From positions 3,047-67,046 of the forward strand of contig PDZX01000016.1 in assembly GCA_002753185.1 (NCBI GenBank): a stretch of DNA of 64,000 nucleotides, written 5' to 3'. The stretch comes from Magnetococcales bacterium WMHbin3. Lineage in GTDB: Bacteria > Pseudomonadota > Magnetococcia > Magnetococcales > Magnetaquicoccaceae. Shown piece after piece: positions 1 to 64,000 of this stretch (position 1 is the first letter of the stretch; the number at the start of each line of letters is the position of its first letter). A program made the position numbers and the translations under genes. The notes beneath the pieces were generated by a model. That model was not told the origin of the DNA, made no database searches, and saw only the letters and a list, made by a program, of their open reading frames with translations.

Positions 1-462
1 GCCCAGGCCGGCAACGCCTTCATGATCGCCGATGCGGCCCAGGAAGCGTCCGTGCGCGGCGACCATGCCCTGGAGGCCCAACTGCGGGCCATGGGCATGG
101 GGGAGATGACTGCCGGAGACGATCATTTTCTCAGCCATCTCCAGGCCAGGGTGGCGGAACTCGCCAACGAGCAGGACGAAGAATTCACCGGCGACGAGAC
201 GGATCACGACGCGGACGCCAACCGTGGGGAACTCAATGTGGGCACCACGCTGCGGGATCACAATGCCCAGATCCACATGCCGCCCGTCCCGAACGACGAC
301 GAAAAAAGCCAACGGGGCATCGCCGGCTACGGCGTCACCGAGGCCCGCGGAGAGGAACGTGGGATGCCCGGCCTGACCAGCCAGTTGAACGCCTACGGTC
401 CCAAGGCCTTCCACGCCGAATTGCAGGACCTGATGCGGACGGTAAAAGATGCCGTAGATTAA
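1..462 (+). CDS. 3' end of an unrecognised gene (partial, open at left edge)
   Basis: The reading frame is open from base 1 (Ala-Gln-Ala-Gly-Asn-Ala-Phe precede the first Met at 22) and ends at TAA 460-462, so only the C-terminal 153 residues are visible. The visible part is hydrophilic and acidic in the middle, with no membrane segment, cysteine cluster or motif I recognise. The stop codon shares its last base with an ATG at 462, and the adaptor gene that follows probably starts at 531. The gene therefore lies directly in front of, and in the same direction as, an export-type operon. It could be a component or cargo of that system, but nothing in the residues proves this. Confidence 0.6.
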   Translation, partial: AQAGNAFMIADAAQEASVRGDHALEAQLRAMGMGEMTAGDDHFLSHLQARVAELANEQDEEFTGDETDHDADANRGELNVGTTLRDHNAQIHMPPVPNDDEKSQRGIAGYGVTEARGEERGMPGLTSQLNAYGPKAFHAELQDLMRTVKDAVD

Positions 463-530
463 TGGCACATGGATTGCTTTCGGTCATTGGAGATACGTTT
501 ACCCCAGGATCTCGTGACCGAAGGCAATCC

Positions 531-1304
531 ATGATCGCAGCCATTGCCCGCATTTCGCGTATTTTGCTTGCCGCCCTGCTGCCGTGGGGTGTTCCCCTGG
601 GCGCGTTCGCCGGTCAGGAGATGAACGCGCGCACGGAAATCCGCGCCTATCTGGTGCCCCGGACCCATACCACCCTCTCATCGCACATCGACGCCGAGAT
701 CCAACGCCTGCCGGTCCAGGAGGGCAATACCTTCGCCGCCGACACCCTGCTGGTAGCCTTCGATTGCGCCACGCTGTCGGCCCAGCACGCCAAGGCCAAG
801 ACCGCGCTGCAAGCCGCCGAGGAGAAGTATCGGGTGGTCCAGCGTCTGGCGGAACTGCACTCCGTCGGAACCCTGGAGGCCGACGCCAGCCGTGCGGATC
901 GCGACCAGGCCGAGGCGGACGTGAAACTGCACGAAACCCGTTTGCGTGGCTGCCGGATTCACGCCCCATTCGCCGGGCGGGTCGGAACCCTGTCGGTGCG
1001 GGAACGCCAGTATGTCACCACCGGACAGGCGTTGATGAAGATTCTCGACCATCGCCACCTGGAAATGGAGATGATCGTGCCCTCGCGCTGGCTGGGCTGG
1101 TTGAAACCCAAGACCCCGTTCACCATGCAGATCGACGAAACCGGCAAGGAGTACCCCGCGCAGGTGGTGCGACTGGGCGCGGAGGCCGATCCGGTGAGCC
1201 AGTCGATCAAGATCGTTGGCGCCTTGACGGGAGACCATCCGGATCTGGTGCCGGGCATGAGCGGTGCGGCCATCTTCACGCCCCCCAGCGGGACCGGGAA
1301 GTGA
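531..1304 (+). CDS. HlyD-family periplasmic adaptor (membrane fusion protein)
   Basis: Predicted 257-residue adaptor of the membrane-fusion type, bridging an inner-membrane transporter to the outer membrane in the periplasm. The ATG at 531 is preferred over the upstream in-frame ATG at 462 because it begins directly with a signal peptide (MIAAIARISRILLAALL..., cleavage near AFAG) and has an AAGG a few bases upstream. The biotinyl/lipoyl-like half-motifs flank a coiled-coil hairpin (about residues 60-125), followed by a beta-barrel region ending in 'PGMSGAAIF'. It is short for the family. It lies 3 bases before the next adaptor gene, so the two are co-translated. Substrate unknown. Confidence 0.8.
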   Translation: MIAAIARISRILLAALLPWGVPLGAFAGQEMNARTEIRAYLVPRTHTTLSSHIDAEIQRLPVQEGNTFAADTLLVAFDCATLSAQHAKAKTALQAAEEKYRVVQRLAELHSVGTLEADASRADRDQAEADVKLHETRLRGCRIHAPFAGRVGTLSVRERQYVTTGQALMKILDHRHLEMEMIVPSRWLGWLKPKTPFTMQIDETGKEYPAQVVRLGAEADPVSQSIKIVGALTGDHPDLVPGMSGAAIFTPPSGTGK

Positions 1305-1307
1305 GCC

Positions 1308-2663
1308 ATGGCGGTCCAAGGAGAAAAACTGATCCTGGGGTTGAGCGCTCTGCTGCAACTGGGCAAGCGGGCCTTTGCCTCCGAGGACGAGGCGGCATTC
1401 GGCTTTCTGGTGGTCAACGAAACCCACCTGATGACCCCCTATCGGCAGGCGGCATTGTGGCGGCATGCCGAATACAAGACCGGCGAGGTGGTGGCGCTGT
1501 CCGGCTCGCCGGATCCGAGCACGCGGGCGCCCTATGTCGCCTGGCTGACACGGCTGTTCTCCCTGGAAAAGTTGACCAAGCAGAAAACACCCCTCTGCCT
1601 GACCTCTGCGGACCTCCCCGGAGAGGACGGCGAGGCATGGGAACAGTGGCTGCCCGCCCATGCGGTCTGGGCGCCCCTGACCACCGGACTCGGCAACAGA
1701 ATGGGGGGGATGCTGCTGGTCAAATCGGTCCCCTGGACCGATCCGGAACTCAAGCTGCTCGCCAAGCTGGCCGACGCCTATGCCAACGCCTGGGAACTGG
1801 TGCGCAAACGCGCCCAGACGAAGGGCATCCCCTGGAAACGCATCCTGATCGAACAAAAAGGCCGCACACACCTGGGCGTGGCGCTGGTGTTGTTCATGCT
1901 CTGCTGGGTGCCGGTGCGGGAATCGGCCCTGGCCCCGGCCACGGTGGTGCCGCGCCATCCGACCCCGGTACGCTCCCCCCTGGAAGGGGTGGTGGAACGG
2001 CTGCATGTGGAACCCAACCAGCCGGTCAGGGCGGGAGATCTGCTCTTCACCATGGACGAGGCGGTCCTGGAGAACAAACTGGAAGTGGAACAACGGGCCG
2101 GCGCCATGCTCCAGGAGGAGTACCTGCAAATTCTCAAGCAGGCGGTGACGAATCCGGAAAGCCGCGCGCAAAAACGGATCCTGGAAAAACGGATCGATAA
2201 ACAGGCCGCAGAGAGCAACGGGGTGCGCCTCCTCCTGCAACGGACGCGGGTGACCGCCCCGGCGGACGGCGTGGCCATCCTCACCGACGCCAATCACTGG
2301 CGGGGCAAACCGGTGATGATCGGGGAACGAATCCTGGAAATCGCCGACCCCATGGCCGCCGAACTGGAGATCCGCCTGCCGGTCAACGATGCCATCGCCT
2401 TCGGCAACGGGGCCGGGGTGACGCTCTACCCGAACATGGATCCGCTCGCCACCTGGACAGGCACCGTCATCCGCATCGGCTACGAGCCTCAGGAGATGGA
2501 AGGGGTGCTGTCGTATGCCATCCGCGCCTCCTTTTCCGGTTCGGTCGAGCCGCCACGCATCGGACTGCGCGGCACGGCCAAGATTCAGGGAGAACGGACC
2601 ACGCTGTTCTATTATCTTTTCCGGCATCCGCTCTCCCTGCTGCGGCAGCGGTTGGGCCTGTGA
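1308..2663 (+). CDS. GAF-like/HlyD efflux adaptor, membrane anchored
   Basis: A 451-residue protein. The first ~170 residues look like a cytoplasmic GAF-type sensor domain, a single membrane segment lies near residues 190-205, and an HlyD-type periplasmic part follows (lipoyl motif around 'VRSPLEGVVERLHV', a coiled coil, then a second lipoyl half 'TAPADGVAIL'). This architecture would link a cytoplasmic signal to a periplasmic export conduit. A GGGAAGTGAG ribosome-binding region precedes the ATG. The stop overlaps the GTG of the next gene (GTGA), indicating translational coupling to the M50 protease-adaptor. The GAF assignment is by overall pattern and is less secure than the HlyD part. Confidence 0.75.
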   Translation: MAVQGEKLILGLSALLQLGKRAFASEDEAAFGFLVVNETHLMTPYRQAALWRHAEYKTGEVVALSGSPDPSTRAPYVAWLTRLFSLEKLTKQKTPLCLTSADLPGEDGEAWEQWLPAHAVWAPLTTGLGNRMGGMLLVKSVPWTDPELKLLAKLADAYANAWELVRKRAQTKGIPWKRILIEQKGRTHLGVALVLFMLCWVPVRESALAPATVVPRHPTPVRSPLEGVVERLHVEPNQPVRAGDLLFTMDEAVLENKLEVEQRAGAMLQEEYLQILKQAVTNPESRAQKRILEKRIDKQAAESNGVRLLLQRTRVTAPADGVAILTDANHWRGKPVMIGERILEIADPMAAELEIRLPVNDAIAFGNGAGVTLYPNMDPLATWTGTVIRIGYEPQEMEGVLSYAIRASFSGSVEPPRIGLRGTAKIQGERTTLFYYLFRHPLSLLRQRLGL

Positions 2664-4792
2664 ACGAAGCCGCTCCTCCGGAATCGGGCCGACCCCCGCC
2701 GCTGCGCGAGGAGTTGCATCTCTTTCCCGGCCCGCGCACCCCGGAGGGATCGCCGACCTGGACCTTGCGTGACCCGGCCAACAATCAATTCTATCGTCTG
2801 GGCTGGCGCGAGTTCGAGATTTTATGCCGTTGGCGGCGCGGGGCGCCGGCGCGCATCGCCGAACTGGTCTCCACGGAAACCCCCCTGGAGACCACCTCCG
2901 GGGATGTTCAGGAGTTGGTGCGCTTCCTGTTGGGGGCCAACCTGCTGCGTCCCCAGGGGGAACGGGGGCTGGAACGGCTGACCAGGAACTACCGGTCAAA
3001 ACAGCAATCGTGGTTTCAAAAGATTCTCCACGCCTATCTCTTCTTCCGCATTCCCCTGTTCGATCCGGATCGATGGCTGCAAAAAACCCTGCCGTGGGTA
3101 CGCTGGGCGTTTTCGAAAAAATTTTTTCTCGCCAGTGGGGTCGCGGGGTTGATGGGGTTGCATTTCATCATGCGGCAGTGGGAGATCGCCATGGCGACCT
3201 TCAGCGAGACCGACATGGTGACGGAAGTGCTGTTCATCACCCTGGCCATGTTTCTCACCAAGGCGATCCATGAACTGGGCCACGCCTATGCCGCAGTACG
3301 CTATGGGTGCCGGGTTCCCACCATCGGCGTGGCGTTCCTGATGCTGCTGCCGGTGCTGTATACCGATACCAGCGAGGTGTGGAAGGTGGCATCGCGGCAC
3401 CGACGGCTGGTGGTAGCGGCGGCCGGGATCATCGCCGAACTGCTGCTGACCGCCTGGGCCTCGCTGCTCTGGGGGTTGTTGCCGTCAGGCGGGACCAAGG
3501 ACGCCTTGTTCTTCCTGGCCACGGTGAGCTGGATCTCCACCCTGGTGTTGAACGCCAGCCCGTTCCTGCGCTTCGACGGCTATTATCTGTTCGCCGACTG
3601 GCTGGGGATCGACAATCTGCACGACCGGGCCGGCGCCCTGGGACGCTGGAAACTGCGGGAGGTCCTGCTGGGACTGGGCGCCCCGTTTCCCGATGCCGTG
3701 CTCTATGCCCGGCGCCGGCTGTTGATTTTCTTCGCCTGGGTCACCTGGATCTACCGGTTCTTCCTGTACCTGGGGATTGCCCTGGCGGTTTATCATTTGT
3801 TCTTCAAAGCCTTGGGGATGATTCTGATGGCGGTCGAGATCGGCTGGTTTCTGGTGCGACCGGTGGTGAGCGAGTTCAAGACGTGGTTCCGCCCGGGATC
3901 CGGACTGCGCGTCAACCGCCGGGTGGTGATTTCCCTGCTGGGGCTGGGCGCGCTGATCGGCGCGCTCGCCATTCCCTGGCATGCCACGGTGCAGGCCCCG
4001 GCCATGCTGGAGCGATCCGACCACGTCACCCTGTTCTCCCCGGCCCCGGCGCGCATCCGCGAGGTATTGGTCCACCACGGGCAGGAGGTGCTGGAAGGGA
4101 CCATTCTCCTGCAACTGGACGCCCCGGATCTGGACAATCAGGTGGAGGTCTTGCGGCACAAGATCGATCTGTCGCTATGGAAACTCCAGTTTCGCGGCAC
4201 GGATCCCGGCTTGCTGAAACACTCCCTGGTCAACGACAAGGAACTGGAGGTGGATCTGACCCAGTATCGGGAGTTGCAGAGGCAACAAAAGAGACTGACC
4301 GTCACCGCCCCCTTCGACGGCTGGGTGGCCTTGCCCAACCGGGATCTGGTACCCGGTGTGTGGCTGGCCAACAACGAACCCCTCGTGGAGATCGCCCATC
4401 CGGAACAATGGCGCCTGACCGCCTACGTGCGGGAGACCGACCTGACGAACATCCGCCCCGGCAACGAGGCCCGTTTTCTGGCGGATTCCATGGACTGGGC
4501 GCCGATTGCGGCGCGCATCGCCGCCATCGCGCCGCTGGGGGCCACCACCTTGGACGAGATCCCCCTGGCCAACCAGCACGGCGGCAACGTCCCGGCGCGC
4601 AAGGACGACAAGGGTCACTTCATCCCCACCACGGCGGTTTACCGGGTCACGCTGCACCCCACCGATGCGTTTCCCCAACCGCCCCACGTCCTGCGCGGCA
4701 GCGTGGTGATGGAGTCCCACGTCGCCCGCAGTCTGTTGTCGCGGATCCAACGCGAGGCGATGGAAATCCTGGTGCGCGAGACCGGCCTGTGA
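2660..4792 (+). CDS. PqqD-like / site-2 protease (M50) / HlyD fusion protein
   Basis: A 710-residue polytopic protein starting at GTG inside the previous stop codon (GTGA). Residues ~30-100 resemble a PqqD-like winged-helix peptide-binding domain. Several membrane helices follow, with the M50 zinc motif HELGH at 204-208 and the third-ligand region 'NASPFLRFDGYY' at 298-309 (Asp306). After a last membrane helix (about 420-440) comes a periplasmic HlyD-type adaptor with lipoyl half-motifs and a beta barrel. All M50 catalytic residues are present, so intramembrane proteolysis is plausible. The combination suggests recognition, cleavage and export of a peptide or protein, but the substrate is unknown. 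The stop overlaps the next start (GTGA). Confidence 0.85.
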   Translation: MNEAAPPESGRPPPLREELHLFPGPRTPEGSPTWTLRDPANNQFYRLGWREFEILCRWRRGAPARIAELVSTETPLETTSGDVQELVRFLLGANLLRPQGERGLERLTRNYRSKQQSWFQKILHAYLFFRIPLFDPDRWLQKTLPWVRWAFSKKFFLASGVAGLMGLHFIMRQWEIAMATFSETDMVTEVLFITLAMFLTKAIHELGHAYAAVRYGCRVPTIGVAFLMLLPVLYTDTSEVWKVASRHRRLVVAAAGIIAELLLTAWASLLWGLLPSGGTKDALFFLATVSWISTLVLNASPFLRFDGYYLFADWLGIDNLHDRAGALGRWKLREVLLGLGAPFPDAVLYARRRLLIFFAWVTWIYRFFLYLGIALAVYHLFFKALGMILMAVEIGWFLVRPVVSEFKTWFRPGSGLRVNRRVVISLLGLGALIGALAIPWHATVQAPAMLERSDHVTLFSPAPARIREVLVHHGQEVLEGTILLQLDAPDLDNQVEVLRHKIDLSLWKLQFRGTDPGLLKHSLVNDKELEVDLTQYRELQRQQKRLTVTAPFDGWVALPNRDLVPGVWLANNEPLVEIAHPEQWRLTAYVRETDLTNIRPGNEARFLADSMDWAPIAARIAAIAPLGATTLDEIPLANQHGGNVPARKDDKGHFIPTTAVYRVTLHPTDAFPQPPHVLRGSVVMESHVARSLLSRIQREAMEILVRETGL

Positions 4793-6021
4793 CCCATGCC
4801 CCGCCTGGGGAGCGCCATTCGGCCTTCCTGTTGTCCATCGTCATCGTGCTGGTGGGGTTGTGCGGACGCACGATCATCGAGAAGGCGCTGGCCATGCGTG
4901 GCGGAACCGAGGCCGTGGCGTTGTGGGGGCAGGTCGGGTCCCTGGTGGATCTGCTCTCCGGGGTGGGATTGGCTGGCATCGGGGTGGGCGTGACGGTGCT
5001 GGTGGCGGGCGAGGGTCGTGTCGGGCATCGCCGGGGGATTCTCTATTCCGGGGTGGCCGTGGGGTTGCTGCTGTCCGGCCTGTTGCTGCTGGTGGTGGAG
5101 CGTTATCCCGGCTTTCTGGTGGCGATGGTGGACGGCCTGCTGCCCCCGGATCTTTTGCGCCTGGCCACCCTGGCCGGAATGCTGACGATTGTGCCGGGGG
5201 TGTTGACCGGCTACTGGCAGGGTCTGGGCAGGCGGCGACTGCTGCTGGGCTGGGCGGTATTGGTGGTGGTGTTGATTCTGGTCGCGGTGTTCTGGCCCGG
5301 CGGGACTCCGCTGATGGAACGGCTGTTGTGGGCGCAGATCGTGCCGGCGCTGGCGGTGGCCGGTGTTTTTTGTTACCGGTTCATGCGCCATTTTCACGAC
5401 ATTGACTGGCAGGAGACGTGGCGTCCCTTGCTGCGTTTCGCGCCCGTGGGGATCTCGATCGGCCTGCTGAGTCCCTTTTCCTCGCTGTTGATGCGCTCCC
5501 GTCTGGCGGAACTGCTCTCCTGGCACGACGTGGGGATGATTCAGGCGCAATGGCGCATCATCGAGTGGGTGACGGCCCTGGCGAGCGGGGTGATGGTGTA
5601 TCATTATCTCCCGTTGTTGAGCGCCGCCGAGGGGGAAGCGTTTTTTCGGCAACTGCGGCGCATGGCCCTGGCGACCCTGCCCCCCGCCGCGCTTCTCATG
5701 ATTTTTTTTATTTTATTACAAGATATTATCACACAGTTTTTCTATCAATCCGGCTTTGCCCTGCCCCTGCCAGCCGCCATGATGTTTCTGCTCGGCGACT
5801 GGATCCGCGTAGTGGCGTGGGTGTTCTTGTACGCCCTCTACGCCCGCCGCCAGACCGTGGCCATCACCTGGGGGGAATTTTTGTCGCTGCCGTTGTTCAC
5901 CGCCCTGCTGTGGCTCGTGCCCGGCCCGCTGCTCCCCTGGCAGGTGGGAGGGTTGTGGGTGATCAGCTATTGCGCGTATGCCGTGTTCAATGGCTGGATG
6001 GTGGTCAGAAAGGTATCGTAA
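4789..6021 (+). CDS. Polytopic membrane protein, flippase-like (Wzx/MATE-like fold)
   Basis: A 410-residue protein almost entirely made of hydrophobic helices (about 10-12), with short basic loops. It resembles O-antigen/polysaccharide flippases in length and helix pattern. The GTG start at 4789 overlaps the stop of the protease-adaptor gene, so it is translated as part of the same operon. No catalytic motif is visible. It may supply a lipid-linked or membrane substrate to the adaptor complex, or be the transport channel the adaptors dock on. The family assignment is tentative because helix-rich proteins are hard to tell apart by eye. Confidence 0.65.
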   Translation: MTHAPPGERHSAFLLSIVIVLVGLCGRTIIEKALAMRGGTEAVALWGQVGSLVDLLSGVGLAGIGVGVTVLVAGEGRVGHRRGILYSGVAVGLLLSGLLLLVVERYPGFLVAMVDGLLPPDLLRLATLAGMLTIVPGVLTGYWQGLGRRRLLLGWAVLVVVLILVAVFWPGGTPLMERLLWAQIVPALAVAGVFCYRFMRHFHDIDWQETWRPLLRFAPVGISIGLLSPFSSLLMRSRLAELLSWHDVGMIQAQWRIIEWVTALASGVMVYHYLPLLSAAEGEAFFRQLRRMALATLPPAALLMIFFILLQDIITQFFYQSGFALPLPAAMMFLLGDWIRVVAWVFLYALYARRQTVAITWGEFLSLPLFTALLWLVPGPLLPWQVGGLWVISYCAYAVFNGWMVVRKVS

Positions 6022-6065
6022 GCCCCATGACCGATCTTCAACTGCAACCGAACGGATGACACGCC

Positions 6066-7028
6066 ATGCCCGGCACTCATGCCTCCGACTCCCTCTACCA
6101 CCGCCTTTTCGCCCACCCGGAGATGGTGGCCGATCTGCTGCGCGGATTCCTGGACCCGGCCATGTTGGCGGAACTCGATCTGGACCATTTGCGGCGGCAC
6201 AACACCAAATTCACCTCGCGCAAGGGAGAACGACGACGCAGTGATGTAGTCTGGGAGATTCCGACGCGCAACGGGGATACCTTGTTCGTCCTGCTCCTGC
6301 TCGAATTCCAATCCGAGGTGGTGGAGTGGATGGCCTTGCGGGTTGACGTGTACACGGGCCTGCTCTATCAGCAACTGGTACACGAAAGAAAACTCAAAGA
6401 AAGTGACGGCTTGCCTCCGGTGCTGCCCATTGTGCTGTTCAATGGAGAGCCACGCTGGAACGCCGCCACCAGCCTGCGGAGTCTGATTCGTCTGCCGGCG
6501 GCCTCTTCCTTGTGGCAATTTCAGCCGGAGATGCGTTATCATGTCTTGGACGAAGGGGCCTATCCCAGGGAGATGCTGGAAAAAAGCCCATACGTGACCG
6601 CCATTCTCTTCCGCATGGAGCATCCGGTTGACCCGGAGGCCATGGTGCGCGCGGCGCGAGATGTGTCGGAATGGTTCACGCGGCACCCGGACGGCCCTCC
6701 GGTAAAACAGTTATTCCTCGAATTGATACAGGCCGGATTGGCTCGGCTCAAGGTGAATCCCTTGCCGACCATCCCAGACGATCTGCAGGAGGTGGTCATC
6801 ATGTTGACGGCGCGTGTTGAGAAGTGGGCAAAGGATTATGAGCAGCGGGGCATGCAAAAAGGCGAACAGCAAGGGCAAGCCAAATTGCTGCTCAATCTCC
6901 TGCAAGAGCGGTTCGGCATGATTCCAGAGGCCATTCAAAAGCAGGTGACAACCGCCGGGCTGGAAGAGATCGATGCCTGGGCACGCAGATTGTTCAAGGC
7001 GGATTCGTTGCAGGCGGTCTTTCGATAG
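6066..7028 (+). CDS. Rpn-family recombination-promoting nuclease / putative transposase
   Basis: A 320-residue member of the RpnA/YhgA-like family (PF04754-type), DNA endonucleases of the PD-(D/E)XK fold known to promote RecA-independent recombination. The N-terminus has the typical 'YHRLFAHPEMVADLL' helix. The probable catalytic residues are Asp60 (RSDVVW) and Glu80/Gln82 (LEFQS). The C-terminal ~60 residues ('LLNLLQERFGMIP...') look like the DUF4351 tail found in many members. It starts 44 bases after the flippase-like gene and is not obviously part of that operon. Such genes are often multicopy and mobile in character, but no inverted repeats were seen here. Confidence 0.88.
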   Translation: MPGTHASDSLYHRLFAHPEMVADLLRGFLDPAMLAELDLDHLRRHNTKFTSRKGERRRSDVVWEIPTRNGDTLFVLLLLEFQSEVVEWMALRVDVYTGLLYQQLVHERKLKESDGLPPVLPIVLFNGEPRWNAATSLRSLIRLPAASSLWQFQPEMRYHVLDEGAYPREMLEKSPYVTAILFRMEHPVDPEAMVRAARDVSEWFTRHPDGPPVKQLFLELIQAGLARLKVNPLPTIPDDLQEVVIMLTARVEKWAKDYEQRGMQKGEQQGQAKLLLNLLQERFGMIPEAIQKQVTTAGLEEIDAWARRLFKADSLQAVFR

Positions 7029-7386
7029 ATCATTGCATACGCCATACGGATCAGTTTTCGTAGAGAAAGATATCCTGGAAGGCAGATCGCCACCCAAACG
7101 GTGGAGTGTGGGTAATCGGCGATCGCAGTGACGCCTCGTATCCCGCTTTACCTTGTGCAGCCATTCCGAGACATTCTCACTCGTAATAAAACTAAAAGAA
7201 TTAATTCACGACCAATCACTACACACAAAAAAAATGATTTTCTATTATTGTAGACGCTTGCGGAATGATTCATGAAGATGCTATAAAATAAATAAGACAA
7301 AAAAATAACATGGTTATATAACAACATAACCAACAAACACAAAATATTGACTAAACATCAACTTATACACAAAGAGGTGGAAAACG
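7029..7386. other. 358-bp AT-rich intergenic region
   Basis: No credible ORF was found. The right half (about 7180-7345) is strikingly AT-rich for this GC-rich window and holds the promoter of the RNase T2 gene. Nothing else (tRNA, repeat, clear terminator) was recognised. Confidence 0.6.
7258..7287 (+). promoter_or_regulatory. Sigma70-type promoter of the RNase T2 gene
   Basis: TTGCGG (7258-7263) and TATAAA (7282-7287) are separated by 18 bases in an AT-rich stretch about 100 bases before the RNase T2 start. The leader ends in AGAGGTGG (about 7373-7380), a strong ribosome-binding site for ATG 7387. Confidence 0.6.
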
Positions 7387-8445
7387 ATGATAAAAAAATT
7401 CGGCAAAATCGCACTGGCAACGCTGCTGGCGTGGGGCGCCAGCGCCTTCAGCGCCGAGGCGGGAACCAAGTCCCTCGGTTTCATCAAGGCAACCCAACCC
7501 TGCCCGGCATTCCTCTCCATGCGCAAGGAAACCAATCCAGGCAAAATCACCCTCAAGGTCGGAGAAAGCTATGCCGTCATCGACCTCAAATCCCCTCGTG
7601 ATGCCAATGCCGTGCGCATCCGCATGGACGGCACCGACTTCCCCGAACGCTGGGTGGAACGCAATTGCGGCATCCTCACCATCACCGGAAATCAGGACAA
7701 GGATAAAAAGGATCCCGACAAAGAAAAAGGGGTGTGCCCCATCGGACGCTGCAACCAACCCGACCAGGAAGACAGCTTCGTCCTCTCCTTGAGCTGGCAA
7801 CCCGCCTTCTGCGAAAGCAAGGCCGGCAAACCAAAACCCGAATGCCTCCACGAAGACCCCAAAGGCTACGCCGCCACCCACTTCACCCTGCATGGCCTCT
7901 GGCCCAACAAAAACGCCTGCGGCACCCGCTACGGCTATTGCGGCAAAACCGTCTGCAACGACCCGTCCCACGGCAACGACCCGAAATGGATGTGCCAATA
8001 TCCAGAAGTCCCATGGAATGGTACAATCCCTAAAGATGTTACGGACGTGATGCCAAGCATCCAGGCCGGCTCCTGCCTCGACCGTCACGAATGGTACAAA
8101 CACGGCACCTGCGCCGCACCCTGGACACCACAGGAATACTTCTCGTTCGCCGCCCAACTGGTCAAGGAGTTCAATAATGCCGGCATGGCCAAAATCATGG
8201 CCGACCACCTGGGCAAGGAGGTCAACGTGACTACCTTCATGGACGCCATCGACGACGCCTTCGGCGAAGGGGCATCCAACCGCGTCGGACTGCAATGCGC
8301 CGGCGACCTGCTCACCGGCATCTCCATCCAACTGCCAGCCAACATGGATCGCTCCGAATCACTCCAGGAACTCCTCCAGGAGGCCAAGGCCAGCGCCAAC
8401 TCCTCCTGCCGCGGCAACTTCCGGGTGGATCCGGCCGGACATTAA
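7387..8445 (+). CDS. Secreted ribonuclease T2 family protein
   Basis: A 352-residue exported endoribonuclease. An N-terminal signal peptide ends near 'SAEAGTK'. An extra Cys-containing domain of about 90 residues follows, possibly SH3-like. Then comes the RNase T2 core with both conserved active-site segments: CAS I 'FTLHGLWPN' (His169) and CAS II 'HEWYKHGTC' (His234, Glu235, Lys238, His239). Many cysteines suggest disulfides and a periplasmic or extracellular location, where it would degrade RNA to 3'-phosphorylated nucleotides. The stop TAA (8443-8445) lies in a shared TTAA with the stop of the convergent cca gene. Confidence 0.93.
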   Translation: MIKKFGKIALATLLAWGASAFSAEAGTKSLGFIKATQPCPAFLSMRKETNPGKITLKVGESYAVIDLKSPRDANAVRIRMDGTDFPERWVERNCGILTITGNQDKDKKDPDKEKGVCPIGRCNQPDQEDSFVLSLSWQPAFCESKAGKPKPECLHEDPKGYAATHFTLHGLWPNKNACGTRYGYCGKTVCNDPSHGNDPKWMCQYPEVPWNGTIPKDVTDVMPSIQAGSCLDRHEWYKHGTCAAPWTPQEYFSFAAQLVKEFNNAGMAKIMADHLGKEVNVTTFMDAIDDAFGEGASNRVGLQCAGDLLTGISIQLPANMDRSESLQELLQEAKASANSSCRGNFRVDPAGH

Positions 8446-9683
8446 CCCCCGGATCGCATCTCCCCCAACACCGCGCGTACCCGTCGAACCCGCTCCTGAC
8501 GCAATACCTCCCCCAGTCTGCTCCCACGCAAACCGGAGGCAACCAGGGGGCGGGGATCGACGGAACGCATTGCCTCCACACAGGCTCGCAACACCTCACC
8601 CGCCGGATACGATCCGACACACCCCTCCCCCAGGCAGTCCGCCGCGCAAACCAACAGCACCTCCTCGAAAAAATCGTCATGATGCAAAGCGCCCAGATGC
8701 TCCAACAACGTCACCACCTTGCCGGGCCGCATCTCGAATACCCGATGACACCTCATGTGCTGCGCCGCCACCTTCACCGCCAGCCGGGAGTAACGGCGCG
8801 GCGCCCGCAACCGCTCGCACAACGCGGCCACGATCACCGCACCACGCTGTTCATGCCCGTAATGATGCGGCAACTCCTCATCGGGAGTCGCGCCCTTGCC
8901 CACGTCATGCGTCAAGGCCGCAAACCGCACCACCGGATCCGGCGTCAAACCCGCCGCGTTGCGCAACACCAGCATGGCATGCGCCCAGGCATCCCCCTCT
9001 GGATGATGCACCGGCGAATGACACTTGCCCCGCATCGCCGCCAACTCCGGAAATACCTCCACCAGCCCGCCACAGCGCTCCAATACCTGAAAAAATACCT
9101 CCGGCGCCCTCGTGCGCAATGCCAGCACCGTCTCCTGCCATACCCGCTCGCTGGTCAGATGCGCCAACTCCCCAGCCCGCGCCAACTCCCCCATCAGACC
9201 CAGGGTTTCCGGATCAATTGTAAAACCTAAATAATTGAAACGAGCCAAAAACCGCTTGACCCTCAGCACCCGCAACGGATCCTCGGCAAAGGCGGGAGAG
9301 ACATGCCGCAACACCCGACGCCGCACGTCCCGCTCCCCGCCGAACGGATCGATCAGCCGATCCGCATGATCCAGGGCCATGGCGTTGATGGTCAGATCCC
9401 GGCGCGCCAGATCCTCCTCCAGAGCGATCTCCGGCGAGCACGCCACCTCGAACCCCTTGTATCCTGGCCCCGATTTCCGTTCGGTACGGGCCAGGGCATA
9501 CTCCTCCCGTGTTTCCGGATGCAGATAGACCGGAAATTCGGCCCCCACCTGCCGGAATCCCCGCGCCAGCATCCCTTCCGGGGTCTCCCCCACCACCAGC
9601 CAATCCCGTTCCTTCGCCGGAATACCCAGCAGGGCATCCCGCACGCATCCCCCCACCCGATAGGCATTCAACCCTTCACACAT
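8442..9683 (-). CDS. cca: CCA tRNA nucleotidyltransferase (multifunctional, HD domain)
   Basis: A 413-residue class II CCA-adding enzyme that builds or repairs the 3' CCA of tRNAs from CTP and ATP. The nucleotidyltransferase head shows 'GGCVRD' (11-16) and the metal-binding pair as 'ERD' (Glu25, Asp27) where E. coli has DRD. The nucleotide-specificity segment 'EDPLRVLRVKRF' follows. The C-terminal HD phosphohydrolase domain ('ALTHDVGKG') is present, so this is the long multifunctional form. Its ATG (9681-9683) lies inside the 3' end of rtcB (16-base overlap), implying translational coupling of two RNA 3'-end enzymes. Confidence 0.95.
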   Translation of the reverse strand: MCEGLNAYRVGGCVRDALLGIPAKERDWLVVGETPEGMLARGFRQVGAEFPVYLHPETREEYALARTERKSGPGYKGFEVACSPEIALEEDLARRDLTINAMALDHADRLIDPFGGERDVRRRVLRHVSPAFAEDPLRVLRVKRFLARFNYLGFTIDPETLGLMGELARAGELAHLTSERVWQETVLALRTRAPEVFFQVLERCGGLVEVFPELAAMRGKCHSPVHHPEGDAWAHAMLVLRNAAGLTPDPVVRFAALTHDVGKGATPDEELPHHYGHEQRGAVIVAALCERLRAPRRYSRLAVKVAAQHMRCHRVFEMRPGKVVTLLEHLGALHHDDFFEEVLLVCAADCLGEGCVGSYPAGEVLRACVEAMRSVDPRPLVASGLRGSRLGEVLRQERVRRVRAVLGEMRSGG

Positions 9684-10891
9684 ACCGCCTGCCGCAAGGT
9701 ATGCACTGCCTCTGCCAAGTCGCTCTGATGGGCCATCACCTCCTCGATTTCCTTGTAGGCCCCCGGAATCTCATCCAGCACCGAACGGTCCTTGGGACAG
9801 GCCACCCCGGCGGTCTGCGCGGCCAGGTCCGCCACGGTGAAACGCCGCATGGCCTCGTTTCTGCCCATGCGCCGTCCGGCCCCATGGGCGCAGGAGCAAA
9901 ACGCCTCCTTGCTGCCCTTGCCGCGCACCACATACGTCAAACTGCCCATCGAGCCGGGGATGATCCCCATGTCGCCGGCGCGCGCCCGAATCGCCCCCTT
10001 GCGGGTCACCCACACCTCGCGTCCGAAATGGTGCTCGCGGGCGACATAGTTGTGATGGCAATCGATCGTCTCCCCGTCGGCGGCAGCCGCAACCCCCAGC
10101 GACCGCCCCACCGCCGCCAGAATCGCCCGCAGCATGAAGCCCCGATTGGCGCGCGCGTACTCCTGCGCCCACTCCGCGCAACGCAGATAATCGCGAAAAT
10201 CGACGCTCCCCTCGCGAAAACTGGCCAGATCCGGATCCGGCAGGGTACGCGTCTCCCGGCCCATCACCTCCTTGGCGCGCTGAAGGAAATAAGTCCCAAT
10301 CCGGTTGCCCACCCCCCGCGAGCCGGAATGACACAACACCCAGACCCGATCCGCTTCGTCCAGGCGCAGTTCGATGAAGTGATTGCCGGTCCCCAGGGTC
10401 CCCAGATGGCGCACGGTATTGGTGCGTGCGGTGAGCATTTTCGGGTGGCGTTCCAGCACATCGGGCAGCAGCTTGCGGATGTCGTGCCGTTCCCACCAGC
10501 GCGCCACCTCCTCCGGCAAGTCGGTCCAGGCGCCCCGGTCGTTGGGACCGCCGTCATCGGTGCGGCCATGGGGCACCGCCCGCTCGATGGCCGCGCGCAA
10601 GGTTTCGCCATTGTCCCCCAGATGGGCGGACGTGAACGCCAGACGCACCCCGCTCACCCCGCAACCGATATCCACTCCCACCGCCGCCGGAATCAACGCC
10701 CCGACCGTGGGAATCACCGAGCCGATGGTGGCCCCCATGCCCGCATGCACGTCCGGCATGGCCGCGACATGATGAAACACGAACGGCAGATTGGCCACGT
10801 TGCGCAACTGGATGCGCGACGTATCGTCCATGTCGTCGGTAAAAATCTTGACCGGAACCAAGGATGAGGTAATGCTTTCACGAACCGGCAT
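9668..10891 (-). CDS. rtcB: RtcB-family RNA ligase
   Basis: A 407-residue RtcB, the GTP/Mn-dependent ligase joining 2',3'-cyclic phosphate or 3'-phosphate ends to 5'-OH ends in RNA repair and tRNA splicing. The motifs are complete: metal ligands in 'GVDIGCGV' and 'CHHNYV', the 'IPGSMGS' loop, and the guanylylated histidine in 'CAHGAGRRMGR'. The ATG at 10891 is chosen over an in-frame ATG at 10915 because GGAGGAGG lies just upstream of the former. No rtcA or rtcR gene is nearby. It is followed by the overlapping cca gene. Confidence 0.93.
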   Translation of the reverse strand: MPVRESITSSLVPVKIFTDDMDDTSRIQLRNVANLPFVFHHVAAMPDVHAGMGATIGSVIPTVGALIPAAVGVDIGCGVSGVRLAFTSAHLGDNGETLRAAIERAVPHGRTDDGGPNDRGAWTDLPEEVARWWERHDIRKLLPDVLERHPKMLTARTNTVRHLGTLGTGNHFIELRLDEADRVWVLCHSGSRGVGNRIGTYFLQRAKEVMGRETRTLPDPDLASFREGSVDFRDYLRCAEWAQEYARANRGFMLRAILAAVGRSLGVAAAADGETIDCHHNYVAREHHFGREVWVTRKGAIRARAGDMGIIPGSMGSLTYVVRGKGSKEAFCSCAHGAGRRMGRNEAMRRFTVADLAAQTAGVACPKDRSVLDEIPGAYKEIEEVMAHQSDLAEAVHTLRQAVCVKG

Positions 10892-10922
10892 TCCGATGCC
10901 TCCTCCATCCACCATTCAGCAA

Positions 10923-10934
10923 GGAAGCGCTTCC
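10923..10934. repeat. 12-bp perfect palindrome between divergent genes
   Basis: GGAAGCGCTTCC sits in the 43-bp gap between the start of rtcB (minus) and the start of the small membrane protein gene (plus), touching the latter's ATG and including its AAGGAAG ribosome-binding region. It could be an operator or an RNA hairpin, or be coincidental. Confidence 0.4.
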
Positions 10935-11141
10935 ATGCCATTCAAACGATTTCTGATCATCCTGGGGATTTACGCCATGGCGGAAGGATTTTACCGATTG
11001 TTCCATCCCCCCCAACTCATCCAGTCCATGGAACAGGCCCCGGAGTTGGCGCAAAAGGCCATGCACCTCACCATGTTCAACATGGGGCTGGTTTTGGGCG
11101 GCGGCGCGGCACTCCTGATCGCCCTCTTCATCAAGAAATAG
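10935..11141 (+). CDS. Small membrane protein, two transmembrane helices
   Basis: A 68-residue protein with hydrophobic segments at about 5-20 and 46-66 and a short hydrophilic loop between them. It starts at ATG 10935, preceded by AAGGAAG. A longer in-frame ORF from 10791 would run antisense into rtcB and is rejected. No family recognised. It is divergent from rtcB, from which it is separated by 43 bases holding a palindrome. Confidence 0.65.
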   Translation: MPFKRFLIILGIYAMAEGFYRLFHPPQLIQSMEQAPELAQKAMHLTMFNMGLVLGGGAALLIALFIKK

Positions 11142-11145
11142 ACGG

Positions 11146-11520
11146 CTAGCGTTTGAACAACGCCTCGGCGGCGGCGCGGGCGGCGCTGGCGGCGCTGGCG
11201 TTCACCACGCCGTTGTTGGCCTGATTCGAATTGCGACCCTTGCCGCTGTTCTGTTGCCGGTTGTACGACCCGCCCACCTCGTTGCGGGGCATGGCCCCCT
11301 TCGACTTGAAGAAATCACAAAAATTGGCCCGTTCCTTCTCCACGATCCGCTCCGCGACGCTCTCCCGGCACTCGTTGTAGCTGCCGGGGTCGTGAAAACG
11401 ACAATTCAGGCACACCCTGGTATCGCTGGAACAGGCAGCGCAGGTATCCGACCTCCCAAAACCGGTCGCCGGCAACATCGCCCCACACTTCCAACAATAC
11501 GACATCTTTCCTACAGCCAT
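11146..11520 (-). CDS. Zinc-ribbon protein, conserved hypothetical
   Basis: About 124 residues with three CxxC-type knuckles (CWKC, CAAC, CLNC) in the N-terminal half, then the conserved-looking segment 'FHDPGSYNECRE' and an Ala/Asn-rich tail. A multi-Cys zinc ribbon followed by 'NCRFHDPG.YNECRE' is a known uncharacterised pattern in proteobacteria, and no reaction is known for it. Start chosen at ATG 11520 (GGGAG about 9 bases upstream). ATG 11505 is an alternative, and the ORF extension to 11634 overlaps the divergent promoter region and is unlikely. It ends 4 bases from the convergent small membrane protein gene. Confidence 0.7.
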   Translation of the reverse strand: MAVGKMSYCWKCGAMLPATGFGRSDTCAACSSDTRVCLNCRFHDPGSYNECRESVAERIVEKERANFCDFFKSKGAMPRNEVGGSYNRQQNSGKGRNSNQANNGVVNASAASAARAAAEALFKR

Positions 11521-11645
11521 CGATTGCATCTCCCTCTCGGTGTCCATTTGCCAAGCCGGCGCGAACGCCTTTGCATTTCGTGCCCGCTTGCTCCTATGCT
11601 TTGCAAAAGTTCTTTCCCCCAACTCCAAACCCAACGAGACACGAC

Positions 11646-12383
11646 ATGAAAACCATCTCGCCCTTCCACGGCCCGCTCTATCTCGTGCGCGGCCTCCGTC
11701 TGCTCACCCGGCCGGAGTTGCGCCCCTTCGTACTCCTCCCTCTGCTGACCAGCAGCCTCATCTTCGCCTATGGCTCCTGGGTGATCCTGGGGCGCCTGCA
11801 GGCCTGGACCGCCTCGGTGACCGCCTGGCTCCCCTCCTGGCTGCACTTCACGGAGTGGCTGGTCATGCCGCTCTTCTTCACCGTGGCCGGGACCATGCTC
11901 TTCTGGTGCTTCGGCATGATCGCCAATTTCGTGGGCGCTCCCTTCAACGCCATGCTGGCGCAAAAGGTGGAAGATCTCCTCATGGCCCAGGAACAGGCGC
12001 CACCCCCCGACCAGCAGGTTGCCCTCCTCAAGAATATCGTTCCGACCCTGCGCAGCGAAATCAACAAGATCCTCTATTTCTTCCTGCGGGCCATCCCGCT
12101 GCTGCTGCTCTTTCTGGTGCCGGTCGTCAACCTCGCCGCGCCCGTCCTCTGGTTGCTCTTCACCTGCTGGATGACCGCCTTCCAGTATCTGGACTTCCCC
12201 ATGGGCAATCACGACTGGGACGACAAACGCATCCTGGCCGCGCTCCGGGAGCAACCGCTCCTCTCTCTGGGATTCGGCGCCTCGGTCCTCCTGATGACCT
12301 CGGTCCCCTTCGTCAATTTTCTGGCCATGCCCGCCGCCGTGGCAGGGGCGACCGCCATGTGGGCGGAAAGAATGCGCCGCTGA
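11646..12383 (+). CDS. CysZ-like / EI24-domain membrane protein
   Basis: A 245-residue inner-membrane protein of the CysZ/EI24 family. Members studied in enterobacteria import sulfate for cysteine synthesis. It starts at ATG 11646 with the typical amphipathic entry 'PFHGPLYLVRGLRLL.RPELRPFVLLPLL'. Long helices follow, with the conserved 'FNAMLAQKVEDLL' and 'LDFPMGNHDW' segments. No cysteine or sulfate genes are adjacent, so the substrate is inferred from the family only. The gene is divergent from the zinc-ribbon gene at 11520. Confidence 0.85.
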   Translation: MKTISPFHGPLYLVRGLRLLTRPELRPFVLLPLLTSSLIFAYGSWVILGRLQAWTASVTAWLPSWLHFTEWLVMPLFFTVAGTMLFWCFGMIANFVGAPFNAMLAQKVEDLLMAQEQAPPPDQQVALLKNIVPTLRSEINKILYFFLRAIPLLLLFLVPVVNLAAPVLWLLFTCWMTAFQYLDFPMGNHDWDDKRILAALREQPLLSLGFGASVLLMTSVPFVNFLAMPAAVAGATAMWAERMRR

Positions 12384-12502
12384 GATTCCCTGGCACAAAC
12401 ATAGAGATTGCCCGCACGGCGCATCTGGCACGTTTTTCCCTATGGGTCTACCGGAAACCGATCGCTCGGTGATTTCTTTGACACATTCCCACGGGAACCG
12501 CC

Positions 12503-12823
12503 ATGAGAAGCAAATCCGTACAGAACAGCCTGCCGATCCATCTCAATTTGCTGGAATGCCCGGTTTGCGGCAACCACCCGCTGCACATCTTCCGCTGCGT
12601 CAAATGCGGGGAGGTCCGTTGCGGCAGCGACCAGTGCGTTGGCAGCATGGGCAGCCATTACAAACGGTGGGCGCGCACCGGCACCCTTTGCCGCCACTGC
12701 GGGGACGCGCCCTATCGGCGGCTTATCACGGACTCGGAGGAGATGATTGCCTTTGTGACGGATTATCGCCGCCAGCTTGCCGCGGTGCATGCTGCCCAGC
12801 GGACACGGTTTGAAGCTGCCTGA
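12503..12823 (+). CDS. Small zinc-ribbon protein, hypothetical
   Basis: A 106-residue cytoplasmic protein with cysteine pairs CPVC, CVKC, a C-x4-C (CGSDQC) and CRHC, likely binding two zinc ions. A helical tail follows. No family recognised. Its last 98 bases overlap the 3' end of the convergent M16 peptidase gene, so one of the two C-termini may be wrongly called. The cysteine pattern argues that this ORF is real. Confidence 0.6.
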   Translation: MRSKSVQNSLPIHLNLLECPVCGNHPLHIFRCVKCGEVRCGSDQCVGSMGSHYKRWARTGTLCRHCGDAPYRRLITDSEEMIAFVTDYRRQLAAVHAAQRTRFEAA

Positions 12824-14090
12824 AATTCACGATCCGGCGCGCCAGACGCCGGATATCCTCCGGCGTGACCGCGCGGATCCGTTCCGGCCACTTGTCGAGG
12901 TAATCCATGCCCCGTTGAAAAAAGACGATCCGGCTCCAAGTTTCGGCCAACTTGTCCAGGCCGTCAAGATGCAAAAAGAATGACCCGGTCAAATAACGCT
13001 TGACATCCCGCAACTCCCCCTCCCCGACCGGCTCCTCGACGATGCGCCGCAACTGTTCATGGATCAGCGACAGCACCTCGCTGGCGGACTCGGTCTTGGT
13101 ATCGGTGCCCACCACGAAGGGACCGCGCGCGGCCAGCAGCGAAAAATAGGAGAAAATGCCATAGGTCAGACCCCGCTCCTCGCGGATCACGGTGGTCAGC
13201 CGGCTCGGCAGCCCGCCGCCCCCCAAAATCTGGTTCATGACGGTCATGACATAAAAATCCGGGTCGTCCCGATTGATCCCCACCCATCCCACCCGCAGGG
13301 TGGTCTGCGGGAGGTCCATTTCGATGTGGCGGGACAGGCCGGTCTCCGGAGGGTCGGCCAGGGGCAGGGGGGCAAACGGACCCGGCTCTGCCTTCAACCC
13401 CTCGAAATGGCGGGTCATCAGCGCTTGCAGACGCTCCAGGGTGACATCGCCGGCCACGGCGACCACCAGTCCGGGCGCATGGAACAGCCCGGCATGATGA
13501 CGCTCGATGTCATCGATGGCGATGGTCTTCACGCTCTCCACGCTGCCGGTCACCGGACGGGCGTAGGGATGGGAGCCATAAAGCTGCGGATAAAAGACCC
13601 GCGTGATCCGGAAATCGGCATCCTCCTCCCCCTTGATCAGCTCGGCGACCCGTTCCCGCAAGCCGCGTTGCAGGTCCTCCGGATCGGCGCGGGGACGCAG
13701 CATGGCGTCGGCGAGCATGGCCCAGGCCGGTTCGAGATGCTCGCTCAGGGTGGTCATGCTCACTTCCATGGTGTCCTGGGTGGCTGCGGCGGAAAGAGTG
13801 ATCCCGTAATGGCGCAGCCGCTCCTGGAAGGCGGCGGAATCGCGTTCCCCCCCGCCCTCGTTGAACATCCAGGCCGTCATCGAGGCCACGCCATCCTTGC
13901 CGGGCGGGTCGTAGGCGCTCCCGCCGCGCGTCAGGATGCGCACCTCCACCATCGGGTTGACGTGACTCTCGATCAGCACCACCTGCGCCCCGTTGGGCAT
14001 GACGAACCGTTGCACCGGCACGGCCTCGGCCTGCCGACCCCAGACGCACAGCCACACGACCAGCAACCACCAACCCCAACGCGCGCTCAT
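12726..14090 (-). CDS. M16 peptidase family protein, non-catalytic subunit
   Basis: A 454-residue exported insulinase/pitrilysin-family protein. ATG 14090 overlaps the stop of the upstream M16 gene (ATGA) and is followed by a signal peptide (GWWLLVVWLCVWGRQAEA). The position of the zinc motif HxxEH is occupied by 'MTAWMFNEGG', so it is predicted to be the inactive partner, as in the alpha/beta pairs of mitochondrial processing peptidase and bacterial M16 pairs. The C-terminal M16 domain with 'ILGGGGLPSRLTTVIREERG' is intact. It probably forms a periplasmic heterodimer with the product of the preceding gene. The 3' end overlaps the convergent zinc-ribbon gene. Confidence 0.88.
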   Translation of the reverse strand: MSARWGWWLLVVWLCVWGRQAEAVPVQRFVMPNGAQVVLIESHVNPMVEVRILTRGGSAYDPPGKDGVASMTAWMFNEGGGERDSAAFQERLRHYGITLSAAATQDTMEVSMTTLSEHLEPAWAMLADAMLRPRADPEDLQRGLRERVAELIKGEEDADFRITRVFYPQLYGSHPYARPVTGSVESVKTIAIDDIERHHAGLFHAPGLVVAVAGDVTLERLQALMTRHFEGLKAEPGPFAPLPLADPPETGLSRHIEMDLPQTTLRVGWVGINRDDPDFYVMTVMNQILGGGGLPSRLTTVIREERGLTYGIFSYFSLLAARGPFVVGTDTKTESASEVLSLIHEQLRRIVEEPVGEGELRDVKRYLTGSFFLHLDGLDKLAETWSRIVFFQRGMDYLDKWPERIRAVTPEDIRRLARRIVNFRQLQTVSAGQHAPRQAGGDNPSQRQSSPPSP

Positions 14091-15430
14091 GGCTTCAATA
14101 TCCCGATGGAAATCCGTTCCGGTCGCAAGTACCTGGCCGCGACCCTTTGAAGATCCGCCACGGTCACGGCCCGCACCCGGCGGGGATACTCCTCCAGCAG
14201 CATGCGCCAATCCAGGTCGTTGGCCCGTGAGTGACCGATGATCCAGGCGATCCGGTCGATGGAGTCCTGGGCGAAGACATGCTCGGCGATCAGGGCGTTT
14301 TGCGCCGTTTCCAGTTCCCGTTCCGGAACCGGCTCCTCGGCCAGTCGCGCCACCTCGGCGAAAATCGTCTTTTCCAGCGCCTCCGGCTCCACTCCGGGCT
14401 TGGGCATGGCGTTGATCGAGAACAGATCCCAACTCCGTCCGGTGCCGCTGTAGCTGCTGGAGGCGGAAACCGCCAGCCCCAGATCGCGAATGACCCGCCG
14501 ATGCAAGCGACTGGTGGAACCGTGTCCCAGAATCACCGACAGCAGATCGAGCGCGAAGACGTCATCGGCGCGATCCGGCATGGCCAGGGTCGGCGTCGGA
14601 TAGCCCGCCACCCAGAGCGGCAGCTTGGCCTGTTTGTCCACCACCTCCAGGCGCCGTGGGGCCTCCTGGGGGGGCAGATCGGGCAGTTTCTCCCGCCGCA
14701 AGCCGGGCAAGGCGGGCAGAGGCGCGAAGTATTCCCGCGCCATGGCCTCGACCGCGTCGAAATCGATATCCCCCACCACCACCAGGATGGCGTTGTTGGG
14801 GGCGTACCAGGTCCGATACCAGGCTTCGAGGTCCTCGAGGGTCAGGCCGGAGACATCCTCCATCCAGCCGATGACCGGGCGTCCGTAGGGATGGTCACCA
14901 TAGGCGGTGCGATGATATTTTTCGATCATGCGGGTGTTGGGGTCCGATTCGACCCGCATGCGACGCTCCTCGCGCACCACCAGATTTTCCGAGGTGAACT
15001 CCTTTTCCGTCAGCTTGAGGTTGCGCATGCGGTCGGCCTCCAGGCGCAGGGCCAATCCGACGCGATCCGCAGCCAGCTTGATGAAATAATAGGTGAAATC
15101 CTGGGCGGTCGAGGCATTGTCATGCCCCCCCTCGCGGGCGATGATCTTGGCGAACTCGTCCGGCGGGACGGTTGCGGTGCCCTGGAACATCATGTGTTCG
15201 AGCATGTGGGCCAGACCGGTCTTGCCGTTCTTCTCGTCCACCGCGCCCACCCGGTACCAAACCTGGACGACCGCCACCGGGGCCTTGTTCTCCCGCACCA
15301 GGACGACCTGCAAGCCATTGTCCAGGCGCACCTCGCGCACGTCCAGGGCGAGCGCGCCACCCGGCCAACCGAGGACCAGACACCACAGCCAGACGGCGAC
15401 CCGGCGCCGGAAATCTCGCACGCGTTTCAA
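14087..15430 (-). CDS. M16 zinc metallopeptidase, catalytic subunit
   Basis: A 447-residue exported peptidase. A signal peptide with a basic N-terminus (MKRVRDFRRRV) ends near 'GGALALD'. The inverted zinc motif HMLEH is at 74-78, with a third-ligand Glu about 75 residues later in 'TEKEFTSENLVVREE'. The second M16 domain with 'ILGHGSTSRLHRRVIRDLG' completes the family architecture. It precedes the inactive partner with a 4-base ATGA overlap and follows the BamF-like lipoprotein gene by about one base. The presumed role is peptide or protein turnover in the periplasm; the substrate is unknown. Confidence 0.93.
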   Translation of the reverse strand: MKRVRDFRRRVAVWLWCLVLGWPGGALALDVREVRLDNGLQVVLVRENKAPVAVVQVWYRVGAVDEKNGKTGLAHMLEHMMFQGTATVPPDEFAKIIAREGGHDNASTAQDFTYYFIKLAADRVGLALRLEADRMRNLKLTEKEFTSENLVVREERRMRVESDPNTRMIEKYHRTAYGDHPYGRPVIGWMEDVSGLTLEDLEAWYRTWYAPNNAILVVVGDIDFDAVEAMAREYFAPLPALPGLRREKLPDLPPQEAPRRLEVVDKQAKLPLWVAGYPTPTLAMPDRADDVFALDLLSVILGHGSTSRLHRRVIRDLGLAVSASSSYSGTGRSWDLFSINAMPKPGVEPEALEKTIFAEVARLAEEPVPERELETAQNALIAEHVFAQDSIDRIAWIIGHSRANDLDWRMLLEEYPRRVRAVTVADLQRVAARYLRPERISIGILKP

Positions 15431-15431
15431 A

Positions 15432-15779
15432 TCACTTGTTCTCCTTGGATTTGGGCATCCAGGAAGGCAGACGCTCCTGCTCGTCGCGGCCCAGGGGTTT
15501 GCTTTCCTGACGCGGCGGGGTCTTGAAGAGGATCTGGCTCGCCGAGGTGGGGACCGGGCCGGATGGCGCCGCCGTTTGCCCGCCGGGGGTGCCGCGAACG
15601 TCTTCGGGGGGTTCGTTGCCGGGGAGCACGTTCAGATCCGGGGGGATCTCCAGGGGTTCGCGGGTGACGATGCGTCCCGGATCCAGAAAGGCATCCTCCC
15701 AGGGCCAACTGATGTTGGAACACCCCGCCAGGGAACAAAGGCCAAGGATCAACCCTGCGGACAAGATGGATTTTTTCAT
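15432..15779 (-). CDS. Outer-membrane lipoprotein, DUF3035/BamF-like
   Basis: A 115-residue lipoprotein. The signal ends in lipobox LAGC with lipidated Cys20. The mature part carries 'TREPLEIPPDLNVLPG', the signature of DUF3035 proteins, reported as BamF subunits of the outer-membrane beta-barrel assembly machine in Alphaproteobacteria. The rest is Pro-rich and low-complexity. ATG 15779 has GAGG upstream. An in-frame ATG at 15791, overlapping the lspA stop as ATGA, would add four residues. Its position directly after lspA, the signal peptidase for lipoproteins, fits. Confidence 0.75.
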   Translation of the reverse strand: MKKSILSAGLILGLCSLAGCSNISWPWEDAFLDPGRIVTREPLEIPPDLNVLPGNEPPEDVRGTPGGQTAAPSGPVPTSASQILFKTPPRQESKPLGRDEQERLPSWMPKSKENK

Positions 15780-15787
15780 GGTTTGCC

Positions 15788-16270
15788 TCATGAGTCGGCG
15801 GGAGCCGAAGTTGTCAAATGATCGAACAGCAACAACCCCACCCCCACGGTGATGGCGCTGTCCGCCAGATTGAAGACCGGCCAGGAGAGTTCATGCCAAT
15901 GGACGTGAATAAAGTCCACCACCCAGCCGTAACGAACACGGTCGATGAGATTGCCCACCGCCCCGCCGAGCACCAGCCCCAGACCCAAGATATACAACAA
16001 GGAGTCGGCACGAGGCAACAGGTACAGGATGGCCCCCACCGCCACAACCGCCACGGAACACAAAAACCAGACGCGCGTGTCGGGGGCGAGCGTGGCGAAC
16101 ATGCTGAAGGCGGCCCCCACGTTATGCACCAGCACCAGATCGAAGAAACCGGGGATCAGGGTCACGCCCTGGGCGGGCAGATCGCGCATGACGATCCATT
16201 TGGATGCCTGATCCAGCACCACAACCAGCAGGGCGAGCGGCACGCCGATCACAAGCCCCCGGCCGGTCAT
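15788..16270 (-). CDS. lspA: Lipoprotein signal peptidase (signal peptidase II)
   Basis: A 160-residue inner-membrane aspartyl protease that removes signal peptides from diacylglyceryl-prolipoproteins. Four membrane helices; the catalytic aspartates are Asp119 ('GWVVDFI') and Asp137 ('FNLADSAI'), with the conserved 'GGAVGNLIDR' before them. The start is ATG 16270, which overlaps the ileS stop as ATGA; the longer upstream ORF is only read-through of the ileS 3' end. The ileS-lspA order is very common in bacteria. Confidence 0.95.
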   Translation of the reverse strand: MTGRGLVIGVPLALLVVVLDQASKWIVMRDLPAQGVTLIPGFFDLVLVHNVGAAFSMFATLAPDTRVWFLCSVAVVAVGAILYLLPRADSLLYILGLGLVLGGAVGNLIDRVRYGWVVDFIHVHWHELSWPVFNLADSAITVGVGLLLFDHLTTSAPADS

Positions 16271-19119
16271 CGGGCGGCTTCCACCATGGCGTCCACCACC
16301 GCGCGGCAGCGCGGACAGACTCCATCGGCATCGCCAGGGACCACCGCCGCGTCCCGGTTCCAGCAACGGACGCATTTGCCTCCGCCCGCCACGGCGACCG
16401 CGATCCGCAACCCCTCGACCTCCGGATCCGGGGGCGCCCCTTCCGGAGCCGCAGCCAGGGGCAGCACCTCGACCCGCGAGACGATGAACAGACGATGGAT
16501 CTCCTCCAGGCTGGTCAACATTGCGCGCAAGGGGTCATCGGCATACAGGGTGACCACCGCCTCCAGGAAGGAGCCGATCCGTTTTTCCCGGCGCTCGACC
16601 TCCAGCAGGCGGTAGACGGCGGCGCGCACCTTGCGCATCTTTTTCCAGCGGCTGGCCAGTTCCTCGTCCCGCCAGCCCTCCGGGGCCTCCGGGAAGAGGG
16701 CGAGATGGACCGATGCCTCCCGCGCGCCCGCCATGTGGGACCATACCTCCTCGGCGGTGAAGGAGAGGATCGGGGCCATCAGGCGGGTGACGGCCTCCAG
16801 AATGTGATGGAGCACGGTCTGGGAAGCGCGCCGGGTCCGGGAATCGACCCCCTCGCAGTAGAGACGATCCTTGAGCACGTCCAGGTAGAAGGCCCCCATC
16901 TCCACGGCGCAGAAATAGTGGATCTCCTGGTAGACCCGATGGAAGGCGTACTCCTCGTAGGCCTGGCGCACGGAGCGGATCAGGCCCTGGAGTTGATGGA
17001 GCGCCCAGCGGTCCAGTTCGGGCATGCGGTCCAGCGGGACGCTCGCGCTGGCGGGGTCGAAGTCGGCGAGATTGCCGAGCAGGAAGCGCAGGGTATTGCG
17101 GATGCGGCGGTAGGCGTCGGACAGCCCCTTGAGGATCTCGTCGGAGATGCGGATGTCGGCGGAGTAGTCCTCGGCGGTCACCCACATGCGCAGGATGTCG
17201 GCGCCGTATTGTTGGATCACCTTGGCCGGGGCGATGACGTTGCCCAAGGACTTGGACATCTTTCTGCCCTTGCCGTCCACCACGAAGCCGTGGGTGAGGA
17301 CCGCGCGGTAGGGGGCGCGGCCATGGGCGCCCACCGAGGCCAGCAGGCTGGAGTGGAACCAGCCCCGATGCTGATCGGAGCCTTCCAGGTAGAGGTCGGC
17401 GGGCCAGGGGAGTCCCCAGCCGGAGGGTCCTTCGCGCTTGAGCACGGCGGCGTGGGTGACGCCGGAGTCGAACCAGACATCGAGGATGTCCTTCTCCTTG
17501 GTGAAGGCATCCCCGCCGCAGCCCGGACAATGAAACCCCTCCGGGAGAAACGCCTCGGCGGGTTTTTGATACCAGACGTCGGCGCTGCCCTGTTCCACCT
17601 GGCAGGCGATGGTTTCGATCACCGCAGCGTCGCTGACCATGCGTCCGCAGTTGGAACAGGTGATCACGGCGATGGGCACCCCCCAGGAGCGTTGCCGGGA
17701 GACGCACCAGTCGGGGCGGACGGCCACCATGTTGTGGATGCGGTCGCGTCCCCAGGCGGGGATCCAGCGGGTGTTGTCGATCTCCGCGAGCGCCCTGGCG
17801 CGCAGCGTGTTATTTTCCATTGAAATAAACCACTGGGGAGTGGCGCGCAGGATCACCGGCTTGTGGCAGCGCCAGCAGTGGGGATAGCTGTGGGTCATGC
17901 GGGCGGAGGCGAGGAGTTTGCCCTCTTGTTGCAGAAGATCCTTGACCGCCTCGTTGGCCTTGAAGATGTGCTGACCGGCGAAGTGGGGGGTGCCCGGCTC
18001 GAACACGCCGCGATCGTCCACCGGGTTGTAGACCTCAAGCCCATAGCGGCGGCCCACGTCGTAGTCCTCGTGGCCGTGGCCGGGGGCAGTGTGGACGCAG
18101 CCGGTGCCGGCCTCCAGGGTGACGTGGTTGCCCAGCAGGATCGGGGCGTCCCGATCGGCGTAGGGGTGGCGGAACCGTTTGCCTTCCAGGGCGGAGCCGG
18201 GGAAACGCGCCATGATCGCCAGGCCATCCGTGGGGACGCCGATGGCGGCGGCGAAGGACTCCCACAATCCTTCGGCCACGATGAGGATTTCGCCCACGGT
18301 CAGGGCCGGGCAGGAACCGGGATTGACGACGCGCAGGGCGACGTAGTTCAGGGTGGGATGGAGGCAGACCGCGAGATTGGCGGGGATGGTCCACGGGGTG
18401 GTGGTCCAGATCACCACCGAGACCTCGCCGGCAAACCCCAGGCCGGTCAGGGATTCGTCGGCGGCCAGGGGGAACTTGACATGGATGGAGGTGGAGACGT
18501 GATCGGCGTACTCCACTTCCGCCTCGGCCAGGGCGGTGACGTCGTTGACGCACCAGTAGACCGGCTTGGATCCCTTGAACAGCCCGCCGTTGACCAGGAA
18601 TTTGCCCAGTTCGCGCAGGATGTCGGCCTCGAAGCGGTACTCCATGGTCAGGTAGGGGTGTTGCCAGTCGCCGATCACGCCCAGGCGCACGAACTCCTCG
18701 CGCTGGACATCGACCCAGTGGTGGGCGTACTCCCGGCAGAGGCCGCGAAAGCGCACCGGGTCCATGGACTCCTTGTCCTGGCCTTTTTGCTTGAGTTCCA
18801 CCTCGACCTTGGTTTCGATGGGGAGGCCGTGGCAGTCCCAGCCCGGCACGTAGGGGGCGTCGAATCCCTCCATGCGGCGGGACTTGATGATGACATCCTT
18901 GAGGACCTTGTTGATGGCGTGGCCCATGTGGATGTTGCCGTTGGCGTAGGGGGGGCCGTCGTGGAGCACGAACGCCGGGCGTCCGGCGGCCTCCTTGCGC
19001 ATTCGGCCATAAAGGTCCATCGCTTCCCATTTCGCCAGCACCGCCGGTTCGCTCGCCGGCAGGTCGGCGCGCATGGCGAAACGGGTGACGGGCAGTTGCA
19101 CGGTATCCTTGTAATCCAC
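16267..19119 (-). CDS. ileS: Isoleucyl-tRNA synthetase
   Basis: Class I aminoacyl-tRNA synthetase charging tRNA-Ile, about 950 residues. HIGH-type motif 'HMGH' at 64-67, KMSKS near 620, the editing domain between them and a C-terminal zinc finger ('CVRCWNRD...CPRC'). The start is called at GTG 19117-19119. AAGGAG lies 9 bases upstream, the protein then begins 'VDYKDTVQLP' like other IleS, and a -10 box at 19174-19179 would put the transcript start near 19167. The in-frame ATG at 19167 would therefore be leaderless. It heads a minus-strand operon with lspA, the lipoprotein and two M16 genes. Confidence 0.95.
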   Translation of the reverse strand: MDYKDTVQLPVTRFAMRADLPASEPAVLAKWEAMDLYGRMRKEAAGRPAFVLHDGPPYANGNIHMGHAINKVLKDVIIKSRRMEGFDAPYVPGWDCHGLPIETKVEVELKQKGQDKESMDPVRFRGLCREYAHHWVDVQREEFVRLGVIGDWQHPYLTMEYRFEADILRELGKFLVNGGLFKGSKPVYWCVNDVTALAEAEVEYADHVSTSIHVKFPLAADESLTGLGFAGEVSVVIWTTTPWTIPANLAVCLHPTLNYVALRVVNPGSCPALTVGEILIVAEGLWESFAAAIGVPTDGLAIMARFPGSALEGKRFRHPYADRDAPILLGNHVTLEAGTGCVHTAPGHGHEDYDVGRRYGLEVYNPVDDRGVFEPGTPHFAGQHIFKANEAVKDLLQQEGKLLASARMTHSYPHCWRCHKPVILRATPQWFISMENNTLRARALAEIDNTRWIPAWGRDRIHNMVAVRPDWCVSRQRSWGVPIAVITCSNCGRMVSDAAVIETIACQVEQGSADVWYQKPAEAFLPEGFHCPGCGGDAFTKEKDILDVWFDSGVTHAAVLKREGPSGWGLPWPADLYLEGSDQHRGWFHSSLLASVGAHGRAPYRAVLTHGFVVDGKGRKMSKSLGNVIAPAKVIQQYGADILRMWVTAEDYSADIRISDEILKGLSDAYRRIRNTLRFLLGNLADFDPASASVPLDRMPELDRWALHQLQGLIRSVRQAYEEYAFHRVYQEIHYFCAVEMGAFYLDVLKDRLYCEGVDSRTRRASQTVLHHILEAVTRLMAPILSFTAEEVWSHMAGAREASVHLALFPEAPEGWRDEELASRWKKMRKVRAAVYRLLEVERREKRIGSFLEAVVTLYADDPLRAMLTSLEEIHRLFIVSRVEVLPLAAAPEGAPPDPEVEGLRIAVAVAGGGKCVRCWNRDAAVVPGDADGVCPRCRAVVDAMVEAAR

Positions 19120-19173
19120 GTCCTCGCACTCCTTGGTCACGACCGAAATCTCTTTAACGGATGCCAAATGCGC

Positions 19174-19202
19174 ATGCTAGTCCATCCCGGCCTGCCGGTC
19201 AA
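19174..19202 (-). promoter_or_regulatory. Promoter of the ileS operon
   Basis: On the minus strand, TTGACC (19197-19202) and TAGCAT (19174-19179) are separated by 17 bases, giving a start point about 50 bases before the GTG of ileS. Confidence 0.6.
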
Positions 19203-19248
19203 GACCGACCATCCGCAGTCGAGGCGCGCCGCTGTCTTGAGAATGGGG

Positions 19249-19605
19249 TCACTTCATTGTTGGCGGGACCATTGCCGGCATCTTGTCCGTACCGTGCGCG
19301 ACGGGCGGCATCTGATGGCTGGAGATGACGATGGGCTGGGTCGGCGGGAAATAGCGCAAAGCGGTGAAGAGCATCCCGGCCACGGCCACGAGCATCAGGC
19401 CGAGCCGAATGGTCATGCGATATTCGAATTCTTTAATTATTGTTTCGATTTTGACATCCAATTCCTTGATATCACGTTTCAGTTCGTCTTTGGTTTCCCT
19501 GAGATCCTGCCTTGTCGCCAAGCCACTCATTCGATCTTCCGACTGCTTGTCGCGCCTGTCAATCCATTCATCCATGCGGATTTCCGTTTGTTGCATGGCG
19601 TGCAT
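19249..19605 (-). CDS. Coiled-coil protein with one membrane helix (DUF1640-like tail)
   Basis: A 118-residue protein. A charged helical N-terminal half carries the coiled coil 'RDIKELDVKIETI', then one membrane helix (about 66-84, 'LGLMLVAVAGMLFTAL') and a Pro-rich tail. The coiled-coil segment is nearly identical to that of the protein at 25762-26211. AAGGAG lies 8 bases before ATG 19605. It sits between ribF and ileS, genes that are usually adjacent, so it looks like an insertion into a conserved block. Function unknown; DUF1640-type proteins are membrane-anchored coiled coils. Confidence 0.65.
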   Translation of the reverse strand: MHAMQQTEIRMDEWIDRRDKQSEDRMSGLATRQDLRETKDELKRDIKELDVKIETIIKEFEYRMTIRLGLMLVAVAGMLFTALRYFPPTQPIVISSHQMPPVAHGTDKMPAMVPPTMK

Positions 19606-19756
19606 GGGGCGACTCCTTCTCGATTTGTCGATGCGACCAGACTACCGGAAACGCAACGGCAACGATACAAAAAAATACCTCAGCCGCAACAAAGTCTTGC
19701 CATGGTATATTCAAGAGCATTTGGGTGCTCTGGAAAGATACAGCTACTCCCTGTAT

Positions 19757-19840
19757 ACCGGCGCGACCCGCGTGACGGGCTTCCAGGGCGAAGGTCAATG
19801 CCTGATCGATGGTCAGGCGAACGGGAGGCGGTTCAGCCAC
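19757..19840 (-). pseudogene. Possible remnant of a TPR-protein N-terminus
   Basis: Read from GTG 19840 (inside the end of ribF), the minus strand encodes 'LTIDQALTFALEARHAGR', which resembles the first helix pair of many TPR proteins. The resemblance stops after about 28 codons and no TPR repeats follow. I interpret it as a decayed fragment; chance similarity is quite possible. Confidence 0.25.
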
Positions 19841-20783
19841 GGGCCGGCAGGCAATGGGCGAAGAACGCCCTGGCCTCGGCCACGTCCCTGGCGATCTGCT
19901 CCCGCAGGGCTTGCGGGCCAGGGAAACGTTTTTCCGGTCTGAGATGATAGAGAAAGCGGATGCGCACCACCTTGCGGTACAACTCTTCCGGGATCGGCAG
20001 GAGAAAATGGGCCTCCAGTCCCATGGCGCCATCGCCGAAGGTGGGGTTGCATCCCACGTTGACCACGGCGGGCAGCCACTCCCCGTCCAGCCACCCCTGC
20101 GCCACGTACACCCCGGAGGGGGGATGCAGGATGCCGGTCAGGGAGATGTTGGCGGTGGGGAACCCCAATTCCCGCCCGCGCCGGAATCCGGTCCGCACCC
20201 GGCCCTCGATTTCGAACGGGCGATTGAGGAGTTGTTCCGCCTCGCCGAAGGCGCCCGCCTCCACGGCCCGGCGCACCCAGGTGGAGGAGACGGGTTGTCC
20301 GTCCAGGACATGGACCAGGGGATGGGCATGGACGCCGAAACCCAACTCCCGGCCCAGGGCGATCAACACCTCGTAGTCCCCTGCCCCGCGCGCACCGAAA
20401 CGGAAATTCTCCCCCACCAGCACCTCCCGCGCCGCCAATCCCTCGACCAGGATCCGTTCTACAAACGCGCGTGGGGTCATGGCGGCCAGGGCGCGGGTGA
20501 AGCGCAGGATGAACAAGGCCTCGACGCCCTGTTCCTCCATCCAGCGCGCCTTGCCCCGCACCCCGGTGATCCGCACCGGGGCACGTTGCGGATCGAGGAG
20601 TTTCATGGGGTGCGGCTCGAAGGTGACGGCCATGGTGGCCGCACCGGGGTGACCTTTCGCCAACTCGCGCAAATGGGCGAACAGGGCGCAATGTCCCCGA
20701 TGCACCCCGTCGAAATTGCCGATGGCCACCACCGCCCCCAGGAACCGGGACGGCAGATTTCTCAATCCACGAATGATATTCAT
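19833..20783 (-). CDS. ribF: Bifunctional riboflavin kinase / FAD synthetase
   Basis: A 316-residue enzyme converting riboflavin to FMN and FMN to FAD. The N-terminal FAD-synthetase nucleotidyltransferase shows 'AIGNFDGVHRGH' and 'VGENFRFGARGAGD'. The C-terminal riboflavin-kinase barrel shows 'GRELGFPTANI' and 'GVYVAQG' with the following 'VNVGCNPTFG'. The start is ATG 20783, in line with family length; an ORF extension to 20897 lies within the promoter. It is upstream of ileS, as in many proteobacteria, but separated from it here by a coiled-coil gene. Confidence 0.95.
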   Translation of the reverse strand: MNIIRGLRNLPSRFLGAVVAIGNFDGVHRGHCALFAHLRELAKGHPGAATMAVTFEPHPMKLLDPQRAPVRITGVRGKARWMEEQGVEALFILRFTRALAAMTPRAFVERILVEGLAAREVLVGENFRFGARGAGDYEVLIALGRELGFGVHAHPLVHVLDGQPVSSTWVRRAVEAGAFGEAEQLLNRPFEIEGRVRTGFRRGRELGFPTANISLTGILHPPSGVYVAQGWLDGEWLPAVVNVGCNPTFGDGAMGLEAHFLLPIPEELYRKVVRIRFLYHLRPEKRFPGPQALREQIARDVAEARAFFAHCLPARG

Positions 20784-20868
20784 GACCCGCCGTGTCGTTT
20801 TCAGGTCCGATCCCCCCTCGCCGCGCCAAGCATCGAGAATGACGAACCGGCGCCTCCCACGAGGGAGG

Positions 20869-20897
20869 AAGATAGCGCTTCCGCGACATGATTTCAA
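20869..20897 (-). promoter_or_regulatory. Promoter of ribF
   Basis: On the minus strand, TTGAAA (20892-20897) and TATCTT (20869-20874) are 17 bases apart. A 6-bp hairpin (CCTCCC at 20853-20858, GGGAGG at 20863-20868, 4-base loop) lies right at the expected transcript start. No FMN riboswitch consensus was recognised in the leader. Confidence 0.5.
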
Positions 20898-21014
20898 CGT
20901 TTGATCGAATGGCCCCTTTCCTGCAATAAAAAAACGTGGTATTAAGTTGAGAACCGTCTCGCATTTTCCAGAACATGCACAAAAAAGCGAAAAAAAGGTT
21001 TTTGGGGTGTCTCC

Positions 21015-22913
21015 ATGTTGAATGTCTTACGACGTAGCGCTAACAATATTCTTGTAAAGATTTTGCTCGGATTGTTGACGCTCAGCTTTGTAGTATGGGG
21101 TGTCGATAACTTTACCAATGTCAAACCTCAGGCCCCCATCGTCGAGGCGTCGGGGTGGAACATCGGCCCCCAAGAGTTCACTGCGGCCTACGAGAACGAA
21201 TTCCAACGCCTCCGGGAACGCTACGGCCCCACGCTCGACAAAAAAACGGCGGAACTGCTCGGCCTGAAGATGCGCACCCTCAATTCCCTGATCAGCCGTC
21301 ACCTGCTGCTGAGCGCGGCGGCGGATCTGCGCCTGACCGTCTCGCCCGACGCCTTGCGCCGCATGATCAACGAAAACCCCGCCTTCCAGGAGAACGGCCG
21401 GTTCAGCAAGGATCGCTACGAAATCATCCTGCGCAACAACCGCCTCAGCCCCAGGGAATTCGAAAACCAACTGATCTCGGACATCATCATCGAACAACTG
21501 CGCCGCACCGCCGGAACCCCGGTCGCCATCCCCGCGCCCTTGGTGGAAGACATCTTCGCCATGGAGAACGAACAACGGATCGCCCAGACCCTGGTCCTGC
21601 AACCCAAGTCCCTGGAGGAGACCATCCCGGCCAACGACGAGGATCTCACCGGTCACATGCGCAAGACCCCCCAGAACTACATGACGCCGGTCAAGGTCAA
21701 GCTGCGTTACGCCGTGCTCAACGCCGACAGCGTGCGTGACCAGGTGAAGGTCACGGACGAGGAGATCAAGGAGTTCTACAACGATCACCTCAAGGAGTAT
21801 CAGAAGCCGGAAACCCGTCAGGCGCGCCATATCCTGGCCAAGATCGACGACAAACAGGATGCCGAGGCCGCCACGACCAAGATCCAAAGGGCACAGGAAC
21901 GTCTCAAGAAAGGGGAATCCTTCGCCGAAGTGGCCAAGGCGCTCTCGGACGATGCCACCGCATCCCTGGGCGGGGATTTGGGAGAGTTCGGCAAGGGGGT
22001 GATGGCCGCCCCGTTCGAGACGGCCGCCTTCGCCCTGGAAGCCGGCAAGGTTTCCGAACCGGTGACCACCGAATTCGGCGTTCATCTGCTGCTCGTGGAA
22101 AAAATCAACCCGGCCACCACCACCCCCCTGGAAAAGGCGACGCTGGAGATCCGGGGACGCATCGTGGAAACCAAGGCCAAGGACCTGGTTTACGAGCGCT
22201 CCGTCACCCTGGAGGATCAATTGTTCGCTTCCGGCAATCTGGCGGCCATCGCCAAGGACATGAACCTCCGCTACAAAGAGTCCGACTGGATCTCGCGCGA
22301 CTCCGCCGATCGTTCCGGCGTTGAGTTGGACGAGAAGTTCCTCAGCGCCGCCTTCGCCACCCAAAAGGGCAGCCTCTCCCCCTTGACCGAGACCGCCAAC
22401 AATCAGTTCGTGGCCATGGAAGTGGTGGACCGTCAGGATCCGGTGCCCATGACCCTGGAGCAGGCGCGCAAGGAGCTATTGCGGGACTACCGGCAGGAAC
22501 GGGCCAAGGAAGAGGCGCACAAAATCATGAAGGAAGTGGTGAAAAAACTGGACGAGGGCCAGCCCGCCGAATCCCTGACCGCCATGCATCCGCAACTGCG
22601 ACTGACCACCACGTCCCCCTTCACCAGGGAGAGCCAGGACAAGGAACTTGGCCCCGTGACGCGGGATGTGGCGTTCAAGCTGCGCATGGAGCGCCCGAAC
22701 CACGCGGAGGTGATCGACGACGGGAATCGTCTGGTGGCCCTGCGCCTGATCAAGATCATCGAGGCCAAACCAGAAGATTTCAAAAAGGCGGAACCGGAAC
22801 TGCGCAAACGGTTGGAGGAGTCCCTGGGCCAGGAGCAACTGACGGCCTATCTCAACGGTTTGTGGGGCAAGGCCAACATCCGCATGCACCAGGAGGTGCT
22901 GGACCGTTTGTAG
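21015..22913 (+). CDS. ppiD: Periplasmic folding chaperone / peptidyl-prolyl isomerase PpiD
   Basis: A 632-residue inner-membrane-anchored protein. One N-terminal membrane helix (about 12-32, 'LLGLLTLSFVVWGV') is followed by a SurA-like N-terminal chaperone region, then a single parvulin domain at about 268-364 ('ARHILAK', 'GGDLGEFGKGVM', 'EFGVHLLLVEKI') and a C-terminal helical part. PpiD works at the exit of the Sec translocon on newly exported proteins. It is divergent from ribF and followed by lpdA 34 bases later. Confidence 0.93.
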   Translation: MLNVLRRSANNILVKILLGLLTLSFVVWGVDNFTNVKPQAPIVEASGWNIGPQEFTAAYENEFQRLRERYGPTLDKKTAELLGLKMRTLNSLISRHLLLSAAADLRLTVSPDALRRMINENPAFQENGRFSKDRYEIILRNNRLSPREFENQLISDIIIEQLRRTAGTPVAIPAPLVEDIFAMENEQRIAQTLVLQPKSLEETIPANDEDLTGHMRKTPQNYMTPVKVKLRYAVLNADSVRDQVKVTDEEIKEFYNDHLKEYQKPETRQARHILAKIDDKQDAEAATTKIQRAQERLKKGESFAEVAKALSDDATASLGGDLGEFGKGVMAAPFETAAFALEAGKVSEPVTTEFGVHLLLVEKINPATTTPLEKATLEIRGRIVETKAKDLVYERSVTLEDQLFASGNLAAIAKDMNLRYKESDWISRDSADRSGVELDEKFLSAAFATQKGSLSPLTETANNQFVAMEVVDRQDPVPMTLEQARKELLRDYRQERAKEEAHKIMKEVVKKLDEGQPAESLTAMHPQLRLTTTSPFTRESQDKELGPVTRDVAFKLRMERPNHAEVIDDGNRLVALRLIKIIEAKPEDFKKAEPELRKRLEESLGQEQLTAYLNGLWGKANIRMHQEVLDRL

Positions 22914-22947
22914 GCCGGTGACGCTCGAACCATTCATAAAATAAAAT

Positions 22948-24405
22948 ATGACACACACCCAAATCGCAGTCATCGGCGCCGGACCGGGGGGATACGCGGC
23001 CGCCTTTCTGGCCGCCGGACGCGGCATGCAAACCACGCTCATCGACGCCGAAGCGGCGCCAGGCGGGGTCTGTCTGCACCGGGGGTGCATCCCCAGCAAG
23101 GCGTTGTTGCATGCGGTCAAACTCCTGACCGAAACCCGCGAGGCGGAAAAAATCGGACTGCATTTCGCCCCGCCGCGCATCGATCTGGAACGGCTGCGCG
23201 GCTGGAAGGAGGAAGTGGTCCAACGCTTGACCAACGGCCTGGCCCAACAGTGCCGGGCACGCGGCGTGACCTGGTTGCAGGGCACGGCGCGCTTTCTGAA
23301 TTCCACCACCCTGGAACTGCGCCGACCCGATCAGGAACCGCAACCCATCACCTTCGACAAAGCCATCATCGCCACCGGCTCGCGGCCCGCCGCCATTCCC
23401 GGTGTGGCCATGGATCTGCCCGGCGTGATGGATTCCAGCCAGGCCCTGCGGCTGGATGCCATTCCCGCCTCGCTGCTGGTGATCGGCGGGGGCAATATCG
23501 GCCTGGAACTGGGCACGGTGTATGCGGCGCTTGGCACGCGGGTATGGGTGGTGGAGGCGGGTCCGGGGATTCTGCCCGGATTGGACCGCGACCTGGTCAG
23601 ACCCGTGGCGGCCCGCCTGGGCAAGATCATGGCCGGGGTAACGGTCAACGCCCGCATTGTCGCGCTGACCCCGAACGGAACGGGTCTCGAGGTGGTGGTG
23701 GCCGACGGCGAAGGCCGGGAGACCACCCACGAGGTGGAACGGGTGCTGGTTGCCGCCGGGCGCGAGGTGGTGAGCCACGGTCTGGGACTGGAGAACACCC
23801 GCGTCACGCGCAACGCGCGGGGTGAAATTCAAGTGAGCGCGGGCATGATGACCGAGGATCCCGCCATTCTGGCCATCGGCGATGTCACCGGCGGCCCCAT
23901 GCTGGCGCACCGCGCGGCGATGCAGGCCCGGTTTGCGGTGGCCTCCCTGGCCGGCTACCCACCCCCCCACCGCCAGCCGATCAACTCCGCCGTCACCTAT
24001 ACCGACCCGGAACTGGCCTGGGCCGGATTGCTGGAAGCCGAGGCCCGCGCCAAGGGGATCGAAACGCGGGCGGTACGTTTTCCGTGGGCCGCTTCCGGTC
24101 GGGCGCACACCCTGGAGCGTACCGACGGGGTGACCAAACTGGTCCTGGACCCCTCCTCCGGGGCCATTCTGGGAGTGGGGATCACCGGCCCCGGCGCCGG
24201 CGAGTTGATCGCCGCGGCGGTGGTCGCCATGGAGAAGGGCGCCACGGCCCAGGATCTGGCCCACATGGTCCATCCCCATCCCACCCTTTCCGAGACCTTC
24301 GCCGAGGCCGCCGATCTGTTTCTCGGCCATTGTGTCCACTACCACGCCCCGGCGCGCGGCGCCCCACCCCTGGGAAATGTCCAGCGTCCCCTCGTTTCAC
24401 GTTGA
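22948..24405 (+). CDS. lpdA: Dihydrolipoyl dehydrogenase (E3)
   Basis: A 485-residue FAD-dependent pyridine-nucleotide disulfide oxidoreductase. FAD motif 'GAGPGGYAA' (10-18), redox pair Cys42 and Cys47 in 'GVCLHRGCIPSK', NAD-binding 'IGGGNIGLELG', and the C-terminal active-site 'HPHPTLSE' with the His-Glu pair. It reoxidises dihydrolipoamide of 2-oxoacid dehydrogenase or glycine cleavage complexes, but no E1/E2 gene is in the window. The ATG has no recognisable Shine-Dalgarno; the leader is AT-rich. Its stop codon coincides with the -35 box of the following tRNA gene. Confidence 0.93.
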   Translation: MTHTQIAVIGAGPGGYAAAFLAAGRGMQTTLIDAEAAPGGVCLHRGCIPSKALLHAVKLLTETREAEKIGLHFAPPRIDLERLRGWKEEVVQRLTNGLAQQCRARGVTWLQGTARFLNSTTLELRRPDQEPQPITFDKAIIATGSRPAAIPGVAMDLPGVMDSSQALRLDAIPASLLVIGGGNIGLELGTVYAALGTRVWVVEAGPGILPGLDRDLVRPVAARLGKIMAGVTVNARIVALTPNGTGLEVVVADGEGRETTHEVERVLVAAGREVVSHGLGLENTRVTRNARGEIQVSAGMMTEDPAILAIGDVTGGPMLAHRAAMQARFAVASLAGYPPPHRQPINSAVTYTDPELAWAGLLEAEARAKGIETRAVRFPWAASGRAHTLERTDGVTKLVLDPSSGAILGVGITGPGAGELIAAAVVAMEKGATAQDLAHMVHPHPTLSETFAEAADLFLGHCVHYHAPARGAPPLGNVQRPLVSR

Positions 24406-24430
24406 CACCCCAACCGGTTCGTGATATTTT
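24402..24430 (+). promoter_or_regulatory. Consensus promoter of the tRNA-Leu gene
   Basis: A perfect TTGACA (24402-24407), a 17-base spacer and TATTTT (24425-24430) end 12 bases before the tRNA. The -35 box contains the TGA stop of lpdA. Confidence 0.8.
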
Positions 24431-24442
24431 TCCAGACATAGT

Positions 24443-24529
24443 GCCGAGGTGGCGAAACTGGTAGACGCACCAGACTCAAAATCTGGCGGCCGCAAGGCCA
24501 TGTCGGTTCGACTCCGACCCCCGGTACCA
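24443..24529 (+). tRNA. tRNA-Leu (anticodon CAA)
   Basis: Class II cloverleaf with encoded CCA. The anticodon stem CCAGA/TCTGG encloses loop CTCAAAA (anticodon CAA). The long variable arm has a GGCC-GCAA-GGCC hairpin, and the T-arm is GTCGG-TTCGACT-CCGAC. The acceptor strands GCCGAGG and CCCCGGT pair except for an A-C mismatch at position 5:68. The first pair is G-U, as in E. coli tRNA-Leu. Confidence 0.95.
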
Positions 24530-24793
24530 GCACTCTTTCCGCAGCAATCCGCAAATACCTAAAAATCAACAAGTTAACAGCATAAACTCCCCGTCTTTGT
24601 CTGCCACAATCCGCTTGCATCCGCGAGATTTCATGGAACGGTGGACGTGATCGGATGGGTGGTGTGGACAGAGCCATCATTTTTTTATGTGTCATGACGT
24701 GCGCAAATGTTGACAGCCGTGGCATGATGGCAAGAAAATATTCACATGAGCCACATATTCATTCGAGCAGACTGAAGAACGGAGCAGATTCCC

Positions 24794-25309
24794 ATGAACG
24801 CAGTACTCTGCCAAAGCGTGAAGCCCTTCACCGACCCCAGAATGGATGAGGTCCTCTCGACCATGGGCGATGCGATCCGTCGCAAGATGGCGGCGGTTGG
24901 TTGGATAAGCAAGGCTGTGGCGATGTTGGAGATATTGATCAGGATTGTTGAGTTGTGGACCATGATATCCGCTTTGCTCGACGCAATGAGCGCATGGTTC
25001 GGCGAAGCCAAGACAGCTGGTGAAATGGTAATGCACCATGAATGCCGCGACTCCAACTCTCCATACCAGGAAGAAATCAAGGAAAATCTTGCTTCATTAT
25101 ACAGCATTGTTGACAGTGCACGAAACAAGATCACCGGACTTCAATCAAAGCTGTCTCAATCCAGCATTCCTCCTTACAAAATCCTGAGGCGAATCGACGC
25201 ACTCTTGGAAGATATGGATCATTTCTGCCTGAATCTCTCCATCGCGCAGGACGATGAGTTACAAGAGTTGGCCGCACGAGCGCAAGCCAAGATCAATGCA
25301 ATGTCATGA
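24794..25309 (+). CDS. Hypothetical helical protein, candidate antitoxin or partner of RelE-like toxin
   Basis: A 171-residue protein. Residues ~38-75 form a hydrophobic, possibly membrane-associated helix pair ('AVAMLEILIRIVELW'), followed by a long helical, coiled-coil-like C-terminal half. No DNA-binding motif is visible, so it does not look like a standard type II antitoxin, and no family is recognised. GGAG precedes the ATG, and TTGACA at 24710-24715 may be part of its promoter. The TGA stop overlaps the ATG of the RelE-like gene (ATGA), a layout typical of toxin-antitoxin operons. Confidence 0.7.
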   Translation: MNAVLCQSVKPFTDPRMDEVLSTMGDAIRRKMAAVGWISKAVAMLEILIRIVELWTMISALLDAMSAWFGEAKTAGEMVMHHECRDSNSPYQEEIKENLASLYSIVDSARNKITGLQSKLSQSSIPPYKILRRIDALLEDMDHFCLNLSIAQDDELQELAARAQAKINAMS

Positions 25310-25653
25310 TCTACCAGACGACCAGTTTCAACAACCAACTCAAAGATATTTTCAAACGATATCCAAAATCAAGACGTGAAATCTCGAACGACATCGCGCA
25401 ACTCCCGCAGGACGGCGATGTTCCTTACGCGGGATTCGGGCGGTCCTTCGTTTATAAGCACGAAAGCGGGCTTGCGGAGTACAGGCTTTCCGCATCGAAG
25501 GGAATCCGTATCGTCTACATGAAAGGCGATCATCACATTATATTAATTACCGTCTATACGCATCACGACGACATTCGAGAGTCAGAAGTAATTAATCGTA
25601 TTCGTAATGGTATCAAAGATATCAATACTGACAATATTTATCATTATTCATGA
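25306..25653 (+). CDS. RelE/ParE-superfamily toxin-like protein
   Basis: A 115-residue protein with the RelE-type core: an N-terminal helix pair, 'AEYRLSASKGIRIVYMK' as the central strands and 'IILITVYTHHDD' as the last strand. RelE-fold toxins cleave mRNA on the ribosome or, as ParE, poison gyrase. Which applies here cannot be decided, because the usual catalytic residues vary. It is translated by a 4-base overlap with the upstream partner. The 108 bases after it hold no gene. Confidence 0.75.
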   Translation: MIYQTTSFNNQLKDIFKRYPKSRREISNDIAQLPQDGDVPYAGFGRSFVYKHESGLAEYRLSASKGIRIVYMKGDHHIILITVYTHHDDIRESEVINRIRNGIKDINTDNIYHYS

Positions 25654-25761
25654 CCCAGCCCTCTACTCTCTTCCCACATCCCACTCATTGCCCCAGCCAC
25701 ATTGGCCGGATATTCTGGGCAGGCAAGAAAAACAAACAACAATTCCGCCAGGAAGTGGGCA

Positions 25762-26211
25762 TCACCTGGAGGGGGCGGGCAATCCCTGGCCGGGGGGCGA
25801 TACCGGTTGGGCCGGGGCGGGCAAGCGCATCTCCTGGGCGACCGGGACTTGTGGCAGTGGGGAAGGTTGGTTGGTCCGCATCACTGCGAACATGGCACCG
25901 ATGATCAACGCGGTCTGTGCCGCGAACATGCCCGCCGTCCATTTGATGGTATCGGCCTTGGCGGCTTCGATATCTCGTTGGAGATCCGCCTTGATGGTTT
26001 CGATCTTGGCGTCCAGTTCCTTGATATCCCGCTTGATTTCCAGCACCTTGGTATCCAGGTTGGCCACATCCGCTTTGGTGGAAAGCTGGTAACCCAGAAT
26101 TTCCGTGAGCATGCGTACTTGGGTTTCGGCCTGCTCTTCCGTAAAGCCGGCGGCCACCATTTGTTTCACGAAATAATGGGTGTCGAATGCAATGGCTGGC
26201 GACATGCTCAT
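25762..26211 (-). CDS. DUF1640-family coiled-coil membrane protein
   Basis: A 149-residue protein. 'FDTHYFVKQMVAAGFTEEQAE' at the N-terminus is the DUF1640 (CCDC90-like) signature. A long coiled coil (about 45-85, including 'RDIKELDAKIETIK'), one membrane helix (about 90-110) and a Pro/Gln-rich tail follow. Family members are membrane-anchored trimeric coiled coils; in bacteria their role is unknown. Its coiled coil matches that of the protein at 19249-19605. The ATG at 26211 overlaps the stop of a possible micro-ORF (ATGA). Confidence 0.85.
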   Translation of the reverse strand: MSMSPAIAFDTHYFVKQMVAAGFTEEQAETQVRMLTEILGYQLSTKADVANLDTKVLEIKRDIKELDAKIETIKADLQRDIEAAKADTIKWTAGMFAAQTALIIGAMFAVMRTNQPSPLPQVPVAQEMRLPAPAQPVSPPGQGLPAPSR

Positions 26212-26372
26212 AACGGCTTCCTCCTGGCAGGCGATGCGCGGTTGCGGAAATACTCTATCCTATCCGGGTCGATCCCGTCTACAAGAGAATCAAACCGCCA
26301 CCCGGCAATCTCTTTTCTTGATCCCCGCATGATCAATCCTCTGGCATCCAAGAAGATGGAATACCGCATCAT
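26208..26372 (-). CDS. Possible small protein preceding the DUF1640 gene
   Basis: A 54-residue ORF starting with two consecutive ATGs (26372 and 26369), preceded by AAGG about six bases upstream. It ends in a TGA that overlaps the next ATG (ATGA). The sequence (MMRYSIFLDARGLIMRGS...) is basic and not recognised. The case for a real gene is the coupling geometry and ribosome-binding site, not homology. Confidence 0.4.
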   Translation of the reverse strand: MMRYSIFLDARGLIMRGSRKEIAGWRFDSLVDGIDPDRIEYFRNRASPARRKPL

Positions 26373-26487
26373 TATCCGCCTTGGCGGACTCACGGTTGCC
26401 GGGTTCGGCAAAGGATGTGATGCGTCATTCTGGGATGATCCGAACCAACGTCGTCCACGGCAATTTCGCCGGGCAATCGCACCGGAC

Positions 26488-27663
26488 TCAGGGTGACGGC
26501 GCCCCGCCGGATTCCCCCGCGTCCCTGCGCACCGGCAGAACAATCTCCAACCTGGTATGGCCCGGACAAGAGGTGTCCAGGGTGATCTCCCCACCGTGCG
26601 CCTGGGCCATCAATCGGGCGGAATAGGTGCCCAGGCCGGTGCCCCGCTCCTTGCCGCTGGTGGAATACTTCTCGAAGAAACGGTCCCGAACCGCCATCGC
26701 CACCTCGCCTTGATTGACCATCGTGATGCCAACCATGCCATCGTCCCGCCGCCGCAGGTCGATATCCACCCGCCCCTTGCCCGGCGATGCCTCGCAGGCA
26801 TTGCGCAACAGGTTGCCGAGCAGGGTGAGGCAAAGCAGTTTCTCCGCCGAAATCTCCAGACCCTCCTCGGCCATTGGCGCGCGCCCCGCCACGGTCAGCC
26901 GAAAATGGAGACCCTGCCAAATCGCGGCATGTTGCCTGATGACCTGCCTCATCAGGGCAAGCAGATCCATAGGGGCCGGACGGAGGTGATAGTTGCCCGT
27001 CTCCATTTTGTACAGGTCGAGCGAGAGATTGATCATCTCCAGCAGCACATGGGAAAAACGATCGATGACGTTCACGTACTCCCTGTGGGTCGCAGGAAGT
27101 GGCGTATCTTCATCCTCCAGCAAAAGATCCGTCATGCCGAGGATCGTGATCAGCGGACTCTTGAGATCGTGCCGCATGATCCGGTCCACGTCGTCACGCA
27201 GACGGGCGGCGGACTCCATGGCCAGGTTCTGGGAGAGCAGGGTGTCCCGCGCCCGCTTCAGGGACAGATGGGTCCGCACCCGTTGCCGCACCAACGAGGG
27301 ACGAACCGGTTTGGTGATGTAATCGACGGCCCCCACCTCGAAGCCCCGGCTCTCGTCCTGCTCCTCCCCGCGGGCGGTGACGAAAACGACCGGAATCTCC
27401 CGCGTGGCGGGATCGGCCTTGAGACGACGGCACACCTCATAGCCATCCATGTCCGGCATCATCACGTCCAACAGGATGATGTCGGGACGATCGGGACCCG
27501 CCGCGATCGCCAGGGCGGTGGGGCCATCGATGGCCACCTTGACGCGATAGTCGCCACGCAGGAGATCCGCCAGCACATGCAGGTTGAACGACACGTCGTC
27601 CACGATCAGGACCGTGGCAACGTCTGCCGGGGCGGTCGGTTCCGTGGCATCGGCGTGACTCAT
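26488..27663 (-). CDS. Response regulator-histidine kinase hybrid (REC-HisKA-HATPase)
   Basis: A 391-residue cytoplasmic protein. The N-terminal receiver domain has acidic pocket 'IVDD' and phospho-acceptor Asp66 in 'ILLDVMMPDMDG'. A short linker, a HisKA-type dimerisation domain with His165 ('MRHDLKSPLITIL') and an ATPase domain with a G2-type 'GTGLGTYSARLM' follow. It has no membrane segment. It follows the giant hybrid kinase on the same strand (95-base gap) and may be phosphorylated by it, passing signals on by its own kinase activity. The HisKA box is slightly atypical (HDLKSPL instead of HELRTPL), as in KdpD/phytochrome-like kinases. Confidence 0.9.
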   Translation of the reverse strand: MSHADATEPTAPADVATVLIVDDVSFNLHVLADLLRGDYRVKVAIDGPTALAIAAGPDRPDIILLDVMMPDMDGYEVCRRLKADPATREIPVVFVTARGEEQDESRGFEVGAVDYITKPVRPSLVRQRVRTHLSLKRARDTLLSQNLAMESAARLRDDVDRIMRHDLKSPLITILGMTDLLLEDEDTPLPATHREYVNVIDRFSHVLLEMINLSLDLYKMETGNYHLRPAPMDLLALMRQVIRQHAAIWQGLHFRLTVAGRAPMAEEGLEISAEKLLCLTLLGNLLRNACEASPGKGRVDIDLRRRDDGMVGITMVNQGEVAMAVRDRFFEKYSTSGKERGTGLGTYSARLMAQAHGGEITLDTSCPGHTRLEIVLPVRRDAGESGGAPSP

Positions 27664-27758
27664 GGGCGGCCGTCCTGTCCGGGGAGACGGGTGCCGGGCG
27701 GGTCAGCGACCACCGGAACCCGCCAGGGTGTTGCGGTATCATGGATCATGAGGACACC

Positions 27759-30700
27759 TCATCCTTGTGTTGCAACCGAAGCCAGGGCCGCTCGCAACGA
27801 TGCCAGCGTCACCAAAGCCCTCGCGTAATCGAATTGTGCCACAAACCGCGCCAGTTCCGCCATGGAATCGTTGTGGGCGGTTGCCTCCAGCAATCGGGTC
27901 ATCTCTTCCAGGAGTTCTTGATCCACAACTTCGTGCCGCCGCATGATCCCTTCCAACCGATCCAGAAGCGATCCAACCCGCCCGCAATCGACGGGTTCGC
28001 CACGCGTCCCGCCGTCCGGGCGGCGCGGGGACGGCACCCCCGCCAACACCTCGGCCAGGGCGGCACGCAACTCCTCCAGCATTGCCGGATGGGCCGCCTC
28101 GCCCTCCAAGTCGGCGGCGGCGCGTTGCAGCCGTCTGGCGCCCAGGGTTCCCGCCACGCCCCGCAGCATATGAGCGAGACGCGCCACTTCCCCGGTTCGT
28201 CCGGCTGCGTTGCGCAAGCTCTCGTCGAATCCCTGGAAGCGCTCCCGGAACTGATCCAGCAACCTCCTGTACAGGCGACGATTCCCCCCCACGTATTGCA
28301 GCGCCAGTTGCAGGTCGATCCCAGGCAGATGGCGGGGAAGATCGACGCTCTCCTCCCCGGACGGACCCCCTTCCCAGGGGTCGATGGCCGGTCGCTCCCC
28401 AGGCGGGATGTGACGCAGCAGGACGTCGATCATGCAGGCCGGCTCGATGGGCTTGGCCAGATGGTCGTTCATCCCCGCCGCCAGACAGCGCTCCCGATCC
28501 TGGATCATCGCGGACGCGGTCATGGCGATGATGGGCAGGTCGGGATGGCGGAGACGGATCCGTTCCGTCGCCTGGAACCCATCCATTTCCGGCATCTGCA
28601 GATCCATCAGCACGGCATCGAAGGGGGAGATCTCCACCATGGCCACCGCCAGGTGCCCGTTGGCCGCCACCTGAACCCGCAGACCGGCCTGTTCCAGCAG
28701 TTCCCTGGCCACCTGCTGATTGATGAGATTGTCCTCCACCACGAGCAAACGCGCCCCGCGGATTGGGGCCGCCATGGCCACCCAGGCGCCCGCATCCTGC
28801 TGCCGGGCCTGGAATCTGGCGAAAGATGGCATGTCGATCAGGGTATCGAACAACCCGGAAGGGGTCACCGGTTTCATCAGCACTCCGTCTATCAGGGTCT
28901 CCCCCCCACCCGCGAACACCTCCTCCCGATCAAAGGCCGTGACCATGATCATCATGCGGGGAGCGACGAAAAGGCCCGCATCCGTTTGCCGACGGATCTC
29001 CCTGGCGGTCTCCAGGCCGTTCATGCCGGGCATCTTCCAGTCCAGGAGGATGAGATCGAATCGCCGTCCTTCCTCACCCGTGGTGCGCAGCACATCCAGC
29101 GCCCCGGCCCCATCCTCCGCCTCCCACACCTGGCATTGCCATGACTCCAGGGTTTCACGCAGCACATGGCGCGATGTCGCCAGATCGTCCACCACCAGCA
29201 CCGAACGACACCAGATGCCCCCGGAGGACGTGGCGGATCGGGAGTCACCGGCCTCCCCCGGCGCCATGCGGCAACGCGCCGTGAAGCGGAAGGTGCTGCC
29301 CGCCTTGGAGGTGCTCTCGATGCCGATCTTCCCTCCCATCAGTTCCACCAGCCTCCGGCTGATGGCCAGTCCCAGTCCGGTGCCCCCGTAACGGCGGCTG
29401 ATGCTGCCATCGGCCTGGGTGAATGCCTGAAACAGGTGATCGACCCGACCCGGATCCACGCCCCCGCCGGTATCCCGCACCGTGAAGCGCAGCAGGCACT
29501 CCTCCTCATCCTGGCTCGCCAACCGTTCCACGGTGGTCTCGATCTCCCCCTGCCGGGTGAACTTGACGGCGTTGCTCAACAGGTTGCCCAACACCTGCCC
29601 CAGACGCAGCGAGTCCCCCACCAGGCGACGCGGCACGTCGGGCGTCACCCGGAAGAACAGCTCCAACCCCTTCTCCTCGGCCGGCGCCATGAACAAGGCC
29701 ACTGCCTGTTCCAACAGGTCGTCCGGTTGGAAGAGATGGTTGTCCAGTTCCAGCCGCCCGGACTCGATCTTGGAATAGTCCAGGATATCGTTGAGAATGC
29801 CCAGCAGGGATTTGGAAGCTCCCTGCAGCTTGACCATGTAGTCCCGCTGTTTCGCCGTCAGTTCGGTGCCCAGAACCAACTGCCCCAGCCCGAGGATGGC
29901 GTTCATCGGGGTGCGGATCTCGTGGGACATGTTGGCCAGGAATTCGCTTTTGGCCCGGTTGGCCGCCTCCGCCTTGGTCTTGGCCTCCGCCAGGGAACGC
30001 TCCCAGTTCTTCCACTCGGTGATGTCCTGGGAGATGCCCAGGAGGATGCCGGGCTGGCCATTGCTGTCCGGCACCACCACCTTGACGGTGTGCAACCAGC
30101 GGTCGCCACGGGTGGGGGTGGTGATGACCTCCTCCGGGATCTCCGTCACCCCCTGGCGGCTGACCACCTCCTCGTCGGTGCGGCGGAAGAAATCGGCCTG
30201 TTCCACGGGAAAGAAGTCGTAGTCGCTGTGGCCGATCACCTGACGCGCGGTCAGGCCGAACATCTGTTCGCTCATGTGGTTCCAGGTGACGAACCGAAAA
30301 TCGTCGTTGACGTTCTTGGCGAAGATGGCGGCGGGCAGATGCTCCACCAGGGCGTGCAGATAGGCGGCGGAATCGCGCTGTTCCCGCTCCAGGCGTTTCT
30401 CCCCGGTCACATCGTGCATGACCCCCAGGACGTGGCTGCCGCTCTCGCCATCGGCTTGAATGGGCGAGGTATGGATTTGCACCACCCGTTGCTGCCCGTC
30501 CTTGCGGGTGATGGTCCACTCCTCCCCGGCGAAGTGGTCGCCCTGGCGCATCCGCTCCATGCGCAGGCGTGCCCGCTCCTGCAAGACGGGGTCCGCATGG
30601 ACCGCCTGATGCCAACCCAGTCGGTTGATCTCCTCGATCGTGTAGCCGGTAAGCCCCACCATGGCATCGTTCCAGACCGTGAAGCGGACGTGGGGCGGCG

Positions 30701-33209
30701 CGGCGATCTCATGACAAACCGAAACCCCGTCCACCTCCCCGTCGATCACCGCGCGGGTGAACCTGACCTGACGTTCCAGATCGGCCCGATGACGCTCCAG
30801 GGACTCCTCCACCCGTGCGCCATGGACCACCTGGGAGATGACGTGGCCCAAGTGGGCCAGGAAGGCGTCATCCTGATCATCCAGGGCACGGCTGGCAAAC
30901 ATGGCGAAGACGCCAATGGGCACGCCCTGCTGGTCGGTCAACCGGTAACCGGCAAAGGCGACCAACCCCAGTTCCCTGGCCCAGGCATGGTCTTGGACGC
31001 GGGGATCGTGGGTGACGTCGTTGGTCAGGAAGTGATCATCGCCGCCCGAAGCGATACGACCGATCATGCACCCCCCCAGGGGCACCCGGCGGTGGTTGCC
31101 GTCGAGATGGGTATACCGCCCCGCGCTGGCCAGCAGATGCAGACACCGCGCGCGGTCCCGACAGGAGGCCATGGCGTGGGGACACCCGTCCTGGCACGGA
31201 TCCCCCGGTCGGGTCAACCAGATGCGGCAGAAGTCCAGATCCACCAGGGCAACCGCCACCTCGGTAATCCGCGCCAGCCTGGCCTCCAGCGGCAGGGGGG
31301 CGAGGAGTTCGCTTTGCAGCCGGCTCATTCCCACCATGCGTGTCAGGTCACGCCGCTGCCGCGCCTCGAACGCCATGCGCTCGGTGATGTCATGGAAGGC
31401 CACCACCGCCCCCCGGACAACGTCCTGCCGCAAAATGGGGGCCACGGTCATCGAGACCGGCAAGAGGGGGCCGTTCCTGCGCCGGAAGAAGGTATCCTGC
31501 TGGTGGATCACCACCCCATGTTCCAGGGCATGGAAAAGGGCGCAATTGTCCGCCGCGCAGTGTCCCCCATCCGCCTCGGCATGGCCGAACACCTGATGGG
31601 CCTCCTTCCCCAGGGCATCCCCTTCGGCAAGGCCGACCATCGTCAGGGCAGCGGGATTGACGAATGTGAGCAATCCCTGCCGATCGGTGACGTACAGCCC
31701 CTCTGCCAGGGTGGAGGTGATCTCGCGCAGGCGCTGCTCGTTTTCCCGCATGGCCGCCTCGGCCTGCTTGCGTTCGCTGATGTCCCGCACCACGGAGAGC
31801 ATGGTCGCCTCGCCGTGCAGCATGAAGATGCTGCCGCTCACCTCCACCGGGATGCGTCGGCCATCCTTGGCCACATGGATGCGCTCGAACAGGACGCGGC
31901 CCTCGGCGAGGATCGATTCCTGGAAGGCCGTGATCTCATCCGCCGTGGGATGGGTGTCGGTCTCGTCCAGGTCCAGGGGGGTCATGACGGTCAGTTCCTC
32001 GCGCGTGTAACCGAGGCGCTGACAGGCCACCTCGTTGGCCTCGATGAACCGTCCCAACCCGCCATCCGTCCCTTGCAGCGGATGCACCAGCACCGCGTCG
32101 CCGATGCTGTTGAACAGGGTGCGGAACTTCTCTTCCGACTGGCGCAACTCGTCCAACAACTGGCGCCGGATGGCGTCCCGCGCGACCAGTTCGTGCAACA
32201 TCTCCTGCTGCCGCCGCCACGCAATTCCCAGGAGGATGAGCGCGCCGAACACCAACACCGACATCACCCCCAAAAAGAACACGGTAAACCACAACTCCTT
32301 GCGCCATCCGGCCAGGTATTCCTCCTCGGCCAGACCCACCTGGACATGAATCGGGTAACTCCCCACCCGCAGATAAGAGAAGGTGCGCCGGATGCCGTCC
32401 AGCGTGGCCTGGGCCTGGTAGGTGGCGAAGGGGTGTTTCTCTTTCATGTACTGGATGATCTGCGGCGAACCGATTTGCAGTCCGATGGTGGAGCCTGGCC
32501 CCTTGGGTTCCGGGTAACGGGTGAAGATATGCCTGTCGCCATCGAACAGGGTAATCACCCCCAATTGACCCACGTCGAGGGTGGTGAACACCTCCCGCAA
32601 GTGACCGAGGGCCACATTGACGTAAACAATGCCAACGAAGGAGCCGTCATCGAGGGAGATGCGGCGCACCATGGGGATTACCCACTGCCGGGAGATGCGC
32701 GCGAAGACCGGTCGGACGATCATCAACCCGCTGTGCTCATTGTCCCTGGCCTGTCGAAAAAACTCCCGATCCGCGAGATTCACCGGGCGGGAGCGATCCA
32801 CCCCCTGCCCATGAATCACCGTCCCCTCGGCATCGGTGATGCGCAGGCTGATGACCTGGGGCAGGCGCTGCTGGTAGAGGGCCATGTTGGCGTTCAAGAC
32901 CGCCTCGCGGATCCCCCCCTCCCTCCACTGGTGGCGGTATTCGTCGATCACGGCAAGCAAGGCGAAATCGATCTCGCGTATGGAGCGCAGAAGGTTCTGC
33001 TCCAGGACCCGCACCAGATTCCGCGAGTCGGTGGCGGCCTTGGCCTGGTAATGGTCGTGGTCTTGCCACAAGGTGATGCCGGCGAACAGGGTCATGAACC
33101 CGATGATGATCGCTGCGGTCAGCCAGGGACCATACCGGGTGGCGAACCTCCCGGCGCGACGGTCGAAGGGGGAACCTGATGCCGAAAGGGACGACCAGAC
33201 ATCGCGCAT
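27759..33209 (-). CDS. Giant hybrid histidine kinase (dCache-PAS-PAS-GAF-PAS-PAS-HisKA-HATPase-REC-REC-HPt)
   Basis: About 1816 residues. An N-terminal membrane helix, a periplasmic dCache-like sensor (about 50-315) and a second membrane helix near 315-340 are followed by four PAS domains, with a Cys-rich GAF domain after the second ('CQDGCPHAMASCRDRARC'). The kinase core has His1096 in 'SHEIRTPMNAILG' and an ATPase with 'GGTGLGLAISRRL'. Two receiver domains ('LILLDWKMPGMNG', 'AVLMDLQMPEMDG') and an HPt ('LAHMLRGVAG') complete a full phosphorelay in one chain. ATG 33209 (GAGGAG upstream) is preferred to 33239. It follows the patatin gene and probably senses small periplasmic ligands. Confidence 0.92.
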   Translation of the reverse strand: MRDVWSSLSASGSPFDRRAGRFATRYGPWLTAAIIIGFMTLFAGITLWQDHDHYQAKAATDSRNLVRVLEQNLLRSIREIDFALLAVIDEYRHQWREGGIREAVLNANMALYQQRLPQVISLRITDAEGTVIHGQGVDRSRPVNLADREFFRQARDNEHSGLMIVRPVFARISRQWVIPMVRRISLDDGSFVGIVYVNVALGHLREVFTTLDVGQLGVITLFDGDRHIFTRYPEPKGPGSTIGLQIGSPQIIQYMKEKHPFATYQAQATLDGIRRTFSYLRVGSYPIHVQVGLAEEEYLAGWRKELWFTVFFLGVMSVLVFGALILLGIAWRRQQEMLHELVARDAIRRQLLDELRQSEEKFRTLFNSIGDAVLVHPLQGTDGGLGRFIEANEVACQRLGYTREELTVMTPLDLDETDTHPTADEITAFQESILAEGRVLFERIHVAKDGRRIPVEVSGSIFMLHGEATMLSVVRDISERKQAEAAMRENEQRLREITSTLAEGLYVTDRQGLLTFVNPAALTMVGLAEGDALGKEAHQVFGHAEADGGHCAADNCALFHALEHGVVIHQQDTFFRRRNGPLLPVSMTVAPILRQDVVRGAVVAFHDITERMAFEARQRRDLTRMVGMSRLQSELLAPLPLEARLARITEVAVALVDLDFCRIWLTRPGDPCQDGCPHAMASCRDRARCLHLLASAGRYTHLDGNHRRVPLGGCMIGRIASGGDDHFLTNDVTHDPRVQDHAWARELGLVAFAGYRLTDQQGVPIGVFAMFASRALDDQDDAFLAHLGHVISQVVHGARVEESLERHRADLERQVRFTRAVIDGEVDGVSVCHEIAAPPHVRFTVWNDAMVGLTGYTIEEINRLGWHQAVHADPVLQERARLRMERMRQGDHFAGEEWTITRKDGQQRVVQIHTSPIQADGESGSHVLGVMHDVTGEKRLEREQRDSAAYLHALVEHLPAAIFAKNVNDDFRFVTWNHMSEQMFGLTARQVIGHSDYDFFPVEQADFFRRTDEEVVSRQGVTEIPEEVITTPTRGDRWLHTVKVVVPDSNGQPGILLGISQDITEWKNWERSLAEAKTKAEAANRAKSEFLANMSHEIRTPMNAILGLGQLVLGTELTAKQRDYMVKLQGASKSLLGILNDILDYSKIESGRLELDNHLFQPDDLLEQAVALFMAPAEEKGLELFFRVTPDVPRRLVGDSLRLGQVLGNLLSNAVKFTRQGEIETTVERLASQDEEECLLRFTVRDTGGGVDPGRVDHLFQAFTQADGSISRRYGGTGLGLAISRRLVELMGGKIGIESTSKAGSTFRFTARCRMAPGEAGDSRSATSSGGIWCRSVLVVDDLATSRHVLRETLESWQCQVWEAEDGAGALDVLRTTGEEGRRFDLILLDWKMPGMNGLETAREIRRQTDAGLFVAPRMMIMVTAFDREEVFAGGGETLIDGVLMKPVTPSGLFDTLIDMPSFARFQARQQDAGAWVAMAAPIRGARLLVVEDNLINQQVARELLEQAGLRVQVAANGHLAVAMVEISPFDAVLMDLQMPEMDGFQATERIRLRHPDLPIIAMTASAMIQDRERCLAAGMNDHLAKPIEPACMIDVLLRHIPPGERPAIDPWEGGPSGEESVDLPRHLPGIDLQLALQYVGGNRRLYRRLLDQFRERFQGFDESLRNAAGRTGEVARLAHMLRGVAGTLGARRLQRAAADLEGEAAHPAMLEELRAALAEVLAGVPSPRRPDGGTRGEPVDCGRVGSLLDRLEGIMRRHEVVDQELLEEMTRLLEATAHNDSMAELARFVAQFDYARALVTLASLRAALASVATQG

Positions 33210-33260
33210 GGAACGCTCCTCGGGGGCACGCGTGTTCATGGCCAGGAAATGGCAAAAAAA

Positions 33261-34427
33261 CTAGATAAAGCGATGACAGGTAATATTGCCCTGCCGGGAA
33301 CAGTGTACCACGATCTCGTCCGGATGATGCCGCAACTCACGGCCGACCTCCACCGGGTCCTTTTCCAACAGACGCCGCATGTCCTTGTACCCGGCCTGAC
33401 GCCGTTCCGTGATCGAAGGACGCGAAAACTCGGCCTCGCTGCCCGTCACCTGCTCCGGTTCGGCGTGATACACCAGATGCAGGATATCCATGCCGCGCGG
33501 GATATGCTCCTCCACGGCCTTCTGCATCGCCTTGGTCACCTGCCCCTTGGGCAGCCGGTCGCAGGCATCCCGCAGATGGGTGCGCAGATTGTGATCGGAT
33601 ACGATGTGTTTCAGATGGGAGAGGGTCCGGTCCCCGTAACGGATCGACTTGACCCGCTGCTTCACCGCCTCCATGCTGGTCGGTTCCTGCCCCTCCAGAT
33701 TGTACAATTCGACCAGGACCAGAAGATCGGGCCGGTTTTTCCGCTCGTGGAAGATGACCTCCACCGGGGTATTGGCCACGCACCCCCCATCCCAGTACAG
33801 CTCGCCGTCGATCCGGATGGGCGGGAACCCGGGCGGCAGGGAACCGCTCGCCAGGATGTGGTCCGCGCGAATCGGCTTCCCTGAGGGCTGGCTGGTATTG
33901 TCGAAAAAGAGCAACTCGCCGCTGCGGACATGGGTCACACCCAGACTCAACCGCACCGTCCCCCGGTTGAGCAGGTCGAAATTCACCAGGCGGTTCAGGG
34001 TCGCCAGCATGGGCGAGGTATCGCAGATGCTGGCCATGTCCGGCGGGACGAAGGGCAGAAACGTGGGATTGAGGGGTCGATTGAACCAGAAATTGGGCTG
34101 ACCGAACATCATGGTGCGCAGCAGGCTCATCTGATTGAACATCCGGCGCGCCTCGCCCTGGAACAGGGCGCCCCAGTCGTCCGGAATCGAAATCTCCTGC
34201 CAGAACTGCTCCAGACGCAACATGCGCTCTTGTGGGGAATTGCCGACGATCAGGCCGGCGGTCAACGCGCCGATGGAGATCCCCGACACCCAATCGGGCA
34301 GCAGGCCGGCCTCGGACATGGCCTGATAGACCCCCATGTGATAGGCCCCCAGCGCCCCGCCCCCCTGCAACACCAGGGCAATGCGCGGCTTCTCCTTGCG
34401 GGCGCCCGGCGTGATCGTGGTCACCAT
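33261..34427 (-). CDS. Patatin-like phospholipase
   Basis: A 388-residue lipid acyl hydrolase of the patatin family. Oxyanion-hole loop 'QGGGALGAY', nucleophile Ser51 in GISIG, and the catalytic Asp of the dyad in 'YWDGGCVANTP' near residue 212. The C-terminal region resembles the DUF3734 extension seen in bacterial patatin-like proteins. No signal peptide, so it is probably cytoplasmic or membrane-peripheral. GAGGAG precedes ATG. It ends 51 bases before the chosen start of the giant hybrid kinase and is likely co-transcribed with it. Confidence 0.93.
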   Translation of the reverse strand: MVTTITPGARKEKPRIALVLQGGGALGAYHMGVYQAMSEAGLLPDWVSGISIGALTAGLIVGNSPQERMLRLEQFWQEISIPDDWGALFQGEARRMFNQMSLLRTMMFGQPNFWFNRPLNPTFLPFVPPDMASICDTSPMLATLNRLVNFDLLNRGTVRLSLGVTHVRSGELLFFDNTSQPSGKPIRADHILASGSLPPGFPPIRIDGELYWDGGCVANTPVEVIFHERKNRPDLLVLVELYNLEGQEPTSMEAVKQRVKSIRYGDRTLSHLKHIVSDHNLRTHLRDACDRLPKGQVTKAMQKAVEEHIPRGMDILHLVYHAEPEQVTGSEAEFSRPSITERRQAGYKDMRRLLEKDPVEVGRELRHHPDEIVVHCSRQGNITCHRFI

Positions 34428-34469
34428 GAGGTCAACTCCTCGTTGTCGCGGAATGGAAGGTTCGTTCCG

Positions 34470-34498
34470 ATCTTAGCGCAGCGACACGACGGGCGCAA
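34470..34498 (-). promoter_or_regulatory. Putative promoter of the patatin-kinase operon
   Basis: On the minus strand, TTGCGC (34493-34498) and TAAGAT (34470-34475) are 17 bases apart, 42 bases before the patatin start. It is only moderately close to consensus. Confidence 0.4.
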
Positions 34499-34525
34499 CT
34501 CCATGCCGCAAGGGAGCGGCCCCTC

Positions 34526-35770
34526 TCACCCCGGCATGCGCTCCAGAAAGAAGCGCTCCAGCCCCTCGGACGCCCCCTCGACGCGGGGATGGAACCCCCA
34601 GGAGATCCTGGGGAATCCATGCCCCAGAAAGCCGGGGTTGAGACGAATGAACTCATGACTGACGCGCGCCTTCTGGAGATAGCTCGCCAGGAAGGGGTAC
34701 GAGGGGTAATAGTCGGGTGTGATCTTGGCCTGCCGGATGAGGTGCGCCCGTTCCTGGATCGCCTTCACCCGGCGATGACTCTCCTCGGCCTCGGCAAGAT
34801 AGGGATAGGTGCGGGCAAGACGCGCCTCCATCTCCCAGGCTGCGGCAAAAATTTCCGCCGGGGTATTCTCGATCAGGGTGATCTCCGACTCCTCGTAGAG
34901 GTAGAGCCGGTGAAAATCGAGGAGCGGACTGGTCAGGATCTCCTCGTAGGTCATGGCGCGCCCCAACTGGTGAGAATAATATTTCTTGTAGACGAACAGA
35001 TCGCCCTCGCACTCATTGGCCGCGCACGTATAGGGATAGTTCGTCATCAGTTGCGGAACGCCGAATGCTTCCGCCACCGTGCTGGGACCGGAGGGCACCC
35101 CGAAATAGAATCGGCTGCTGGCGATGAAATACGGCTCGAAGAACGGTTCGTATTCGGGGTGGAAGGGGGCATCGATCACCTGTGGGGGCAGGTCCTTGAG
35201 CGGCTGCATGGTCTTGTCGCCGAAGCGGATGATCCAATACCCTTTTTTGACGAGATAGCTCAGGGCATAAAAATAATTTTTTATGTCAGCGTTGCGATAA
35301 TTGTGATAATTATATTCCCGCAAAAAACCCGGTTCACGGACATGAAACGTGATGATCGGGGCGTTCGCGGGGATGCCCAACCTGGCGCGCAAACGGCGGC
35401 CATGTTCCAGTTCCTCGGCGTTCAGGGTGGCGAGATATTTTTTGGGTTGATTGCGGAAGCGGTCCAGGTAAGTCGCAAAGGTGGTGACGGGATTCGGATC
35501 GATCCAGACGGTTCCGTCATCCTCGGCCTTGACCTGATGAAGGATGGCGTCGGCCTCCGCGCTGTCGTGGAAATAGCGCACCCCGACCCCCCGGCAGAGG
35601 ATTTTCAGGATGGCCGGGTTGGCGCAGAAATTATCGAGATCATGGGGCAACACGAAGGTGAGATCATATTCCGAATCCGGGTAGAGGTTGCGGATGCGGA
35701 ACAGCCGGTGGGCGATCTCGCCGACGCGACCGATCTGGGGAAAAAGATAAAATGCCTTTATTTTCTTCAT
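34526..35770 (-). CDS. TIGR04372-type glycosyltransferase
   Basis: A 414-residue protein recognised as a TIGR04372-family putative glycosyltransferase. 'TFHVREPGFLREYNYHNYRNADI', 'GYWIIRFGDK' and 'FYFGVPSGPSTVAEAFGVP' are typical of GT-B-fold enzymes acting on cell-surface glycans. The start at ATG 35770 has GGGAGAG six bases upstream; the ORF extension to 35854 lies in the divergent intergenic region. The gene diverges from a radical SAM / methyltransferase cluster, and the context points to biosynthesis of a modified surface polysaccharide. Donor and acceptor unknown. Confidence 0.85.
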   Translation of the reverse strand: MKKIKAFYLFPQIGRVGEIAHRLFRIRNLYPDSEYDLTFVLPHDLDNFCANPAILKILCRGVGVRYFHDSAEADAILHQVKAEDDGTVWIDPNPVTTFATYLDRFRNQPKKYLATLNAEELEHGRRLRARLGIPANAPIITFHVREPGFLREYNYHNYRNADIKNYFYALSYLVKKGYWIIRFGDKTMQPLKDLPPQVIDAPFHPEYEPFFEPYFIASSRFYFGVPSGPSTVAEAFGVPQLMTNYPYTCAANECEGDLFVYKKYYSHQLGRAMTYEEILTSPLLDFHRLYLYEESEITLIENTPAEIFAAAWEMEARLARTYPYLAEAEESHRRVKAIQERAHLIRQAKITPDYYPSYPFLASYLQKARVSHEFIRLNPGFLGHGFPRISWGFHPRVEGASEGLERFFLERMPG

Positions 35771-35945
35771 GATCCACTCTCCCAACCACACAACCCGATA
35801 TCGGGGACACGCCGGGAGGCGCGCGACAGGCAACTCAAGCAAAAAACAGACCACAAAAAAATTGGCGCATCAATTGCATTAAATATCACGACACGGTCCC
35901 AGGACCACCAACACCACCCCATGCCACCAGGCAGGAGTCCCAACC

Positions 35946-36944
35946 ATGTTGTCCATGACCCATGCGTTCACCTCAACCCCATGCCACCGGCCACTGTGCG
36001 GCGCCCAGGCCGAAACCCACATCACCGAACGCCTGGGATGGCCCCTGCCCACCCTGTTGCAATTCCCGAAATTCCTCCTGATCGAAACGATCAATCAATG
36101 CAACGCACGCTGCGTCATGTGCGGCATCGATTTCGACAGCCGGAAAAAAATCACCATGTCGGACGAACTGTTCGCCAAAATCGTCGCGGAACTGGCGCAA
36201 CATGCCGACCATGTGGAAAAGGTCATGCTCTATCTGGATAACGAACCCCTCCTCGACCGCCGGCTGCACGACAAGATCCGCCTGGTCAAACAGGCCGGCA
36301 TCCGCTGCGTGAACATCGCCACCAATGGCTCACTGCTCACCCGCAACCGCACGGTCGAACTGATCGAGGCCGGCCTGGACGAAATCTATATCACCCTGGA
36401 TTCGCTGGACAAAACCACCTACGAATCCATCCGGGTCGGCCTGGAGTTCGAACGCACCTATCAAGGCATCCTCGCCTTCATCGAGGAACGCGACCGCCGC
36501 AGCCCAGGACCGAAAATCCGCCTGCAAATGATCCAACTGGATGTCAACCGGCACGAGACCGACCGCTTCTCCCACCATTGGCGGACCCGCCTCGGACCCC
36601 ACGACGCCATCGCCATCCAAAAGGCCCACTCCTGGGGCAACCAGATCGCCATGCCCGTCGAGGACGAGGCGTCGGCCAACCACCACCCCTGCATCGCCCT
36701 GTGGGGCACCTTCGTCATCCATGCCCAGGGCCAGGTGGGCATGTGCTGCGTGGATACCGGCCTGACCCGCCTCCTGGGCAACATCGCCAACGAAAACATC
36801 GCCGACATCTGGAACGGCGCCCGCCTGGAACGGATCCGCAAACTGCACCTGGCCGGCATGCGCTCATGCATCCCCCTGTGCAACGGCTGCACCCTGTGGC
36901 GCGAAGACAAACGCAGCCTCGAATCCCCGACCCGGATTCATTGA
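35946..36944 (+). CDS. Radical SAM protein with SPASM-type C-terminus
   Basis: A 332-residue radical SAM enzyme. Canonical cluster motif CNARCVMC (Cys52, Cys56, Cys59) and a 'LYLDNEPLLDR' substrate loop. The C-terminal cysteines ('HPCIALW', 'MCCVDTG', 'CIPLCNGC') are consistent with SPASM auxiliary iron-sulfur clusters. AGGAG lies eight bases before the ATG. Related proteins often sit in surface-polysaccharide clusters. It is followed after 9 bases by a second radical SAM gene, so the two probably act in one pathway. The reaction is unknown. Confidence 0.9.
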   Translation: MLSMTHAFTSTPCHRPLCGAQAETHITERLGWPLPTLLQFPKFLLIETINQCNARCVMCGIDFDSRKKITMSDELFAKIVAELAQHADHVEKVMLYLDNEPLLDRRLHDKIRLVKQAGIRCVNIATNGSLLTRNRTVELIEAGLDEIYITLDSLDKTTYESIRVGLEFERTYQGILAFIEERDRRSPGPKIRLQMIQLDVNRHETDRFSHHWRTRLGPHDAIAIQKAHSWGNQIAMPVEDEASANHHPCIALWGTFVIHAQGQVGMCCVDTGLTRLLGNIANENIADIWNGARLERIRKLHLAGMRSCIPLCNGCTLWREDKRSLESPTRIH

Positions 36945-36953
36945 AGGGCAACC

Positions 36954-38864
36954 ATGCGCGCCCTGCCCCACAACCCCCGGAGCGCCACGGACCCCGCCGG
37001 TCTGAACGACTGCTGCCGCGCGCTCGGCGAACGCTACCGCCCCAACCGCCGCGTGCTGCTGATCCAGGTCCTGCAAATCCTCCTGCCCTCCTTCAACCGC
37101 GAGGTCGCCCTCCGGCAGGGGTACTACATCTTCCCCCCCACCGGCCTGCAGTACCTGGTGGCGGCCACCCAGGACATGGACCTGGAGTTTCGCATCCTGG
37201 ACATGAATTACGAACTCCTCAAACGGGTCCACGAAGAGCCGGAGTTCGATCCCAACGCCTGGCTCGACATCCTGACCACCACCCTTGCGACCTTCGACCC
37301 CGGCATCGTGGGGATCTCGTGCATGTTCGACCTGGGGATCGACGCCATGTTGCGCATCCTCGAACACCTGCGCCAGGAAGACCGCCGCGTGGTCCTGACC
37401 GGCGGAGTGATCGCCACCTACGAGGCGCAAACCCTGCTGAACAGGAATCTCTGTCACTTCGTGATCCAGGGCGAGGGGGAGAACAAGTTCCGGCTGATCA
37501 TGGAACACCTGACCAACACCCCCCCCACCATCCCGCCCCTGACCGGCATCCATTTCCTCCACGACGGTCACATCACGGAAAGCGCCGGCCAGACGGATCG
37601 GGTGACCCGCATCGGCAATCTCATCCCCACCTACGAACTGGTGCCCATCGAACGCTACCACCGCTACGGCTCGCTGAACCCCTTCTCCCGCATGGCCTCC
37701 GGCAACCCCCCCTTCGCCACCATCCAACTCAACCGGGGATGCCGCGCCGAAGCCACCTTCTGCTCGGTGCGAGACTTCATGGGCCACGGCGTGCGGGCAC
37801 GCGACCATGCATCGCTCCTGGAAGAGATGACCCATCTGATCGAACACAAAGGGGTGCGCCACTTCGAATGGCTGGATGACGACCTGCTCCACGACGCCGA
37901 AGGCTTCAAGGAACTCCTGCGGGAGTTCCTCCGCAGAAAATGGCCCATCACCTGGTCGGCCAACAACGGCCTGATCGCCGGCTCCGTGGACGCCCCCCTG
38001 CTGGAACTGATGCGCGCCTCCGGCTGCGTGGGCTTCAAGATCGGCGTGGAAAGCGGCAATGCCGCCATGCTGCGCAAGGTGCGCAAGCCGGCCAGCCTCG
38101 GCATCTTCCGGCGCATGGCCGGACTGGTGCGCCAGACGCCGGAAATCTTCGTCGGCGCCAATTTCCTCTTCGGCGTGCCCGGCGAAACCTTCGGACAGAT
38201 GATGGACTCCTTCCGCTTCAATCTGGAACTGGATCTGGACTGGGCGGCCATGACGGTCTGCCAGAAGATCCGCGGCGCCTCGGCCTTCGAGGAGATCGGC
38301 GACTTCTTCGAAGAGCAGATGGCCAGCGGCGGCAAGTGCGTCAACAACTTCATCCCCAGCCGCGAGTCCAAGGACGGCAGCATGCCGGTGACCGCCAACG
38401 TCCTGCGCAACCTCGACGTCTTCCGCATCGCCCCCGCCACAGTGCCGGACGAAGTTCAGGTCAAGGAGATCTGGCTGACCTTCAATCTGGTCTCCAACTT
38501 CATCTGCAACAAAAACCTGAAGCCAGGCGGCAAGGTGGCCAAGTTCATCCACTGGGTGGAGATGGCGCGGGTGGCCTATCCGGGCAACCCCTACATGTGC
38601 CTGTTTCTGGCCCTGGCGCACCGCATCGCCGGCAGGGATGCCATGGCGCTCGGCTACCACCGCATGAGCCAGGAACGCCTGACCACCCCCTATTGGCGGG
38701 AGCGGTTCGAGGCCTTCGGCCTGACCGCCATCGCCAACGCCTTTCCCGCCACCACCGAGGGGGCCTTTCAGGCCCTCGACTCCTTACGAAAAGAGGTCGC
38801 GACCCATTTCGACCCGGGCCACGATCCACAACCCTCAGCAGGAAGGACCTTGTGCCATGCATGA
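36954..38864 (+). CDS. B12-binding-like/radical SAM protein with altered cluster motif
   Basis: A 636-residue protein. The N-terminal ~200 residues have the Rossmann layout of B12-binding radical SAM proteins ('FDPGIVGISCMFDLG', 'VVLTGGVIATYEA') but no DxHxxG motif. The radical SAM barrel follows, with 'FLFGVPGETFGQMMDSF' typical of the B12-radical SAM class. The cluster motif reads Cys263-x3-Ala267-x2-Cys270: the middle cysteine is GCC (Ala), two base changes away from TGC or TGT. The C-terminal ~180 residues are helical. The 3' end overlaps the methyltransferase gene by 8 bases. It may be an inactive or divergent enzyme, or use another ligand. Confidence 0.85.
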   Translation: MRALPHNPRSATDPAGLNDCCRALGERYRPNRRVLLIQVLQILLPSFNREVALRQGYYIFPPTGLQYLVAATQDMDLEFRILDMNYELLKRVHEEPEFDPNAWLDILTTTLATFDPGIVGISCMFDLGIDAMLRILEHLRQEDRRVVLTGGVIATYEAQTLLNRNLCHFVIQGEGENKFRLIMEHLTNTPPTIPPLTGIHFLHDGHITESAGQTDRVTRIGNLIPTYELVPIERYHRYGSLNPFSRMASGNPPFATIQLNRGCRAEATFCSVRDFMGHGVRARDHASLLEEMTHLIEHKGVRHFEWLDDDLLHDAEGFKELLREFLRRKWPITWSANNGLIAGSVDAPLLELMRASGCVGFKIGVESGNAAMLRKVRKPASLGIFRRMAGLVRQTPEIFVGANFLFGVPGETFGQMMDSFRFNLELDLDWAAMTVCQKIRGASAFEEIGDFFEEQMASGGKCVNNFIPSRESKDGSMPVTANVLRNLDVFRIAPATVPDEVQVKEIWLTFNLVSNFICNKNLKPGGKVAKFIHWVEMARVAYPGNPYMCLFLALAHRIAGRDAMALGYHRMSQERLTTPYWRERFEAFGLTAIANAFPATTEGAFQALDSLRKEVATHFDPGHDPQPSAGRTLCHA

Positions 38865-40230
38865 CATCCCCCATCCCCTGTTTTCCGGAATCGTCTGCCG
38901 GATGTGCGCCGAACAAGATCCCCACCCCCTGCTGGATTTCGGCCCGCAACCGATTGCACACCGCATCCTGGAATCCCCGGCAGCCCCGGAAGAGCGGTTT
39001 CCCCTCTCCGTACACATCTGTCCGGCCTGCGGCCTGGTGCAGAATCTCCAGCCGATCGATCCGGCCATTCTCTATCGGCAATACAACTATTGCTTCAGCT
39101 CCTGGAAGCCCCAACCCCACGCCGCAGAAGAGGTCGTTCTGCTCAAGGAACATCTCGGAGGCGGGGCGATCTTCGAGGTGGGGTGCAACGACGGCATGTT
39201 CCTGGAAAAGCTGCATCAGGCCGGCTTTGCCCCCGTGGTGGGCGTGGAGCCGAACCCGGTGGCCGGGGAAACCGCCCGCGCCAAGGGATTCACGGTCTAT
39301 TCCAGCATCCTGACCGAAGCGGTGTGCCGGGATGCCGTGCATCGCCATGGCCGCTTCAAGGCGGTGGTCATCCGCGAGGTTCTGGAACACATCGAGGATC
39401 TGCATCATGCCTTTTTGCTCATGGAGTCGATGCTCGACGAGGATGGCGTGCTGCTGATCGAGGTTCCCGACATCGGCATGGCCATGCCACACGGGGATTG
39501 TTCCGTGTTGTGGGAGGAGCACGTCAATTTCTTCACGCGGCCGGTGTTGCGGCGTCTGCTCGGCATGCGGGGATTCGCGCCGATCATCTGGCGGCACTAC
39601 GACCTCTTTTCTGGAGGGGTCATGATGGTGCTGGCCGATCGCGGCGTTCTGGCCGAGGAGGAAAACAGTGCCGGTCCCACCCTGGAACAGGGCCTGGCGT
39701 ATGCCAACCAAGTCCACCAATACGCCGAGCGGCTGTCATGGACGTTGCGGCGCTGGCGCGAGGCGGGGGGATCGGTGGTCATGTACGGTGTGGGGGCGCG
39801 TGCCTGTACCGTGGTCAACGCCCTGGAACTGGGCCGGTACATCGACCTGAGCGTGGACGATCAGATCGAACGGCAAGGCAAGTTCATGCCCGGCAGCCGG
39901 CTGCCCATTCACGACCCGCGCGCCCTGACCATCCTGACCTCCCCTCTGCTGGTCCTGCTGGCGGTCAACAGCGAAAACGAGACACGGGTCAAGGAACGGA
40001 TCGCCGCCCTGCGCAAGGATGCGGAGACGCTCTCCTTGTGCTCACCAACCGACATCCGTGGCGAACTCGCCAGCCTGACCACGCGTCTGGAGAGCGTGCT
40101 CCAGGAAGCGGACGCGACACGCGGCGAATGGAGCGCAGTGGCGGCGCGGGCAGCGCGCCATCCGCTGTCCAGACTCCGTTTTCCCCATTTCCTGGCTGAC
40201 ACCAGCGCCAAGCGTATCAAAAGCGCGTAA
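38857..40230 (+). CDS. Zinc-binding class I SAM-dependent (C-)methyltransferase
   Basis: A 457-residue enzyme with the three-part layout of sugar C-methyltransferases. An N-terminal zinc knuckle (Cys14, Cys17, Cys55, Cys58) is followed by a Rossmann methyltransferase core with motif I 'FEVGCNDGMFLEKL'. The C-terminal domain contains 'GVGARACTVVNALEL', 'SVDDQIERQGKFMPGSRLP' and 'LAVNSENE', as in TylC3/NovU-like enzymes that methylate NDP-keto sugars. It overlaps the preceding radical SAM gene by 8 bases. Together with the divergent glycosyltransferase this argues for a branched or methylated sugar. Confidence 0.9.
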   Translation: MHDIPHPLFSGIVCRMCAEQDPHPLLDFGPQPIAHRILESPAAPEERFPLSVHICPACGLVQNLQPIDPAILYRQYNYCFSSWKPQPHAAEEVVLLKEHLGGGAIFEVGCNDGMFLEKLHQAGFAPVVGVEPNPVAGETARAKGFTVYSSILTEAVCRDAVHRHGRFKAVVIREVLEHIEDLHHAFLLMESMLDEDGVLLIEVPDIGMAMPHGDCSVLWEEHVNFFTRPVLRRLLGMRGFAPIIWRHYDLFSGGVMMVLADRGVLAEEENSAGPTLEQGLAYANQVHQYAERLSWTLRRWREAGGSVVMYGVGARACTVVNALELGRYIDLSVDDQIERQGKFMPGSRLPIHDPRALTILTSPLLVLLAVNSENETRVKERIAALRKDAETLSLCSPTDIRGELASLTTRLESVLQEADATRGEWSAVAARAARHPLSRLRFPHFLADTSAKRIKSA

Positions 40231-40247
40231 CATTACAGGAACTGACC

Positions 40248-40583
40248 ATGGACATGACACGGGCTTGGCTGATGATCGGGGTTCTGGGCATGATGTGCGG
40301 TGACCTGCTGGCGGGCACCACGGAGGATCCGCGGGTACAACAACGGGAGAGCCACCAGGAACGACGCATCGAGTCAGGGGTGGGGAGCGGCCAGTTGACG
40401 CCTCAGGAGACCCGGCGTCTCCAGGCGGAACAAAACAAAATCAGCCGCGACGAGGCGCGCATGAAGGAAGACGACCAGTTGACCCCCCAGGAGCGCCGCA
40501 AGCTGCGACGCGAACAGAACAAGGCCAGCCGGGATATCCGGCGTTTGAAACACAACGACAGAACCACGCCAGGGGTCCAATAG
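40248..40583 (+). CDS. Small exported protein with tandem LTPQE repeats
   Basis: A 111-residue protein. An N-terminal signal peptide (about 1-23, 'MIGVLGMMCGDLLAG') is followed by a highly charged helical part containing a 28-residue repeat unit. 'LTPQE' recurs at 50-54 and 78-82, each followed by 'RRLxxEQNKxSRD'-like residues. AGGA precedes the ATG by about nine bases. It resembles small periplasmic repeat proteins of unknown function. It is 17 bases downstream of the methyltransferase gene and convergent with the AIM24-like gene. Confidence 0.7.
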   Translation: MDMTRAWLMIGVLGMMCGDLLAGTTEDPRVQQRESHQERRIESGVGSGQLTPQETRRLQAEQNKISRDEARMKEDDQLTPQERRKLRREQNKASRDIRRLKHNDRTTPGVQ

Positions 40584-40588
40584 GCGGG

Positions 40589-41299
40589 TCATGAGGTTTT
40601 GGGCGTGGGCAGGTTTTCCCCCAGCCAGGCGAGCAACGTTTTCTTGTTGCGCGAGGCCAGCAGGATCCGTCCCTGTCCGGAGAAACGCAACACCAGCATC
40701 TCCCCGCTGGTGGCCGCACTCAGGAGTCCGCCGAGCATGCCCCGACCGCTGTTTGGGGTGGTGATTTCGTACTCCAGTTGCTGCTCCCAGGCGACGATGT
40801 GTTCGTTGTCGATGGTCAGGGGTTGACCGGGTTTGACTGCCAGCAGGAAGACCGAGCCGAAGGAGGCGACGGCCAGTTTGCCGCGCCCCTCGGTATGCTG
40901 GATGAAGAACCCGCCGGTGCCGCCGAAGATGGCATGCCCCAGGTTTTGCATGACCGTTTTGACCGTCACCCCGTCCGTGGAGGCCAGAAAGGCCCCATCG
41001 GCCAGACAGTATTGTCTCTCCCCCACATCGAACAGATGCATCCCGCCGGGAAAAGGCGCGGCCAGGAGCACGTCGCCCGGCCCGTGCCTGGCGGTGATTT
41101 TTTGTTGAAAGACGGTCTCCTCGTTGGCCAGGCGGCGCATGATGGAGCCGAAGATCCCCTGGTTGCCCAGGCTGCCGTCGAGCACCAGTGTCTCTTCCAT
41201 CATCACCATGGCATTGGATTCCGCCAGTATCGACTCCCCCTGAGCCAACGAGACATGCAAGAACGGATCGATCTCTCCGGTAATGGTGAATTCGGCCAT
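40589..41299 (-). CDS. TIGR00266/AIM24-family protein
   Basis: A 236-residue beta-rich protein of the AIM24/TIGR00266 family (double-psi barrel-like trimers). 'ESILAESNAMVMME', the Gly-rich 'NLGHAIFGGTGGFFIQHTEGRG' region and 'HIVAWEQQLEYEI' are typical. ATG 41299 is preceded by a perfect AAGGAG. The ORF extension to 41434 is rejected because it lacks similarity and this ribosome-binding site is ideal. Bacterial members have no established biochemical role. Confidence 0.88.
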   Translation of the reverse strand: MAEFTITGEIDPFLHVSLAQGESILAESNAMVMMEETLVLDGSLGNQGIFGSIMRRLANEETVFQQKITARHGPGDVLLAAPFPGGMHLFDVGERQYCLADGAFLASTDGVTVKTVMQNLGHAIFGGTGGFFIQHTEGRGKLAVASFGSVFLLAVKPGQPLTIDNEHIVAWEQQLEYEITTPNSGRGMLGGLLSAATSGEMLVLRFSGQGRILLASRNKKTLLAWLGENLPTPKTS

Positions 41300-41435
41300 G
41301 GAGGTCTCCTTGTGCCAAAAAGGGTTGGACAACCCGAACGCGCCATCGCGAATCCTGACTGCGATCAGTTTAACGCATCCCATGCACGAAATCCAGCAGG
41401 CATGGCAAGGGATGGCGACGGCAAGCAGGGCCATC

Positions 41436-41703
41436 TTACGGGTTGGTCCGTCGGACAGGATAGTCTGGAAAGGTCTGATTCCAGGTTTCCAGATTCATGA
41501 CCAGACAGCCTGCGATGAGCGTCTGTTGCCATCCCTGTTTTTTCGGTGCCGGAAACGGGATTTTTTTCTTGAGCTGGAATGATGAAGTCGACTGCCTGCA
41601 TGCAATGACTCAGACCATGGGAAGCGTCGTCGAATTTTCGTCCGACCACACCGGGAGGCAATGTGATCTGCAGGTGCCCTTCGGTCAGCACGGTCATGGT
41701 CAC
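41436..41703 (-). pseudogene. Decayed partner gene of the AAA ATPase (internal deletion and frameshift)
   Basis: From GTG 41703, which overlaps the ATPase stop as GTGA, the first ~42 codons read like a real protein start ('GHLQITLPPGVVGRKFDD', 'HGLSHCMQAVDFI'). The frame then becomes nonsense. In the +1 frame, protein-like sequence resumes: 'GWQQTLIAGCLVMNLETW' and 'NQTFPDYPVRR', ending at TAA 41436-41438. I read this as the two ends of one gene joined after loss of the middle. The intact family appears to be a small protein encoded next to such ATPases; its function is not established from this sequence. Confidence 0.6.
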
Positions 41704-42731
41704 ACGCCCCCCAGACTGCGACGGATCTCGCGGTCGTAAAGTGCGTCGAACGTGTCGGCAATGGCATTCGGATTGAGATCCAGATAGCTCTCCCCACCGT
41801 TCGCCGACACGGTACCGGAATCATCGCGGAACAATGACATGTAGTGGATTTGATCCCCAGGCCGCAAACGCAGATCAAATTCTTTCAGCAAGACATAATT
41901 GTGGGTGGTCAGGAAAACCTGAACACCCTGTCGCTGCAATTCCAGAATGACATCGACCACTTTTCCAATCAGTGCCGGGTTCAGGTTGGCCTCGGGTTCG
42001 TCCCAGAAGAGCACCGATCCGGATTGCAACGTCCCGTTCTGGATCAACAGCCAGACCAGTGCCAGTTTACGCATCCCCTCGGCGAGCAGGGTGAATTCCA
42101 GGTTTCCTTGCCGATTCTTGAGAAAGAAATATTCGCCCTTTGTGATTACTTTGCCCTCGATACTCTCCTGCAGAGCGGTCAACAGTCTCTGGCGGCTTTG
42201 GCCTGGGGGTCCCATCAGTTTGGGCAGATAGGCCCGCTTGAGAATGTCCGGATAGATTTCTTCGAAGGCGATTTCCCGATTGGCGGTCGTGGCGAGGAAA
42301 CCGGGTGCGTGGGCCAGCATCTCCTTGACCGGAATGTAGGCGCTGGTGAGCGTGTGTTTTTTCCAGGCCGATTCGCCGGTGACAGTCACACGATCCGGTA
42401 AAACCGTGTGATTAGAAAATTCAAAAGAGAGTTTTGTTGCACGGCCAGTCAGCGTGACGACGCCCCTGGTCGTGACGCTGGTGGTGATACGGCGCGCCAA
42501 GCGCCCCATGCGTCCTTCGAAGGGATTGAATACATTGCGCAGTTTGAGTGCGAAGCCCTTGTCCCGATCTTCTCCCACAGTCACCGCACAGGCCGCGTAA
42601 AGCACCTTGAGCAGATGGGTCTTTCCGGTACCATTGGCCCCGATGATGACATTCACGCCCGGAGAAAGCGCCTGGTCCAGAGCGGCGAACGCGGTGAAGT
42701 GCTCCAGGGTAATATGGGCGATCGTGCTCAT
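41700..42731 (-). CDS. AAA/ABC-type ATPase (OLD/RecF-like), possible defence gene
   Basis: A 343-residue ATPase. Walker A is at 31-38 ('GANGTGKT'). The signature-like 'LAEGMRKLALVWLL', Walker B 'VLFWDEPEANLNP' and the H-loop 'VFLTTHNY' mark it as an AAA_15/AAA_21 ATPase related to OLD and RecF families. Such genes, paired with a small effector gene, are frequent in anti-phage loci. Here the downstream partner has decayed. No nuclease (TOPRIM) domain is present in this chain. Confidence 0.85.
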   Translation of the reverse strand: MSTIAHITLEHFTAFAALDQALSPGVNVIIGANGTGKTHLLKVLYAACAVTVGEDRDKGFALKLRNVFNPFEGRMGRLARRITTSVTTRGVVTLTGRATKLSFEFSNHTVLPDRVTVTGESAWKKHTLTSAYIPVKEMLAHAPGFLATTANREIAFEEIYPDILKRAYLPKLMGPPGQSRQRLLTALQESIEGKVITKGEYFFLKNRQGNLEFTLLAEGMRKLALVWLLIQNGTLQSGSVLFWDEPEANLNPALIGKVVDVILELQRQGVQVFLTTHNYVLLKEFDLRLRPGDQIHYMSLFRDDSGTVSANGGESYLDLNPNAIADTFDALYDREIRRSLGGV

Positions 42732-42885
42732 GGTGCGCTCATTCGGTTCCGGGTTGGCCTCTTGACGGATTGAATCTAAATGCGATTACCCTGCGGCGGC
42801 AAGGGATTTCATGGCAGGATCAGCCATCCTGATCATCGCCACCACTGGAGAAAAGACATATCCAAGGCCTTGACGATTGACCACG

Positions 42886-43728
42886 CTACACCCTGACCAG
42901 AATGGCGTCCAGCCAGGCGGCGGGGAGGAGGCGTTTCAGAATGGCGAACATCCGGGTGGGGGTGGTCACCCGATAGCGCAATCGGGGACGCGGGCTTTCC
43001 AGGGCATGGATCAACCGGCGCACCACCGCTTCCGGGGGGAGGGTGAACGGCGTGCCCGATGTCTCGTTGCCAAGCCGGGCCACCTCCTGGCGATAGGCCT
43101 CCCGATGGATGCTGCCTTGCGCGTCGATATGCCGCTGGAACGCGGCCAGGCCGTTGGCGCGAAAACGCGTGGCGATGGGACCCGGCTCGATCAGGATCAC
43201 CCGGATGCCGCTGCCGGCCAACTCCAGACGCAGGGTGTCGGTCCACCCCTCCAGGGCGAACTTGGAGGCGATGTAGGCCCCCCGATACTTGAGCGCCACA
43301 AACCCCAGCACCGAACTGTTCTGAATGATCCGTCCCCCTCCCGCCGCCCGCATCACCGGGATGACCCGGCGGGTCAATTCGTGGGTCCCGAACAGATTGA
43401 CCTCGAACTGCTCCCGCAACGCCTCCCGCGACAAATCCTCCAACGCGCCGGGTTGGCCGTAGGCACCGTTGTTGAACAAGGCGTCCAACCGCCCGCCGCT
43501 CCGGTCGAGCACCCAATCCAGCGCCTCCCGTATCGAGTCGGAGTCCGCCAGGTCCAACCGGCAGGCCTCGAAGCCGATCTCCCGCAAGGGGGCCACATCC
43601 CGCTCCCGGCGAACCGTGGCAAACACCCGCCAGCCCCGCTCCCGCAGGGTCACGGCGGCCAGACGGCCAATCCCGGAGGAACACCCGGTCAGCAGAATGT
43701 TTTTTGCAATCGTTGACGAAGGATCCAT
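42886..43728 (-). CDS. Short-chain dehydrogenase/reductase
   Basis: A 280-residue classical SDR. NAD(P)-binding 'TGCSSGIG' (14-21), 'NNGAYG' in place of NNAG, active-site Ser138/139 ('NSSVLG'), and Tyr152-x3-Lys156 ('YIASK'). The C-terminal extension with 'TRFRANGLAAFQRHI' resembles SDRs acting on lipids, sterols or retinol-like substrates. It stands alone, with 154 bases of non-coding DNA between it and the ATPase gene, and is divergent from the secreted protein gene at 43839. Substrate unknown. Confidence 0.9.
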   Translation of the reverse strand: MDPSSTIAKNILLTGCSSGIGRLAAVTLRERGWRVFATVRRERDVAPLREIGFEACRLDLADSDSIREALDWVLDRSGGRLDALFNNGAYGQPGALEDLSREALREQFEVNLFGTHELTRRVIPVMRAAGGGRIIQNSSVLGFVALKYRGAYIASKFALEGWTDTLRLELAGSGIRVILIEPGPIATRFRANGLAAFQRHIDAQGSIHREAYRQEVARLGNETSGTPFTLPPEAVVRRLIHALESPRPRLRYRVTTPTRMFAILKRLLPAAWLDAILVRV

Positions 43729-43838
43729 GTCACCTCACTGGCTGGCCCGGCATCTCCCCTCCTTTCCCTTGACCGCCGGACGGGATAAAATGCCCCAGAC
43801 AGGTCGAACCTAACAGAAATCGCTGCCGGAGAGAAGAG

Positions 43839-44348
43839 ATGCCAAGCAAAACGTGGTATTGGCCGTTGGCCATCCTGCTGCTTCCCTGCCTGAACGCCCT
43901 GGCGGAAACCAAACCGGAGACTCTCCTGCCCTACACCAATCTCCGCTTCGGTTTCGCCATCTCCCGCCCGGCCTTTCTGACCACCGCCCGCGAATCCGAC
44001 AACGGCGACGGGGCGACCTTCGCCTCGCGGGATGGAGAGACGATCATGATCGCTTACGCCTCGCTCAATTTCGATAATAATGATATTATTTTTCATTATT
44101 CAAAAACTTTAGAAAGATTTCGCCAGGATTCGGTCAACGTGACCTACCAGACCGTGAAAAAAAACGGCTACGTCGTATCCGGAACCAAGGGTAACCGGAT
44201 CGTCTACGAAAAAGCCATCGGCAACCAGAACAACGCCATCATCGCCACCTACTCCCTGGAATACCCGGCGGCAAGGAAGGAGCCATTCGACGCGATCCTG
44301 CCGGCGATCAACCAATCCTTCCGATTTGTCGCCGTCGAGTACCGCTAA
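43839..44348 (+). CDS. Secreted hypothetical protein
   Basis: A 169-residue protein with a clear signal peptide (1-22, 'WPLAILLLPCLNALAE'), then a single alpha/beta domain ('NLRFGFAISRPAFLT', 'VVSGTKGNRIVYEKA', 'FDAILPAINQSF'). The pattern resembles small periplasmic proteins of the PsbP/DUF1795-like type, but I do not recognise the family. GGAGAGAAGAG precedes the ATG. It is six bases upstream of the MFS exporter gene and probably co-transcribed with it. Confidence 0.7.
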   Translation: MPSKTWYWPLAILLLPCLNALAETKPETLLPYTNLRFGFAISRPAFLTTARESDNGDGATFASRDGETIMIAYASLNFDNNDIIFHYSKTLERFRQDSVNVTYQTVKKNGYVVSGTKGNRIVYEKAIGNQNNAIIATYSLEYPAARKEPFDAILPAINQSFRFVAVEYR

Positions 44349-44354
44349 CACACC

Positions 44355-45602
44355 ATGTCATTTCGCCTCGTCTTCGCCCACGCCGCCTTCGCCACCTTCT
44401 GGACCGGACGCATCGCCGGGACCACCGCCACCCTCATGCAGAGCGTGGCATTGGGCTGGCTGGTCTATGCCAGCGCCCGCATGGAACTGGAGATCAAGGA
44501 GAGCCTGTTTCTGGTCGGAATGTTGGGACTGGCGCAGTTTCTGCCGATGTTCCTGCTGGCGCTGGTGGCCGGGGCCGTGGCGGACCACCACGACCGGCGC
44601 CGCATCCTCCTGGTTTGCAGCCTGGTGCAGTTGTCGTGCGCTCTTGGTTTTGCCATCCTGTCGCTACGGGAACAACCCTCGCTGACGGCCATATTCGGCA
44701 TCGCGGCCATATTCGGGGCCGCGCGCGCCTTCGAGATGCCGGCCAGGATGTCGCTGGCCCCGGCCCTGGTCCCCCGCGAGGTGCTGCCCATGGCCATCGC
44801 CTGGAGCACCCTCGGCATGCAGATCGGCATGATCGCCGGCCCGTGGCTGGGCGGGATGCTGAGCGCCATCTCGACGACGCTGGCCATCGGCGGCGCCGGC
44901 GGACTCTATCTCCTCGCCGCGCTGACCGCCGGACGTCTGCTGGCCATGCCCATCGATGCCCGGCCACGACATGCCCCCGGCACGTCACGCCTGGTCATGA
45001 TCCGGGAAGGGCTGATCCATCTGCGCGACAGCAGGATCGTGCTGGGCGCCATCTCCCTCGATCTGTTCGCGGTGCTGCTGGGTGGGGTGACGGCGCTCCT
45101 GCCCGCCTACGCCAAGGAAATCCTGGCCACCGGACCGGAAGGACTGGGGTGGCTGCGCACGATGTTTGCCGTGGGCGCGGGCGCAATGACCCTGACATTG
45201 GCCTTCCGCCCGATCCGGCGTCACGCCGGCCCCTGGATACTGGGCGGGGTGGCGGTCTATGGCGCGGCCACCCTGACCTTTGCCCTGGCGACACAACTGC
45301 CGCTCTCCATGCTCGCCCTGATGCTCGCCGGAGCAGCGGATTCCGTGTCGGTGTTCGTGCGCCAGAACCTGGTGCAGATCGTCACCCCCGATGCCATGCG
45401 CGGACGGATCGCCGCCGTGTCCGGTCTTTTCATCAGCGCGTCGAACGAACTCGGAGAGTTCGAAAGCGGCGTGGTGGCCCGCTTTCTGGGCCTGGTAGGC
45501 TCCGCCGTGTTCGGCGGCATCGGCGCCCTGGCCGTCACCGGCCTGTGGGCCGGCATCTTCCCGGAACTGCGCCGCGCGGATCGACTGGAACCCCCGGAAT
45601 GA
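44355..45602 (+). CDS. MFS transporter, EntS/MFS_3-like exporter
   Basis: A 415-residue protein with about 12 membrane helices. The N-terminal 'FWTGRIAGTTATLMQSVALGWLVY' and the loop 'GAVADHHDRRRILL' (MFS motif A variant) place it with the MFS_3 group of exporters, such as enterobactin exporter EntS. No siderophore genes are nearby, so the substrate is unknown. Its TGA is immediately followed by the reverse-strand stop of the convergent hybrid kinase (TGATCA, no gap). Confidence 0.85.
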   Translation: MSFRLVFAHAAFATFWTGRIAGTTATLMQSVALGWLVYASARMELEIKESLFLVGMLGLAQFLPMFLLALVAGAVADHHDRRRILLVCSLVQLSCALGFAILSLREQPSLTAIFGIAAIFGAARAFEMPARMSLAPALVPREVLPMAIAWSTLGMQIGMIAGPWLGGMLSAISTTLAIGGAGGLYLLAALTAGRLLAMPIDARPRHAPGTSRLVMIREGLIHLRDSRIVLGAISLDLFAVLLGGVTALLPAYAKEILATGPEGLGWLRTMFAVGAGAMTLTLAFRPIRRHAGPWILGGVAVYGAATLTFALATQLPLSMLALMLAGAADSVSVFVRQNLVQIVTPDAMRGRIAAVSGLFISASNELGEFESGVVARFLGLVGSAVFGGIGALAVTGLWAGIFPELRRADRLEPPE

Positions 45603-48600
45603 TCAATCCGGATCGGCGCCCCGCCGCCGCTTGCCGCTCTCTCCCAACAGACGTTCCAGCTCCCGCCAGATCGCCGCCATGTCAACGGGTTTGGTCAGAT
45701 AACCATCCGCCCCGGCCCCAAGACACGCCTCCCGTTCTTCGGGCAGGGATGCGGCCGACAGGATCAGAATAGGCAAGGAATGAAACCGTTCGCTGGCACG
45801 GATGGCCCGCATGGTGTGATCGCCATCCATTTCGGGCATGCGCAGGTCCAACAGGATGACATCCACCCGCGGATTGGCCTCCAACAACTGCAGCGCCCGC
45901 ACGCCATTGGCGGCGATCCGGACGTGAGCAACCCGTTTTTGCAACTCATTCGCCAAAGAAAACGCGAAACGCATGTCATCATCCACCACCAATATATGAA
46001 CGGGATGACCATCGACAAGCAAAGCCTCCATGGCGCTCTCCCGCTGCACGATCAGGGGATTGACCATGGCCGGTCGATGCATGGCGCGAGAAGGCGGCCG
46101 ATCCGTCCCGACGGCGTCCAGGGTCAGGTGCAGGAACTCCGGCGGCGCGGACGCGGAGTGGCTCTCGCCGGGGAGTTCCGGCAACACCAGGGTAAAACGG
46201 CTCCCCTGCCCCTCCAGGCTCTCCAGATGGATCTCGCCCCCCAGCAGACGCGCCAGCTTGCGGGCAATGGCAAGCCCTAAGCCACTGCCGCCGTATTTGC
46301 GACTGGTGGAACCATCCCCCTGCCGGAAGGTCTCGAAAATCACCTCCCATTGCCAGGTGGGGATGCCGATGCCGGTATCGGCAATGCAAAAGGCCAACTG
46401 GTTGGCGCCCGACGCTGGCCCGGCGAACGCCGCGACCGGACGACCGACATGCAGCGTCACCCCGCATGGCTCGGTGAATTTCAAGGCATTGGCCAGCAGA
46501 TTCTGCAGAATGTGCTTCAGTTTGGCGCCATCCGTATGGAAAACCCGCGGGATGCCGGAGTCGACCAAAAACTCCAGCATGACCCACTTTTCCGAGGCGA
46601 CCGGCAGAAACCGTGCGTGCAAGGTCTCCAGCAGGCGGTCCAGCCATACCTCCTCTGGCGTCACCTCCACATATCCGGCCTCGACCTTGGACAGATCCAG
46701 CAGGTCCTGAATCAGATCGAGCAACTCGGTACCGCTGGCATGGATGATCCGCGCCGAGTCGCTCTGCTCCGGGGTGAGATTCGCGGCCCTGGCCAGTTGC
46801 CCGGCCAGGATCAACATGCTGTTGAGCGGGGTGCGCAGCTCGTGGGAGATGTTGGCCAGGAATTCGGACTTGGCGCGATTGGCGGTTTCCGCCGCCTGCC
46901 GCGCCTCCACCATCACCGTCTCGAACTCCTTGCTCAGGGTGATATCCCGCAAGGTGCCCGCGACCCCTTGCGGAGCGCCGTCTTCTCCGATCAGTGGAAT
47001 CGCGTAGACCTCGATCCACAGCGGGCGTCCGCTGACATGCAGCCCCTTGAAGGTATCCCGCACCGCATCCAGGCCGCCATGCAGGAGATGATGAAACCGA
47101 TCCCGCGCCCGCGCATGGCCTTCGGGATGCAAATCGTGAATGAAATGCCTGCCCAGCGACTCCTGGACCGAATGACCGGTGATCTCTTCCCAGGCCGGAT
47201 TGAGAAAACGCCATCGGCCTTGCACGTCGGTTCGGAAGATCACGTCCTTGACGTTGTCCACCATGAGCCGATAGCTCTCCTCCCGACTGCTCAGTTCCCT
47301 GGCGATCCGCCGCGCCTGCTCCTGGATGCGCTCCTTCTGGCCGGAGAGGGAGAGGACAATGAAGAACAGCAGGCCGTTGACCAGCACCCCCAACACCGCG
47401 ACCACCAGGGGTTGATGGCTCTCCATCGACCGTTCGAGGGAGGGTTTGTCGAAAAAACGTACCAGCCAGGTGCGTCCGGGCAGATCCAGATGGGTGTCCC
47501 GCGTGTGGAGCGCACGGACAGGCCGGCTCGTTTTTTCCATCCCGGAATGCCAGGAGGCGTACAAGACCCGATCCGATTGCGGCTCGGAACCGTCATGAAT
47601 GATGAAATCCATGTCATGAATCCCGTAACCCAGAATCCCCTGCATCAGATCCCCCCTGCGGAACGGACTGTAAACGAAGCCGAGCAACGCCTGCCGACGC
47701 TCCTCGACGGTCGATGCGGGCCGATTGGCGCGGTAGACCGGCAGGTACATCAGGACCCCGGTCTGGACATCCCGATCGGTCTCCTGTTCCAGGATCACCC
47801 GGCCGGAAAGCGCGGGCATGCCGCTGTCCCTGGCAAGCTCCATGGCGCCGCGACGCACCTCCTCGAACCACATGTCGTACCCGAAGGCGCGCAGATTGCG
47901 TCCGGCAAAGGGTTCCAGAAAGAGGGTCGGGCTGTACAGGGGGCGCTCCCCGGCCGGCTTGACGGCGAAATCCGCGAAGCCTTCCGCGCGCATCCGCTCC
48001 TCCAGGGCGCTCCTCTCTTCCGCTGGCGCCATCAGGGCGAAGCCGATGCCTTGAATGCCCGGCCAATGGGTGTCGATTTGCAAGGTCTTGACGTAGTGAT
48101 GCCAGCCGGCGCGCGTGACCTCCTGGGAGGCGTTGAACAGCCCCACCCCGCCCCGCAGCACCTGCTCGTATTCCCGCATGCGCTTGAGGATGGCCAGGCG
48201 GGCCTCTTCCACCTCGAAGAAGAAAGTGTCCCGTTTGCGTTCCTCCATGGTCAGGTTGGCATAATGCCAGGCGAGAAACGTCAGGAGCATCGAGGCCAGC
48301 ACGATCAACCAACCGGTCACCTTGTTGTGCAGACAATCCTGGAAAATCCGCCACAAGCGCCCGCGTCGCCAGACCAGCCAGTACGCAGCCACGGCCAGCG
48401 CAAGAAACGCCAGGAACCTCGCCGCGACAGCGGGCTGCCGCACCGCTCGCGTCTCCGTCCCGTACCAGTGGTTGCGGATTTGCCGGTAATGGGGCGAATG
48501 CACGAGCTTGCCCAGCGCGGCATCGATGTCCGGGAGAAGATCGGCCAGATCCTTGCGCAGTATCATGGCCCGTTTCAACTCCAGAAAGGGTGCGCCAACC

Positions 48601-49295
48601 GGCTTGATCTTCCCTTCCAGCTTGAGTTCCCTTGCCTTGCGCAACACCACCTCGTGGGGAGCGATCAGGATCTCCACCATCCGGTTGACGAGCTGAAACA
48701 GCGCGCTCTCCACCGTCAGGGTGGGGACCAGGTCGATCCCGGTCATCCGTTCCAACTGCTGCAAGGCCGCGCCCTGCCGGATGGCCGCCACCCGTTCGCC
48801 CGAAAACCAGACACAATCCTGCGGCCTGGGGTCGTCGCGACGCACGAAACAGGAGACGCGAATCGTTTCCATGAGTTCCGAAACCAGGAACTCCTCCCGC
48901 CACTTGGGCGTGACCCCCATGCCGGGAACAAGGTCGCCACGGTTTTCCCGCAACGCGCGCGCCGCCTCCTCCCAGTTTTCCACGGTGAGAAATTGCAGTT
49001 CCAGCCTGGCCCCCGCCGCCACCTCTTTCAGGATTTCCACGGCCAACCCGGAGGGATTGCCGTGGAGATCGGCCTTGAACAAGGGAGGGAAGTCACGCAG
49101 CACCACCGCCCTGATCCGACGCGGCGCATGATTGCCGGCCTCCAGCGGGGAGGCGAGGAGCCACGCCAGACAGAACACGAGCGGCACAACAAGCAAACCT
49201 CTCCAACGCCGCATGGTCACGTGCGTCATCCGCATGGTGCGGACCAGCCCGATGGATCGTGATAATTTATTCCACGATAGTAACCATTCAGCCAT
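45603..49295 (-). CDS. Hybrid histidine kinase with periplasmic SBP3 and CHASE sensors
   Basis: About 1230 residues. A signal/membrane segment near 30-50 is followed by a periplasmic amino-acid-binding-protein-like (SBP_bac_3) domain (about 60-270), a membrane helix, a CHASE domain (about 345-600, 'QGIGFALMAPAEER', 'LFLEPFAGRNLRAFGYDM'), another helix and a PAS. HisKA carries His818 ('SHELRTPLNSMLI'), with an ATPase ('GGSGLGLAIARKL') and a C-terminal REC ('VILLDLRMPEMDGD'). ATG 49295 is called because GGAGG lies six bases upstream; an ATG at 49301 abuts it. Divergent from the second kinase gene, sharing an operator-like region. Confidence 0.92.
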   Translation of the reverse strand: MAEWLLSWNKLSRSIGLVRTMRMTHVTMRRWRGLLVVPLVFCLAWLLASPLEAGNHAPRRIRAVVLRDFPPLFKADLHGNPSGLAVEILKEVAAGARLELQFLTVENWEEAARALRENRGDLVPGMGVTPKWREEFLVSELMETIRVSCFVRRDDPRPQDCVWFSGERVAAIRQGAALQQLERMTGIDLVPTLTVESALFQLVNRMVEILIAPHEVVLRKARELKLEGKIKPVGAPFLELKRAMILRKDLADLLPDIDAALGKLVHSPHYRQIRNHWYGTETRAVRQPAVAARFLAFLALAVAAYWLVWRRGRLWRIFQDCLHNKVTGWLIVLASMLLTFLAWHYANLTMEERKRDTFFFEVEEARLAILKRMREYEQVLRGGVGLFNASQEVTRAGWHHYVKTLQIDTHWPGIQGIGFALMAPAEERSALEERMRAEGFADFAVKPAGERPLYSPTLFLEPFAGRNLRAFGYDMWFEEVRRGAMELARDSGMPALSGRVILEQETDRDVQTGVLMYLPVYRANRPASTVEERRQALLGFVYSPFRRGDLMQGILGYGIHDMDFIIHDGSEPQSDRVLYASWHSGMEKTSRPVRALHTRDTHLDLPGRTWLVRFFDKPSLERSMESHQPLVVAVLGVLVNGLLFFIVLSLSGQKERIQEQARRIARELSSREESYRLMVDNVKDVIFRTDVQGRWRFLNPAWEEITGHSVQESLGRHFIHDLHPEGHARARDRFHHLLHGGLDAVRDTFKGLHVSGRPLWIEVYAIPLIGEDGAPQGVAGTLRDITLSKEFETVMVEARQAAETANRAKSEFLANISHELRTPLNSMLILAGQLARAANLTPEQSDSARIIHASGTELLDLIQDLLDLSKVEAGYVEVTPEEVWLDRLLETLHARFLPVASEKWVMLEFLVDSGIPRVFHTDGAKLKHILQNLLANALKFTEPCGVTLHVGRPVAAFAGPASGANQLAFCIADTGIGIPTWQWEVIFETFRQGDGSTSRKYGGSGLGLAIARKLARLLGGEIHLESLEGQGSRFTLVLPELPGESHSASAPPEFLHLTLDAVGTDRPPSRAMHRPAMVNPLIVQRESAMEALLVDGHPVHILVVDDDMRFAFSLANELQKRVAHVRIAANGVRALQLLEANPRVDVILLDLRMPEMDGDHTMRAIRASERFHSLPILILSAASLPEEREACLGAGADGYLTKPVDMAAIWRELERLLGESGKRRRGADPD

Positions 49296-49324
49296 TGACA
49301 TCCTCCACTCGGAGAGGTTATCAT
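49295..49324 (+). promoter_or_regulatory. Promoter of the REC-PAS-PAS hybrid kinase gene
   Basis: Perfect TTGACA (49295-49300) and TATCAT (49319-49324), 18-base spacer. The -35 box overlaps the start codon of the divergent kinase gene. AATTGCA repeats lie just downstream, at the expected transcript start. Confidence 0.65.
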
Positions 49325-49333
49325 ATTTTCAAA

Positions 49334-49349
49334 AATTGCATGAATTGCA
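49334..49349. promoter_or_regulatory. Candidate operator: two AATTGCA repeats between divergent kinase promoters
   Basis: AATTGCA at 49334-49340 and again at 49343-49349, in direct repeat with a 9-base period. They sit between the -10 boxes of two divergent promoters and would overlap both transcript starts. The 11-mer CAAAAATTGCA here recurs in the inverted repeat at 52928-52964. Confidence 0.5.
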
Positions 49350-49378
49350 AAATAGATCCATTCCACCCCCACTGTCAA
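49349..49378 (-). promoter_or_regulatory. Promoter of the SBP3-CHASE hybrid kinase gene
   Basis: On the minus strand, perfect TTGACA (49373-49378), an 18-base spacer and TATTTT (49349-49354), followed directly by the AATTGCA repeats. Confidence 0.65.
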
Positions 49379-49383
49379 GAGCG

Positions 49384-52149
49384 ATGAACGAACATTTGCG
49401 GCCCCTGATCCTGATCGTGGATGACAAACAGGCCAATCTGAAGGCCCTGCGCATCCTGTTGCGCTCGGTGGAAGCCGATATCGTCGAGGCACACACCGGC
49501 AACGAAGCCCTGGGACTGATGCTGGAACAGGATTTCGCCCTGGTGTTGCTGGACGTGGACATGCCCGACATGAACGGCTTCGAGGTGGCGCAGATGGCCT
49601 ATCAGTTGGAGACGACGCGCAATTTGCCGATTCTGTTTCTGACTGCGGCCTACAAGGATGATTTTCATCGTCTGCAGGGCTATCGCGCCGGGGCGGTGGA
49701 TTACATCGAAAAGCCCATCGATGAGGTGATACTCCTCTCCAAGGTTGCGATATTCCTGAAACTGTACAATGCGCGCGTCGAATCCGAACGGCTGCGTCAT
49801 GAATTGCAGATCAACGAGGAACGCTGCAAGTATGCCCTGGAGGGGAGCAACGACGGATTGTGGGATTGGTCCATTCCTTCCGGCAGGGTCTTTTTCAGCA
49901 ACCGCTGGTACGAAATGCTCGGTTACCATCCGGACGAACTGGAACCACACATCCAAACCTGGGAAAGGCTGATCCATCCGGAGGATCGCGACATGGTCCA
50001 GTCATCGATGGACGCGCTGCTGGTCGGCCATGCCACCCAGCATCATACCGAGCACCGGTTGCGCATGCGTAACGGCGCATGGCTGTGGATCCTCGACCGT
50101 GGCAAGGTGGTTGCCCACGGTCGCGACGGCAGACCCTTGCGCGCGGTCGGCACGCACCAGGACATCTCGGAGCGCAAGCGGATGGAAGACGAGATCCGCG
50201 CAAGCCATGCACGCTATGAACAACTGACCGCGCGCATCCCGGTCGGGGTATACAAAGTCCGGCTGGACGTCAGGGGAACATTCGCTTTCGACTACGTCAG
50301 CGATCCTTTCTGTTCGTTGCTGGGCATGGATCGTGCCGCCATCATGCATGATTTCACCAAAATCTTTGCCACCACCCACCCGGAGGAACGCCAACGATTC
50401 ATCGACTACAATCAACAGTGCGCCAACGCCAGGGAGCCGATCTTCTGGATCGGACGCTTTCTGGTGCATGGCAGGACGCACTGGCTGCAAATCCAGTCGA
50501 AACCCCAGGTGGAACAAAACGGGGATACACTTTGGGATGGGGTGGTGATCGACATCACGGAGAGGAAACTCCTGGAAAATGCCCTGCGCGCCTCCAGGCA
50601 GGAAGCGGAACAGGCCAATCAGGCCAAGAGCCGCTTCCTGGCCACCATGAGTCACGACATCCGCACCCCCATGAACACCATTCTCGGCGTGGGCCAGATC
50701 CTCACCCGCTCCGTTGGGCTGACCGCCAAGGAACAGCAACTCCTGCGGGTCGCCAATCGCGCCGGAGATGCGCTCATGGCGCTGATCGACGACATCCTGG
50801 ACCTCTCCAAGATCGAGGCGGGTCAATTGAGCCTGGAGCAGATCCCCTTTCCCTTGCGCCACGAAATCCACACCGCCCTGGAGATCATCCGCGCCAACGC
50901 CCAGGCCAAGGGGATCCGCATGGCGGCGGAACTGGATCCCGGACTGCCGGATCATGTGGTCGGCGATCCCCGGCGGCTGCGGCAGATTCTGTTGAACCTG
51001 TTGGGCAACGCGATCAAATTCACCCACCAGGGGGAGGTCGTCCTTGGCGCCACGCTGGGGACGGACGCAACCCTCCATTTTTCCGTGCGGGATACGGGCA
51101 TCGGGATCCCGGCCAACCGTCTCGAGGCGATCTTCGAGCCTTTCAAGCAGGCCGAGGATTCGACCACGCGGCGCTTTGGGGGCAGCGGTCTGGGTCTGAA
51201 CATCTGCCAACAACTGGTGTCACACATGGGCGGGGAGATCCGGGTGGAAAGCCGGGAGGGGGTCGGCAGCACTTTTTGTTTCTCCCTGCGGCTCCCCAGG
51301 GCCGACCCGCCGATACGGGAACGCGTGGACAGCGACACGCTCCAGGACGCCGCAACCCTCATGGATGCACCGATCCCCAACCCACGCATCCTGCTGGTGG
51401 ACGATACCGAGGACAACCGGCTGGTGGTTCAGGCTTTCCTGGAACTCTCCCCTTGCCGGTTGCAGGAGGCATCCAGTGGCGAGGAAGCCCTGCGGCTGTT
51501 CGAGCACGCGGAATTCGATCTGGTGCTGATGGATGTGATGATGCCCGACATGGATGGTCTGGAAACCACGCGCCGGTTGCGGACCAGGGAAGCGGCGCTC
51601 CATCGGCGCCGCATCCCGGTGATCGCCCTGACCGGCAATGCCATGCAATCGGATCGGGAGCAAACCAAGGCGGCCGGATGCGATTTTCACCTCGCCAAGC
51701 CGTTGCGGCGCGACGAACTGCTCGATGTGTTGGACCGTTTTCTCGGCATGGGCGGATCCGTCCCCATCCCTCTACCCACGTCGAACCCTCCGGAAGATGT
51801 GATGATCGACCAGGAGAGGCTCGCGCAACTGCGCAGGGATACCGGCGCCAATTTCTCCCGGCTGCTGGAGATGTTTCTGGCCAATCTCCCCGGACGTCTG
51901 CAGGGGATGCGAACCGCGTGGGAGCGGCAGGAGCCGGATGCCCTGCAACAGCTCGCCCACCGGCTCAAGGGCATGGCGGCGACCATGGGGTTGGTACGGT
52001 TGACCAATGCCTGCATCCGCCTGGAGCGGGAGAGCACGCAAGGGGTGGAACCGGACAGCCTGCTGGCCAGCGTGCGCCAGTTGGAGGAGGTGGCGGGGCA
52101 ACTGCCGGAGCTGCTGACCCCCTGGTTGGATCCGGCCCACGAACCTTGA
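49384..52149 (+). CDS. Cytoplasmic hybrid kinase (REC-PAS-PAS-HisKA-HATPase-REC-HPt)
   Basis: About 921 residues, no membrane segment. The N-terminal receiver ('LVLLDVDMPDMNGF') is followed by two PAS domains (about 140-270 and 275-395). The kinase core has His424 ('MSHDIRTPMNTIL') and an ATPase ('GGSGLGLNICQQL'). A second receiver ('LVLMDVMMPDMDGL') and a C-terminal HPt ('LAHRLKGMAATMG') follow. The start is ATG 49384; the upstream ORF extension would overlap the divergent promoter. With its own input receiver it can be driven by another kinase, plausibly the divergent membrane kinase. Confidence 0.92.
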   Translation: MNEHLRPLILIVDDKQANLKALRILLRSVEADIVEAHTGNEALGLMLEQDFALVLLDVDMPDMNGFEVAQMAYQLETTRNLPILFLTAAYKDDFHRLQGYRAGAVDYIEKPIDEVILLSKVAIFLKLYNARVESERLRHELQINEERCKYALEGSNDGLWDWSIPSGRVFFSNRWYEMLGYHPDELEPHIQTWERLIHPEDRDMVQSSMDALLVGHATQHHTEHRLRMRNGAWLWILDRGKVVAHGRDGRPLRAVGTHQDISERKRMEDEIRASHARYEQLTARIPVGVYKVRLDVRGTFAFDYVSDPFCSLLGMDRAAIMHDFTKIFATTHPEERQRFIDYNQQCANAREPIFWIGRFLVHGRTHWLQIQSKPQVEQNGDTLWDGVVIDITERKLLENALRASRQEAEQANQAKSRFLATMSHDIRTPMNTILGVGQILTRSVGLTAKEQQLLRVANRAGDALMALIDDILDLSKIEAGQLSLEQIPFPLRHEIHTALEIIRANAQAKGIRMAAELDPGLPDHVVGDPRRLRQILLNLLGNAIKFTHQGEVVLGATLGTDATLHFSVRDTGIGIPANRLEAIFEPFKQAEDSTTRRFGGSGLGLNICQQLVSHMGGEIRVESREGVGSTFCFSLRLPRADPPIRERVDSDTLQDAATLMDAPIPNPRILLVDDTEDNRLVVQAFLELSPCRLQEASSGEEALRLFEHAEFDLVLMDVMMPDMDGLETTRRLRTREAALHRRRIPVIALTGNAMQSDREQTKAAGCDFHLAKPLRRDELLDVLDRFLGMGGSVPIPLPTSNPPEDVMIDQERLAQLRRDTGANFSRLLEMFLANLPGRLQGMRTAWERQEPDALQQLAHRLKGMAATMGLVRLTNACIRLERESTQGVEPDSLLASVRQLEEVAGQLPELLTPWLDPAHEP

Positions 52150-52161
52150 CGGGAAGAGCCG

Positions 52162-52791
52162 TTACCCGGTGGTGGCCGGGCCGGTTCGCTGGCGCAGCAG
52201 GTATCGACCGCGACGGTCATCGAGCAGGCGCTCGCGGATGATGGCCTGCAACGCATCGAACGGCACCGGCTTGTACAAGACCCGCACATCGTCCGGCACG
52301 CCCCCCAGCGCGGCCACCCTCGCCGGCTCCAGGGCCGTCATGACCACGATGCGGGGCGCGTTCAGATCCGAGGCGTTGCGGAGCGCCCGGATCATCTGAA
52401 AGCCATCCATGGTGGGCATCATCAGGTCGGTGAGGATGATGTCGGGCTTGTGCAAGCCGGCCAGGATCAGCCCCTCGTAACCGTTTTCCGCCAGGAGCAG
52501 CCGGATCGGCAACTGCCAGTGCTGGATCACGGCGCCGGTCACCTCGCGCAACTCCGCCTCATCCTCGACCAGCAGCAGGGTCAGCACCGGCCCATCGATG
52601 GCCATCAACTCCTCCTGGCGCTTGTTCAGCACTTGATTGATGGTGCTCATGGGGATCCGGCAATGGCCGCCGGCGGTCTTCCAGGCGTTGATGACGCCGC
52701 TCTCCAGCCAGTAGTGAATGGTCCTCTGGGAGACTCCCAGCAGCTTGGCGGCCCTGGAAGTGGTGACGAAATCGTTCGAATTCTCAGGCAT
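52162..52791 (-). CDS. HTH (excisionase/MerR-like)-REC regulator
   Basis: A 209-residue protein. The N-terminal helix-turn-helix (about 8-55: 'TSRAAKLLGVSQRTIHYWLE', 'KTAGGHCRIP') is of the MerR/excisionase type. A linker and a receiver domain (about 70-195) follow, with acidic pocket 'LVEDE' and phospho-acceptor Asp122 ('ILTDLMMPTMDG'). The order, DNA-binding first and receiver last, is the reverse of most response regulators. GGAG precedes ATG 52791; the longer ORF lies in the promoter. Its own promoter carries a GCAAATT inverted repeat at the transcript start, suggesting autoregulation. It is convergent with the hybrid kinase gene (12-base gap). Confidence 0.9.
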   Translation of the reverse strand: MPENSNDFVTTSRAAKLLGVSQRTIHYWLESGVINAWKTAGGHCRIPMSTINQVLNKRQEELMAIDGPVLTLLLVEDEAELREVTGAVIQHWQLPIRLLLAENGYEGLILAGLHKPDIILTDLMMPTMDGFQMIRALRNASDLNAPRIVVMTALEPARVAALGGVPDDVRVLYKPVPFDALQAIIRERLLDDRRGRYLLRQRTGPATTG

Positions 52792-52816
52792 GGCGCGTCT
52801 CCGGCAGACAATCGAT

Positions 52817-52837
52817 AATTTGCAAAACCAGCAAATT
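52817..52837. promoter_or_regulatory. Inverted repeat AATTTGC-N7-GCAAATT at the HTH-REC transcript start
   Basis: Perfect 7-bp arms (52817-52823 and 52831-52837) with a 7-base centre. It begins five bases downstream of the -10 box of the HTH-REC promoter, the position expected for an autorepressor operator. Confidence 0.55.
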
Positions 52838-52842
52838 GAGTA

Positions 52843-52871
52843 ATCATACCACGAACTCCGTCCCATGCCAA
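52843..52871 (-). promoter_or_regulatory. Promoter of the HTH-REC gene
   Basis: On the minus strand, TTGGCA (52866-52871), a 17-base spacer and TATGAT (52843-52848), followed by the AATTTGC/GCAAATT inverted repeat. Confidence 0.65.
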
Positions 52872-52927
52872 GCCATTTTCTCTGCCGTGACGGATTGGCC
52901 ATGGCGCGATCTATGATTTACGAAAAA

Positions 52928-52964
52928 TGCAAAAATTGCAAAAAAAAATCTTGCAATTTTTGCA
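52928..52964. repeat. Perfect 14-bp inverted repeat upstream of the signalling cassette
   Basis: TGCAAAAATTGCAA (52928-52941) and TTGCAATTTTTGCA (52951-52964) are exact reverse complements with a 9-base A-rich centre. The right arm supplies TTGCAA (52951-52956), which with AATACT (52974-52979, 17-base spacer) forms a possible promoter for the plus-strand cassette. The repeat could therefore block RNA polymerase binding when occupied. It has no T-run after it on either strand that would make it a convincing terminator. Confidence 0.6.
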
Positions 52965-53110
52965 ATGACAGCCAATACTGACTTTCAAGCGGCACTCCAC
53001 CCCGCATCAGGTCCACCCCTGGCCGCCGAAGTGGGGTCGAGTGCCGTGAACATGCCATCGGAATGGGGAGGCCCGGCTCGATGGCGCGCCACCCAAGGGA
53101 GCAGTACACG

Positions 53111-53293
53111 ATGAAAACATTCGCCGAATATCTCATTCTCGCCGGCTTTTTGTTGGTCGTGGCCGCCTTGGTGCATGGCATGGGGATGCTGATCTGGCCC
53201 GGATTCCTGCTGCTGCTGTGCGGGGTCATCCTGTTGCTGCTGGCCAGGAGCGATCTTTTCCGTGGCCCGATGGCGCACGGACCGTGGCAATGA
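53111..53293 (+). CDS. Small two-helix membrane protein
   Basis: 60 residues, with two hydrophobic helices at about 6-24 and 27-46 separated by a tight Gly-Met-Pro turn, and a short hydrophilic tail. ATG 53111 has GGGAG about nine bases upstream; an in-frame ATG at 53063 lacks support. It leads the signalling cassette, 13 bases before the cNMP-REC gene. No family recognised. It may anchor or sense at the membrane for the soluble regulators that follow. Confidence 0.6.
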   Translation: MKTFAEYLILAGFLLVVAALVHGMGMLIWPGFLLLLCGVILLLLARSDLFRGPMAHGPWQ

Positions 53294-53306
53294 GAGGAGA
53301 CGGCCC

Positions 53307-54305
53307 GTGCCTCCGGAACCCTTCAGAGAAATGGGAAAACACTATCCCGCAGGCAGCGTGATCTACCAGCAGGGGGAGAGCGCGCAACACTTTTTCGTGG
53401 TGCAGGAAGGTCAGGTGGTTATCACGCGGGAGACCTCCAGTGGGCAATGTCTTCTGGTGGAGCCTGGCCCCGGTGAGGTATTCGGGATTGTCTCCCTGTT
53501 CACCCCCAGTCAGAAACGGTTCACCACGGCGACCGCCAAAACGGAAGCGCGCGTGTTGCGGGTCGATGCGCGTGTTTTCATCTCACGTCTGCATCAGGAT
53601 CCTTCGCTGGCGTTTCGGATCATCCGCCATCTTTCCCAGAGGATTTGCGATCTGGACCACTGCGTGGCGGGCATGGAAAGCCGCAAGCCCGACCAGGCAG
53701 CCCATCGCGACAAAAAACTGCTGAACGTCCATGATTTCAGTGTCGAGCACCATTTTCTGATCGTCGAGGATGAACTCGAATTCTTCATGCTGATGAGCGC
53801 CTGGTTGCATGAGGAAGACGAAACCGACACGGAGGGTTGGCTGCCGACGTGCAAACTGACCCTGGCCACCACCTTCCATGAGGCGGAGCAACTGTTGGGA
53901 CAGGAGAAATACGACCTGATCCTGCTGGATTTGCACCTTTCGGACAGCAACGGCTACGAAGAGACCTTCGTGCGCATCAACGAAATGGCGTTCGACACCC
54001 CTGTTATCGTCTTCACGGCGCTCGACGATGACAAGAAAGCACTTCAGGCGGTACATGAAGGCGCCCAGGATTATCTGATCAAGGGGCAGGTCACTGGCAG
54101 GAGCTTCAAGCATGCCGTTTATCATGCCCTTTCGCGCCATCATTTCATGCGGCAGGCATCACCATCCGAAGCCATCGACACCAGCCAACCGCCTCCGTCG
54201 CGGCATTTTCTCGGCTGGCCGATTGGCACATGGCATCGAAACATGCGCCAGCTGCTCAGCCACGGCGCTTCCCCAACCTTCTTGGACAGACAGGAGAAAT
54301 CGTAA
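53307..54305 (+). CDS. Cyclic-nucleotide-binding-like / receiver protein
   Basis: A 332-residue cytoplasmic protein. Residues ~10-125 form a CRP-type cyclic-nucleotide-binding domain ('YPAGSVIYQQGESAQHFFVV', 'PGEVFGIVSLF'). A receiver domain at ~148-285 follows, with Glu154-Asp155 and phospho-acceptor Asp208 ('LILLDLHLSD'), then a ~45-residue tail without a DNA-binding motif. The start is GTG 53307 with GAGGAG seven bases upstream. The receiver closely matches that of the next protein. The stop shares one base with the next ATG. The canonical cNMP-contact Arg is not obvious, so ligand identity is open. Confidence 0.85.
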   Translation: MPPEPFREMGKHYPAGSVIYQQGESAQHFFVVQEGQVVITRETSSGQCLLVEPGPGEVFGIVSLFTPSQKRFTTATAKTEARVLRVDARVFISRLHQDPSLAFRIIRHLSQRICDLDHCVAGMESRKPDQAAHRDKKLLNVHDFSVEHHFLIVEDELEFFMLMSAWLHEEDETDTEGWLPTCKLTLATTFHEAEQLLGQEKYDLILLDLHLSDSNGYEETFVRINEMAFDTPVIVFTALDDDKKALQAVHEGAQDYLIKGQVTGRSFKHAVYHALSRHHFMRQASPSEAIDTSQPPPSRHFLGWPIGTWHRNMRQLLSHGASPTFLDRQEKS

Positions 54306-55486
54306 TGGAAAACAATATTGGCATCGGCGGACTGGTCCGATCGGGACTCTTCGACGCCTCGCATGGCGCCACGCCAACCGCCACACAGGCGCCGGTGGTG
54401 ACCGTATCCAGAAATTTCGGTTCCAATGGCGGCAGAATCGCCGAACTGCTGGCCGCGCGGCTTCATGTTCCCTGCTATGGCCATACGATGATCGACGACC
54501 TGGCCAACAAGACCCACTCGACCAAATTGATGATGTCGCTCATGGACGAAAAATTGCCACGCGCCATCGACAATTTTTTCTATTCCATCTTCGTCAAGCC
54601 AGAACAAACGACCTCTGGATATTATAAAAATATCATAAAGACGGTTCTGGAAATCGCAAAACGGGGTGGGGTCATCATCGGTCGCGGGGCGCGCCTGATT
54701 CTGGCGGAATATCCCCATGTCTTTCGGGTGCATATCGAGGGCACGCGCGCGTTCTGCATCAAACGGGTGGCGCAAAGAGAGGGCATCACCCCGGAGGAGG
54801 CCAAGGCCAAGATCATCGCGGTGGAGCAGGAGCGGTCGCGGTTTCTCAAGGAGCTTTTCAAGCGCTACAAGAACAGCCGCACCTATTACGATCTGGTCAT
54901 CAACTCCGACCGGCTGGAGCCGGAAGCTGCGGTGGATCTCATCATCGACGCCATGACGAAAATGGGGTATCCCCTCGGCGCGCCGGGGGACGTCACCGCG
55001 CTGGTGCAACCGGTGGCCGCACCTCCCGCGCCGGTCGTCGAACTCCGGACGGGCATGCACTTTTTGATCGTCGAGGACGAAGAGGAGTTTTCCGCGTTGA
55101 TCGATGGCTGGCTGGGCCAGTTCGCCAACACGCCGGAGACGGGCGGCGTGACGCCGATGGTGCATCTTTCCCATGCCACCTCCTTCAAGGAGGCGGAGGC
55201 GTTGCTCAATGCGCAACATTTCGATCTGATCCTGCTGGATTTGAACCTGTCCGACAGTCATGGCTACGAGCAGACATTCGGCCGACTCAAGCGCAAGAAC
55301 CTGGACACGCCCATCATCGTCTTCACCGGCCTGGATGACGATCAGAAGGCCGTTCAGGCGGTCAACGACGGGGCGCAGGATTATCTGGTCAAGGGACAGG
55401 TGAGCAAGAAGGGGTTGTTGCGTTCCATTCGGCAGGCATTGGCCCGTTACAAGATCATGAAGACCTATACCAAGGCGCTGAAATGA
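54305..55486 (+). CDS. Cytidylate-kinase-like / receiver domain fusion
   Basis: A 393-residue protein. Residues ~30-225 match the cytidylate-kinase-like family (PF13189 type): nucleotide-binding loop 'SRNFGSNGGRIAELLA' (35-50), 'GGVIIGRGARLIL', and an Arg-rich lid with 'RTYYDLVINSDRL'. Residues ~251-375 are a receiver domain with Glu257-Asp258 and phospho-acceptor Asp312 ('LILLDLNLSD'). Putting a nucleotide-kinase-like enzyme under a phosphorylatable receiver is unusual. AGGAG precedes the ATG. It follows the cNMP-REC gene with a one-base overlap and shares its receiver type. Confidence 0.88.
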   Translation: MENNIGIGGLVRSGLFDASHGATPTATQAPVVTVSRNFGSNGGRIAELLAARLHVPCYGHTMIDDLANKTHSTKLMMSLMDEKLPRAIDNFFYSIFVKPEQTTSGYYKNIIKTVLEIAKRGGVIIGRGARLILAEYPHVFRVHIEGTRAFCIKRVAQREGITPEEAKAKIIAVEQERSRFLKELFKRYKNSRTYYDLVINSDRLEPEAAVDLIIDAMTKMGYPLGAPGDVTALVQPVAAPPAPVVELRTGMHFLIVEDEEEFSALIDGWLGQFANTPETGGVTPMVHLSHATSFKEAEALLNAQHFDLILLDLNLSDSHGYEQTFGRLKRKNLDTPIIVFTGLDDDQKAVQAVNDGAQDYLVKGQVSKKGLLRSIRQALARYKIMKTYTKALK

Positions 55487-55530
55487 CCAGGAGATGGCTT
55501 GGACCACGACGTGCGTGATGGAGAAACGAG

Positions 55531-56313
55531 ATGGCGCGCATTCTGGTGATCGACGACGATGAATTTTCACGGATGTATCTGGTTGCCATTCTGACCAGGG
55601 CGGGTCATGTCGTGGAGGCCGTTGAAAACGGACCACAAGGTTTGCGGCATTTTGCCGAGGGGGAGATCGATCTGATCATTACCGACATCTTCATGCCCAT
55701 GATGGATGGCTTTGAATTGTTGTCCACCATTCTGGAGCGTTATCCGGACTGCAAGGTGATGGCGATGTCCGGGGGCGCTCCATGCATGCGTGAGCAGTTG
55801 GCCTTGAGGGTGGCCAGGAAATTCGGCGCCTTGGAATGCATCAGCAAGCCGTTCCGATCTCATGATGTCTACGCAAAGATCGACATGGTTCTTGGCCACC
55901 CTCCTGTTGCGCCCGATACGGGTGAGAAAAAAATGAAAACTATAATAGTTGTTGATGATGACGAGACATTTCGGTTTTATCTGGCGGGCATTCTCCGGCA
56001 GGCGGGTCACACGGTACTGGAGGCTGCGGAAGGCGCGGCCTGTCTGGAGATCATCGCCAAGGTGAGGGTGGATCTGATCATCACGGACATCTTCATGCCC
56101 AAGGTGGACGGGATCGATCTGCTGGCGACCTTGATGCGGGATCACTCCCGCGTCAAGGTGATTGCGATTTCCGGGGGCCATGCGGTGATGCGATCGGACA
56201 ATATTCTGGAGATTGCCCGGTCATTCGGGGCCGAGGAGATCATTGCCAAACCGTTTGTGGCGGAAACGGTCTTGAAGCAGGTATCGAGGGTGTTCCAATC
56301 CACTGGCATGTAA
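55531..56313 (+). CDS. Tandem receiver protein (REC-REC)
   Basis: A 260-residue protein made only of two receiver domains. The first has 'VIDDDE' and Asp52 in 'IITDIFMPMMDG'. The second begins near 136 with 'VVDDDE' and has Asp186 in 'IITDIFMPKVDG'. The switch Lys is present in both ('ISKPF', 'IAKPF'). The domains are clearly duplicates of each other and of a different subtype from the receivers in the two preceding proteins. With no output domain it probably acts as phosphate sink or relay between the kinases and the HPt encoded next. Confidence 0.92.
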   Translation: MARILVIDDDEFSRMYLVAILTRAGHVVEAVENGPQGLRHFAEGEIDLIITDIFMPMMDGFELLSTILERYPDCKVMAMSGGAPCMREQLALRVARKFGALECISKPFRSHDVYAKIDMVLGHPPVAPDTGEKKMKTIIVVDDDETFRFYLAGILRQAGHTVLEAAEGAACLEIIAKVRVDLIITDIFMPKVDGIDLLATLMRDHSRVKVIAISGGHAVMRSDNILEIARSFGAEEIIAKPFVAETVLKQVSRVFQSTGM

Positions 56314-56329
56314 CAGGAGTGCTCTGGCG

Positions 56330-56704
56330 ATGGAGACATTTGGCGAATACCGGGAGTTGAACAATCCGCAAAAACTCGTCATCATGAAACAGGAACTCGA
56401 AGAGGAGTTTGATCCGATTCTCCGCTACTATCTGTCCGGCATCATCGCGCGCCCCTTGCGAATCCAGAGTGCGCTGGACAACGGCAATGTGGAAGAGGGG
56501 TTGATGGAAAGTCACTCTTTAAAAAATATCTGCCATCAATTAGGCTTGGATGCCATGGGGGAAATCGCCGCCACCGTGGAGCATCTGTGCAAATCGGGAG
56601 CCATCGAACAGGCATTGCCCCCCATCCATCAACTGATCGCTTCCAGCCACATCGCCAATCAGGAGATCACGCATTTTTGCGGGATCGCTCAGGAGGGGGC
56701 TTGA
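56330..56704 (+). CDS. Stand-alone histidine phosphotransfer (HPt) protein
   Basis: A 124-residue all-helical protein with 'ESHSLKNICHQLGLDAMG', the HPt signature with phospho-accepting His62 and Lys65. It probably shuttles phosphoryl groups between the receivers of the hybrid kinases and those of the cassette. It follows the REC-REC gene by 16 bases. The 42 bases to the convergent efflux operon contain only an imperfect hairpin without a T-run. Confidence 0.85.
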   Translation: METFGEYRELNNPQKLVIMKQELEEEFDPILRYYLSGIIARPLRIQSALDNGNVEEGLMESHSLKNICHQLGLDAMGEIAATVEHLCKSGAIEQALPPIHQLIASSHIANQEITHFCGIAQEGA

Positions 56705-56746
56705 TAAACACAACGGCGTGGGCCAAAGTGGCTACTGCTACCACGT

Positions 56747-59700
56747 TCACTTTGCAGATGATGATATAGGAACCCCCTTGACCAGGCCATAAATCGCCGG
56801 GATCACGATCAAGGTCAGAATGGTCGAAGAAACCATGCCACCCACCATGGGGGCGGCGATGCGGCGCATCACCTCGGAACCGGTGCCGGTGCTCCAGAGG
56901 ATCGGCAGCAACCCGGCCATGATGGCTACCACGGTCATCATCTTCGGGCGCACCCGCTCCACGGCGCCCTCCATGATGGCGTGATAGAGATCCGCGCGGG
57001 TGATTTTTTCACCATTCGCCTGGCGACGCGAACAGATATCACGCCAGGCGTGGTCCAGATAGATCAGCATCACCACCCCGGTTTCGGCGGCCACGCCAGC
57101 CAGGGCGATGAACCCCACCGCCACGGCCACGCTCATGTTGTAGTGCAGATAATCCATCAGCCAGACCCCGCCAACCAACGAGAACGGCAGGGAAAGCATC
57201 ACGATCAGGGTTTCGGCCAATCTGCCAAAATTCAAATAAAGCAGCAGAAATATTAGAAAAACAGTCAAAGGAACAACAAGCTTGAGACGCTCCTTGGCCC
57301 GCTCCATGTACTCGAACTGGCCGCTCCACTGCAAAAAAACGCCAGGGGGCAACTGGACCGCTTCGCGTACCGCCTTCTGGGCGTCGGCCACGTAACCGCC
57401 GATGTCCCGGTCGCGGATGTCCACGTAGATATAGACCGACAAAAGAGCGTTTTCGGTGCGGATGGCCGCCGGCCCCTTTTCCAGACGTATGGCGGCGAGT
57501 TGTCCCAGGGGAACGGACGCCCCCCCTTCGGTGCGCACCAGGATCTTCTGGGCAATGGAGTCGGGATCGGAACGGAAATCCCTCGGATAGCGCACGTTGA
57601 CCGAAAACCGCTCGCGGCCCTCCACCGTGGTGGTGACGGTCTCCCCACCCAATGCGGTGAGAATCGTCTCCTGCACATCCCCGATGGTCAGGCCGTAACG
57701 GGAAATCTGGTCGCGATCCGGATCGATGGTCAGATAATACCCGCCTCCCACCCGCTCGGCATAGGCGCTGGTGGTGCCGGGAACCTGCTTGATCACGCTT
57801 TCGATCCGTTGCGCCACCGGCTCCAGCTCCTCCAGCGACTTGCCGAACACCTTGATGCCGATGGGGGTGCGAATGCCGGTGGAGAGCATGTCGATACGCG
57901 CCTTGAGCGGCATGGTCCAGGCATTGCTGACCCCCGGCATTTGCAACGCCTCGTCCATCTCGGCGGTCAATTTCTCCAGTGTCATGCCGGGCCGCCACGC
58001 CGATTCGGGCTTGAGATTGATGACCGTCTCGAACATCTCGGTGGGGGCCGGATCGGTGGCCGTGGCCGCCCGACCCGCCTTGCCGAAGACCGAGGCCACT
58101 TCCGGAAAGCTCTTGATGATCTTGTCCTGGGTCTGCAACAACTCCTCGGCCTTGGTGATCGAAAGTCCCGGCAGGGTGGTCGGCATGTAGAGCAGAGTCC
58201 CCTCGTTCAAGGCGGGCATGAACTCGCTGCCGAGCCGTTTGGCCGGGGCGATGCTGGCCACCAGCACCCCGATGGCCAACAGGACCACCAGGATCTTGGC
58301 CCGCATCACCAGCCAGATCACCGGACGATAGAGCCAGATCAGGAGCCGGTTGACGGGATTCTTGCGTTCCGGCAGGATCCTGCCGCGCACGAAGAGCAGC
58401 ATCAACACCGGCACCAGCGTAATGGAGAGAAATGCCGCGCCCGCCATGGCGAAGGTCTTGGTGAATGCCAGCGGCTTGAATAGTCTTCCTTCTTGATTTT
58501 CCAGGGTAAAAACCGGCAAAAAAGAAACCGTGATAATGAGAAGACTGAAAAATAAGGGCGGTCCCACCTCGGCGGCGGCCTCCATCAGCACCCGATGGCG
58601 CGGAACGTCGGGAGCGGCCCGTTCCAGGTGCTTGTGGGCGTTTTCGATCATGACGATGGCCGCGTCCACCATGGCCCCCACCGCGATGGCGATACCCCCC
58701 AGGCTCATGATGTTGGAGGTCATGCCCAAGGACTGCATGAGAATCAGGGCGATCAATACCCCGACAGGGAGCATCAATATGGCTACCAAAGCACTTCTTA
58801 CATGTAATAAAAAAACGATACAAACCGCCGCCACGATCAGGCTCTCTTCGATCAGCGTGGCCTTCAGCGTCTCGACCGCCCGCAGGATCAATTCCGAGCG
58901 ATCATAGACCGCCTCGATCCGCACCCCCTCGCCAAGACTGCCCGCGATTTCCGCGATCCGCGCCTTGGCGTTGCGAATCACCGCCAGGGCATTCTGGCCG
59001 AAACGCTGCACCACGATGCCACTGACCACCTCCCCCTCGCCATCGAGTTCCGCCATCCCGCGCCGCTCGTCCGGTCCCAGTTCGACCCGCGCCACGTCCC
59101 GCAAGCGGATCGGGGTGCCCCGCTCCTCCTTGAGGACGATCTTTTCAATATCCTCCACCCCGCGCAGATAGCCCTTGCCGCGCACCACGTATTCGGTCTC
59201 GGCCATCTCCACCACCCGGCCGCCCACGTCCCGGTTGCTCATGGCGATCGCCTGCGTCACCCTGGACAAGGGGATTTTATACCCCTGCAACTGCTGGGGA
59301 TCGACGATCACCTGGTATTGCTGGACATACCCCCCCACGCTGGCCACCTCCGCCACCCCATCGGCCTTGGCCAGGTGATAGCGCAAATACCAGTCCTGCA
59401 TGGTGCGCAACTCGGCGAGGGTTTTTTCCTTGGCCAAAACCACGTATTGATAGACCCATCCGACACCCGTGGCGTCCGGGCCAAGGGTGGGGGTGACGCC
59501 CGCAGGCAGCCGCCTGGCCGCGAAATTGAGATACTCCAGCACCCGGCTGCGTGCCCAGTAGATGTCGGTGCCGTCCTCGAAGATGATGTAAACAAAGGAT
59601 GCCCCGAAAAAGGAAAAACCCCGCACCAGCTTGGAACGCGGCACCGAGAGCATGGCCGTGGTCAGCGGATAGGTGACCTGATCCTCCACCACCTGCGGGG

Positions 59701-59869
59701 CCTGACCGGGATAGTCGGTATAGAGGATCACCTGGACATCCGAAAGATCGGGGATGGCGTCCAGCGGAATTTTATAAATGGCCAACACCCCGCTGCCCAC
59801 GATGAAAAAGGTCCCCAGCATGACCAGCAACAGGTTGCGGCAGGACCAGCGAATGATGGCGTCGATCAT
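56747..59869 (-). CDS. cusA: CusA-type heavy-metal RND efflux permease
   Basis: A 1040-residue inner-membrane proton antiporter of the HME-RND family, full length, exporting Cu(I)/Ag(I) from the periplasm through the CusBC conduit. The conserved proton-relay Asp is in 'AMVDAAIVMIENAHK'. 'RIDMLSTGIRTPIGIKVFG' matches the Met-containing metal-binding region of CusA/SilA proteins, and 'LKLVVPLTVFLIFLLLYL' is a typical helix. It is last in the efflux operon, 13 bases after cusB. No strong ribosome-binding site is seen. Cu/Ag specificity is inferred from similarity to CusA rather than CzcA. Confidence 0.93.
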   Translation of the reverse strand: MIDAIIRWSCRNLLLVMLGTFFIVGSGVLAIYKIPLDAIPDLSDVQVILYTDYPGQAPQVVEDQVTYPLTTAMLSVPRSKLVRGFSFFGASFVYIIFEDGTDIYWARSRVLEYLNFAARRLPAGVTPTLGPDATGVGWVYQYVVLAKEKTLAELRTMQDWYLRYHLAKADGVAEVASVGGYVQQYQVIVDPQQLQGYKIPLSRVTQAIAMSNRDVGGRVVEMAETEYVVRGKGYLRGVEDIEKIVLKEERGTPIRLRDVARVELGPDERRGMAELDGEGEVVSGIVVQRFGQNALAVIRNAKARIAEIAGSLGEGVRIEAVYDRSELILRAVETLKATLIEESLIVAAVCIVFLLHVRSALVAILMLPVGVLIALILMQSLGMTSNIMSLGGIAIAVGAMVDAAIVMIENAHKHLERAAPDVPRHRVLMEAAAEVGPPLFFSLLIITVSFLPVFTLENQEGRLFKPLAFTKTFAMAGAAFLSITLVPVLMLLFVRGRILPERKNPVNRLLIWLYRPVIWLVMRAKILVVLLAIGVLVASIAPAKRLGSEFMPALNEGTLLYMPTTLPGLSITKAEELLQTQDKIIKSFPEVASVFGKAGRAATATDPAPTEMFETVINLKPESAWRPGMTLEKLTAEMDEALQMPGVSNAWTMPLKARIDMLSTGIRTPIGIKVFGKSLEELEPVAQRIESVIKQVPGTTSAYAERVGGGYYLTIDPDRDQISRYGLTIGDVQETILTALGGETVTTTVEGRERFSVNVRYPRDFRSDPDSIAQKILVRTEGGASVPLGQLAAIRLEKGPAAIRTENALLSVYIYVDIRDRDIGGYVADAQKAVREAVQLPPGVFLQWSGQFEYMERAKERLKLVVPLTVFLIFLLLYLNFGRLAETLIVMLSLPFSLVGGVWLMDYLHYNMSVAVAVGFIALAGVAAETGVVMLIYLDHAWRDICSRRQANGEKITRADLYHAIMEGAVERVRPKMMTVVAIMAGLLPILWSTGTGSEVMRRIAAPMVGGMVSSTILTLIVIPAIYGLVKGVPISSSAK

Positions 59870-59882
59870 CGGTCAGGCCCCT

Positions 59883-61148
59883 TCAATGGGAAAAATGGCC
59901 CAGGGCGGCCCTGAGATTGGCCTCGGCGTCGATGAGGAAATTGGCCCGCACCACCACCTTTTCCCCCTCCTTCAACCCTTCCAGGATCTCCACATAGCCG
60001 TTCCCCTTGCCGCCAACGCGCACTGCCCTGGGTTCGTACAGCCCCTCCCCCCGCTCCACCAGCACCACCTGGCGGGAACCGCTGTCCAATAGCGCGGAAT
60101 CGGGCACGGCGATCCACTCCCCTGCCCCGCTCCGGGCGGCCAGCACCACCGTGGCATACAGGGATGGCTTGAGTTCCCCGTTGGGATTGGGCAGTTCGAT
60201 GCGCACCTTCACCGTGCGGGTCTCGGCGTTGAGCACCGGATGGATGAAGGTCACCTTGCCGGCAAACGTCCTGCCGGGCAGTGCATTCAGGGTGACTTCC
60301 GCTGCCTGACCCTCCTGGACCAGTCCCATGTCCTGCTCGAAGACATCGGCCAACACCCAGACCGTGGAAAGATCGGCAATGCGGTAGAGCGGGTCTCCGG
60401 GCATGAAACGCATCCCCTGGATGGCGTGTTTTTCCAGTACCACCCCGCCAACAGGGGAGGAAACCATCAAGGTGCGGCTCTCCTTGCGGGTCTCCCGCAA
60501 CCGTTTGATCTGCCCCTCGGCGAGATCCTGGTTGCGCAGCCGGTTCAGGGCGCTTTCGGCCAATTCCTCGGCGGTGCGGCGGGTCTCGGGATCGGCATTT
60601 GCCAAGGCGCTGCCGGCCCGCAACGTGGCCAGATACTCCTGTTGCGCCAGCACCAGCGCCGGGGCGTAGACCTCCATCAAAGGTTGCCCGCGCTTGACGC
60701 TCTGACCGGTGACATCGGCATGCAGCTTTTCGATCCACCCCTCGTATTTGCGGGTCACCATATGCAAACGCCGTTCGTCCACCGTCACCGTGCCCACGGC
60801 GCGAATGGTCCGGGAGACCGGGCGCTTTGCGGCGACCTCGGTCTTGACACCGAGTTTTTGCACCTTGTCCAGATTGATGCGCACCGCGTTGGCGGCATCC
60901 GGGGGCGCGGCCTCGTCCGCGTAAACGGGTACGTAATCCATGCCCATGGAGTCCTTCTTGGGCGTGGGCGAGGTGTCGGGCTGACCCATCGGGTTTCGAT
61001 AATACAAGATTTTTCTTTCACCGGCCTGAGCCTTGGCGGGGGCCGCCGGCTGGACATGCCCCTCGTGCCCTTCCTGGGCGCTCGCGCCCGACACGACCAT
61101 CATGGCCAGACACAGGGACAGCAAGCGCAATAAAAACGATCCTCTCAT
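59883..61148 (-). CDS. cusB: CusB-type periplasmic adaptor of metal efflux
   Basis: A 421-residue membrane-fusion protein. The signal peptide (about 1-24) is followed by His-rich 'EGHEGH' and the heavy-metal-binding stretch 'YYRNPMGQPDTSPTPKKDS' with 'MGMDYVPVY', typical of CusB/SilB N-termini that hand metal to the pump. The lipoyl, hairpin and barrel domains follow ('RTIRAVGTVTVDERR', 'VSSPVGGVVLEKHA'). The ATG overlaps the stop of the upstream TolC-like gene (ATGA), and the cusA gene follows 13 bases later. Confidence 0.93.
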   Translation of the reverse strand: MRGSFLLRLLSLCLAMMVVSGASAQEGHEGHVQPAAPAKAQAGERKILYYRNPMGQPDTSPTPKKDSMGMDYVPVYADEAAPPDAANAVRINLDKVQKLGVKTEVAAKRPVSRTIRAVGTVTVDERRLHMVTRKYEGWIEKLHADVTGQSVKRGQPLMEVYAPALVLAQQEYLATLRAGSALANADPETRRTAEELAESALNRLRNQDLAEGQIKRLRETRKESRTLMVSSPVGGVVLEKHAIQGMRFMPGDPLYRIADLSTVWVLADVFEQDMGLVQEGQAAEVTLNALPGRTFAGKVTFIHPVLNAETRTVKVRIELPNPNGELKPSLYATVVLAARSGAGEWIAVPDSALLDSGSRQVVLVERGEGLYEPRAVRVGGKGNGYVEILEGLKEGEKVVVRANFLIDAEANLRAALGHFSH

Positions 61149-62410
61149 AGTTCCCCTCCGATAAGCCGTTCGATCTCCGCCAGGCGGACCTGCTGTTCGA
61201 ATTGCGCCTTGATCCGTTCGATCTGGAATTTCTTCAACCGCTGCACCGCATCCAACACCGCGACCGACTCCGCGCTGCCGGCCTCATACCCCTTGAGAGA
61301 GGATTGCAAGGCGATGCGCGCCTGCGGCAGCAACACCTCGTTGGCGGTCTTTTCCACCTGACGGGCCTCTTCCAGGCTCAAGAGGGCCTCGCGCAACCCG
61401 GATTCCAGTTGCACGCGCGCCGCGCTCAACCACTCTCCGGCTGCCCGCTTCCTGGCCGCAGCCTCGCGTTCGGCGGCCCGGCGCCATCCGGCCTGAATCG
61501 GCAGATTGAGACTCACCATGGCCTCGAAGCCATCCCGCGTCCCCTCGTCACGCCGATCCACCAGGCCAAAACCCAGCTCCACATCCGGCAGCCAGTTCCT
61601 GGCCGCCAGCCGGGTCTCGCCATCGGCCCCCTCCAGCTTCGCCCGGCTGGTCTTCAAGGCGGGATTGGCCTGCATCGCCCGCTCCAGCAATTTTCCGTAC
61701 TCCAGCTCCGTCTCCGGGGGCATGGGGCGCAGATGCGGATGCTCCACCACCGGGGCGTCGGGCGGACGGTTGACCAGCGCATTCATGCGGGCACGGATCC
61801 GATGACGCTCCTTTTCCAGACGGGCCAATTCGGCGGTCAGCGCCCCCCGTTCGGCCTCGGCCGAGGTTGCCTCCGCCTGCAAACCCATGCCCTGGGCATA
61901 ACGTGCCCGCCCCAACTCCACCAACGCGCGCAACACATGGATCAAATCGGCGGTCTGATCCATGGACAGATGCACCCGATGATAGTCGGCATAGGCGGTC
62001 TTGACCCGCATCAGCACCTCGGTGACGCGCTGCTCCCGAAGCGCGGCGGCCTCGCGGCTGCCCGCCTCGGCGATCTCCCGCTTCGCCCCACGCTTGCCCC
62101 AGCCGGGCAACTCCTGTTGCATGGTGTATTTGTATACCGCAGACCGGCTCGGCCAACCGGCCTGGTTTTTGGAGATGTCGTCGAAGGTGACCTGGAACTT
62201 CGGATCCGGCCAGGCGTCGGCCCCGTCCACGCGAGCGGCGGCGGCATCGGCCTCCAGGGCCGTGGCGGCCAACTCCGGATTCATTTGGCGCGCCACATCC
62301 AGCAACTCCTCCACCGACGCGCCGATGGCATGGCTCTCCTCCCCGGCATGCAGCCGGCCCCAAACAAGCAATGTCAGCAACAGACCCGCCACCACCCCGC
62401 ACATATTCAT
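61145..62410 (-). CDS. cusC: TolC-family outer-membrane channel (CusC-like)
   Basis: A 421-residue exported outer-membrane efflux protein. The signal peptide ends near 'GRLHAGEE'. Two repeated outer-membrane-efflux halves follow, with long coiled helices ('LLDVARQMNPELAATALEAD', 'LLERAMQANPALKTSRAKL'). No lipobox cysteine like that of E. coli CusC was seen. GAGGAAG precedes the ATG. It is first of the cusCBA set and is preceded on the same strand by a small periplasmic protein gene (22-base gap), so the whole run from the right edge may be one transcript. Confidence 0.9.
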   Translation of the reverse strand: MNMCGVVAGLLLTLLVWGRLHAGEESHAIGASVEELLDVARQMNPELAATALEADAAAARVDGADAWPDPKFQVTFDDISKNQAGWPSRSAVYKYTMQQELPGWGKRGAKREIAEAGSREAAALREQRVTEVLMRVKTAYADYHRVHLSMDQTADLIHVLRALVELGRARYAQGMGLQAEATSAEAERGALTAELARLEKERHRIRARMNALVNRPPDAPVVEHPHLRPMPPETELEYGKLLERAMQANPALKTSRAKLEGADGETRLAARNWLPDVELGFGLVDRRDEGTRDGFEAMVSLNLPIQAGWRRAAEREAAARKRAAGEWLSAARVQLESGLREALLSLEEARQVEKTANEVLLPQARIALQSSLKGYEAGSAESVAVLDAVQRLKKFQIERIKAQFEQQVRLAEIERLIGGEL

Positions 62411-62432
62411 CGACGCTTCCTCGCAATCAAAA

Positions 62433-62813
62433 TCAGTGATGGGCCGCGATCCGGGCGGAAAGACGCTGACCGCCCCGTTCCACCGTGATCACCGCGCTCT
62501 CGAATCCGGCGATGACTTCCGCAGCTTCGCCACGCAACCGGTTGTCCCCGGCAGGTTGCAAAACGGCTTGCACCTTCTTGCCGTTCACCATCGCCACCAC
62601 CTTGCCTGACGCCCCTTCCGCCGACAACGCCTTGTCGTTGTGATCGGTCAGATAGAGTTCGGCGGTTTGCGCCCGCGCCACCAGTTCCAGACGGTGCCCC
62701 TGACTTTCCGCCATGACGCCGCCGTGGGCCGGAGTCAGACGGCCATCCGCCAACGCGCTGCCGGTCAACATCACGGTCACAGCCAACCATCGTGCCACAC
62801 GCCTCATTGCCAT
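62433..62813 (-). CDS. Small exported protein associated with heavy-metal RND pumps
   Basis: A 126-residue protein. The signal peptide (MAMRRVARWLAVTVMLTGSALA) is followed by a beta-rich domain with 'TPAHGGVMAESQGHRLELVA' and 'DGRLTPA'. Proteins of this kind are commonly encoded next to CzcA-type pumps; their role is not established. The start at ATG 62813 has AGGAGG just upstream; the ORF to 62861 overlaps the preceding pump gene's end and is not needed. His residues near the N-terminus and C-terminal 'AAHH' could bind metal, which is speculation. Confidence 0.7.
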   Translation of the reverse strand: MAMRRVARWLAVTVMLTGSALADGRLTPAHGGVMAESQGHRLELVARAQTAELYLTDHNDKALSAEGASGKVVAMVNGKKVQAVLQPAGDNRLRGEAAEVIAGFESAVITVERGGQRLSARIAAHH

Positions 62814-62857
62814 TCCCTCCTCCTGCTGGTGAATGATGCCGACAGGAACGATAACGC

Positions 62858-64000
62858 TCAATTGTCACAAAAGTATGACGGTGCGGGCCGCCCGCGATTT
62901 TTTTCGCAAGCCTCGGCGTGCCTGGTCATGGCCTGCCGCCCAATCACCAGGACCACTACTGGAGTAATCAAAGTATCCAAAATGGTGGACGAAATCAAGC
63001 CGCCGAAGATCACCACCGCCACCGGATGCAGGATCTCCTTGCCCGCCGCGTCCGCATCCACCATCAGGGGCACCAGGGCCAGGGCCGCCACCAGGGCGGT
63101 CATCAGCACCGGCGTGAGGCGCTCCAGCGAGCCGCGCGCGATCATCTCCCGCCCGAAAGGCTCGCCTTCCTGGCCAACGAGATGCAAATAATGGGAAACC
63201 TTGAGGATGCCATTGCGGGCGGCGATGCCGGTCAGGGTGATGAACCCCACCAGACTGGCCACGGAGAGCGGCTGCCCGGAGAGCCACAGGGCCGCGACAC
63301 TCCCCACCAGGGCCATCGGGATGTTGGCCATGATCACCAGGGAGAGCGCCACGGAGCGAAAATGGCTGTAGAGCACCAGAAAAATGCCCGCCAGCGAGAG
63401 CAGCGCCAGCAGGGAGATCAGACGCGTGGCCTCCTGCTGGCTGCGAAACTGCCCTTCGTAGGCGATGTGATAACCGGCCGGCAGATCGAGGGCCGCAAGA
63501 CGCTGCTGGACATCCGCCACCACCGCGCCCACATCGCGTCCCTGGGTGTTGGCCAGGACCACGATGCGCCGGCGCATGTCGTCACGGTTGATCAGATTCG
63601 GCCCCCTGGTCTCCTCGACCATGGCCACCAGCCTGAGCGGAATCTTGCCCTTCGGCGTGTCGATGAGGATGGCGCCGAACTCCGCGCTTTCGGCGCGCCA
63701 CTCCTCGGCCAGCCGCACCACCACGTCATAAGTGCGCTGCCCGTCGAGAATCCGCGAGACCACCTTGCCCTGCAAGGCGGCCTGCAGGGTCTCGGAGAGC
63801 TGCGTGAGGGAGAGTCCGTACTTGACCGCCTCCCCCCGATCGAAGCGGATGCGCACCTGCGGGATGAGCACCTGTTTTTCGATTTGCAGATCCACCAGGC
63901 CGGGGACGGCGACGATCCGGCGGCGCACCTCCTCGGCCTTGCCGCGCAGGATCTCCAGATCATCGCCGAAAATCTTGATGGCGATCTCGGCCCGCACCCC
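62858..64000 (-). CDS. CzcA-type heavy-metal RND permease (partial, C-terminal part)
   Basis: The frame is open to the right edge, so about 380 C-terminal residues of a ~1040-residue pump are visible. 'VDLQIEKQVLIPQVRIRFDR' and 'LVGFITLTGIAARNGIL', with the last five membrane helices, identify an HME-RND permease of the CzcA branch, different from the CusA at 56747. A hydrophilic tail ending 'GRPAPSYFCDN' follows the last helix. It lies upstream of the small exported protein and the cusCBA genes on the same strand. Its own adaptor and channel genes would lie outside the window. Confidence 0.9.
   Translation of the reverse strand, partial: GVRAEIAIKIFGDDLEILRGKAEEVRRRIVAVPGLVDLQIEKQVLIPQVRIRFDRGEAVKYGLSLTQLSETLQAALQGKVVSRILDGQRTYDVVVRLAEEWRAESAEFGAILIDTPKGKIPLRLVAMVEETRGPNLINRDDMRRRIVVLANTQGRDVGAVVADVQQRLAALDLPAGYHIAYEGQFRSQQEATRLISLLALLSLAGIFLVLYSHFRSVALSLVIMANIPMALVGSVAALWLSGQPLSVASLVGFITLTGIAARNGILKVSHYLHLVGQEGEPFGREMIARGSLERLTPVLMTALVAALALVPLMVDADAAGKEILHPVAVVIFGGLISSTILDTLITPVVVLVIGRQAMTRHAEACEKNRGRPAPSYFCDN

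Follow-up and report, generated by a model that had tools for sequence, protein, structure and literature searches.

The gene at 54305..55486 (+ strand) of the window, by which we mean the whole 64,000-nucleotide stretch of Magnetococcales bacterium WMHbin3 analysed here, encodes a 393-aa protein that joins a Cytidylate_kin2 domain (PF13189; CMK2) to a receiver (REC). We consider this CMK2-REC protein, with a probability of about one half, to be a module gated by phosphorylation whose ligand is a nucleotide or some other phosphate-rich compound and in which phosphate transfer may or may not persist, a reading built on comparative sequence evidence. Two structures have been solved for the widespread PF13189 family, for which the literature searched gave no function. 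A receiver fusion with an Hpt protein in its own operon and a hybrid kinase nearby offers a handle on the ligand or reaction of PF13189. If our reading is right, a module of nucleotide-kinase fold joins the list of two-component outputs, and the state of nucleotides or polyphosphate may be tied to cyclic-di-GMP control in magnetotactic-type bacteria.

The fusion protein and its conservation

The reading frame opens at ATG 54305 with AGGAG 5' of the start, and its TGA ends at 55486; the ATG overlaps the stop of the preceding cNMP-REC gene in a TAATG junction. The N-terminal domain, at aa 31-202 (54395..54910, + strand), matches PF13189 over profile positions 1-175 of 176 with 130.6 bits against a gathering score of 28 (9e-38), and the receiver, at about aa 250-386 (55052..55462, + strand), matches Response_reg (PF00072) with 57.4 bits against 30.2 (1.9e-15). 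Both matches exceed their gathering scores, confirming the fusion of a cytidylate-kinase-like domain to a receiver described in the initial annotation. The same annotation credited the receiver with all of its phosphorylation residues, and in the alignment of orthologues the acidic pair E257/D258, the phospho-acceptor D312, T341 and K363 are indeed present in 15 of 15. In the PDB the sole close relatives of the N-terminal domain are 3fdi and 3hdt, which are labelled "uncharacterized protein" and "putative kinase".

The Magnetococcia family to which the window belongs is represented by 18 genomes, of which 14 encode CMK2-REC, with 15 proteins in all: 9 of 11 genomes in the window's genus and 5 of 7 in its sister genus; two of the four family genomes that lack the protein are incomplete (57% and 77%). 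The possibility that homologues lack the fusion, raised at the outset, is therefore not borne out within the family, and PF13189 proteins outside it are mostly without a receiver. PF13189 itself was found in 43 of 48 Magnetococcia genomes, whereas among the other Pseudomonadota sampled only 2 genomes of 251 had it. The CMK2 domains of the 15 fusions form one clade (SH-aLRT 99) inside a 24-row clade shared with stand-alone CMK2 proteins. No CMK2-REC fusion was found in a search of plasmids, and a viral scan gave a single distant PF13189 match.

Both domains are under purifying selection. Compared with an orthologue of 90% identity, dN/dS is 0.115 for CMK2 and 0.118 for REC versus 0.45 for the linker, so selection maintains both domains. 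That the fusion is an accident of assembly or annotation, or a decaying gene, can be practically discounted: we found nothing in support of it, and recurrence in 14 genomes, an overall dN/dS of 0.17 and the low values for each domain exclude chance.

Remodelled loop and invariant arginines

In regard to its pocket, CMK2-REC carries a remodelled P-loop, S35-R-N-F-G-S-N-G-G-R44, and a second motif, G126-R-G-A129. The initial annotation had noted a P-loop-like segment; the loop is present, whereas the Walker A pattern GxxxxGK[ST] is not matched by RNFGSNGGR. When the first strand, loop and helix are aligned without gaps to the cytidylate kinase (Cmk) of the same genome, R-N-F-G-S-N-G-G-R falls opposite G-P-A-G-A-G-K-G-A, which places a Gly at the Walker Lys and leaves the next positions without Ser or Thr. 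The Lys position is Gly in all 15 fusions, among which the Ser/Thr position that follows is variable, and a non-Walker loop is common to other active-type PF13189 members of the class. The suggestion that the domain phosphorylates nucleotides is weakened by the absence of the Walker A Lys and Ser/Thr.

Invariant in all 15 fusions are R36 (at the first Walker Gly position), G39, G42, E82, G126-R127, R141, R154, R158 and R177, and a residue census finds the same set kept in almost every one of 30 further members of active type in the class; R36 and R127 are present in every one of the 15 and the 30. Two divergent CMK2 subtypes have Gly in place of R36 in all aligned members and have mostly lost R127, and this joint loss suggests that the two arginines act together. 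One subtype is the second gene of tandem CMK2 pairs. To the other, of GPFGSGMEE type, belong this genome's second CMK2 gene (L003) and the CMK2 with which a hybrid kinase (L056) begins at its N-terminus. Tandem CMK2 pairs were seen at nine loci; one gene of a pair has the SR and GRGA residues and its partner has Gly for R36 and has mostly lost R127, which suggests pairs of an active and a pseudo form. We draw the pocket and the domain interface from sequence because the AlphaFold2 model, run on the window protein and one relative, reached a pLDDT of only 44 and was discarded.

The true Cmk of this genome is a separate gene matching PF02224 at 202.7 bits. CMK2-REC gave Pfam matches to PF13189 and PF00072 and none to PF02224, and we rejected it as the housekeeping cytidylate kinase because the genome already has one. 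Thus, "cytidylate kinase-like" names an ancestry, not a demonstrated activity. Cmk is nevertheless a distant relative whose P-loop and GR regions align with those of CMK2-REC; the profile comparison gave a sensible alignment with weak statistics and served for residue mapping only. The two differ in that CMK2-REC lacks the Walker A Lys and has GRG where Cmk has GRD. The Asp of GRD contacts CMP in Escherichia coli Cmk. With the PF13189 family, whose structures 3fdi and 3hdt have no function given, CMK2-REC shares a full-length domain match and the SRxxGSxG-type and GRxA motifs; the PF13189 members found are mostly stand-alone, whereas CMK2-REC is fused to a receiver and lies in a phosphorelay operon.

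Phosphorelay genes, domain combinations and competing readings

Genes in the window follow the order hybrid kinase, divergent HTH_17-REC, cNMP-REC, CMK2-REC, REC-REC and Hpt, with domains assigned by Pfam. The hybrid histidine kinase (REC-PAS-PAS-HisKA-HATPase-REC-Hpt; 49384..52149, + strand) is a candidate phosphodonor and is also kept beside the fusion at one other locus (L004). Between it and the operon lies a regulator with an HTH_17/MerR-like domain and a receiver (52162..52839, - strand; start uncertain), and beside other CMK2-REC loci a receiver gene occupies the same place. The cNMP-binding receiver protein (53307..54305, + strand; GTG start inferred) precedes the fusion. Downstream are a tandem receiver protein, REC-REC (55531..56313, + strand), in which Pfam found no output domain, and an Hpt phosphotransfer protein (SHSLKNICHQLG; 56330..56704, + strand), whose orthologues adjoin CMK2-REC at 11 further loci. 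A REC-GGDEF gene comes after the fusion in both loci scanned for the next receiver gene. With 150 or more receiver matches in this genome, single gene adjacencies are weak evidence; repeated gene sets are stronger. The window also holds, at 45603-49301, a 1232-aa hybrid kinase with family 3 solute-binding, CHASE, PAS, HisKA, HATPase and REC domains, divergent from the second hybrid kinase.

CMK2-REC would be a response regulator whose output has the fold of a nucleoside-monophosphate kinase. Phosphorylation of D312 would be set by a phosphorelay in which the nearby hybrid kinase, Hpt protein and tandem receivers take part, and the phosphorylated receiver would alter the ligand or partner of the N-terminal domain, with the ligand probably held by the remodelled loop (R36 and GSNGG) together with R127, R141, R154, R158 and R177. 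Phosphorylation, ligand, direction of signal and output are what we infer from these features. Control by phosphorylation, as initially proposed, remains the most likely logic given the conservation, the Hpt and tandem receiver genes of the same operon and the stand-alone CMK2 genes in two-component operons; the observation that points to phosphate transfer from the kinase or Hpt protein is the proximity of their genes.

Stand-alone sisters of the fusion domain are followed at three loci by REC-HD-GYP and hybrid kinase genes, and another (L114) occurs with REC-GGDEF and HTH_17-REC; these gene types also surround the fusion, and at L114 the CMK2 and REC parts are unjoined. Four other stand-alone CMK2 loci have no receiver nearby. 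Within the class we found CMK2-cNMP-REC (L053, L054), CMK2-cNMP (L055) and cNMP-CMK2 (L052), as well as a hybrid histidine kinase, CMK2-HisKA-HATPase-REC (L056:3315-5213, genome G025), whose N-terminal part, on the input side, is a divergent CMK2. The CMK2-REC receivers fall into one clade (SH-aLRT 96) with two others, that of the window's cNMP-REC protein (55% identical) and that of the L054 protein (37%), in a tree that left out the L053 receiver, a partial match. The two overlapping genes of the window thus carry three domain types that are held in one chain elsewhere. The L053 and L054 proteins differ from them in being one polypeptide, in having a CMK2 of another clade and in adjoining a degenerate CMK2 partner gene, although the L054 receiver belongs to the same subfamily.

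Outside the class, Acidobacteriota have CMK2-BON and, at L080:2129-3358, a protein in which a receiver follows a degenerate CMK2; this fusion is separate from CMK2-REC. Other long PF13189 frames in Acidobacteriota mostly have no second Pfam domain and were set aside as probable over-extension of frames in GC-rich DNA. A MATE-family transporter with a C-terminal PF13189 (L131:1454-3511) comes from the phylum of the Izemoplasmatales locus. We also observed a polyphosphate kinase 2 (PPK2) gene next to or just upstream of stand-alone PF13189 genes at eight loci, an adjacency that spans several families of Magnetococcia.

Free recombination of this kind is typical of regulatory ligand-binding domains. 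It favours a nucleotide-sensing role for CMK2, and it is mainly because CMK2 combines so freely with REC, cNMP, histidine kinase, BON and MATE domains that we rank a binding switch above catalysis. The PPK2-adjacent stand-alone genes count against this ranking in that an enzyme acting in the metabolism of nucleotides or polyphosphate would account for them just as well. CMK2 may instead be an active kinase of nucleoside monophosphates or another small molecule, with its rate switched by the receiver, and we regard this as a possible but less probable explanation. The hits of the PF13189 profile in the class also include, at 30-35 bits, probable true Cmks, ten of which were confirmed as relatives of Cmk; the (d)CMP kinase model TIGR02173 has a sub-threshold match (1.5e-9) to aa 108-217; and the invariant arginines and the placement of stand-alone paralogues after PPK2 genes would suit an enzyme. 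Catalysis is harder to reconcile with a Gly at the Walker A Lys and an unconserved Ser/Thr position in all 15 fusions, with a domain that does not reach PF02224, and with Gly in place of the Asp of GRD.

The signal could also run in the opposite direction, such that a nucleotide-sensing CMK2 tunes the phosphorylation or lifetime of a receiver whose role is to drain phosphate or to take part in the relay. A divergent CMK2 does sit on the input side of the G025 hybrid kinase, and an extra relay receiver is plausible beside the Hpt protein and the several receivers that the operon encodes anyway. Yet R36 and R127, which the fusion keeps, are missing from the subtype linked to the kinase, and where a single receiver is attached to a ligand domain, it more often controls that domain; we therefore find this direction unlikely. 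A phosphorylation-gated binding module remains the reading that we prefer. Its extension to PF13189 at large is more doubtful: the family might serve signalling in general, its kinase fold having been repurposed for sensing a ligand of nucleotide or polyphosphate type through a new Arg-based P-loop. In Magnetococcia phosphorelays it would then act at the output end (CMK2-REC), at the input end (CMK2-histidine kinase) and in pairs of active and degenerate forms, and would tie cyclic-di-GMP signalling to the energy or nucleotide state.

Receivers fused to metabolic enzymes form a recognized group whose members are restricted to particular lineages (PMC5847659). CMK2-REC likewise combines a receiver with a domain of enzyme fold in a narrow lineage; unlike those regulators, it attaches a PF13189 domain with a non-Walker loop, and its receiver is C-terminal. 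The joining of a receiver to an enzyme is thus a known principle, of which PF13189 as the attached domain would appear to be a new form. Within the reach of our literature search, beyond which the main response-regulator censuses lay, there was no cytidylate-kinase-like output and no mention of CMK2 with a receiver or two-component system, nor was a measured ligand, phosphotransfer or output found for any PF13189 protein.

A repeated motif upstream of the operons

The motif TGCAAAAATTGCAA, which occurs as 9-bp direct or inverted repeats of GCAAAAATT, forms an inverted pair at 52928..52964 between the HTH_17-REC gene and the operon of cNMP-REC and CMK2-REC, and we propose this pair as a candidate operator, possibly that of the HTH_17-REC regulator. 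With up to two mismatches, the window has four matches versus 0.26 expected. Such sites precede HTH_17-REC and CMK2-REC operons at three further loci, and one also lies before the hybrid kinase gene (49328-49350). Another is found about 100 bp before the genome's second, degenerate CMK2 gene (G000:C83:16821; L003, L141). With up to one mismatch, there are 9 sites in 4.6 Mb versus 0 for the reversed control.
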